The notes beneath the pieces are model-generated. The model saw only the letters and a list, made by a program, of their open reading frames with translations, did no database searches and was not told the DNA's origin. The translations under genes and the position numbers were made by a program. Of a DNA stretch of 37,848 nt, positions 1-37,848 are shown piece after piece. This DNA is from a virus. The stretch covers positions 1 through 37,848 of IMG/VR virus record IMGVR_UViG_3300013126_000094. One strand, 5' to 3'. Each line of letters begins with the position of its first letter. Within the stretch, counting starts at the first letter, position 1.

Positions 1-468
1 CTTGGTGAGCCAGATGATATAAGTGTTCCTTCTATAGCTTTTTGGCTAAGAACCAACATTGGCTCTTTAAATGTGCTCTTAAATAAACCTTACACTATTA
101 ATGCTTCATCTCTTGAAGTAGAAGACACATCAACTGATCCATTTGGTATAAATGAAAAAGTAATATTTAAAAAATTATATACAATACATTATTATGATCG
201 TCAATTAAGAAAAACTCTTGTTAGCGTTAATCTAGATAGTGTTGTTAGCATTTCTGATGAGGGTAGTTCTGTTACAAAAGTAAATAAAAATGAATTAAGC
301 AAAACTTTTGCTAGTATTAAAAAGCAAGAGATGCTTGAACTATCTGATATGCTCAAAGCTTATTCAATTAATGAGATCACTCCGTTGCAAGTTGCAGGAG
401 ACGATACAATTCCTGGATTATCAACTGAGGGAGATCAATCTGTTAATATCTATAATAGGTCAATATAA
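1..468 (+). CDS. Neck/head-tail connector-region protein, 5'-truncated by window edge
   Basis: The reading frame is open from base 1, so the gene begins upstream of the window; 155 C-terminal residues are visible. The first Met-type codon inside the window (GTG at 73) has no ribosome binding site, and good protein-like sequence precedes it (LGEPDDISVPSIAFWLR), so it is not the real start. The product is acidic and soluble with no membrane segment. I do not recognise a named family. Its place just upstream of tail-completion-type genes and the tail tube suggests a head-tail connector or neck protein, but this is position-based inference. The stop TAA overlaps the next ATG (TAATG). Confidence 0.6.
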   Translation, partial: LGEPDDISVPSIAFWLRTNIGSLNVLLNKPYTINASSLEVEDTSTDPFGINEKVIFKKLYTIHYYDRQLRKTLVSVNLDSVVSISDEGSSVTKVNKNELSKTFASIKKQEMLELSDMLKAYSINEITPLQVAGDDTIPGLSTEGDQSVNIYNRSI

Positions 469-911
469 TGCCAAGCCTTCTTTCAGATATAGAAATCTCA
501 AATGCAACAGGAGTAATGGGTGATCTTTTTGATACATTCTCTAGGCCAATCATAGTCTACAAAGAACCAAAAAAGATAATTAATCAAGTTTCTACAAATA
601 GCCTTCCTGGATATGGTGAAGGAGCAATTAAGCAAAATATAACTTATATTCCTGTTAGTGGCATTTTTGAAGCTAAAGTAAAATATAATCCAAAACAAGA
701 ACTTGAACTCTTACCAGAATTAAAAAGTAGAGTTAGCAAAGGCATAGTAAAAATCAGAGTTCAAAGAGAAGCTAGAGATTTTATTGTTAAAAATGGTAAA
801 ACAGAAAAAATCATGATTGACAATAAACCATTTAATGTTGTAACAGATGATACTATGAAGCGTTTTCTTACATCTGAATATTTTGTTTTCTTCTTAGAGG
901 CTGCATCATAA
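468..911 (+). CDS. Putative head-closure / tail-completion protein (147 aa)
   Basis: A 147-residue soluble protein whose ATG shares one base with the upstream stop, indicating translational coupling. The central part has beta-rich character (ITYIPVSGIFEAKVKY) and the C-terminus ends in TSEYFVFFLEAAS. Size and position between a connector gene and the tail tube gene fit a head-closure or stopper protein. I see no diagnostic motif, so the role rests on gene order in siphophages. Its own stop again overlaps the next start. Confidence 0.55.
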   Translation: MPSLLSDIEISNATGVMGDLFDTFSRPIIVYKEPKKIINQVSTNSLPGYGEGAIKQNITYIPVSGIFEAKVKYNPKQELELLPELKSRVSKGIVKIRVQREARDFIVKNGKTEKIMIDNKPFNVVTDDTMKRFLTSEYFVFFLEAAS

Positions 912-1528
912 TGAAATTTAAATTAAATAGAAACGCACTATCTAAATCAGTATCCACAAATCCAAGAGTTGTGAAAGTTATTCGCGAACAAGTAAAACAA
1001 TTAGTAGAAGAATATGTAGAAAAAAATAAACAACAAATGGTAGATGAATTTGAGAATCATCCTGTAACAAAAGAGATTGATAATGGTCCAGAAGCAGCAA
1101 ATATATCTAATACTCTTGGTGGTGAAGGAAATCTTTTTAGTTATATTGGTTTTAATGATAGCGATAGTCCAACAGAAATCATAAAAGATATTCTCGTTAA
1201 TGATGTAAGAGTAGAGAACAAGCCTACTATTCAATCTGTTGGTAAAGATTTAAAAATAAGTTTTCCCATATCTGGACCAACTTTAAATGAAATAGAATCT
1301 GCTACTCCTATGCCGTTTGAAGGTGGCAGAAGTTGGGTTCGCGGAATTGAAAAGGGCATTTCTGGATTTAGTTATTACATATTTAAAAAATATCTTAAAG
1401 GTAGTCGTTCTGGCACAGGTTTACAGACTGAGTCTGAAATTCGTACAGGCTCATTTAAACCTACAACATATATGTCAGCAATTTTAAAGAAATTTTATTC
1501 AAAGGTTAATGCAAAATTTAATATATGA
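911..1528 (+). CDS. Putative neck protein, HK97-gp10-like position (205 aa)
   Basis: A 205-residue protein. The N-terminal ~60 residues are a charged helix (VREQVKQLVEEYVEKNKQQ-type sequence). A Gly-rich segment follows (NTLGGEGNLFSYIGF, about residues 68-82), then a beta-rich region and a basic C-terminus. The LGG-x-GNLFS-x-IGF segment and the short basic tail resemble proteins found before the tail tube gene in siphophages (HK97 gp10-like or tail-terminator type). I recognise the position and general look but cannot prove the family. Start and stop overlap both neighbours by a few bases, so it belongs to one coupled transcription unit. Confidence 0.5.
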   Translation: MKFKLNRNALSKSVSTNPRVVKVIREQVKQLVEEYVEKNKQQMVDEFENHPVTKEIDNGPEAANISNTLGGEGNLFSYIGFNDSDSPTEIIKDILVNDVRVENKPTIQSVGKDLKISFPISGPTLNEIESATPMPFEGGRSWVRGIEKGISGFSYYIFKKYLKGSRSGTGLQTESEIRTGSFKPTTYMSAILKKFYSKVNAKFNI

Positions 1529-2376
1529 AAGCTCAATTTGAAAACATATTAATGAGTAGCATGATACTTTGGTTTGATCATACATTGGTCAAAAAGGGCG
1601 AAGCTTATTCTAATCATCATAGCATTTTTTATCCTATAACAAATATATATAATGGATATTATAGTTATGGCGCACCATTTAGAAATTTAATAAGAGATGA
1701 ATCTATTCCTGGCGCAAATATTATAAGTGGTGTTTATATTAATAATACATTTATTACTACTGGTCAAAGTGGTCTTGTAGCTATTAATGCAGATCAAGGT
1801 CAATTATATTTTGATACTGATCAATCCTCTGAGACTATAAGCGGAGCTTATGCTGTTAAAGATTATGGTATATATCTTACTAACGAAAATGAAGAAAAGA
1901 TATTATTTGAAACTAAATTTAATTTAAATCCAAAGACATTTGAAAGTCCTAGTGGTTTACCTATTAATTCTCAAACATATCCAGCAATTTACCTCAAAAA
2001 TAATGGTGGTAATAATGAACCATTAGCTTTTGGAGGACTAGATAGTACTAATATTAATGTACGAGCCATAGTGATATCAGACTCTATATTTAGTATGGAT
2101 GCTGTAACCAGCATATTTAAAGACTCTGTTAGAACATATATTCCTTTGATTCAGCCAGAAGAGATGCCTTTTAATAGCTTAAATGGTCTTAAATCTGGCT
2201 ATAATTACGACCTTTTAACCACAGGTAGAGCCGGTAGCTCTAATAGCGTATATATAAAAAATATATATATTAGCAAAAATGTAGTTAATAGAAGTCAATA
2301 TCAAGATCTTAATCCAGATGCAATATCTTCTTTTATTGATTTTGAGCTTGAAACTTATAGATATCCAAGGTCATAA
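1525..2376 (+). CDS. Putative tail-completion/terminator-region protein (283 aa)
   Basis: A 283-residue beta-rich protein starting in an ATGA overlap with the previous gene. It has no signal peptide or membrane helix and many Ser, Asn, Gly and Tyr residues, as in phage structural proteins (for example SGVYINNTFITTGQSG near residues 68-83). It is the last gene before the tail tube transcription unit. The C-terminal half carries SVYIKNIYISKNVVNRSQYQ. The family is not recognised. A tail terminator or neck component is the simplest guess from position; a small fibre attached at the neck is also possible. Confidence 0.45.
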   Translation: MKAQFENILMSSMILWFDHTLVKKGEAYSNHHSIFYPITNIYNGYYSYGAPFRNLIRDESIPGANIISGVYINNTFITTGQSGLVAINADQGQLYFDTDQSSETISGAYAVKDYGIYLTNENEEKILFETKFNLNPKTFESPSGLPINSQTYPAIYLKNNGGNNEPLAFGGLDSTNINVRAIVISDSIFSMDAVTSIFKDSVRTYIPLIQPEEMPFNSLNGLKSGYNYDLLTTGRAGSSNSVYIKNIYISKNVVNRSQYQDLNPDAISSFIDFELETYRYPRS

Positions 2377-2410
2377 TATCAAAAAAATAAGTTGAAATAC
2401 TTAAAAATAA

Positions 2411-2430
2411 GTGTAAATAAAGTAAATATA
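2411..2430 (+). promoter_or_regulatory. Putative late-promoter motif upstream of tail tube gene
   Basis: GTGTAAATAAAGTAAATATA begins 33 bases before the tail tube ATG and runs straight into the ribosome binding site AGGAG (2430-2434), nine bases from the ATG. The GTGTAA core followed by AT-rich TATA-like sequence recurs at five other transcription-unit starts in the window. Its role as a promoter is inferred from that recurrence and spacing. This copy matches the consensus least well, with A rather than T after GTGTAA. Confidence 0.55.
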
Positions 2431-2443
2431 GGAGAATTTCAAT

Positions 2444-3535
2444 ATGGCAAGAAATAGAATTATTTATCAATCCGAAGCCCTTTATGTAGGACCAAGTCCA
2501 GCAACAGGCGACCATTATAGCGCAGGAAATACAGGTGCAAATCTAGTTAATCAATTGCATCGTATTCAAACTGCAAATTACAGTTTTAACATCGCTCGTC
2601 AAGACGTTAACCAATTCGGTGAATTGGCAGCTATTGATCGTGTTATTCTAGAGTCCCCAACGGTTTCTTTGGATTTCAGTTACCTACTAAACAGTTTCGC
2701 TAATGAAGAACTACTAGGTTTTGGTCCATTAGATAGTTATGATGTAACTTGTATCTCAGGTATCATTAATAAAACTGCTGACGAAAAGAATTACTTTATT
2801 CGTACAGTAGGTGAAGGCGTAGACGCTCTCAATGTTGGTAGTGGTCTAGCTAATCAAAATGTTATTGCAATCGGAAACGGATTCATAACTTCTTATTCTA
2901 CAGAAGCTTCTGTTGGTAATTTCCCAACAGTAACAGTTAACGTAGAAGGTCTAAACATGCAATTTGATGCTGGTGTTACCGGTAATCATATTCCAGCAGT
3001 ACTACCTGCTGACGGAAGTAAAATCACAACCAAGCAATATGGTCTAGATCCAGTATCCAGATCTGTTGGCGCAGATACAGTCAGTGCTCTTCGCCCAGGC
3101 GATATCACATTTGATCTTGGTTATGCTGAAGGTGGCGTTAGTATTGATGACGCAAAAATCCAAAGCTATACACTCAGCTTTGATCTTGCTCGTGAGCCAC
3201 TCCAAAAGTTAGGAAGTAAATTCGCATTTGCCAGAGAGATCACATTCCCAGTAACCGTTAATCTAAGTATTGATGCTCTACTTGGTGATCTAACCACTGG
3301 TAATCTTGCAGATATTATCTCTACTGACAAAGACTATGATCTACAGATTAATATCAAGAATCCAAGTACTTCTGATCTTCAAGTTTCTTACAAACTAGAA
3401 AAAGCTAAACTAGACAGTCAAGAATTTAGTAGCTCTATCGGTGATAATAAAGCCGTAACTTTAACATTCTCTACTCAAATCGGCGGTCCTTCTCAAACAG
3501 ATCGCGGTTTGTTCATGAGCGGTGTAAAAGACTAA
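2444..3535 (+). CDS. Major tail tube protein (363 aa)
   Basis: A 363-residue soluble beta-rich protein expected to polymerise into the tail tube around the tape measure. Evidence is positional (between neck genes and chaperone/tape measure genes) and compositional. The N-terminal tube-like element is about residues 43-80, with FNIARQDVNQFGEL followed by SPTVSLDFSYLL. The C-terminal half resembles a second protein in the window (28455-29261): PGDI, then FPVTVNLSIDALL, then YDLQINIKNPS. It has its own upstream motif and a strong ribosome binding site, and is followed at once by an intrinsic terminator. Codon choice differs from its neighbours: more TTC, AAC, ATC, GAC and CGT against TTT, AAT, ATA, GAT and AGA elsewhere. 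That is typical of a very highly expressed structural gene. Confidence 0.82.
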   Translation: MARNRIIYQSEALYVGPSPATGDHYSAGNTGANLVNQLHRIQTANYSFNIARQDVNQFGELAAIDRVILESPTVSLDFSYLLNSFANEELLGFGPLDSYDVTCISGIINKTADEKNYFIRTVGEGVDALNVGSGLANQNVIAIGNGFITSYSTEASVGNFPTVTVNVEGLNMQFDAGVTGNHIPAVLPADGSKITTKQYGLDPVSRSVGADTVSALRPGDITFDLGYAEGGVSIDDAKIQSYTLSFDLAREPLQKLGSKFAFAREITFPVTVNLSIDALLGDLTTGNLADIISTDKDYDLQINIKNPSTSDLQVSYKLEKAKLDSQEFSSSIGDNKAVTLTFSTQIGGPSQTDRGLFMSGVKD

Positions 3536-3554
3536 GAATACTTAATATATATAT

Positions 3555-3594
3555 AAAATACCCCGTCGAGTTCATCTTGACGGGGTATTTTTTT
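3555..3594 (+). terminator. Strong Rho-independent terminator after tail tube gene
   Basis: An inverted repeat pairs AAAATACCCCGTC (3555-3567) with GACGGGGTATTTT (3579-3591), 13 base pairs. Three further pairs, including one G-T, close a five-base loop TTCAT. The 3' arm ends in a run of T (3588-3594). It lies 19 bases after the tail tube stop codon. The next promoter-like motif starts at 3596, only two bases after the T tract, so the tube gene is insulated from the chaperone genes. Confidence 0.93.
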
Positions 3595-3595
3595 G

Positions 3596-3607
3596 GTGTA
3601 ATATAAA
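3596..3607 (+). promoter_or_regulatory. Putative late-promoter motif upstream of 3630 gene
   Basis: GTGTAATATAAA begins two bases after the T tract of the terminator and 34 bases before the ATG at 3630. It is followed by AAGGAAAAAGG, which supplies the Shine-Dalgarno. The same motif and spacing occur before the tape measure gene and at the divergent region near 28.4 kb. The promoter function is inferred. Confidence 0.65.
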
Positions 3608-3629
3608 GTAAGGAAAAAGGTAAAATATT

Positions 3630-3863
3630 ATGGATAAAGGTGACCCTAAAATTAGGGAATATGTATTATTCCAATTTAGAAGAAAAATAACAAATTTATA
3701 TAAACATTGTCTTTTTATTCTTGAAGATGCTGTAAATTCAAACTATAATAACATGAGTAATGAATCTTACCAAAAATATCGTAAAAGAATATTGGATCAT
3801 GGAAATGATACTATCCGCGAGATAGAGGAAGAACTAGAAAAATTTGATTTTAATTTAAAATGA
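3630..3863 (+). CDS. Small hypothetical protein (77 aa)
   Basis: A 77-residue, highly charged, helical protein with no membrane segment or known motif. The start is supported by AGGAAAAAGG nine bases upstream and by the conserved upstream motif. The C-terminal half (ESYQKYRKRILDHGNDTIREIEEELEKF) looks like a helical hairpin or coiled coil. Its stop overlaps the next ATG (ATGA). Lying between the tube gene and the probable assembly chaperones, it may be a tail-assembly accessory factor. The function is unknown. Confidence 0.6.
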   Translation: MDKGDPKIREYVLFQFRRKITNLYKHCLFILEDAVNSNYNNMSNESYQKYRKRILDHGNDTIREIEEELEKFDFNLK

Positions 3864-4135
3864 AAAAAATGATTTTCAAATATTCGGAAGAAGCTGTTAT
3901 TCGTAATAATCTTGAATTGCAATCAATTCAAAGATCTCTTAAAGAATACGGAGTGCTAAAGCCTACTTTCGAGGTAGTAACAAGCCCTAATTTTTTAAGT
4001 AGAAATTATGATAGATGGGATAAGGAAAAACAAAATAAATTTATATCCTTACTAGGTGGTAGGGTACAATTTAAAAAGGTTAAAAATTATATAGAATCAA
4101 TTGAAAGGAACAAGGAATATGAAAAAGCTATTTGA
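3860..4135 (+). CDS. Small hypothetical protein (91 aa)
   Basis: A 91-residue basic, helical protein whose start overlaps the previous stop (ATGA) and whose end overlaps the next gene by 17 bases. This tight coupling supports co-translation. No motif is recognised. Segments such as LELQSIQRSLKEYG and NKFISLLGGRVQFKKV suggest a small helical fold. It is unlikely to be a virion protein by size alone; an assembly factor is possible. Confidence 0.6.
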   Translation: MKKMIFKYSEEAVIRNNLELQSIQRSLKEYGVLKPTFEVVTSPNFLSRNYDRWDKEKQNKFISLLGGRVQFKKVKNYIESIERNKEYEKAI

Positions 4136-4895
4136 GTTTATGGTGCCAAAAGAAGTTGAGGTCGAAGAAATTGAGATCTCTAAAAATGAAAAAGGTGAAG
4201 AAGTAAAAGTAACTAAAAAAGTTAAGAAGAAAGAGCAAGTCAAGGTTTTTCTTCGTAAACCTACTCGTTTACTTTTTGATGAAGCAGAATTATTCTATGG
4301 AGTTCGTTTGTCAGAAGGTATTAAAGCTGGTCTTCTTACGAGAGCTTTATTAGCAAAGAGATTCACTAATGATGGTGGAGTTCTCAGCGAAGACGAAAAG
4401 AATGTATATGCAAGTCTTTACATATCTCTTTTCGATAAGCAAAATGAGTTCCAAAAATTAAGCATCCGTGATGAATCAGAAAGATCTCCAGAAGAGAATA
4501 AAAGATATAAAGAAGTTATTGAAGAGTTAACTCAATTAAGAACTGAGATTCAAGACTTTGAAACCGCTCAAGCAAGTCTATTTGATCAAACAGCAGAAAA
4601 TAGAGCTAGAAACAAAACTATTCTTTGGTGGGTATTACAATTGGCTTATATTGTTAATGACAAGGGCGAAGAAATTTCATTTTTTGGAGATGGAGATTAT
4701 GATTCTAGACTAAGAATTTATGATGCCATTGAAGAGAATGGTACAGAATTTGAAAATCTTGTTTGCAGAAAATTAGCTTATTTTGTAAGCTTCTGGTATG
4801 TTGGAAGAGCTTCTTCTCAAGAGGAATTCGAAAAGCTTGCTGTTTTCTCTGTTGAATCTCCAGCAGTTGAGGAATCAAAAGACGCTAAAAAGTAA
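4119..4895 (+). CDS. Probable tail assembly chaperone, first gene (258 aa)
   Basis: The start is ATG 4119, chosen because AAAGGAACAAGGA lies just upstream. An in-frame TTG at 4101 has no ribosome binding site. The 258-residue protein begins with a Lys/Glu-rich, beta-hairpin-like segment (about residues 8-45), followed by a long helical region (about 50-150) and a conserved-looking WWVLQLAYI segment near residue 170. Position two genes before the tape measure gene is where siphophages encode tail assembly chaperones (lambda gpG type). No slippery heptamer is visible at its 3' end: the gene closes with tandem in-frame stops TAA TGA. The chaperone role is inferred from gene order only. Confidence 0.5.
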   Translation: MKKLFEFMVPKEVEVEEIEISKNEKGEEVKVTKKVKKKEQVKVFLRKPTRLLFDEAELFYGVRLSEGIKAGLLTRALLAKRFTNDGGVLSEDEKNVYASLYISLFDKQNEFQKLSIRDESERSPEENKRYKEVIEELTQLRTEIQDFETAQASLFDQTAENRARNKTILWWVLQLAYIVNDKGEEISFFGDGDYDSRLRIYDAIEENGTEFENLVCRKLAYFVSFWYVGRASSQEEFEKLAVFSVESPAVEESKDAKK

Positions 4896-4898
4896 TGA

Positions 4899-5909
4899 AT
4901 GACACAAGACAGCTTAAAAATTGTATTCTCTGAGATAATTAAAGGATATTCTAAAAAGAATATTCAAGAGTTTGGAACATTATTTTTTAAGCACATAAAT
5001 AATCAAGACTCTGCTGATATAGATATTTATAATCAGCAGTTTATAGATAAAGCTAAAAGCATGGGCCTTCCTACAGAAAAGGACCAAGAAGAATATCTAA
5101 TTAAAGAAGATCTTTGGGAAGAGAAAAAAGATAAAAGGATTAAGGAACTAGAAAACTTTATATCTAATTTAAAGATAACTAAATCTAAATTATTTTTAAA
5201 AGCTCAGATAGATCAAGTCAATGAAGAGATCGATAAAAATAGTAGCGAGCTACAAGCTCTAAAGAAAGAAAAGAAAGATCTAATAGGATTTACAGTAGAG
5301 GATTATGCTTTTAAGAAGATAAATGAATATTATATGTATGTCTCTTTATTTAAAGATAAAGAGCTTGAGGAGAGATTCTTTAAAGAAGAAGATTATGATG
5401 AGCTAGATAATAAAGATATTATTAAATTAATTAAAAGTTACAATGATGTAAATATTAGATTTAATGATAGGAATTTAAAGAAAATAAGCATATCAGGATA
5501 TTTTACTAATGTATTTTATCTCTCTAAAGATGATCCTTTTATATTTTACGGTAAACCTCTTACAGAATTAAGCTTTTATCAAATTGAACTATTTAGTTAT
5601 GGCAAATATTTTAAGAATATATTAAGTCAAGCCAAAACAAAGCCACCAGAATATGTGATGGCAGATCCAGACCAGCTTGTAGAGTGGTTTGAAGGGTCTA
5701 AGAACGCAGAAGAAGTGCTTAATAAGAATAATAAAAATACAAAGGATAATGTTGCAACGAGTATAGTTGGCGCTACTACAGAAGACCTTAAAAGGCTAGG
5801 ATTAAAGAAAGAAGAGAGTTCTTCTAATACTATTGATTTAAATAAAGAAGCAGCTAAGAAGGGTGGCAAACTTAGTATGGAAGACCTTATCAAGCTACAC
5901 GGACTATAA
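4899..5909 (+). CDS. Probable tail assembly chaperone, second gene (336 aa)
   Basis: A 336-residue acidic, Lys/Glu-rich helical protein immediately before the tape measure gene, three bases after the stop of its neighbour and in the same frame. Residues about 70-130 form a predicted coiled coil (WEEKKDKRIKELENFISNLK and following). The C-terminus ends GGKLSMEDLIKLHGL, a probable short helix after a disordered linker (about 275-320). Gene order equals the lambda gpT region, but the product is a separate chain rather than a frameshift extension. No ribosome binding site of strength is seen, so translation may be coupled to the upstream gene. Confidence 0.5.
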   Translation: MTQDSLKIVFSEIIKGYSKKNIQEFGTLFFKHINNQDSADIDIYNQQFIDKAKSMGLPTEKDQEEYLIKEDLWEEKKDKRIKELENFISNLKITKSKLFLKAQIDQVNEEIDKNSSELQALKKEKKDLIGFTVEDYAFKKINEYYMYVSLFKDKELEERFFKEEDYDELDNKDIIKLIKSYNDVNIRFNDRNLKKISISGYFTNVFYLSKDDPFIFYGKPLTELSFYQIELFSYGKYFKNILSQAKTKPPEYVMADPDQLVEWFEGSKNAEEVLNKNNKNTKDNVATSIVGATTEDLKRLGLKKEESSSNTIDLNKEAAKKGGKLSMEDLIKLHGL

Positions 5910-5955
5910 AATAGATTTTAATTATAGCTATATATAATATATTTTTCCAATAAAT

Positions 5956-5970
5956 GTGTAATTTATAATA
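5956..5970 (+). promoter_or_regulatory. Putative late-promoter motif upstream of tape measure gene
   Basis: GTGTAATTTATAATA starts 32 bases before the tape measure ATG and is followed by GGAAAAAGG, placing AAGG eight bases from the start codon. This copy is the closest to the apparent consensus. Function is inferred from recurrence at six unit starts. Confidence 0.65.
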
Positions 5971-5987
5971 GGAAAAAGGCATAAAAT

Positions 5988-8900
5988 ATGGCTGGAAATA
6001 TAGGTGATGTACAGTTAAATTTGACAGCGAATACATCTCAATTAGAGAGAGATGTAGCATCAGCCTTAAAGCGACTAGAAAGTAAAGGATTTAATCTTGG
6101 CTCTGGAATTAATGCTAGAGCTTTTACTCAGCCACTTGGAAGAATAACTGGAGCAGCTAATGAATTTCAAAAATCGTTAGACGCATCTAATGCTCGTGTT
6201 ATTGCATTCGGTGCTTCTGCTGGAGCAATATACAATGTACAAAGAGCTTTTACAGCACTTATTGGTAGCACAATAGAAGTACAAAAATCATTAACAGATA
6301 TTAATGTAATTTTAAATGCAAGTTCAAAAACATTAGGCCAATTTGGAGATCAATTATTTGATATAGCAAAAAATAGTGGTCAAGCATTTTCTACTGTTGC
6401 TACTGCGGCAGGAGAATTAGCTCGTCAAGGTTTGACTTTAGAGCAAACATTAAAAAGAACAAGTGATGCATTAATATTAGCTCGTCTTTCTGGATTAGAT
6501 GCTGCATCTAGCGTAGAAGCCTTAACCGCTTCAATTAATTCTTTTAATAACTCGGCGCTAGATTCAACTCAAATTGTTAATAAATTAGCAAGTGTTGACG
6601 CAGCTTTCGCGGTTAGCTCTGCTGACCTTGCAGAAGCTTTAAAAAGAGTAGGTAGTTCTGCTCAAGACGTTGGAGTTAGTTTCGATGAATTATTAGCTAT
6701 TGTTGCCAGCGTTAATCAAACCACTGCGCGAGGCGGTGCAGTTATTGGAAACTCATTAAAAACAATTTTTACAAGAGTTCAAAGAACAGATGTATTAGAT
6801 CAGTTACAAGCTCTTGGTATTGCAGTTAGAGATTTAAATGGAAATACTGCTCCTGCAATACAAATCTTAACTGGCCTTGCTCAAAAATTTGATCAATTAG
6901 GAGACGCTCAAAGATCTCAAGTTGCTGAGTTGGTCGGCGGCGTCTTCCAGATTAACGTATTGAAAGCAGCGTTAGGAGATTTAAGTAGAGAATATTCTAT
7001 TTATGGAAATGCATTAAAAATATCTACAGGAGCTTCAAACGAAGCTATTAAAAGAAATGAAGAATTAAATAAAACTCTTTCAGCTTTGATTAACAGAACT
7101 GTTGCTAATCTAACTAAAGTGAGTAGTGAAATTGGAGGATTAACATTAGCTCCTGCGATAGAAAAGGTGCTTGGAAGTATTAATTTTGCTTTAGAAGGTT
7201 TTGATGTAAAAGGTGATGGCATAGGAAGTAAAATAGGTAAAGGTATTTTAGAAGGTATTGGTTCATTTATATCTGGCCCTGGACTAGCAATTCTTCTTGG
7301 TGTTTTTGCTAAAATTTTTGCTAACTTAAGTAAGTTCGTAGTAGATGCAGCTAGAGCCACTCTTGGATTGAACAAAGAAGCGCAAGTACAAGCTCAAATA
7401 CAAGAAAGAATAAATAATATTTTAGCTCAAAATCCACAACTTGTACAGAATATAGTAAATAAACAAATATCATTATTGCAAGTAGAAAAAGATATTCTTA
7501 CAGTTATTCAAGCTCAAAGTCAAGCTCGTCAACAATCAAGTGCTATTGCTGCAAATTTAGCTAAGGGTTTATCTGCTAGAGGCGTTACTGTTGAACAAGG
7601 AATGATAACTACTGGCAGAGCTAAGAGTCAAGGATTTGTTCCTAATTTTAATGCTAATAAAGAAATTATGGGAGCCATCTCTGGTGGATATATGCCAGGT
7701 CAAGTTAGATCAATGAATATTCCTAACTATGGTAGAGTAACATATAATACTGCTGAAGAAGTAAAAAGATTTCCAGGATTATCTCAACCAGGCATATTAC
7801 CTCCAGAACAAAGCGAAGCAGGTAAAAAATATAAAGAAAAATTTAAAAATAAATATGGAGTTAATCCTTATGCAAATCAAGGATTTATTCCTAATTTTGT
7901 TGGAAGACCAACGACGAAAGCTCAAACTGATCTAATGATAAAAAAAGGTTATGTAAAAGCTTCTGGAAATGAATTACAACAATATCTCAAAACAAGAGAA
8001 GGTTCTGCAGAAGGCAAACAATTAGGAGTTGTAGAACAATATGGTTCATATTGGGTTCCAGAATCAAAATATAATAAATTAGTTTTTAGCTCAAAAGCTA
8101 ATCTAGAAAGAATTGCTAAAGACCAAGGCGGAAGATATGCAAGACCATACGCTTTAGTATACCCAGGTTTTAAGGAAACCATGGCTTTTGAAACTAATGG
8201 TACTCCTAAAGGATCAAAAAATCCCATAGGTTTTTATGCAGTACCATTTCCTGGAGAATTAAAAAGTAAAAGAAATACGATGCTTGGTCCAGGCATATAT
8301 GGAAATGCAATAAACGCTTTAGTTGAATCTTCCTCAAAATTTTTAACAGGTCTCGCTGGAGTAAGTCCACAAGTTGTAAAAACAGCAGAATTTAAAAGAT
8401 ATTTAAAAAGTAACATTTCTCAAGACCAAATCGGCAGTTTAGTTGGTAACGCATTTGAAGGAGGAATTTTAGCTGCATTAAATATTGTTCCATCTGATCG
8501 TACTCGTGTTTTAGATTTAACAGCTAAAGAATTAACACAGTTAGGTAAAACTTTTAAAATTCCATATTTGGCAAACCATGCTTATACTGGAGGAGGAGAT
8601 TTTAAAAATTCTCTTTCAAGAGAAAATAGAAATAGTATGGCAGAAAAGATTATTAATAGTGGAATGGGCAAAGCATTTGGTTTTATTCCTAATTTTTCTC
8701 CATTAGATAGAGCTTTAAATACAGAAAATAAAATGGGTGGAAGAGGAGTACTTGATTACAAAGATGGAATAGGATTTTATGTAAGAGATGGTAAAACTCA
8801 ACCAAATTTTGCAGCGGTATTAAGAGACCATCCAGAAGGAATAAAAAGTGCAATTCAAAATTCAAAAATGATGCAAGGACTTACAAATAGCTCCGCTGGA

Positions 8901-11900
8901 TTTGTACCAAATTTTGCATTACCACAATCTTTAATGGCAAAATATTTTCAATACTTAGGTAAAACAGGATCATTAACTCAAGCCGTAAGACCAACTGTTG
9001 CAGCAGGTAGTTTAGGCACAGGAGCTTCTCAAGCTAATATAGCCATATTGCAAAAATCTATAGATAAAATAACTTCTGCTTTTGATAAAGGATCAATAGA
9101 TGTACAAAAAGCTACTCAATTAATTTCTAATAGAGTTCAAACATTCTCTGGTGCATCTGGTAAAGGTTTAGATAAAATCGAAAAATCAATTACTGATACT
9201 TTATCTCGTAGAGAAGGTTCTGCTGGTAAAGGATTTGTTGGTTCTTCATTTGCAAGAGCCAGAGATTTAAATGCTAGATTTGAGTCTAGTAAATTTGGCA
9301 AATTTAGCGAAGGATTACAAAATAGAGCATTGCTTGCTTCAATTGGAGCTCCTATTATAGCTCAAACAGTAAAAAATTTAGCAGGAGACCAGTCTACAAC
9401 AGGAAGAGTTCTTGGCGCTGGTGCAAGTGCGATTGGTGATGTAGCATCTTTTGCTGCAACTGGAAGTTTATTTGGTCCTATAGGTACAGCAGTTGGTGGT
9501 ACTGTTGGTGTTTTAACAGCTGGTATTAAAATATACGATGCATTTTTTGATAAAACAAATGAATTAACAAAAGGCTTTGAGAGTGCAAGAGAAAATTTAA
9601 ATCAAATGACCAGTGCTGTGCAGAATATTAATTCTGCTACAGAAGCTTTAGACAGATATGCTCAAGGTGATTTTGGCGGAGTAACAGATCCAGTAACAAG
9701 AGCTAATCTACAACAGAAAGCTGAAAATCAATTTGCAGAAGGTCTTGCAAAGCTAGATGAAGAAACTAGAAAGAAATTTTTACAGGCAAGAACAGAAGGC
9801 AGAACAGCAGATGCTCAAGCTTATTTAGGACAAGCTTTAGAAAGAGCTCAAAAGCAAGCAGCTGAAAGACAATCATTACTTAGCCTTTATGAATTAAGAA
9901 AATCTGGAGTATTTAAAACTGCTCAAAGAGAAGGTATCGAAGGCGCAGCAGCTCGTATGAGAATTCAGCAAGAAATTCAGCCTATAACTCAAGGGCTTAA
10001 TGTGCAACAATTACAAGAGATATTAGCTGCTAATAATAAAGATCAAATAGAAGCAATATTAAAGACTGCAATACCAGGAAATACAGAAGATTTTTATAAA
10101 GGATTTGCAGATTTACTTGTAACTAATAAAGCTTCATTGAACGAGCAAATTCAAATCAAACAAAAGATAGAAGAGCAAAAACAGTTATTAGCTCAACAAT
10201 TAAAAGAAGGTAAAGCTCAACCAATTACCACATTAGAAGGACTAAGAGCAAGATATACAACAGGCGTAGCACAAAAAAGTAATCTTGATTTAACTGGTGG
10301 AGTAAATTTTGGTCAAGGTGGAATATTTGAAGAACTACAGAAACAAAGACAAGAAGCTATCACAAATCCAGTAATACAAAACTTAACTGCATTAGGAGTA
10401 GAGTTTAATGATAGCGCTAAAGCTGCAGAATTAATGAATAGATTTCACGAAGAAGCTGCAAAGATTGGCGGAGAGTACAACAGAGGACTTATCAGCTTAA
10501 CAGAAGCTTCTGGTAAATTAAAATTAAAATTTGATGAAATAATGCTCAAAGAAAACGCTGGAACAATGTTCTCTAAAGAAATCGCTGATCAGAACATGTC
10601 TATACGTAGAGAGAAAATTAGATATGGGATGTCTGGTGGACTTGATCCATTTGGATCTTTTATGGATGCATTTGGAGATAATGCAAAAACAACAGCAGAT
10701 AAAATTAACATGTCCTTTGCAAATCTTGCAGAAAATATGCAAACAGGTTTTGAAGATGCATTTGGAGCTTTTGTTGATGGCACTAAAACTGCAGAAGATG
10801 CTTTTAGAGATTTTGCTTTAAATATTTCTCAACAAATTATTAAAGAACAATTTAGTATTGGACTTAGAGGCTTACTAGGAGGACTTGCTGGCGGTGGCGG
10901 ATACGGAGGAACATCTGAAAGTGGATCTGGTGGTTTACTAGGAAGTTTATTTAAAGGATTTTTTGGTGGTGGATTTGCGAAAGGTGGAAAAGTAAGAAAA
11001 TATGCTACAGGCGGATATGTTGATGGTGGAAGTGGAATCAGAGATGACGTACCAGCACTATTACAAGATGGAGAATATGTATTAAGAAAAAGCGCAGTAA
11101 ATAAATATGGTTTAGGAATGTTAAATGCTCTTAATCGAGGAGGCAGAGTTAGAGGTTATGCCGCTGGCGGATCAGTAAGAAATTTATATGCTAATACATA
11201 TGATTATTATGGTGCACAAGGAGAGTTATTAACTTCTCCATATTTACCAGAAGCATTTAAGAGAACTATAACAAGTCCAGAGGAATTAGGAAATGTTCCA
11301 GCTTTATCGGGCAGATTAAATATAGCAGATATTTTAAGTAGTAGAGCAGCTGTTAACGAAGAGAATCCAATGGTTGCGTTAAGAAATGAAAGAGCTTTAG
11401 GAATGCTTAATTATCAACAACAGGTAAGTAATTTTAAAACTGGATATAATGAACAAATGCGACAGGTTGAAGAAGCTAGGAAACAAGCTCAAGCAGAAGC
11501 AGATCGAATTAACTCAGAGAGAATGGCTGCTTACAATAGACAAAGAACAGGAACATTAATTGGTGGTTTATTAAGCGCAGGTTTAAGTGCTTTTAGTGGA
11601 TTATCTAGCGCGGGATATTTAGGTGGAGGTATGCAGGGTTTATTTGGCGGAGGAGGTGGCGGTGGAGGATTTGGAAATACTTTATTTGGTGGAATAGAAA
11701 AGATAAGTAATTCTTTCTTAAATGCATTTATGGCTGGTGGTCAAAGCGGTGGAACAATAGGGGGATTTTCTAAAGATCAAGAAAAAATGATTACTGAAAG
11801 AATTGAGAGCGCTCAAACATCTGGACTTTTATCTCGACAAGATATGTTCAATAGATATCCTCAATTTGGTCAACAAACTTTTGGTTATCCAGGCGCATCT

Positions 11901-14504
11901 TTTAGTCCAGTTTCAACAACTGGTGGATTTATGTATAATGTAGGTCTTGGAGCACCTGCTGGTTTACAAACTACATATCAATCTAATCAAGATTTTTATA
12001 GAGTACTATCTGCAAGCCCTACTCCTCCAGTTGGTAGCTCTGCTGTTACTAGAGGATTAATGACAGTTGATCAACAAAGAATGGCAGCTTTACAATATTA
12101 TTCTAATCCAAACATAAATCCTTTTGGATTTGCTAAAGGAGGATTAGTCAAAGGATATCAAATTGGCAATAGAGTAAGAGGCGCTGGATTATCACAAGCA
12201 GTTATAAATAGTATAATGAGATCAGAAGGAAAAATGGGTATTCAATCTGGCAGACAAGAATACTTCGGTTTTAGATCTGGAACAAGACAATTTAGAGAGA
12301 TTCAAATGGTTGCTCAAAGATTTGGTTTAGATAGTCCAGTCACAAGAGATTTAGTTGGACAATTATTAACAGAAAGAGCAACGAAAGCAGGAGCGTTAAA
12401 CTTTAGCGATGCAGGTGTGCAAGCTGCCGTAATGAGTATGGCGCATATGCGTGGTGAAGGTGGAGCCCAAGCTATTTTAAATTCTGTTGCTGGATTACCT
12501 ATACAGAAAAGCGCCAAGCTAACTCAATCAACTATTGATAAAATCAATATGATGGACCCTCTTGTATTTCAATCTGCATTAAAACAGAAAAGATTAGCTT
12601 ATGATAAAGCTATATATGGAGATAGAATGGATAGTGTTGTTGTTCGTGGTCAAACAAAAACAGGAAGATGGTGGGATTTGTTTGGCAAAGGCTTAACAAG
12701 AAGATACGAAATGGAACAAGAATTATTTAGTGGCTTATCTGTACCAGAATTTAAAAACTTTGCTCAGAATGTACAAACCAGCACTCAAGTAGCTGGTAAT
12801 CAAGGTCCTAGCATGGGAAATATGGCTGCAATAGCAGGTCTCGGTATATTTGGTGCCTCTAAAGCAGGATTAGGTGGTGGCTACTATGGTCCAATGACAA
12901 ATGTAATGAGAAAAATTCCTGCAGGATCAAATCTTGGTCGAGCAGCTGCGCCAACCACAGCTGTAGCAGGGTCAGGAGGAGGAGTATTTAGCTCTTTATA
13001 TCAAAGATTTGGAATTAATCAGCCTATTACTCCTGCTACTCAAGCACCAAGAGCATCTGGTATAGCCGCTGGATTATCAAGATTAGAGCCTAGACAATTA
13101 GTTAATCCTGCAGAAGCAGCAAATATATTAAATTATGCAAGAAGTGGAGCCTTACAACCACAGCCTTCTTTACTTAGCCGTTCTCTCTCTAGTTTAAAAA
13201 ATGCTGGTGCTGGAGCCGCAAGACTCTTGGGATCAGCAAGGGGATTAGTAGGCGCAGATTTACTTTTAAATCCTAGTGTTGCAGGACCAACTCCAGGATC
13301 TGGAATAGGTTATGAAATTGAGATGGGATATAGAGATGCTACTACTGGACAATTGACTCCATTAGGCAGGAGAGTTTTAAACGAAGGATCAACACCATAT
13401 GGTGGACCATTGATGATTGCTGATCCTAGATCGCCCACAGGTGATGCTATAGGATTTAGAATATATTCCCCAGCAGATTTAGGATTATCTACTGGAAAAC
13501 AAGGAAATGATTTTTACGCTTCTGTAGGAGCTAGTTTATCAAGAGGTCAAAAAGGATTAGAAAGATTTGCTCCATTTTTTGGCCCTAAGAATAATGATTA
13601 TTTTAGATTTGGAAATACTGCTCCTGCTTTCACTGGAAAATCAACTTATGGAGAATATGGATTTAAAAATTATTTATCATATTTAGGTTATGGTGGATCT
13701 AATTATGGATTGGGATTACCAACTAGAGGATTATATACTCCAAATGCATTAAGCCCATATTCTTTTGCTAGTAGATACTTTAGTGGTTTTGGTGGTTTTG
13801 GTTCATTTGGAATTCCATTTGCAAGTAGTAATTATTTTGGTACAGGAAGTAGATTAGGTATTCAACCAAATTGGGTAGCAAGAGCTACTGGTGGGCCAAT
13901 CTATGGCGGTTCCTCTTATAAAGATGATGTTCCAGCTATGCTTATGGGTGGAGAATATGTAATTAGAAAAGATGTTGTAGATAGAATGGGAGAGCCATTC
14001 TTTAATCGCCTTAATCGTGGACAAATATCTGGTTTTGCAGAAGGTGGACCAGTAGGCACAGGTCTTCCATCTATTGGCACAGGAGTCGGTGGTAATCAAC
14101 AAGACAATTCTAAAACTCAATTTGTAGAAGCTTTATCTAAATTGCTTAAAGGATTAGAACAATTGAATCGAACTGTAGAAGAGCAAACTAGAGAGATGAA
14201 AGACAAAACTGAAACTGAAGTTTCTCGTACAGAAGGAGAAAGTGCTGGAGGTGGCGTAACTAATAATATTAACATTAATGTAAGCGTAGATCAGAATGGC
14301 CAAACCACAGAAAATAGTAAACAAGAAAGTCAAGACCAAGGTGGAGATGACATGTCTGATCAAGAAAAATTCAAGAAGACACTAGAGAGATCAAGAGTAC
14401 TCGCAGAATTACTTAGACAGCAGATATTAAAGGTACTTGTAGAAGAACAGCGTCCAGGCGGAGTACTCTATCAAGGGTCTAAGGGTCGTGATCTAGGGCG
14501 TTAA
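5988..14504 (+). CDS. Tail tape measure protein with embedded enzyme-like domains (2838 aa)
   Basis: A very long protein that would fill the tail tube and set its length. Residues about 1-360 match the TP901-type tape measure core (LTANTSQLERDV, then KSLTDINVILN, ARQGLTLEQTLKRT, TARGGAVIGNSLKTIFTRVQ). Four GF[IV]PNF hexapeptides occur at residues 549, 632, 898 and 971. Between the second and third is a possible PD-(D/E)xK-like region (G820-N-A-F-E824, D843, D871-F-K873). Hydrophobic Gly-rich stretches occur near 420-450 and 1160-1200. Two copies of the DDVPA...GEYV[IL]RK motif common in tape measure C-terminal regions begin at residues 1686 and 2646. Residues about 2065-2190 resemble a lysozyme-like domain (R-S-E2080-G). 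The Gly-rich run near 1885 looks like a linker. The C-terminus is coiled coil followed by a basic tail. The stop overlaps the convergent gene in a TTAA palindrome. Confidence 0.93.
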   Translation: MAGNIGDVQLNLTANTSQLERDVASALKRLESKGFNLGSGINARAFTQPLGRITGAANEFQKSLDASNARVIAFGASAGAIYNVQRAFTALIGSTIEVQKSLTDINVILNASSKTLGQFGDQLFDIAKNSGQAFSTVATAAGELARQGLTLEQTLKRTSDALILARLSGLDAASSVEALTASINSFNNSALDSTQIVNKLASVDAAFAVSSADLAEALKRVGSSAQDVGVSFDELLAIVASVNQTTARGGAVIGNSLKTIFTRVQRTDVLDQLQALGIAVRDLNGNTAPAIQILTGLAQKFDQLGDAQRSQVAELVGGVFQINVLKAALGDLSREYSIYGNALKISTGASNEAIKRNEELNKTLSALINRTVANLTKVSSEIGGLTLAPAIEKVLGSINFALEGFDVKGDGIGSKIGKGILEGIGSFISGPGLAILLGVFAKIFANLSKFVVDAARATLGLNKEAQVQAQIQERINNILAQNPQLVQNIVNKQISLLQVEKDILTVIQAQSQARQQSSAIAANLAKGLSARGVTVEQGMITTGRAKSQGFVPNFNANKEIMGAISGGYMPGQVRSMNIPNYGRVTYNTAEEVKRFPGLSQPGILPPEQSEAGKKYKEKFKNKYGVNPYANQGFIPNFVGRPTTKAQTDLMIKKGYVKASGNELQQYLKTREGSAEGKQLGVVEQYGSYWVPESKYNKLVFSSKANLERIAKDQGGRYARPYALVYPGFKETMAFETNGTPKGSKNPIGFYAVPFPGELKSKRNTMLGPGIYGNAINALVESSSKFLTGLAGVSPQVVKTAEFKRYLKSNISQDQIGSLVGNAFEGGILAALNIVPSDRTRVLDLTAKELTQLGKTFKIPYLANHAYTGGGDFKNSLSRENRNSMAEKIINSGMGKAFGFIPNFSPLDRALNTENKMGGRGVLDYKDGIGFYVRDGKTQPNFAAVLRDHPEGIKSAIQNSKMMQGLTNSSAGFVPNFALPQSLMAKYFQYLGKTGSLTQAVRPTVAAGSLGTGASQANIAILQKSIDKITSAFDKGSIDVQKATQLISNRVQTFSGASGKGLDKIEKSITDTLSRREGSAGKGFVGSSFARARDLNARFESSKFGKFSEGLQNRALLASIGAPIIAQTVKNLAGDQSTTGRVLGAGASAIGDVASFAATGSLFGPIGTAVGGTVGVLTAGIKIYDAFFDKTNELTKGFESARENLNQMTSAVQNINSATEALDRYAQGDFGGVTDPVTRANLQQKAENQFAEGLAKLDEETRKKFLQARTEGRTADAQAYLGQALERAQKQAAERQSLLSLYELRKSGVFKTAQREGIEGAAARMRIQQEIQPITQGLNVQQLQEILAANNKDQIEAILKTAIPGNTEDFYKGFADLLVTNKASLNEQIQIKQKIEEQKQLLAQQLKEGKAQPITTLEGLRARYTTGVAQKSNLDLTGGVNFGQGGIFEELQKQRQEAITNPVIQNLTALGVEFNDSAKAAELMNRFHEEAAKIGGEYNRGLISLTEASGKLKLKFDEIMLKENAGTMFSKEIADQNMSIRREKIRYGMSGGLDPFGSFMDAFGDNAKTTADKINMSFANLAENMQTGFEDAFGAFVDGTKTAEDAFRDFALNISQQIIKEQFSIGLRGLLGGLAGGGGYGGTSESGSGGLLGSLFKGFFGGGFAKGGKVRKYATGGYVDGGSGIRDDVPALLQDGEYVLRKSAVNKYGLGMLNALNRGGRVRGYAAGGSVRNLYANTYDYYGAQGELLTSPYLPEAFKRTITSPEELGNVPALSGRLNIADILSSRAAVNEENPMVALRNERALGMLNYQQQVSNFKTGYNEQMRQVEEARKQAQAEADRINSERMAAYNRQRTGTLIGGLLSAGLSAFSGLSSAGYLGGGMQGLFGGGGGGGGFGNTLFGGIEKISNSFLNAFMAGGQSGGTIGGFSKDQEKMITERIESAQTSGLLSRQDMFNRYPQFGQQTFGYPGASFSPVSTTGGFMYNVGLGAPAGLQTTYQSNQDFYRVLSASPTPPVGSSAVTRGLMTVDQQRMAALQYYSNPNINPFGFAKGGLVKGYQIGNRVRGAGLSQAVINSIMRSEGKMGIQSGRQEYFGFRSGTRQFREIQMVAQRFGLDSPVTRDLVGQLLTERATKAGALNFSDAGVQAAVMSMAHMRGEGGAQAILNSVAGLPIQKSAKLTQSTIDKINMMDPLVFQSALKQKRLAYDKAIYGDRMDSVVVRGQTKTGRWWDLFGKGLTRRYEMEQELFSGLSVPEFKNFAQNVQTSTQVAGNQGPSMGNMAAIAGLGIFGASKAGLGGGYYGPMTNVMRKIPAGSNLGRAAAPTTAVAGSGGGVFSSLYQRFGINQPITPATQAPRASGIAAGLSRLEPRQLVNPAEAANILNYARSGALQPQPSLLSRSLSSLKNAGAGAARLLGSARGLVGADLLLNPSVAGPTPGSGIGYEIEMGYRDATTGQLTPLGRRVLNEGSTPYGGPLMIADPRSPTGDAIGFRIYSPADLGLSTGKQGNDFYASVGASLSRGQKGLERFAPFFGPKNNDYFRFGNTAPAFTGKSTYGEYGFKNYLSYLGYGGSNYGLGLPTRGLYTPNALSPYSFASRYFSGFGGFGSFGIPFASSNYFGTGSRLGIQPNWVARATGGPIYGGSSYKDDVPAMLMGGEYVIRKDVVDRMGEPFFNRLNRGQISGFAEGGPVGTGLPSIGTGVGGNQQDNSKTQFVEALSKLLKGLEQLNRTVEEQTREMKDKTETEVSRTEGESAGGGVTNNININVSVDQNGQTTENSKQESQDQGGDDMSDQEKFKKTLERSRVLAELLRQQILKVLVEEQRPGGVLYQGSKGRDLGR
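7632..8915 (+). repeat. Tape measure segment bounded by four GF[IV]PNF repeats
   Basis: The hexapeptide Gly-Phe-Ile/Val-Pro-Asn-Phe is encoded at 7632, 7881, 8679 and 8898. DNA copies differ (for example ggatttgttcctaatttt and ggttttattcctaatttt), so the peptide rather than the nucleotide sequence is conserved. The repeats bracket segments of about 80, 265 and 70 residues. They may act as protease or folding boundaries or as tags docking to the tube lumen; the function is not known to me. Confidence 0.7.
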
Positions 14505-17500
14505 CAACTTTCGTTATTATTAAATATAAATGTTTGTTCTATTTTATCGTTACTCTTATCTATCATGTATATTCTAATACCAAAAGTTTGTTGGTTATCT
14601 ATCCAAGAGCTATATTGATCTGCTATATTATCAAAAAGGAATTTACCTCTCTTAGAGAAGCTCATATCTGGAATAGAGATATATAAAGGATAATTTTTTA
14701 CAATATCATCAAATACATAACTATCTATTATATCAGAAGCTTTCCAAGATATATTATTCACATCATCAATTTGTTTCATATAGACTATTATTTTATATAA
14801 AGTTACATTATGCTCTGGATATAACACTATTCCAAAATTTAAATCATTAGATGGTACGGTTGGTTTTCTGTATTCTATAACATGATTATTAGATGAGTAA
14901 TCTAGAGCTTTATATCTCCAATTTAATGATCCTAGAACATAGTTATTTGTTCCACCTATTTTACCAAATTGATAATTATTATCCTGATTAGCTGGATATT
15001 TACTTAAAATATAGAATTGTTTATATGGAACTCTTCTGGTTAAGATATTCGTTTCTTCTACGCAACAGCCTTTTAAGCAATCTGTTTCATTATTTAATAT
15101 GCTATACGGACATTCTTTTAATATATTAAATTGATTATTTTCAAAGTCTGAAGCTATTAGGTAAAAATCTCCAAAAAATGGCTTATCAAATTCATCTTCA
15201 ATTACTTTAAATCTTGTTGGATATACTAAGAAAGATATCATCTTTTTAGAATCAATGATAGCTTTAACATCTACATTTTGCCCAAATAATACTGGATCTG
15301 TATCTATTCCGCAAGAAGAAACAAATTTAGCTACAAAGTAATGATAATTTACTCCTTCTATCTCTTTGATTCCTTTTTCTAGGATAGTGTCTGTTCCAGA
15401 TATGCCTTGAACAATAAAGTCATCTGCATCTGGTATATCGAGAATAAACTCTACAATCGCATAAGCATCCTCTTTTTGTATGCCAACGCTTAATAATTTC
15501 ACACTAACAATATTTTTAGATTTAAAGTAATTTAAATCATTATTAATGCTTTTAAAATCTGCTGTACCTGGTGATTCTACATCCCCAATATTTCCTGGAT
15601 CATAAACTCCCAAGTATGAAGGGCTATCATTAATTCCAGACGTTGGAACATCTTCTGGAGATAAATATTCACCAGTATTTAAAGAGTTATATTTATAACT
15701 ATCTAAGCACCTATATGTAGTTTTATATTTAACATCACTTGGAAAATTACCATCAATTTCAGCATTTGCTTGAGGAAAATAATCAAAAAATTGAGGCCCT
15801 GATCCAACACCATCTCTATCAAAATCTAACATTCTTGCCCCATATTTATTCAAATTATCATTTCTATATTTTTCATTTGGCCAAGCTATGTGAGGATAAC
15901 TTTCTGGAGTAAAGAAATAAACTAGACCTTGATAACTAGCTGCAATCGTAGATGTATAATTTTTATTATCTTTAATGAATTTATTTAATGTTACATACTT
16001 ATCTATAAGTGAAGTATTATTAATATAATACAATATAGATTGTAAACTATATCTTGATATTTCTAAATATTCTGATAAAGCGTTTGCTTGTAAGCTATTT
16101 AAATAATATACTTTAGCAGAAAATATATTATCTTTTAATAAAAGACTATCTGGATTAAGATATGTTGTTAAACGATATTTTGATTCATTTTGGCTATCTA
16201 TGAGATCTATTTTATAATTCTTTTCTGTATTTGAATCTATCTTATCAAGATTTCTTAAGAATATAAATTCATCATAGTATTCTTTATCATTTATTACATT
16301 AATATTATCTTGATATTTTTGTGGTAATATTATGATGGAATTTAAGCCTATATCTATTGGTAACTTACCTTTAATATCAAATATCATTTCGTTATCTTGT
16401 CCACGACTATAGTTCTTAAACATATTAATTATATCTACGCGAGCAATGCCTTTATGTTGAATTTTAAGAATTTTATAGCCATCTTGATTGGTATATCTTT
16501 CTAAATCACTATTATTATTAACATTACCTCCAGCCGAGGAGAATCCATCTTCATCTATAACTTCTGAAACAATATAATAAGAATCATAATGTCCAGGCTC
16601 TTCTATTTTAACGAAATTTTTTGGCAATTCGCCAGATTGACCCGTAGCGTTTAATATTTTATTTAAAAATGTTCCAGATGTGTCTTCATTTGGATTAAGT
16701 AAAATAGTATTAGAATCGTCAATTCCTTCGACAAATTTCGCATTAGCTTCACTAAAAGATCTAAAGTTTAACTCATAATCAAATATAAAATAACGATCAT
16801 TCTCTGGAGGTAAGGCAGAATACTCTCCAGTGCTATAAATTCTAGTATTAGATATAGATATAGAATTTGCAGAAAAGCTTTTATCTATAGTTTTTCCTAG
16901 CGAAGAAGCAAAGTAGACGTCGTTTGAATAGTTTCTTAATAAGCTCTGGTCAAATAATATACCGCTATTATTTTCCAGTGCTGGGATTACTCGATTATAT
17001 ACGCCTAATTGTTGATTTCTGAAAGTTCTACTAAAGTCTTTAGTAAATATTTTTTCGTTTATTTGAACTTCTTCTACTGCGGGTGATATATAATTTATTT
17101 GATAGCCTATTAAACCAAAAGGCATTTCTGTAGTTGCTGAATTTTGATTTAAAACAGGAGTCATTCCTCCAGATATAATTCCAAAACCTAAATCCTCTTC
17201 TCTATCATAATAGTTTAAATTTTGAATGTTTATTTCTTTAATTGGTTTCTGATGTGGAATAATTCCTGTATATAATATGCCTGTAGATTCCAATCCTTGA
17301 GTATTTTGGCAGAAGATAGTTAAATAATGAAGTCCTGTTGTCTCTGGTATATAATAAAAATATTTTTCTTCTTCGCTGTAATCAATCTGACCTATAAGGT
17401 ATCTATTATCATTGCTATCTGGCTCTATACTATAATTATCAGTATCTAAATATATATTATATGATTTTATATTCTCTATGTTTTCAATTGGTTTTAGATT

Positions 17501-17578
17501 GACTCTAAATCCTTTAGAGTTCTTAGTAATATTTACTATATCTATTTCTACTAACGGTAATTTTGTTGGATTATTCAT
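14501..17578 (-). CDS. Tail fibre-like protein downstream of gpJ (1025 aa)
   Basis: A 1025-residue beta-rich protein with no signal peptide, encoded two bases after the gpJ-like stop (TAA AT ATG). Residues about 8-100 look like a fibronectin type III or Ig-like domain (GFRVNLKPIENIENIKSYNIYLD, then GLHYLTIFCQNTQGLESTG). In lambda gpJ such domains follow the core on the same chain, so this may be the detached distal half of the central fibre. A DFDRDGVGSG segment in the middle resembles a calcium-binding loop. Near the C-terminus a Cys-rich stretch (CPYSILNNETDCLKGCC) precedes a beta-rich terminal domain. The exact fold and receptor are unknown. The gene converges on the tape measure gene and shares a TTAA with it. 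Confidence 0.6.
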   Translation of the reverse strand: MNNPTKLPLVEIDIVNITKNSKGFRVNLKPIENIENIKSYNIYLDTDNYSIEPDSNDNRYLIGQIDYSEEEKYFYYIPETTGLHYLTIFCQNTQGLESTGILYTGIIPHQKPIKEINIQNLNYYDREEDLGFGIISGGMTPVLNQNSATTEMPFGLIGYQINYISPAVEEVQINEKIFTKDFSRTFRNQQLGVYNRVIPALENNSGILFDQSLLRNYSNDVYFASSLGKTIDKSFSANSISISNTRIYSTGEYSALPPENDRYFIFDYELNFRSFSEANAKFVEGIDDSNTILLNPNEDTSGTFLNKILNATGQSGELPKNFVKIEEPGHYDSYYIVSEVIDEDGFSSAGGNVNNNSDLERYTNQDGYKILKIQHKGIARVDIINMFKNYSRGQDNEMIFDIKGKLPIDIGLNSIIILPQKYQDNINVINDKEYYDEFIFLRNLDKIDSNTEKNYKIDLIDSQNESKYRLTTYLNPDSLLLKDNIFSAKVYYLNSLQANALSEYLEISRYSLQSILYYINNTSLIDKYVTLNKFIKDNKNYTSTIAASYQGLVYFFTPESYPHIAWPNEKYRNDNLNKYGARMLDFDRDGVGSGPQFFDYFPQANAEIDGNFPSDVKYKTTYRCLDSYKYNSLNTGEYLSPEDVPTSGINDSPSYLGVYDPGNIGDVESPGTADFKSINNDLNYFKSKNIVSVKLLSVGIQKEDAYAIVEFILDIPDADDFIVQGISGTDTILEKGIKEIEGVNYHYFVAKFVSSCGIDTDPVLFGQNVDVKAIIDSKKMISFLVYPTRFKVIEDEFDKPFFGDFYLIASDFENNQFNILKECPYSILNNETDCLKGCCVEETNILTRRVPYKQFYILSKYPANQDNNYQFGKIGGTNNYVLGSLNWRYKALDYSSNNHVIEYRKPTVPSNDLNFGIVLYPEHNVTLYKIIVYMKQIDDVNNISWKASDIIDSYVFDDIVKNYPLYISIPDMSFSKRGKFLFDNIADQYSSWIDNQQTFGIRIYMIDKSNDKIEQTFIFNNNESC

Positions 17579-17580
17579 AT

Positions 17581-20500
17581 TTATACATCATCTGCTAATG
17601 AATATTTTAGCTCATCATATTGAAGTGCTGTAACTTTATATCTGAACTCTTCTTGCTCTTCAATATCTAGAATTCTAAATTTTTGAGTTTTATCTATATG
17701 AGGCTCTAAATAAGCCCCAGGATAAGGTGAAAGATTACTTAAGCCTGTTACGCTTGGACTTGATCTGTAATCATATTGATCTGGATCTAACTCTAATGTC
17801 CATACAGTATTGTTTAATAACGTATGATTTTTAGTATCTAAGTTTTGCCCACCAAAATATATTTTTGTATATCCTTCATAATTTCCTCCAGTTTCTGGAA
17901 GAACAAAATTCTTAAATATATTATTATCATCGGAAGGAGTAAGAGGCTGATAATCTGAACTATAACTAATTGTCTGTATCTGTTTTCTTCTTATCAAATC
18001 CGTTGATATACCCGATACAAGACCTATGCCATCTAGATACATTGGGCTTGTAATTATTTCTCCTGTTATTAAAGCATTTCCTGTTTCTGTGCCTATCTCA
18101 ATATTTCCTGCAGGAGTTAAAACATTAAAATTACAAGATTTTATTGCATTTAAATATCCAGAGATATCTGTATATTTAATATCAAGAATAGCAAAACTTT
18201 GATTTAGCTCGTATGTTCTTCCGCCAAGAATTTTATTCTGTCTATTTTGATCTTGGATGAAGACTATATCTCCTGGTTTTAGATACATAGCAGGTAAACT
18301 AGTCTCAAAACTGACCAACTCCGATTCTAGATTTTCTGATAGTAATGTCCATTTACCGAGTCTTTCGGCTTGACCTTCGCTTGTGCAGCCAAAAGCACTA
18401 ACTTCTATTTCTCTAATACCAAATCTAATTAAGCCTTCTCTACTCTCTACGTATTTAACGGCAGGTTTATAAAAGTTTTCTTTATCATTATATCTCACTA
18501 AAGCTACATTACGTCTAACTCTTTTGCTTGTATTGCTATATGTAAATTCTCCATCTTTTACATTGCTGTTATTAAATATATAGATTGGGTCTTTTGGACG
18601 GTCTTGAGATGTAAATATAAGTCCAGCATTATAATATACTATTGCTCGGAATATACTAGCCATATCATTAACCACTTTATATGCGTCTTCTCTTGTCGAT
18701 ATAAGAACGTTACAGGTGAATCTAGGCTCTAATCCTCCTCTGCCATCACTTACAAGTTGATCGCAGTATCGACTGATCTCATATAAAGTCCACTTATCAG
18801 TTAATTTTGGATCAACATAGCGACCTAATCCATATCTTCTATTTGTTAGGATATCATAGAAACACCAAGCAGGGTTATCTGTCCAAGCTAATTTAAATGC
18901 GCCATTCCAAATACCATCATACGTTCTAGAAAATGGATTATAATTAGATGGTACTTTCACTCTTAACATTCTAATATCATAAGCTCTTTGAGGTATACTA
19001 CTGAAAAATCTTGCGTCAAATGTGGTTAAGATTCCAGCTGTTGATGGTAAAATCAAGAAGTCATTATATATTTCTGTAATTGAATCTATTGCAGATTTTA
19101 ATACAATATTTTGATCTACGCTTTCTTCATAAGTTGGTTCTACTTCGATTTCCCATCCTATTGTATTATCATTAGACTTTAAATTTAAACCTGTCCATTC
19201 AAATGTCTCAATATATGGTCCTTGATTTAATTTTCCTGCCATGGTCAAAGTAGAGTAGTCTGCTCCAGAAGGCGTTTTCACTACAGTAACTTGCATGCCT
19301 TGATTATTCGATCCTTTATCTATTCTTTTTAGATACAAATTAAATGTCATTACTTGACGATCTATTCTGCCGCTAGTAGTATTTTTAGACGCATCATCTG
19401 CAGACTCCCAGATGGTCAAATCAACAATCTGTTTAAATAAACTGATCCCTTTAATATGAAGCTTAATTCCATAAAGATCTTTATTTAAAATTGTTAAAGA
19501 CTTTTTATATGTTCTTGTATTCTTATCTTGGAAAACTCGTTTTCCAAATAATTTGCTTCCAACAACTTTTGTGCTAGTTAATCTTTTTGGTAATTTAACA
19601 TTTTCAGAAATTGTTGTATTATTTGTGGCGTTAATAGCTTTAAAGGTGGGAACATATGCACCATTCTGAGCTTTTTTCGAGTAAAATTCTTCTTCAAGAG
19701 TTAGCTTACTTAATTCATCTGTATTAATATGTCTTGGCGAAGATCGACCATTATCGAAATTCAATCTAATGAATTCAAAATTTAAACTACCGTTCTGTGG
19801 ATATGTATTATCTGCCAGAGGAATTTCATTCCAATAAATAGAACGAATCAAAGCGTCTACTCCTGCATAAGGAATTATTTTAACTCCATTTCTATATCCG
19901 ATATCTCCTTTTACAAAACCAGGATTTGGTTTAATTTCATAATCTACAATTCCTTCTATTGGACCTTCTCCTAGTACGTCTAAAATAGATATATTAGTTA
20001 AAGAAGTAATTCCTATATCTTTTGTATCTTTTAATGAGTTCGTATAACGATATCCATATTTTTCTACTTTATACTCGTCTCCAACTCTAGACACTACTGT
20101 ATGACAATTAGATGGTACATTTCCATTTGTTAATGTAAAGTTTTCATTATAGCTAATTCTGCCTTTTCTTACCCATCCTTTCGCTGTATAAATCTGACAT
20201 CCCCATTTACCACACTGAACAGTGCCTATCTTTGGGCCTCGGTATGCGCCATTATGAACATAAATATTTTCTGCAATATAATTATGTAAATTTTCTACTT
20301 CAATATTATATACTATATCAAAACCATCATGGTCCAAGTTTAAAATTTTAACTTTTTCATTATTTAAAGATATAATTTCATCTCCTACCTTTAGATCATT
20401 TAAGAATAAATAGTCGCCATTTGGAGTAAGGAATCCATGACTTTTTGTAGTTTTTAATATCGTACCATTACTTAATGTAACTTTAACTATTGGAAATAGT

Positions 20501-22887
20501 TCTTTATCGTGATCTGTAAATTCTGACACATTGCAAGAGATTAGATTAAATTGTTTATCATATCCATATACAACATCTCCTTTTTTAAAGTCCTGTATTT
20601 CTTTTGCTCCTTGTGGAGTTAAAATTTTAGTCCCTTTAGCGAAACAATTACCTTGATAAGAACATGAATATACGTCGCCTCTTTGTGGGTTATATGTACC
20701 ATAAAACATTGCAAAACCTTGATTTACATAATTAAATGAACATACATCCGCAAGTCTTACTGTAAATGTATAAGTTCTTGCGTTTTGTTTAGGAATTCCA
20801 TTTGGATACTTTAAGAGACCACTTTTGGATAATCTTGTTGTTCCGAACTGAGTCCTACATGTTGTAACTTTACCAGTTAAAAACTCTGTAGAACTTGTCC
20901 CTGTGTTTACAATAAACGCAATAGGAGTAACAGAGCTTATCGTATATAATCCCGTGGGTAATCCAGATCCAGTCTGAACACTTAAATAAATAGATTCGCC
21001 ATTAGAGAAGCCGTGATCTTCTTTTGTTATTATTGTAGCTGTTGTACTTCCTGCTGATTTCCTAAACTCTCCTTCGAATGGTCTTTCTAAAGTTCCTCCA
21101 CCAGTAAAAATAACTTGATGTTCTAAATTATCTGGACTAAAAGTTATTGAAGGAACATTTTCGGCAGGATTTGCGCTCAAGCTCGTTTTTGCGCAGGACT
21201 TTAAAATCAAATCTACATCTTGTCTAATTGGTTTTGAAGCTGGTCCGCTCCAACTTCCATCGCTTGGAGGAGCATAGCAAACATTACCTACAGCATCTAC
21301 TTGGGAAGCACTACCATAAAGAACATCATAATATCCATCAATTTTTATCCCCCATTCTTGATCTCTTCTATTATTTGCTGCAGATGGATCATTTACAGAC
21401 ATCCAAAAACATGATTCTGGATCTTCTCCTACTCCTAAATTAAATTCTATTGGTCCTACAGTCTTAACGCTTGATATCGTACCTTCAGGTTTACCGTCTT
21501 TTCTTATAGTTGGAAATTCGCTTCTATTTATTTTTTTAAATTGTATAGTTTCATCCCCTCGCGTATACATATAAAGAGATATTTTATTATGTCTGATTGT
21601 GCTGTAACTATATTTTGGCAAATTAATTTCTTCGGCTTTTACATTGCCTTGTCTGTTATTGTTATCTTCATAATCACCAAAATTAAAAGTTAATGTTACT
21701 TTACTTGATGTGCCTTTTGCATTGCTACAACTTGCGTAAGCATAAAATGTTCCAGCATGTTTTGGGGTTCCTGTTATTTGATTTTTAGAAGCATTAAAAG
21801 ATAAACCTTCTGGTAGAGATGAAATACCTAGAATTGTATGTTTGTTATTTAAACCTGCTAAAGAGTCATTAAACGCTTTACCTACTTCTCCAGGAAAAGT
21901 CTTAGCAGATATTGTTGGCAATACAGCGCTACTATTAAGATTACCATATAATAAATTTAAACTAAAATTAACTCTATTACCTGCGTCTGCATTCGGGCCA
22001 GATATTCTAAAATTTAATGATACAGTTTTAATATCTCCTCCAACCGAACTGCTTACAACGCCAGAGATAGTTTTTGTATTTTGATTATATGATAAACCTA
22101 AATTAGTCAAAATATTTAACGAGTCTGTAGTTAATCCTGCGTAGAATTGACTAGCACTAATATTAGTGGTTAATGTATAAGAGAAGCTTTGCCCTCTAAA
22201 TGCTGCAGCCGTTGGAGCGCTGGTTACATGGATTGGATCATTACCAGAGGAATCCCTACATTTAATTGTAAGACTCTTTTTTGCTACAAATGTTTCTAAT
22301 CTTCCTCCTAAGTATCTATTACCATTTAATGTAGAAACTATTATGCCTGTAAAATATCCTACATAGTTCACAGTATTTTTTATTAATGGAGTCGTTACAT
22401 CTGTTATCGCGCCAAATCTTAGTCTATCTGAAGTTCCTGTTGCCGCAAGCACCCCAAAATCTGAGTAAGAAAGAGCAGAGGGAGTTTGACTTGTCGTGAC
22501 ATTAAAAGAAAAAGGTTGGCCAATTTGAGCCGTTGTTGTAGCTGAATTTGTTATTATGGCAGGTAATAAAGTTTGTCCAGGTGTTCCAAACATTACAAGT
22601 CCTTGCGTTAAACTCCATACGAACCAAAAGCCCTGACCACGGTCAATGCCTTTAATAGAAATAGGAACTCCTTGTCTTGGCGTCAATCCAGTTGTAGAAC
22701 TACTACTAAATATAGGATTATAAGCATCAACAAGATCACTTACATCTGCTAAAGATGGATCTGAACTTAATGGTTTACCAACATCATTATAAACAGTATA
22801 TCCATCAAAAGAGATTCCATTTACTCCTCTCCATGAAAGACCTTCTATATATTTATTTGGATCACAATCTTTACATTTTTTTGCCAT
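17581..22887 (-). CDS. gpJ-like tail tip / central fibre protein with Ig-like repeats and internal Hint domain (1768 aa)
   Basis: Three parts are visible. Residues about 1-745 are an N-terminal extension starting with a CxxC (KCKDCDPNK), then about three Ig-like repeats of the He_PIG type (the clearest near 320-405, LPEGLSFNASKNQITGTP). Residues 748-879 are an intein-like Hint domain. From about residue 960 the sequence is a clear gpJ core (ISILDVLGEGPIEGIVD, then YDIRMLRVKVPSNYNPFSRTYDGIWNG and DNPAWCFYDILTNRRYGLG), which forms the tip that contacts the receptor and closes the tube. Canonical gpJ starts close to the SILDVLGEGPIEG segment, so roughly 950 N-terminal residues are extra. The start codon lies one base after the gpI stop. 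A cleaving Hint would release a nearly canonical gpJ. Confidence 0.9.
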   Translation of the reverse strand: MAKKCKDCDPNKYIEGLSWRGVNGISFDGYTVYNDVGKPLSSDPSLADVSDLVDAYNPIFSSSSTTGLTPRQGVPISIKGIDRGQGFWFVWSLTQGLVMFGTPGQTLLPAIITNSATTTAQIGQPFSFNVTTSQTPSALSYSDFGVLAATGTSDRLRFGAITDVTTPLIKNTVNYVGYFTGIIVSTLNGNRYLGGRLETFVAKKSLTIKCRDSSGNDPIHVTSAPTAAAFRGQSFSYTLTTNISASQFYAGLTTDSLNILTNLGLSYNQNTKTISGVVSSSVGGDIKTVSLNFRISGPNADAGNRVNFSLNLLYGNLNSSAVLPTISAKTFPGEVGKAFNDSLAGLNNKHTILGISSLPEGLSFNASKNQITGTPKHAGTFYAYASCSNAKGTSSKVTLTFNFGDYEDNNNRQGNVKAEEINLPKYSYSTIRHNKISLYMYTRGDETIQFKKINRSEFPTIRKDGKPEGTISSVKTVGPIEFNLGVGEDPESCFWMSVNDPSAANNRRDQEWGIKIDGYYDVLYGSASQVDAVGNVCYAPPSDGSWSGPASKPIRQDVDLILKSCAKTSLSANPAENVPSITFSPDNLEHQVIFTGGGTLERPFEGEFRKSAGSTTATIITKEDHGFSNGESIYLSVQTGSGLPTGLYTISSVTPIAFIVNTGTSSTEFLTGKVTTCRTQFGTTRLSKSGLLKYPNGIPKQNARTYTFTVRLADVCSFNYVNQGFAMFYGTYNPQRGDVYSCSYQGNCFAKGTKILTPQGAKEIQDFKKGDVVYGYDKQFNLISCNVSEFTDHDKELFPIVKVTLSNGTILKTTKSHGFLTPNGDYLFLNDLKVGDEIISLNNEKVKILNLDHDGFDIVYNIEVENLHNYIAENIYVHNGAYRGPKIGTVQCGKWGCQIYTAKGWVRKGRISYNENFTLTNGNVPSNCHTVVSRVGDEYKVEKYGYRYTNSLKDTKDIGITSLTNISILDVLGEGPIEGIVDYEIKPNPGFVKGDIGYRNGVKIIPYAGVDALIRSIYWNEIPLADNTYPQNGSLNFEFIRLNFDNGRSSPRHINTDELSKLTLEEEFYSKKAQNGAYVPTFKAINATNNTTISENVKLPKRLTSTKVVGSKLFGKRVFQDKNTRTYKKSLTILNKDLYGIKLHIKGISLFKQIVDLTIWESADDASKNTTSGRIDRQVMTFNLYLKRIDKGSNNQGMQVTVVKTPSGADYSTLTMAGKLNQGPYIETFEWTGLNLKSNDNTIGWEIEVEPTYEESVDQNIVLKSAIDSITEIYNDFLILPSTAGILTTFDARFFSSIPQRAYDIRMLRVKVPSNYNPFSRTYDGIWNGAFKLAWTDNPAWCFYDILTNRRYGLGRYVDPKLTDKWTLYEISRYCDQLVSDGRGGLEPRFTCNVLISTREDAYKVVNDMASIFRAIVYYNAGLIFTSQDRPKDPIYIFNNSNVKDGEFTYSNTSKRVRRNVALVRYNDKENFYKPAVKYVESREGLIRFGIREIEVSAFGCTSEGQAERLGKWTLLSENLESELVSFETSLPAMYLKPGDIVFIQDQNRQNKILGGRTYELNQSFAILDIKYTDISGYLNAIKSCNFNVLTPAGNIEIGTETGNALITGEIITSPMYLDGIGLVSGISTDLIRRKQIQTISYSSDYQPLTPSDDNNIFKNFVLPETGGNYEGYTKIYFGGQNLDTKNHTLLNNTVWTLELDPDQYDYRSSPSVTGLSNLSPYPGAYLEPHIDKTQKFRILDIEEQEEFRYKVTALQYDELKYSLADDV
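20251..20646 (-). other. Hint (intein-like) domain inside gpJ-like protein
   Basis: 132 residues, C748 to N879. Block A begins with the nucleophile Cys (CFAKGTKILTPQG) and continues to KKGDVVYGYD. Block B has TxxH (T-K-S-H). The terminal blocks read YNIEVENLHNYIAENIYVHN, with the block F His and the terminal His-Asn. There is no homing endonuclease. The residue after the final Asn is Gly (HNGAYRG), not Cys, Ser or Thr, so a standard trans-ester splicing step is not possible. This fits a bacterial intein-like (BIL) cleaving domain. Confidence 0.9.
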
Positions 22888-22888
22888 A

Positions 22889-24205
22889 TTAATTACTCGC
22901 TAATGAAGATTGAGATAATGAGTTGCCTTGAATATCTTGAATATCTATTGGATATCCATAATGATTAAAATAAAAGCTTTTTGTTGGATAGTTCTTTTCT
23001 GCTGCTCCTTCGCCTATTGGAGCTTTGCCATCGCTCTCATATTTATTTTCTCTAGATTGCATTCTGTACAATTGATCATAAGAGCTAAAAACTTGATGAC
23101 TTCCAATAATTAAACGCCCATATCCAATTGGAATAGGACCTCCTTCACCAACAGTATTAACAGGGCCATTGAATAGATAAGAAGGCTCTCCTCCTCCACC
23201 ATCAGGTGAAGCTTCAAAATCTGCCGATGGATTCGCTATCGCTTGTGGACTTACCATTGGGGGTGGTTTCATTAAAAGCATGGACACTCCTAATGCTACA
23301 AGACCTAAGATCGCTGGTGCTAGAGCCATAAATAGACCGCCCAGAGCTGGTCCGCCAATTGGAGCTAATATAATGCTTAAGAATATAGCAAATATGCCTT
23401 TAAAAGCTCCTCCACCACCTCCTTTACCCCCACCACCTTTTCCACCTCCTCCATTATGCACGAGTATTTCTTCTGCAATATATGTATGATAGTTTTCAAT
23501 ATGCATATTATACGTAGCGTCTTCACCATCTTCTTCAATTTTTTCTATAGGTAATACGTCTCCACTTTCATGAATTAAAACATCTCCAACTTCAAAATTT
23601 CCTAATGGCGCAAATCGATTATACTCATTCAGAAACCAATGATTTGCAGTTGCACGAATTATTTTACCACCCCATAAAGTTATCTTTAAAATTTTATTCT
23701 TTTCATGTTCAAATTTTTCTTCTATTTTAGATATATGAATTTTTTTATCTTTATCGAAAGCGAACACTTCATCTCCTTCATTTAGATCTTCTATTTTCTT
23801 TAAGCCTTTTGGGGTAGATATTTTAGTGCCAGCTGGAAAACAACCAGATGATCCTCCTCCTCCTCCACCACCACCTGCTCCTTCTAATATTGGTACAATA
23901 TCTATCGTCTTCAATTGTTTACCAAAATCCATGTACATCTCAGATTGAGCGACCAATCTAAAATGGTCTTTTTTAACATCTTTTAACTCTAAAGGCATAT
24001 CTTCTGCTTTAGGGACCCACAATGGTCTATTGTTAATTAATATTTCATATTTAGCATTTTGTTCCGCTTGATTTATAAAAAATTTAGTTAATTTTTGAGT
24101 ATTTGCTTCTATGGCTCTAAAAGCCTCTGCGACTGTAGAAACGTCTAATTCCCACTCTTCGCCAACTTCTTGGCCCAAATTACCATGTAATTTAACCTTT
24201 ACCAT
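22889..24205 (-). CDS. gpI-like tail assembly protein with internal Hint domain (438 aa)
   Basis: Residues about 1-110 match the ubiquitin-like (beta-grasp) N-domain of lambda tail assembly protein I (MVKVKLHGNLGQEVGEEWEL, then FRLVAQSEMYMDFGKQ). A Gly run (EGAGGGGGGGGSSG) leads into a Hint domain (C122-N251). A second Gly/Lys linker follows, then hydrophobic segments (about 267-315) and the usual gpI C-terminus (GEGGPIPIGYGRLIIGS). In lambda gpI helps form the tail tip but is not retained in the virion. The ATG lies inside the gpK-like gene end (14-base overlap). The Hint is placed exactly in the linker between the two gpI halves, so self-cleavage would separate the ubiquitin-like part from the hydrophobic part. 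Confidence 0.88.
   Translation of the reverse strand: MVKVKLHGNLGQEVGEEWELDVSTVAEAFRAIEANTQKLTKFFINQAEQNAKYEILINNRPLWVPKAEDMPLELKDVKKDHFRLVAQSEMYMDFGKQLKTIDIVPILEGAGGGGGGGGSSGCFPAGTKISTPKGLKKIEDLNEGDEVFAFDKDKKIHISKIEEKFEHEKNKILKITLWGGKIIRATANHWFLNEYNRFAPLGNFEVGDVLIHESGDVLPIEKIEEDGEDATYNMHIENYHTYIAEEILVHNGGGGKGGGGKGGGGGAFKGIFAIFLSIILAPIGGPALGGLFMALAPAILGLVALGVSMLLMKPPPMVSPQAIANPSADFEASPDGGGGEPSYLFNGPVNTVGEGGPIPIGYGRLIIGSHQVFSSYDQLYRMQSRENKYESDGKAPIGEGAAEKNYPTKSFYFNHYGYPIDIQDIQGNSLSQSSLASN
23453..23842 (-). other. Hint (intein-like) domain inside gpI-like protein
   Basis: 130 residues, C122 to N251. Block A is CFPAGTKISTPKG continuing to NEGDEVFAFD. Block B has T-A-N-H. The end reads YNMHIENYHTYIAEEILVHN followed by Gly. 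It lacks an endonuclease and aligns by eye along its length with the gpJ Hint domain (CF-x-x-GTKI-x-TP-x-G, GD-x-V, IAE-x-I-x-VHNG). Both flanks are Gly-rich. As in gpJ, the +1 residue is Gly, so cleavage rather than canonical splicing is expected. Confidence 0.9.
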
Positions 24206-24944
24206 TTTCTAAACTCCTATGCCTTAAAACATAACTTGTATGTTTTCTATAAAAGTTATCATATATATTTACACAAGAAAAAGAATTAAAAGGTTGATGT
24301 AAGATAAGATTATCCCCTATATATACTGCTGCATGAGTAGGGTATTTTTCAGATACAGAAGGGAATAACATCATAATCCCATCCGACTTTTGCATCTTAA
24401 CATTCTTATCCAATTTTAAGAATCCCTGCTCTTTAAAATTATTTTCATATAAATCTTTAATATCTGTTAGATTCCTTGGATATATTATATCTCTTGGGAA
24501 CTCTATTGATATCTTTTCTTCATTCCAGGCGTATTCTTTCATTAATGTAAAGCAGTCTGATATTCCTAATATAAATGGTTTTCCAATGTATTTATTATTC
24601 TGCTCTCTTGGGGCATAAAAATTAAATTTATCTAATTTAACATTATATAGTATATAATATATATTATACATATTACTGTTATTTTTATCTATTTCGCTAA
24701 ATTCTAAACTATCATTTATATGAGAGTGATAGCACGCGGTTACTTTTCCTAAAGTTGAACACTTTATATAATCTTGAGGTGATATAGAAAAATTATTTTT
24801 TCTATCGTTTGCATAATTTTTGCATGGAAATACATCAAATTTATAATCTTTTTCATTAAAAAATATTAATCCACAAACCTCTTCAAATCCTCTTTTATTT
24901 GCTAAAGATTTGATAGCATTTTTAATCTGGGAATTAAATTCCAT
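24192..24944 (-). CDS. gpK-like tail tip protein: JAMM metallopeptidase plus NlpC/P60 domain (250 aa)
   Basis: The start is ATG 24944, one base after the gpL-like stop, with AAGG upstream. This places the JAMM glutamate (E21/E22 in FEEVCGLIF) at the usual distance from the N-terminus; an in-frame ATG at 25004 would lie inside the gpL gene and add an atypical 20 residues. The JAMM signature is complete: H73-S-H75, seven residues, S83, then D86. The second domain is NlpC/P60-like, with Cys131 (GISDCFTLMKEY) and His204 (THAAVYIG), plus a possible third residue at His216. In lambda-like phages gpK has this two-domain form and acts in tip assembly, probably including peptidoglycan cleavage. Here all predicted catalytic residues are retained, so activity on the gpI linker is conceivable but unproven. 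Confidence 0.92.
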   Translation of the reverse strand: MEFNSQIKNAIKSLANKRGFEEVCGLIFFNEKDYKFDVFPCKNYANDRKNNFSISPQDYIKCSTLGKVTACYHSHINDSLEFSEIDKNNSNMYNIYYILYNVKLDKFNFYAPREQNNKYIGKPFILGISDCFTLMKEYAWNEEKISIEFPRDIIYPRNLTDIKDLYENNFKEQGFLKLDKNVKMQKSDGIMMLFPSVSEKYPTHAAVYIGDNLILHQPFNSFSCVNIYDNFYRKHTSYVLRHRSLENGKG

Positions 24945-24945
24945 G

Positions 24946-27276
24946 TTAAGGGCCTTGTGGTCCTTGTTGTGATTGATACTTACCTTCGACAGAGGGAAAT
25001 CCACCGAATGGCAATATCCCTAATAATTGTTTTCCATTCCTATCTTTTGGAGAGCTTATATTGCTTTTAATAAGTTCATCATTTACTACAACTGTAGAAT
25101 TTATTACGTTAGAGAAAGATTGAAATTGATATATACCTTGCATTTCAAATGGTATAAAATTAGGATTTTGACTCCATCTTTGTCTGCATGCTTTTAAAGT
25201 TTTAGAACAAGTATCCGACTCCCAATACTCTGAATTTGGAGGAGCATTTAAAGAATCTGATAAATGATTAGTTTTGCAAACAAAATAATATTTAATTTCA
25301 TTCTTTTCTATATATACATAATTTGATCTTACATAGGATACATCTTGCCTCCAGTATCCTTTATCTATCCAATTAGAGCCTATATATGTAGTAAATAGAT
25401 TATCTGCTGCATCTGAAACTGGTGGGGCGCTTTGTAATCCAAATACTTTTTGATCTTGAGAGACAGGCATTGTACTTGCTGCGCTAGTTCCTGTAGATGG
25501 AGATATAACACCAACTACATCTCCATATACTCCAGAATGTATTGGCATTAGTCTATCAAATCTTTCATAAACACATCCTTCTCCTCTATAAGTAAATGGG
25601 CAGTTTTTAGATAAAAGTATTCTTCCTGGCAATTTAATTCCCTCTATATCTAGTAGAGAAGCTAGTTCATAAACAACATTGCTAGAGTCTTCTTGAATTT
25701 TTCTGTCTATATAATAAATATCTGGCGTCAACTCCACTTCATAAGTTTCTACATTCTTAGATAAAGAATCTGTTATAACTTCTCTTGCTAGATTATGATA
25801 AGCTGTATACATTTGAGGAATTCCTGTTGGAAGTAAATCTGAAGCCATATAGTCTGTAACAATTAAATGAATATTTTGTGTCTGTAGTTGAGAGTTGTCT
25901 CCTGTATGAGCAGCAACAAATGTACATCCAGTAGCAGTAATATTTTTTATATGTTGATTATAAATAAATCCTGCATTTCCCCATGTATTAAATAAAATTT
26001 TTGGAGTATAATCAAAATTTCTTGGAAAGGTTATATTATATTCTCCAGAAGTCGCTGTGCCAAAATTATGAGAGATTTTTGCTACAAAGAAATTTGTATC
26101 TTCATTAACGTATGGATTGGTGCCTGTGTACATTCCTGTTGGAATTGTTAAGTAATTAATTTCAAAAGAGCCATCGATATTTTTTGAGTAATTTATAGTA
26201 AAACTTGATGTTGTTTGATTTGAAATAGAATAATTAAATTTTGCTGCATTTGTCTCTGATAATGGCCTAAAGGATACAAAGGTAGCAAGCTCATTTGCTG
26301 TAGCAGCATTAATTGTAAAAGGATAAGTTATTGTTGAATTTGCAGAATTAGATAGTGTTACAGAACTAGAACTACAAACTGGCTTTATCAAACTTCCATC
26401 TGTTGTTTTTCTGTATTCTTTTTCTGGATCATTGATCGCAAATGTATAATTTGTAGAAGACGCTGGGAATATAAAAATATCACTTGAGAATGAATCTGTA
26501 ACATCTTCTGAATAGGTTATTGCTTCATTTATAAATAGATTAAATATATCTAGAGATTCTAAAGAATAATTATAAGCTTGTAATTTAATATCTAAAGTTT
26601 TTAGTCTATCGTCAGTTCTAAAAGACATAAATACTTTATTGTTAAGGCTACTTCTTTTAAAGAAATAAACAAGCCATTTCGAGAAATCTATTGGCGCTCT
26701 CTCTAAAGATCTTATAGTAAGAACTTCTCCATCTCTAGAAGCCCATGGAGTATCTGTAAAAGTATTAAAAGGATTTATTTTACCAGGAAAATTATCTGGA
26801 CTTAAATATCTAATAAAAGTTTTTCTTCTTGTTACTTTAGATCCTACAATATCTTTTAATTCATTTATTTGCATTCGAATATATTTATAAAACGAATTGA
26901 ATTCATCATCTAAGAACTGACTGGAAAATTTTACTTTAGGTGTTGGGATTGTGCCATTTGATGTTATATCAAATTGTTCACCATATACTGGAAATGGGTA
27001 ATAAAAATTATCTCTCCATTTTATAACTCCTCGATTTATATTAAATAAATTAAAATCATTATGGATTCTTATCACTCCATCTTTCACTGGGCCATTTCTG
27101 CTGGGATAAGAAATCGTTGCAGGTTTCATTTCATTAAGATCTATTTCAAATAAAAATATTGGCGTTGTTGGTTCTATCTCATGTATATGAGTATTAATAG
27201 ACCTCTGCGCTTCAAGAGCCTTTAAAAAATATTCGCTTGGCTGAACTATCAAATTTGGATTTGGACCCATTCCCAT
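24946..27276 (-). CDS. gpL-like minor tail protein, Fe-S cluster type, with two inserted domains (776 aa)
   Basis: The N-terminal part has gpL features (RRKTFIRYLSPDNFPGKINPF; DIKLQAYNYSLESL). The C-terminal part has the four-Cys signature: C559-PFTYRGEG-C568 and C690-SKTLKA-C697, followed by LPFGGFP. The C-x8-C and C-x6-C spacings match what I recall of the lambda gpL Fe-S ligands. Lambda gpL is only about 230 residues. The extra length is a beta-sandwich insertion at about 301-476 and a second one between the Cys pairs, with an aromatic-rich module at about 636-686. The start ATG has AAGG nine bases upstream, and the protein begins MGMGP like its upstream neighbour. It should form a ring at the tail tip under gpM. 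The C-terminus ends in a short Gln/Gly/Pro tail. Confidence 0.88.
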   Translation of the reverse strand: MGMGPNPNLIVQPSEYFLKALEAQRSINTHIHEIEPTTPIFLFEIDLNEMKPATISYPSRNGPVKDGVIRIHNDFNLFNINRGVIKWRDNFYYPFPVYGEQFDITSNGTIPTPKVKFSSQFLDDEFNSFYKYIRMQINELKDIVGSKVTRRKTFIRYLSPDNFPGKINPFNTFTDTPWASRDGEVLTIRSLERAPIDFSKWLVYFFKRSSLNNKVFMSFRTDDRLKTLDIKLQAYNYSLESLDIFNLFINEAITYSEDVTDSFSSDIFIFPASSTNYTFAINDPEKEYRKTTDGSLIKPVCSSSSVTLSNSANSTITYPFTINAATANELATFVSFRPLSETNAAKFNYSISNQTTSSFTINYSKNIDGSFEINYLTIPTGMYTGTNPYVNEDTNFFVAKISHNFGTATSGEYNITFPRNFDYTPKILFNTWGNAGFIYNQHIKNITATGCTFVAAHTGDNSQLQTQNIHLIVTDYMASDLLPTGIPQMYTAYHNLAREVITDSLSKNVETYEVELTPDIYYIDRKIQEDSSNVVYELASLLDIEGIKLPGRILLSKNCPFTYRGEGCVYERFDRLMPIHSGVYGDVVGVISPSTGTSAASTMPVSQDQKVFGLQSAPPVSDAADNLFTTYIGSNWIDKGYWRQDVSYVRSNYVYIEKNEIKYYFVCKTNHLSDSLNAPPNSEYWESDTCSKTLKACRQRWSQNPNFIPFEMQGIYQFQSFSNVINSTVVVNDELIKSNISSPKDRNGKQLLGILPFGGFPSVEGKYQSQQGPQGP

Positions 27277-27302
27277 AACGTTTACCTTTTAACTTTCATT
27301 AA

Positions 27303-27893
27303 TTAAGCTGAAACTTCTTCGAACTTGGCTCTTATAGAATAATTTTCTTTGAATGTAAAATTTGTTTCCCACTCTCTGCATACATATCTTGTTCTATAAG
27401 TTAAGTCTGCATAGATATCTCCAGGATTATAAGCAAAAGATTTAATTGCTGATTTTTCTTTTAAGAAATGTATAATTGCTCTTGCTTCACGCGAAGTTCT
27501 TTGATCAAAATTTAATTGTAGCGTCTTTAAATCTGGATTAATACTTTTAGAAACTCTTTGTTCGTAACCATTTCCAAACCTGATAAGAGTAACAAAAGGC
27601 TTATGTTGAACTACGGAAGTGTAAGATGGAGTCCATATAAATTTTGGAACTTTTCTTCCATATGTTAATCTTATAATTCCTCCCCAATATTCGTTGCCTG
27701 TGTCTGTACCTGGCTCAGATGCTGCGGTTTTAAAATGATCTTTAAGAGCGTACCAGAATTCATTTTTATATTTTACGATATCATTTTTTAAAAAATTATA
27801 TGATAAACTTCTTTTTGCCCAATCTATCATTAAATCATTGATAGAATTGCTATCTTCTTGAGCTATCTGATTTAATGTTGGTCCCATTCCCAT
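27303..27893 (-). CDS. gpM-like minor tail protein (196 aa)
   Basis: The C-terminal two thirds matches lambda gpM / distal tail ring proteins: F85-I-W-x-P, R105-FGNGYEQR with the conserved FG-x-GYEQR, then NFDQRTSREARAIIHFL, a SFAYNPGD segment and a final CREWETNFTF...KFEEV. Lambda gpM is about 109 residues. Here an N-terminal extension of about 75 residues contains a compact aromatic module, NDIVKYKNEFWYAL...EYW (about 37-70), resembling a carbohydrate-binding module of the CBM5/12 type. AAGGA precedes the ATG. It caps the tail tube and connects it to gpL. Confidence 0.9.
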   Translation of the reverse strand: MGMGPTLNQIAQEDSNSINDLMIDWAKRSLSYNFLKNDIVKYKNEFWYALKDHFKTAASEPGTDTGNEYWGGIIRLTYGRKVPKFIWTPSYTSVVQHKPFVTLIRFGNGYEQRVSKSINPDLKTLQLNFDQRTSREARAIIHFLKEKSAIKSFAYNPGDIYADLTYRTRYVCREWETNFTFKENYSIRAKFEEVSA

Positions 27894-27898
27894 ATAAT

Positions 27899-28387
27899 TT
27901 ATCCTTGATAATTAAGTATCTTATTGATTAGACCTTGCATATCTTTTAAATTAATTCTAACTTTCTGACCTTTTTTATAATAGAACAAAAGATCGCTAGG
28001 ATTTATTGTAACGATCTGAAATCTTTCCTTTGCCCAAAGAAAAGCGAAATTAAGATTTTCTATCTTAAGATCATCAATATTTTCAGTTTTATCTACTAAA
28101 AGTTCGCAGTAATACACATTTCCATCTGGACGATCTATATAGAATTTTGTTATTTTATCTACATTTGGAATGTCTGGATGAAGATATTCTGGAAAATCAG
28201 TGATATCGTTTGTGTTTAGCCTCCTGATAAAAACAGCTTTAATGATTTGATTTAGTTCATTTCTTTCTACTTTGACTAGATTATTATCTAGATACCATTT
28301 AAGCCACTCTTGAAAAGATGGCATTTTCATTTCCTCTACGTTCTCACTAGACAAAAAACTATATAATTCCTTATAAATACCTTCCAT
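27899..28387 (-). CDS. Hypothetical protein, first gene of tail-tip operon (162 aa)
   Basis: A 162-residue soluble protein of mixed helix and strand with many acidic and aromatic residues. The start is well supported: AAGGAGAAAGG sits just upstream of the ATG, and the repeated promoter-like motif begins 32 bases before it. No known motif is seen. Segments include FPEYLHPDIPNVDKITKFYIDRPDGNVYYCELLVDK and NPSDLLFYYKKGQKVRINLKD, suggesting a small alpha/beta fold. Being first in the M-L-K-I-J operon, it may be a tip-assembly factor or chaperone. It has no counterpart I know between H and M in lambda. Confidence 0.65.
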   Translation of the reverse strand: MEGIYKELYSFLSSENVEEMKMPSFQEWLKWYLDNNLVKVERNELNQIIKAVFIRRLNTNDITDFPEYLHPDIPNVDKITKFYIDRPDGNVYYCELLVDKTENIDDLKIENLNFAFLWAKERFQIVTINPSDLLFYYKKGQKVRINLKDMQGLINKILNYQG

Positions 28388-28401
28388 ATATCCTTTCTCC
28401 T

Positions 28402-28419
28402 TTTATATCATAATTACAC
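28402..28419 (-). promoter_or_regulatory. Putative late-promoter motif for the minus-strand tail-tip operon
   Basis: On the minus strand GTGTAATTATGATATAAA begins 32 bases before the ATG at 28387 and is followed by AGGAGAAAGG. Only eight bases separate it from the oppositely directed copy starting at 28428. The two therefore form a compact divergent promoter pair serving the tail-tip operon and the tube-like/adhesin operon. Confidence 0.7.
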
Positions 28420-28427
28420 TTAAAGGG

Positions 28428-28440
28428 GTGTAATTTATAC
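28428..28440 (+). promoter_or_regulatory. Putative late-promoter motif for the plus-strand tube-like/adhesin cluster
   Basis: GTGTAATTTATAC starts 27 bases before the ATG at 28455 and is followed by AAAGG (28442-28446, the likely Shine-Dalgarno) and a second AAGG nearer the start codon. It is back to back with the minus-strand copy. There is no room for separate -35 boxes without overlapping the other motif. Confidence 0.65.
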
Positions 28441-28454
28441 TAAAGGTACAAGGT

Positions 28455-29261
28455 ATGTTATCAAGGTATACAAGAGAATATAATCAGATTTTTATAGACT
28501 CAAATCCTATAACAGGTATACAGTCTATTGCTTCTAGCTATGAGTCACCTTTAGAAAATATAAGATATCTAGGCCAAAATGATAATATATTAAATAATGT
28601 TCCTATTGGTTTATTTGTAGGAGCAGTAAATCTAGAAGCTTTGCTCGTTAATTCTGATCCTTTTATAAAATATACTGGAGAGCTTCCAGCCAATATCATG
28701 ATTCAATATGAAAATAATAAAATCATTATGAATAGCGGTTATCTAACTGAATATAATTTCGATTGCGGTATAGGAACAATACCATCTGTTACGAGTAAAT
28801 GGAATATTTATAATGAATTTGGTAGTGGCATAGCTAATTCTTTACCTTTTAGCATAGACGAAAGTAGACTAAACATAGTCAATCCAGGAGATATAGAGAT
28901 AAATTTCTCAGAGATAGAAAGAGAAAAAGTTAATAACCTTAGTATAAATGTAAGATCAAATAGGCTGCCAATCTATGATGCTACTGATTCTAAGCCTAAA
29001 GAAGTAAAACTACAGTATCCAGTAGCAGTAACAGTAACATATTCTATATCTTTAAATGATTATAAAATGAAAAATCTATATGATTATCCACGAAAAAAGC
29101 ATAAATATGACTTTACAATTAATTTAAAGAAAAACAATACTAATACTATTATTAATAGCTTTCAAATAAACGATGCTTATCTCATTAAAGAAGACTACAA
29201 TACAGACGTAGATGGAAGCGCTTTAATGCAATTAACTTATAGTAGTACTATAACTAGATAG
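28455..29261 (+). CDS. Tail-tube-like protein, paralogue of major tail protein (268 aa)
   Basis: A 268-residue beta-rich protein. Its C-terminal half resembles the major tail tube protein: NPGDIEINFSEIE, then YPVAVTVTYSISLNDYKMKNL, then KYDFTINLKKNNT. These parallel PGDITFDLGYAE, FPVTVNLSIDALLGDL and DYDLQINIKNPST in the tube protein. Similarity is by eye, so homology is likely but not measured. It is the first gene of the plus-strand cluster, with AAAGG before its ATG. It may form an extra ring or sleeve at the tube end, or an attachment ring for the adhesins encoded downstream. The stop codon TAG donates its final G to the next promoter-like motif. Confidence 0.6.
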   Translation: MLSRYTREYNQIFIDSNPITGIQSIASSYESPLENIRYLGQNDNILNNVPIGLFVGAVNLEALLVNSDPFIKYTGELPANIMIQYENNKIIMNSGYLTEYNFDCGIGTIPSVTSKWNIYNEFGSGIANSLPFSIDESRLNIVNPGDIEINFSEIEREKVNNLSINVRSNRLPIYDATDSKPKEVKLQYPVAVTVTYSISLNDYKMKNLYDYPRKKHKYDFTINLKKNNTNTIINSFQINDAYLIKEDYNTDVDGSALMQLTYSSTITR

Positions 29262-29275
29262 TGTAATTTTTATAT
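29261..29275 (+). promoter_or_regulatory. Putative late-promoter motif upstream of 29294 gene
   Basis: GTGTAATTTTTATAT starts on the last base of the upstream stop codon and 33 bases before the ATG at 29294. AAGGAGCAAGG follows as the ribosome binding site. It keeps the spacing seen at the other unit starts. Confidence 0.6.
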
Positions 29276-29293
29276 GGTAAAAGGAGCAAGGAA

Positions 29294-30124
29294 ATGGCAA
29301 GAATATATTACGATCAGTGTGAGATAAAAATTAACAACACGGGTATTTTAGCTGTATCTGCTAATTTTACATCTGATGTTACTTTGGGACCAGTATATAC
29401 ATTAGGAAAAAGAAAGCCTTTTAAAAGACAAATTACTACTGGACCAGCAAATAGCACATTTCAAATCTCTTATTTAATAAACCCAACAGGAGATCCCGCA
29501 TTTAATACTGTAAAGGAAGTCAAAAGTTTTATTGCTGCTCCAACTAATTACAATGGGGTCACGATTGGATTCGCAGGAATAACAGGTGTTAAATGTTATC
29601 TAAATAATTATACATTAAGAATCGAACCAAATAATGTAGTTACTGCTCAAGCAAGCTATATAACTTATGAGCCAGTTATAACAAATACTCTTTTCCAAAC
29701 TCCTCGTAATATAAATAATCCAAACACTGCTTTAGCAGATAGCATTGCTCATAGCTCTAAGGTAGAATTAATTTCTGGTAGAGGGGTATTTGCGGCAAAT
29801 ACTGTAAGTGAAGTGAGAGCAGATCTTTATAACTTTACATATACTTTCGCTTGCAATCTAACTCCAATTTATGCATTAGGTCAACAAACTCCTATAGAGG
29901 TCAAACCTATTAGAGCTCAAGAAACTGTTAATATGACCGAAAACCTATTCCAAAAATTAGTTTATACTGGCGAGAATATACCTTTAAAGATTAATATGTC
30001 TGGCTTATTAGATACAAATAGTTTCACTATAGAAATGCCAGATGCATATGTAAATAATTCTACAGTAGAAGCAACGCTAGATGATATTGTAAAAACAACA
30101 AAGACTATTGTTCAATATTATTAA
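29294..30124 (+). CDS. Tail-tube-like protein with internal duplication (276 aa)
   Basis: A 276-residue beta-rich protein beginning MARIYYDQCEIKINN. A short tube-fold motif occurs twice: residues about 18-55 (LAVSANFTSDVTLGPVYTLG followed by a SYLI strand) and about 175-215 (NFTYTFACNLTPIYALGQQ). The SAxFxxxVxxxPVYxLG pattern also occurs twice in the next protein, so the two are paralogues. The start is fixed by AAGGAG seven bases upstream. The role is probably a tube-like ring or sheath subunit that anchors the TIG-domain adhesins encoded next; inferred from fold and position. Confidence 0.58.
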   Translation: MARIYYDQCEIKINNTGILAVSANFTSDVTLGPVYTLGKRKPFKRQITTGPANSTFQISYLINPTGDPAFNTVKEVKSFIAAPTNYNGVTIGFAGITGVKCYLNNYTLRIEPNNVVTAQASYITYEPVITNTLFQTPRNINNPNTALADSIAHSSKVELISGRGVFAANTVSEVRADLYNFTYTFACNLTPIYALGQQTPIEVKPIRAQETVNMTENLFQKLVYTGENIPLKINMSGLLDTNSFTIEMPDAYVNNSTVEATLDDIVKTTKTIVQYY

Positions 30125-30125
30125 T

Positions 30126-31097
30126 ATGTTCTACAATAGTAAAAATGTAAATTTAAAGATTGATGGTCAAGATATCCTGGCTACAGAAGTCCAATTGTCT
30201 TATGAAGCGCAAATAGCTCCTTATTATCAATTAGGAGATCAGTACGCAGAAAGAATCGTACCAGAAAATATTATTCAAGGATCTTTAAATTTTAGTTATT
30301 ACTATACTGGCGTTGATCCTATAAAAAATCTTATTTCAAGAAATGATTCTATTGATTTTGATTACGGTGGAATAAAAGAAAAAGGATATCTTAAAAATTA
30401 TAATGTAAGATTTTCTCCTCATAATCCAATACTATGCAATGCAGAACTAACTTTATTTCGAGCTCCAACAGGTTCTTTTTCTCCCGTTTACAATAACACA
30501 GATATACTTGAAAATGTTGTCCATGTTAACAACATTAGTATAACAAATTTTAACGATCAAAATATAAGTGGATCTTATCTTAGCGCTAATTATAGTTATA
30601 CTACGGAGATTAGACCAGAGATATACATTGGAGACACTCAAGAAAGAAGAGGAGTTTTTGGTCCAAGAGAAACGAGTCTTAATATAGTATGCGATAATTT
30701 AAATCCTTTATTAGAGGTATCTGGTATTAAAGTTGGAGCAGTATTAGGAGTTGCACCTTTTTCGACTTCTTTAATTACTCAGGGATATGCAATTACTGGC
30801 TTTTTGACTAAAAAATCATTACAAAGCCGTTCTGAAGAATTGCTAACAAATGAAATTACTATAAAACAATTTAATGTTATAGAAGAAGCCGAGATTTATG
30901 GATTTACGCCAACGTCTGGAAGATATAGAGATAAAATTGTAATTACTGGAAAAAATTTTAATTATGTCGCTCGTGTATTTTTTGGTGAATACGAAGCTGA
31001 TAGCTTCACTATATTAGGCGAAAATACAATTACAGCTATAGTTCCTAGAGCAAGAAATATTAGTAATCAACAAATAAGGATGCTAACTTTAGCATAA
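30126..31097 (+). CDS. Tube-like protein fused to IPT/TIG domain (323 aa)
   Basis: ATG 30126 follows the previous stop by one base; an in-frame TTG at 30108 is less likely. Neither has a clear ribosome binding site, so translation is probably coupled. Residues about 1-240 resemble the preceding protein, with two copies of the tube-like motif (VQLSYEAQIAPYYQLGDQ and LSANYSYTTEIRPEIYIGD). Residues about 250-323 are an IPT/TIG Ig-like domain: EIYGFTPTSGRYRDKIVITG, then KNFNYVARVFFG and TITAIVPRA. The protein thus links a tube-type ring fold to the same Ig-like domain used by the next two large proteins, as expected of an adaptor between tail and fibre. Confidence 0.68.
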   Translation: MFYNSKNVNLKIDGQDILATEVQLSYEAQIAPYYQLGDQYAERIVPENIIQGSLNFSYYYTGVDPIKNLISRNDSIDFDYGGIKEKGYLKNYNVRFSPHNPILCNAELTLFRAPTGSFSPVYNNTDILENVVHVNNISITNFNDQNISGSYLSANYSYTTEIRPEIYIGDTQERRGVFGPRETSLNIVCDNLNPLLEVSGIKVGAVLGVAPFSTSLITQGYAITGFLTKKSLQSRSEELLTNEITIKQFNVIEEAEIYGFTPTSGRYRDKIVITGKNFNYVARVFFGEYEADSFTILGENTITAIVPRARNISNQQIRMLTLA

Positions 31098-31101
31098 ATA
31101 T

Positions 31102-32790
31102 ATGGGACTTATTACTTCAACAGGTTTTTTTAAGTACATTCCACCAAATCCTAAGATTACTTCAATCTCTAGTCCAACTGGAAATCTTGGTGATACTATA
31201 TCAATATTTGGAACAGATTTAGATTATGTTGATAATCTGTATTTTGGAGAAGATAATCTAAATTTTGCTATATTAGATAATTTTCAAAGAATAGAGTTTC
31301 AAGTTCCTTTTGATCCTAACACCGGAGTATTAGAAATTAAATCTAATTCATTTGAGTTAACTGGTAATAATAAGATATCATTTTTACCTATTTTTCAAAT
31401 TGAAGATTTTAATCCAAAATCTGCTTCCGAAGGAGATACTATTATCGTATCTGGTAAAGTGTTGAACTCTATTATTAGTGGAAATGTTTATGCAAATCCA
31501 ATAACAGATGATATTCCTTACTATTTTTCTGGAAATAGAAATCTTTTTTGTTTAGACACTTCAAGAAATATCACTGATGGTCCGTTATTTTGCGAAGAAT
31601 TTAATATAAATTCAGAGATCAATTCTTTTAGAACTCAAAGCATTTCTACTTTTAACTTGTCAAGTGGAAGGCAGATCTATCTTAAATTTGATAAAGCATC
31701 AGATCTCAGTCAAAAATATTACGAAGTAAATATATTTGCTTTTCCACAAATAAGACAAGAATATTTTGAATCAAATCAAGTTGCTTTAGCTACAGGCTTT
31801 AGTAGTTTTACCGTCAATTTAATCTCTGGATTTCCTGACACTAATTATTCAGTCTTTTATACATCTCCTTTTTCAGGATCCACGCATTATTACTCATTTA
31901 TTAAAAACAAAACTACAGGTTCTTTTGATATCGAATTTAGTAATGCGCTCCTTAGTGGTGCAGACTTTCGCTATACTGCAATTAAAAATACTGGATTTTT
32001 TTACGATAGCGGAGAGTATAAAATCTATTCTTCTGTGGTCCCAGCAGGTTATACTTCTCATGTATTACCTTTTGAGAATAATAAATTATATAAACCATTC
32101 TTAATGTCTAGCATAGAAAAGATTGATGGACAAGCTATAGGAGATGCTTATATTGGTTTGAATAACTATAATTTTATAAATAATGAATTTAGTCTAAACA
32201 TACCTAATGCAAATCCCAGTCATGCTTTTAAAGTAAATTACCTTACAGTTTTTAATAGTGGAACTAATCTGTCTACATTTTTATATGATAGTACTGGATC
32301 CTATCTTAAAAAAGGGTATCTTGCTATTGGTAATCAAGATAATTTTCAAGAAAAAGTCCCATTAACTAATATAACAGGGGTTAATAAAAATATTTTAATA
32401 TTTAGTATCCCTGATACAAATTTTCATATTAATGGTTTGATCGAACTGGTCAACTCTACAGGGATTGCTAAAAAATCAAATATTAATATTGTAGAGACTC
32501 CTATTGCAACTCAAGTATTACCTATAGAAGGACGTAGAGGAACAAATGTAATGATTGTAGGAAAAAGCTTTAAAAAGCCCATACTCATTGATGGTACAGG
32601 AGACTATAATGGGGTTATAGTAAGATTTAGATATGCAGATAATATCTATTTAGAAAAGAAAAATACATTTGAAGCAGACTTTCTATTGATAAATAAAAAT
32701 CTATTAAGTGGAAAAATTCCAATTAAAAATATCCCTACTGGTAGATATGCATTACAAATGATTTCTGAAAATGGGAGCTTATTCGAATGA
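31102..32790 (+). CDS. TIG/beta-sandwich fibre protein (562 aa)
   Basis: The N-terminus begins with an IPT/TIG domain (PKITSISSPTGNLGDTISIFG, then DLDYVDNLYFG), followed by a second one (FQIEDFNPKSASEGDTIIVSG), and another near residue 475 (TQVLPIEGRRGTNVMIVGKS). Between them are about two beta-sandwich modules with the pattern T-G-S-F-x-I-x-F-S (TTGSFDIEFSNALLSGADF near 270; EFSLNIPNANPSHAFKVNYL near 365). It has no signal peptide or membrane segment. It overlaps the next start (ATGA) and continues the domain series of that protein. A tail fibre or adhesin component is likely; the ligand is unknown. Confidence 0.7.
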   Translation: MGLITSTGFFKYIPPNPKITSISSPTGNLGDTISIFGTDLDYVDNLYFGEDNLNFAILDNFQRIEFQVPFDPNTGVLEIKSNSFELTGNNKISFLPIFQIEDFNPKSASEGDTIIVSGKVLNSIISGNVYANPITDDIPYYFSGNRNLFCLDTSRNITDGPLFCEEFNINSEINSFRTQSISTFNLSSGRQIYLKFDKASDLSQKYYEVNIFAFPQIRQEYFESNQVALATGFSSFTVNLISGFPDTNYSVFYTSPFSGSTHYYSFIKNKTTGSFDIEFSNALLSGADFRYTAIKNTGFFYDSGEYKIYSSVVPAGYTSHVLPFENNKLYKPFLMSSIEKIDGQAIGDAYIGLNNYNFINNEFSLNIPNANPSHAFKVNYLTVFNSGTNLSTFLYDSTGSYLKKGYLAIGNQDNFQEKVPLTNITGVNKNILIFSIPDTNFHINGLIELVNSTGIAKKSNINIVETPIATQVLPIEGRRGTNVMIVGKSFKKPILIDGTGDYNGVIVRFRYADNIYLEKKNTFEADFLLINKNLLSGKIPIKNIPTGRYALQMISENGSLFE

Positions 32791-35700
32791 GTGTGTTTTT
32801 TACAGTACAGCAGGGCGAACCAACAATTCGAAATCCATCATCGATTATTGCTAGAGATAATAAAACTATTATTATTTCTGGAGAGCAATTTAAAAGAAAT
32901 ATTTTACAAATATCTGGAGAAAATATATTTGACTCTTCCGCTAATTTCTTAATCAACGGTTTAAATAAGCAAAATATTTCTGGAATAAATAATACATTAA
33001 GTGAAGATGTTGTTGGTTTTACTATTAGCGGCGTTTCTCCTTCTAAGTATAATGTATATGTTTACAATGATTATGGTAAATCTACAAATAGTTTTGAATT
33101 AAAAATCTTAGATAAGCCTCAAATAAGTGGATTTGATGCTTCTGGTGTGCTTCCTGGCCAATATGTTAGAGTTAGCGGATACAATTTAAATCCAGGTGGG
33201 AATGTATATTTTATAGATAATTCTGGTTCAATTGTTTCTACATCTTTTGTAGATTCTGGATTATATAGAGTTACTGGATATTCATTAGAGCAGAATGGTA
33301 CCGGATATCTGCTAAATGATACATTTACTATTAGTGGAATTAAAAATTATTATACAAATTCAAATGCAACCTTAACTATTAATACAACGGGTCTAAGTGG
33401 TTCATTAGGAAGTTTTGAGATTACAGATCCTGGAATATTTACAGTACCTAATCTCACCAATAACTTACCTATTATTACAAATAGTTTAGTTGGTACGGGT
33501 GCGACTATCAATCTTTTTTATGAGAAGTATGCGAACACAGGTAAATTAGAGTTTTTAGAATTTCAAATTCCATTCAATTTAAGCAAAAATCAAAGTGGAA
33601 TTGTTGAGAACTTAGAGCATCGAGGTCTAAGCGGAACGAGATTTGAAGGGTTTTATATCTCTGGATATCCAAATATATATGGATTTAGTCCCAGCACCGG
33701 CCTTATTGATTCTAGTATAATAACTATAACTGGTGATAATTTAACATTTGTTGACTCTCTAAAAATTGGAACATTCGAAGTAGCAGATTTTACAATAATA
33801 GACTCTAGTAGAATAGATGTTGAAGTTCCCAACTATAGTTCTTCAAATTATATATATGTTTCTGGTAAATATGGCTCTTCAAAGAGTTCGTCTATTTTAA
33901 ATGTATTTTATCCTCCTGTAGTCGCTAGTGGTTTTACTCCTAATGATGTCTTAGCTGGGACTGGAGCTTTAATAACTATTAGTGGAAAATATTTACAAAG
34001 AATTAATTATATTAATTTAGGCGCGCAAAATGTTTTAAGAAAAGATATTACAGTTGAATTTAATGGTCGTCAAGCGAGATTTCCATTACCCAATAATTAT
34101 ACTACTACAAAATTAAATATATTTTCCGTTGACTTCCCAAATTCTGGTACTTTAATTGAGTCTAGTGGAACTAATGATTTACTTATTTCTACTGTAAGAC
34201 TTGCAGACTCAAATGTAAATATAAAATATTTGTCTGGTATACAAGGGGCAAAATATTTAGATGAAATATTATTTTATACACCAAGCGGTACATCAGGCGA
34301 CTATGGTAATCTAACTAATTCTGAGGTATTTTTCTTGGGGATTACAGGTCATATTGATCAACCAAAAGATTATTTAATAAGTGGTATCAAATTAGAAAAT
34401 TCTGCTACAGGAATTAAAATTCAATTACCAAGAGAGATTAGAAATCCCCAAGCAAGAATTAAAATTAAAAGAAATAGATTTGGTGATGAATATATACTTC
34501 CATCAAATAAGTCTATAGATGTTCTTCCAACTATCTTTGATTGTAGTATTTCTAATACAACTTATAATGATCTAGGATATATTAGAATATCAGGCATAAA
34601 TGCGTCAAATACAAATCTAGTATATTTTAGTGGATATTCTGGAACGACAAATTTACTTGGTTATAAACCAATAGATAAAATACCTTTAGAAATAATTAGA
34701 AAAAATTCAATACAAATTACTGGTAATAATAATAATACAACTGGCTATACAGTAATTGAGGCTAAGTTAGGAGGGGACGTTACTGGATCTGGTGAATTAT
34801 TCTTATTTAATAACTATTTTGATACTGGAATTGGATATGAAGATTATATAATAACTCAAAATCGTAATGTTCGTGTTGCCGCTATTAGTGGATTCAGACC
34901 ACCAAATTCTGATATATTTACAAGTCCAGCATATATTACGACTCCGCTAGAAAATGCATTTTTCTATCAAATACAAACTAATTCGAGAGCCACCAGATTT
35001 GAAGTATCTCCAACTACGATATCTGGAGTTGGTCAAGGAGATTGGCCGACTGGTATAGAAAATTATTTGAATAGTGCAAATCAAATTTTTGGTCAGCCAA
35101 TTGTTGGCGGAATCTATTATTTAAAAATCAGAGCTTTAGATGGAGAAAGACCAAACGAAGGAATGATTTTAAATCTTGCCGTAGGATATTCTGGTAGATC
35201 ATTAAGTGGTCCTGGAATTACTTACCGTGGAGATTGGAAGTATGGAATTGGATATGTAGGCAGTAGTTTAAGAAGAGATATAGTTAAATATAGAAAAGAA
35301 GGTGTTAATTACTGGTACGCTGCCTATACAAATCTAGACTCTGAACCTCAAGCTGGAAATCCAAATTGGATACCATTTACAAATGAATTTGCTGCAACTG
35401 CTACTCAAGTATTATTAGCTGAAGAATCTAATATTACTAATTCTTTAAATATTGGACAAGAAGGTATCCCAAGTGGATTTATCAAAACTGTTAATGATAA
35501 GAATGTAGATGAAGGAAGCGGATTCTATCTTGGCTATGACAATAGATATAATGTGAATAGACCTAAATTTAGAGTCGGTAATCAAGACAATTATATTAAA
35601 TTTGACGGCGATGGTCTTGATATTTTAGGGCCACTATCTGGCATCATCACGACTTCAAAAAATATAAAAAATGCAAATAATATTGTAAATGCTGATTCTT

Positions 35701-37848
35701 CTATAGCTTTAGGCATAAATAACAGAGTAATAAGAGGCACAGAGAATGTATTTATATTCGGTACAGATAATCGTATTACAGGGTCTAGAAGATCTAGCAT
35801 TGTAGCTGGTAGAAATAACGAAATATCTACAGTAAGAGCATTCTTTAGCGATGGCTCTACAATTGGCGGAGGAGAAAGTAATAGAATCCTTGGATCCTTT
35901 TGTAATATCGTAGGTGGATTTGGTAATATTGTTGATGCTACATCTACAGGATTATCAACAATCGCAAATCAATTATTTACCACAAGAGTAAGTGGAATAG
36001 ATAACTTAGTTTTATATCCTAATCAAATTTTTACCAATGAACTTGCTTTGATATTAAACTTTGAAAGTCAAAGAAATATATATCGCACAGCTAAAGTATA
36101 TGATATTTCAACAACAGACTATACATTAAATTTATATCCTGAATTTGATTCTAATGATCCATCTATAAAAGTATATAACTGGGTAAGTCTTTTATCTCCC
36201 AATCTTTATTCTGGATCTTTTGTCCCAGGAGATAACAACGGATCTATATGTGAATTTAAAGTAGGGCGCACCGGTTTAACATCAGGAAGTGAAGTATATC
36301 GAATCAATTTTACAGAAAAATTTGTTCATTCTACGGGAATTAACCAATTAGTAGTACTAACAAATGTTATAGGAGATTATGGAATTTATAAATTATCTGA
36401 AATTAGTGGCTTAGACTCTAGTGGATTCTATCTAGATTTTCCTGGAACATTAGATGAAGACGTATCTGTGCATTATTTCGCTGGTAATACTGGATATTAT
36501 ACTGGCGTTGATTTTAATGAAAGTTTCGGATTAGAAATTTCTAGACAAAATTTATTTGAGAATCTTATATCTGGTACGGGTTATAGATACGATATTCCTT
36601 TAAAAAGAAAAAGTATAAATTTCTTCAATATTTATGATTCCAGTTTTGAATCCATGTATATAGGAGCAATATCTGGCGATTCAAATGATCTAAAAATAGC
36701 TCTTGCTGCAGAAATAGATAATAATCAAAGTTATGCTCAAATTAATTCGCTTGGCTTTACTGGACAAATTTTAGATGATAACATACAGGTATATCAAACA
36801 GGATTAAACTCTGGAGAAAAAACTTATTTTATATCTTTATTATCTGGTATTCCTAATACAGGATATATTCCAATATGTAATTTAGTTCAGAGTGGAGATG
36901 TATCTGAAAATATTTATTTATATTTTATCTCTGGCAAAAATGAAAGTGGTTTTTACTTTCAAACTTCTGACGCATTAAATCAAGACGTTAAAGTTAATGT
37001 TAGTATTTACAAAACTGGTAATTTTTCATTTGATAATTCTTTTATAAATGTTGGATCATTAATTGTATCTGGTTCTGGAATTAATGAATTTAATTTAGCC
37101 TACCAAACACCACTTAATTTCAATCCAAAAACATTTGTATCCATCGAAAATGTTAATAACGATAACATTTATATTATAAATGCCAAAAATATTTTTAAGA
37201 CTGGCCTAAGCCTTAAATTATCTGAATCTATAGTAACAGATGATGTATTAAGAGTAAATTACGTTCATTATTCAAACACTGGTCTTTACGCTTTTCATTT
37301 AGCTGAAAATCAATTAATTGATAAAGACACATTATTTACAGGAGATATTGTAGTAAGACTTGCTAATAATTTCAATCATGAAATGAAAGTTTTTGGCAAA
37401 GTTTCGTCTAGATTAGATGAAACATATTTACATAATATCTATCATACTGGTAGAGATAGCTTTTCATTTACTTTATCTTCGCCTATCACTCCAGCCCAAA
37501 TGACTGGGCTTATTTATGAATACATGGCATCTGATTTAGATCGAGATTATAATATAGCTAAATCTGTCTTAAGCACATTTAATTATGCTAGATTAGGCTC
37601 ATTTGGATTTAATGATATTGGAAGTTCTACTATTGGAGGAGGAACTGGTAATTATGTTAAAGGCTTGGTATCAAGTATTGCTGGTGGAGTATTAAATGAA
37701 ATTATTGGAGACTTTAATTTAATTCCAGGTGGTAGACTTAACAGAATTATTGACATTTCTAATCCTAATGACCAATATCCAAAAAGTGCATTTTGTACTA
37801 TTTTAGGCGGAAGTAATAATACTGTAACTGGTAATCTCCAGTATACAA
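32787..37848 (+). CDS. Large TIG / CBM-like / YadA-head-like adhesin, 3' end beyond window
   Basis: The frame is open from ATG 32787 (ATGA overlap with the previous stop) to the window end, giving 1687 residues with no stop. Visible parts in order: TIG/Ig-like domains from about 12, 111 (PQISGFDASGVLPGQYVRVSG), 295 (PNIYGFSPSTGLIDSSIITIT) and 376 (FTPNDVLAGTGALITISGKY); an aromatic CBM5/12-like module at 813-864 (RRDIVKYRKEGVNYWYAAYT, then NPNWIPF); and a YadA-head-like repeat region at about 960-1030 (IALGINNRVIRG, FIFGTDNRITG, IVAGRNNEIS, IGGGESNRILG, IVGGFGNIV). A series of beta-sandwich modules (about 1060-1600) follows, then a second YadA-like region from about 1613 (TIGGGTGNYV, IAGGVLNEIIG, ILGGSNNTVTG). 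This looks like a trimeric receptor-binding fibre. The C-terminal trimerisation or chaperone domain is outside the window. Confidence 0.75.
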   Translation, partial: MSVFFTVQQGEPTIRNPSSIIARDNKTIIISGEQFKRNILQISGENIFDSSANFLINGLNKQNISGINNTLSEDVVGFTISGVSPSKYNVYVYNDYGKSTNSFELKILDKPQISGFDASGVLPGQYVRVSGYNLNPGGNVYFIDNSGSIVSTSFVDSGLYRVTGYSLEQNGTGYLLNDTFTISGIKNYYTNSNATLTINTTGLSGSLGSFEITDPGIFTVPNLTNNLPIITNSLVGTGATINLFYEKYANTGKLEFLEFQIPFNLSKNQSGIVENLEHRGLSGTRFEGFYISGYPNIYGFSPSTGLIDSSIITITGDNLTFVDSLKIGTFEVADFTIIDSSRIDVEVPNYSSSNYIYVSGKYGSSKSSSILNVFYPPVVASGFTPNDVLAGTGALITISGKYLQRINYINLGAQNVLRKDITVEFNGRQARFPLPNNYTTTKLNIFSVDFPNSGTLIESSGTNDLLISTVRLADSNVNIKYLSGIQGAKYLDEILFYTPSGTSGDYGNLTNSEVFFLGITGHIDQPKDYLISGIKLENSATGIKIQLPREIRNPQARIKIKRNRFGDEYILPSNKSIDVLPTIFDCSISNTTYNDLGYIRISGINASNTNLVYFSGYSGTTNLLGYKPIDKIPLEIIRKNSIQITGNNNNTTGYTVIEAKLGGDVTGSGELFLFNNYFDTGIGYEDYIITQNRNVRVAAISGFRPPNSDIFTSPAYITTPLENAFFYQIQTNSRATRFEVSPTTISGVGQGDWPTGIENYLNSANQIFGQPIVGGIYYLKIRALDGERPNEGMILNLAVGYSGRSLSGPGITYRGDWKYGIGYVGSSLRRDIVKYRKEGVNYWYAAYTNLDSEPQAGNPNWIPFTNEFAATATQVLLAEESNITNSLNIGQEGIPSGFIKTVNDKNVDEGSGFYLGYDNRYNVNRPKFRVGNQDNYIKFDGDGLDILGPLSGIITTSKNIKNANNIVNADSSIALGINNRVIRGTENVFIFGTDNRITGSRRSSIVAGRNNEISTVRAFFSDGSTIGGGESNRILGSFCNIVGGFGNIVDATSTGLSTIANQLFTTRVSGIDNLVLYPNQIFTNELALILNFESQRNIYRTAKVYDISTTDYTLNLYPEFDSNDPSIKVYNWVSLLSPNLYSGSFVPGDNNGSICEFKVGRTGLTSGSEVYRINFTEKFVHSTGINQLVVLTNVIGDYGIYKLSEISGLDSSGFYLDFPGTLDEDVSVHYFAGNTGYYTGVDFNESFGLEISRQNLFENLISGTGYRYDIPLKRKSINFFNIYDSSFESMYIGAISGDSNDLKIALAAEIDNNQSYAQINSLGFTGQILDDNIQVYQTGLNSGEKTYFISLLSGIPNTGYIPICNLVQSGDVSENIYLYFISGKNESGFYFQTSDALNQDVKVNVSIYKTGNFSFDNSFINVGSLIVSGSGINEFNLAYQTPLNFNPKTFVSIENVNNDNIYIINAKNIFKTGLSLKLSESIVTDDVLRVNYVHYSNTGLYAFHLAENQLIDKDTLFTGDIVVRLANNFNHEMKVFGKVSSRLDETYLHNIYHTGRDSFSFTLSSPITPAQMTGLIYEYMASDLDRDYNIAKSVLSTFNYARLGSFGFNDIGSSTIGGGTGNYVKGLVSSIAGGVLNEIIGDFNLIPGGRLNRIIDISNPNDQYPKSAFCTILGGSNNTVTGNLQYT

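Follow-up and report, generated by a model that had tools for sequence, protein, structure and literature searches.

The closest described system is the tail module of phage lambda, in which the genes follow the order L-K-I-J, gpI (TAPI) consists of a ubiquitin-like domain (Ubl), a Gly-rich linker and a plug, and gpK (TAPK) combines a JAMM with an NlpC/P60 domain (PMC1779556). What a ubiquitin-like domain and a deubiquitinase-like enzyme do in phage tail assembly was asked in 2006, when cleavage of the gpI Ubl by gpK was also predicted (PMC1779556). The answer for lambda is only now emerging (PMC12908700). According to a meeting report from 2025, the Ubl is cut off gpI by gpK only once gpI has bound other tip proteins (PMC12908700). 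In the lambda virion gpI is modelled at residues 135-223 only, which form the trimeric tip plug (PMC10721106).

Self-processing Hint domains have been described from other settings. Bacterial intein-like (BIL) domains are reported to have no nucleophile at position +1 and to give mainly cleaved products (PMC7664689), and those known so far are described from bacterial proteins that are not conserved, where they occupy hypervariable regions (PMC7765530). The BUBL locus is described as eukaryotic and polyubiquitin-like, with a Ubl on each side of the BIL domain and an RGG motif (PMC8616854, PMC9200820), and BIL2 of Tetrahymena BUBL1 is reported to pass the Ubl that precedes it to a lysine in an ATP-independent reaction (PMC8616854). 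Class 1 inteins carry an Asp at the block F position (PMC4031507). Inteins of phages are found in TerL, ribonucleotide reductase and dCTP deaminase (PMC3556154, PMC6293099).

The window analyzed here is the whole of a virus record of 37.8 kb (IMGVR_UViG_3300013126_000094, 37,848 nucleotides). It carries a lambda-type tail module with the order L-K-I-J on the minus strand. The features referred to below are:

22889..24205, minus strand: gene for gpI (tail assembly protein I), 438 aa (phrog_32, phrog_4554)
23879..24205, minus strand: ubiquitin-like N-domain of gpI, aa 1-109, with C-terminal IDIVPILEG (phrog_32, AF2, alignment)
23843..23878, minus strand: Gly-rich N-flank of the gpI Hint, aa 110-121 (AGGGGGGGGSSG; translation)
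23453..23842, minus strand: gpI Hint (BIL-type), C122-N251, with block B T186-x-x-H189, block F Y232-N233 and block G H250-N251
23408..23452, minus strand: Gly/Lys C-flank of the gpI Hint, aa 252-266 (GGGGKGGGGKGGGGG)
22892..23407, minus strand: C-terminal (plug) domain of gpI with a hydrophobic segment (phrog_4554; lambda plug, PMC10721106)
24192..25004, minus strand: gpK, with JAMM/JAB (E42, H93-S-H95-x7-S103-x2-D106) and NlpC/P60 (C151, H224)
17581..22887, minus strand: gpJ, 1768 aa, with N-terminal extension, second Hint and J core
20251..20646, minus strand: gpJ Hint, C748-N879 with Gly at +1, separating the N-terminal extension from the J core

An earlier note on this DNA had placed a Hint domain in the linker of gpI, reaching from C122 to N251 and followed by Gly. 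Translation and the Pfam and NCBIfam matches gave exactly these boundaries, with C122 at window position 23842 and N251 at 23453 on the minus strand. The layout it had proposed for the protein (ubiquitin-like N-domain, Gly run, Hint, Gly/Lys linker and C-domain) agreed with phrog_32, phrog_4554 and AF2. Residues 1-114 matched the phrog_32 tail assembly protein (E=3.7e-25) and the C-domain matched the tail protein family phrog_4554 (E=2e-10); a Ubl N-domain, a Gly-rich linker, a plug C-domain and the position between K and J identify the protein as gpI. Modelled alone, the Ubl reached an AF2 pLDDT of 90, and its best folds were MoaD-like TA0895, MoaD, SAMP1 and Urm1, with weak E-values of 0.015 to 0.4. 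Outside the Hint the full-length model was of low quality (mean pLDDT 52), and no inter-domain geometry was taken from it. G109 was invariant in an alignment of 43 sequences, and the Hint starts directly downstream of this conserved C-terminal Gly of the Ubl. It thus sits in the linker that lambda gpK is reported to cut.

The gpI Hint matched Pfam PT-HINT (E=2.1e-11) and NCBIfam TIGR01445 intein_Nterm (E=4.1e-9), both beyond their curated cut-offs. With a profile built from 23 Hint sequences, the BIL domain 2LWY came out top among all PDB chains (E=3e-20), with the gp41-1 intein ranking behind. In the AF2 model of gpI, from an input of 17 sequences, residues 121-250 had pLDDT values mostly above 80, and 68-78 at residues 191-220. 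In a Foldseek search with the modelled Hint, 2LWY ranked first (E 7e-12, target TM 0.85) and BIL2 of Tetrahymena BUBL1 (6Y75/6TMM) second. The catalytic set was found to be complete, with C122 in block A, T186-x-x-H189 in block B and H250-N251 at the C-terminus. Hint fold, block A Cys, TxxH and C-terminal His-Asn are those of an A-type BIL domain, as is the lack of a +1 nucleophile, position +1 being Gly in 17/17 gpI. Like a class 1 intein, the element is missing from some gpI and gpJ alleles with otherwise intact flanks. Canonical splicing is not expected, since two BIL-type features depart from class 1 inteins: +1 is Gly instead of Cys, Ser or Thr, and the Asp of block F:4 is replaced by an invariant Asn (Y232-N233). 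Judged by its sequence, the gpI Hint is probably a catalytically competent A-type BIL domain, and it is predicted that it probably excises itself at the Ubl-plug junction.

Compared to the A-type BIL 2LWY from Clostridium thermocellum, its best match in both profile and fold, the gpI Hint has the same His-Asn end, a non-nucleophilic +1 residue, the block F Asn and no endonuclease insert. Unlike known BILs it resides in a conserved phage virion-assembly protein, is fixed in the clade and has poly-Gly flanks; we nevertheless use the name BIL-type, since this difference in location concerns distribution and not fold or chemistry. The comparison with BUBL made in the earlier note holds in that BIL2 of BUBL1 is the second-best PDB fold and in that the BIL domain directly follows a Ubl; its attribution to bacteria does not, BUBL being described from the ciliate Tetrahymena (PMC8616854). 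Unlike BUBL, gpI has only one Ubl, which ends in a long run of Gly, and the domain after the Hint is the tail plug instead of a second Ubl. With phage inteins it shares the Hint fold and self-excision in phage proteins (PMC3556154, PMC6293099). These inteins are about 300-350 residues and interrupt enzymes, whereas the gpI Hint has 130 residues and, in a structural protein, separates two folded domains. The PT-HINT of polymorphic toxins is the best Pfam match (E 2e-11) and has the same HN end. It is located just before a C-terminal toxin, whereas the gpI Hint is followed by the plug of the tail. In lambda, gpI lacks a Hint, and Ubl removal is reported to be the work of gpK (PMC12908700). No report of Hint or intein domains in tail-tip proteins was found in the open-access literature; a mention in subscription journals is possible.

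Conservation was assessed in the window gpI and 16 further distinct complete orthologues from two IMG/VR scans, nearly all Hint-bearing sequences being metagenomic contigs. The window gpI was 72-78% identical to these orthologues overall and 66-82% within the Hint. A complete Hint was kept by 16/16, and the Cys, TxxH, His-Asn and +1 Gly were invariant in all 17 proteins; loss of the block A Cys and the terminal Asn in all relatives, which the earlier note had named as evidence against its proposal, is thus not the case. The median dN/dS was 0.127 for the Hint compared to 0.166 for the Ubl, 0.154 for the C-domain and 0.149 for gpK. Pairwise distances of the Hint correlated with those of the Ubl (r=0.77, Mantel 0/500); since they track those of the other domains, the Hint has been inherited together with the gpI gene. 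The gpI Hint is universally conserved in the clade under purifying selection. A frame or assembly artefact was excluded as its source, the Hint being in frame on independent contigs.

The flanks were also informative. A Lys at +5 is invariant in 17/17 gpI while a second Lys wanders from +10 to +12. The N-flank and C-flank have in-frame direct repeats of Gly codons in common (7-16 bp, 17/17 gpI), so that the Hint should be readily lost. Another 62 distinct, more distant gpI from a wider search are Hint-free, and in these the Ubl joins the plug directly or via a short linker (LEGS-MGV in L029, LEGSGGGGG-FFQ in L129). Searching genome contigs with a gpI profile gave zero relatives, and searching annotated phages with the whole gpI gave only unrelated Hint ORFs of Ruminococcus phages and one Vibrio phage gene annotated as P-loop NTPase.

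The module recurs in the Gly linkers of two tail-tip proteins, gpI and gpJ. The two Hints of the window are 39% identical over the full length (alignment score 263 vs at most 6 in 200 shuffles), in agreement with the earlier description of the gpI Hint as a second, related copy. The internal gpJ Hint was present in 9 and absent in 7 of 16 distinct relatives. Absence differs between the two sites (0/17 gpI vs 7/16 gpJ; Fisher p=0.003, the counts and the statistic being uncorrected for shared ancestry). At the very site of the Hint in the window gpJ, one relative (L004:7860-7990) has a TAG and a TAA, a Shine-Dalgarno-like AAGG and a new ATG, which cut its gpJ into two ORFs; separate chains therefore appear to be tolerated there. 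About 16 other tail modules of diverse kinds have a Hint of the same class in the short, Gly-rich N-terminal stretch of their gpJ. Hints at this place, with G, K, T or A at +1, were noted in many modules (L129-L152, L227, L269, L283, L317 and L327). Among the J ORFs listed in a J-targeted scan, 14/84 carried a Hint. In a Hint tree the gpI, the internal gpJ and most N-terminal gpJ Hints formed separate groups, with moderate support.

Filled and empty alleles could be compared for two pairs of gpJ. The filled L150 gpJ reads VPFIHGGKGG, then the Hint, then KGGGKG...ESPNNLFSTDIMFV, and the empty L254 reads VPIIHGSKGG followed by KGSPKEDPNNLFSTDIMFV; the filled L283 gpJ has MTLIIGAGVGGGGG before the Hint, and the empty L299 reads MTRIIGAGGGG. 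Leaders of the IxG[AS] type, kept ahead of divergent gpJ Hints, are native to Hint-free gpJ as well, as are Gly-Lys motifs, and in two gpJ groups (L133, L269, L283) the motif IxGAGGGG is repeated downstream of the Hint. In gpJ, Hints of the class found in gpI are not preceded by a Ubl, which shows that the module is not bound to ubiquitin-like conjugation. Hint matches were confined to gpI or gpJ in 11 virus records of 14-116 kb, and a general genome parasite was rejected on these grounds. Interdependence of the gpI and gpJ Hints (a reaction in trans) was rejected as a general rule, since all gpI have a Hint and 7/16 gpJ do not.

The gpK of the window matched Prok-JAB and NLPC_P60 (Pfam) and a desampylase model (E=4e-5), and has the JAMM motif EX(n)HSHX7SXXD and the NlpC/P60 Cys/His of TAPK. 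In the alignment the JAMM site was intact and invariant in all Hint-bearing relatives, and the Hint as a replacement of gpK was rejected for this reason. In L132, L138 and L150 the gpK-like matches were split over two ORFs, as if JAMM and NlpC/P60 were separate genes. L129 (IMGVR_UViG_3300023174_004481) has the order L-I-J and a gpI with a Ubl and without a Hint; no gpK match was found over the whole 72.5 kb record.

The activity, products, timing and role that we infer for the gpI Hint are suggested by these comparisons. A thioester between the Ubl and Cys122 would be common to release of the Ubl, splicing and conjugation; the evidence suggests release as first choice and splicing, slightly behind, as a close second. 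We tentatively favor that an active BIL Hint breaks the Ubl-plug chain and releases the Ubl. Once gpI has folded, Cys122 would attack the SSG-Cys bond and hold the Ubl as a thioester, cyclisation of Asn251 would free the GGGGK-plug domain, and the thioester would then be resolved. The outcome kept by selection in gpI would be the broken chain, a built-in counterpart of the step in which lambda gpK removes the Ubl, with autocatalytic timing of plug release in tail-tip assembly. Release is favored by the +1 Gly of the gpI Hint, by the role of the Ubl-plug junction in lambda and by the retention of the Hint in 17/17 gpI despite flanking repeats that allow clean loss, although such retention could also mean a rarely deleted, merely tolerated element. 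Only somewhat less probable is that a compact, endonuclease-free element cuts itself out and ligates the two Gly runs by the BIL route that needs no nucleophile, in which Asn cyclisation comes first and the freed oligo-Gly amine then attacks the thioester. The product would be an ordinary gpI of Ubl, Gly linker and plug, which gpK would later strip of its Ubl as reported for lambda, and the module may be largely selfish or a timer. The filled and empty gpJ alleles (L150 vs L254, L283 vs L299) fit such a traceless insertion, some gpJ Hints have Thr at +1, and the BIL of structure 2LWY reportedly ligates with no nucleophilic side chain (Aranko 2013, as cited in PMC7664689). That gpJ with divergent Hints still have their native leader ahead of the Hint is easier to reconcile with rejoining than with loss. 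The intact JAMM site speaks for gpK still receiving an attached Ubl; had the Hint already taken off the Ubl, nothing should keep this site from decaying. However, +1 in gpI is always Gly and never Cys, Ser or Thr, universal retention is odd for a traceless element between deletable repeats, and at 130 aa without a homing endonuclease domain it has no evident means of spread. In the two gpJ groups with the motif duplicated downstream of the Hint, rejoining would be unnecessary and cleavage would be tolerated.

The earlier note had proposed that the Hint activates the Ubl for transfer to a nucleophile; the evidence suggests that simpler outcomes fit gpI as well or better. By analogy with BUBL1 BIL2, the second-best structural match and reported to form a Ubl-lysine isopeptide bond (PMC8616854), the Ubl held as a thioester could be handed on to the amine of a lysine or of an N-terminus, such as the +5 Lys in cis or an amine of gpJ or gpL, with the gpK JAMM as isopeptidase. 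We consider this unlikely despite the ciliate precedent. In its favor, 17/17 gpI have a Lys at exactly +5, unlike the second Lys with its shifting position, gpK resembles a desampylase and SAMP1 is among the best Ubl folds. Gly-Lys is native in Hint-free gpJ too, however, so that the Lys may have come along with the linker; no Ubl precedes the Hints of this class in gpJ, and the gpI Ubl ends in a long Gly/Ser tail and not in the compact RGG described for BUBL (PMC9200820). The specific form in which an intein-like domain activates a phage Ubl in cis, without ATP or E1, and places it on a tail-tip lysine as an assembly tag that the gpK JAMM later removes is more doubtful still; if true, it would be a minimal virus-encoded cycle of conjugation and deconjugation built into virion assembly. 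That the gpI Hint is an inactive relic or a structural spacer would agree with the activity of tail-tip Hints being a prediction, and is very improbable given that all catalytic positions are invariant and that the dN/dS of 0.13 is the lowest among the gpI domains.

Under the favored release of the Ubl as well as under splicing, the linker that gpK reportedly cuts in lambda would, in this phage clade, contain a domain that processes itself, giving the phage a possible built-in means to break or remake the bond during assembly. The role and timing of the Ubl-plug bond become testable with point mutants in a single-chain system. With the Hints in the Gly linkers of gpI and gpJ, the hosts known for BIL-type domains come to include conserved virion-assembly proteins, and phage biology is linked with the ciliate BUBL reaction.

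Several minor observations were made on the same material. The Ruminococcus phage NatCom_28775 (L032:4694-10194) has three ORFs of 573, 296 and 574 aa within 6 kb, each with a Hint and all annotated as hypothetical. Four other records (L176, L178, L179 and L180) have single ORFs with a C-terminal tandem of two or three Hint-like matches. In the window, positions 5988-14504 encode a tape-measure-like protein of 2838 aa in which the motif G-F-[IV]-P-N-F occurs four times, and positions 24946-27276 encode a long gpL-like protein of 776 aa with an insertion that weakly resembles an H-type lectin domain (E=0.009).
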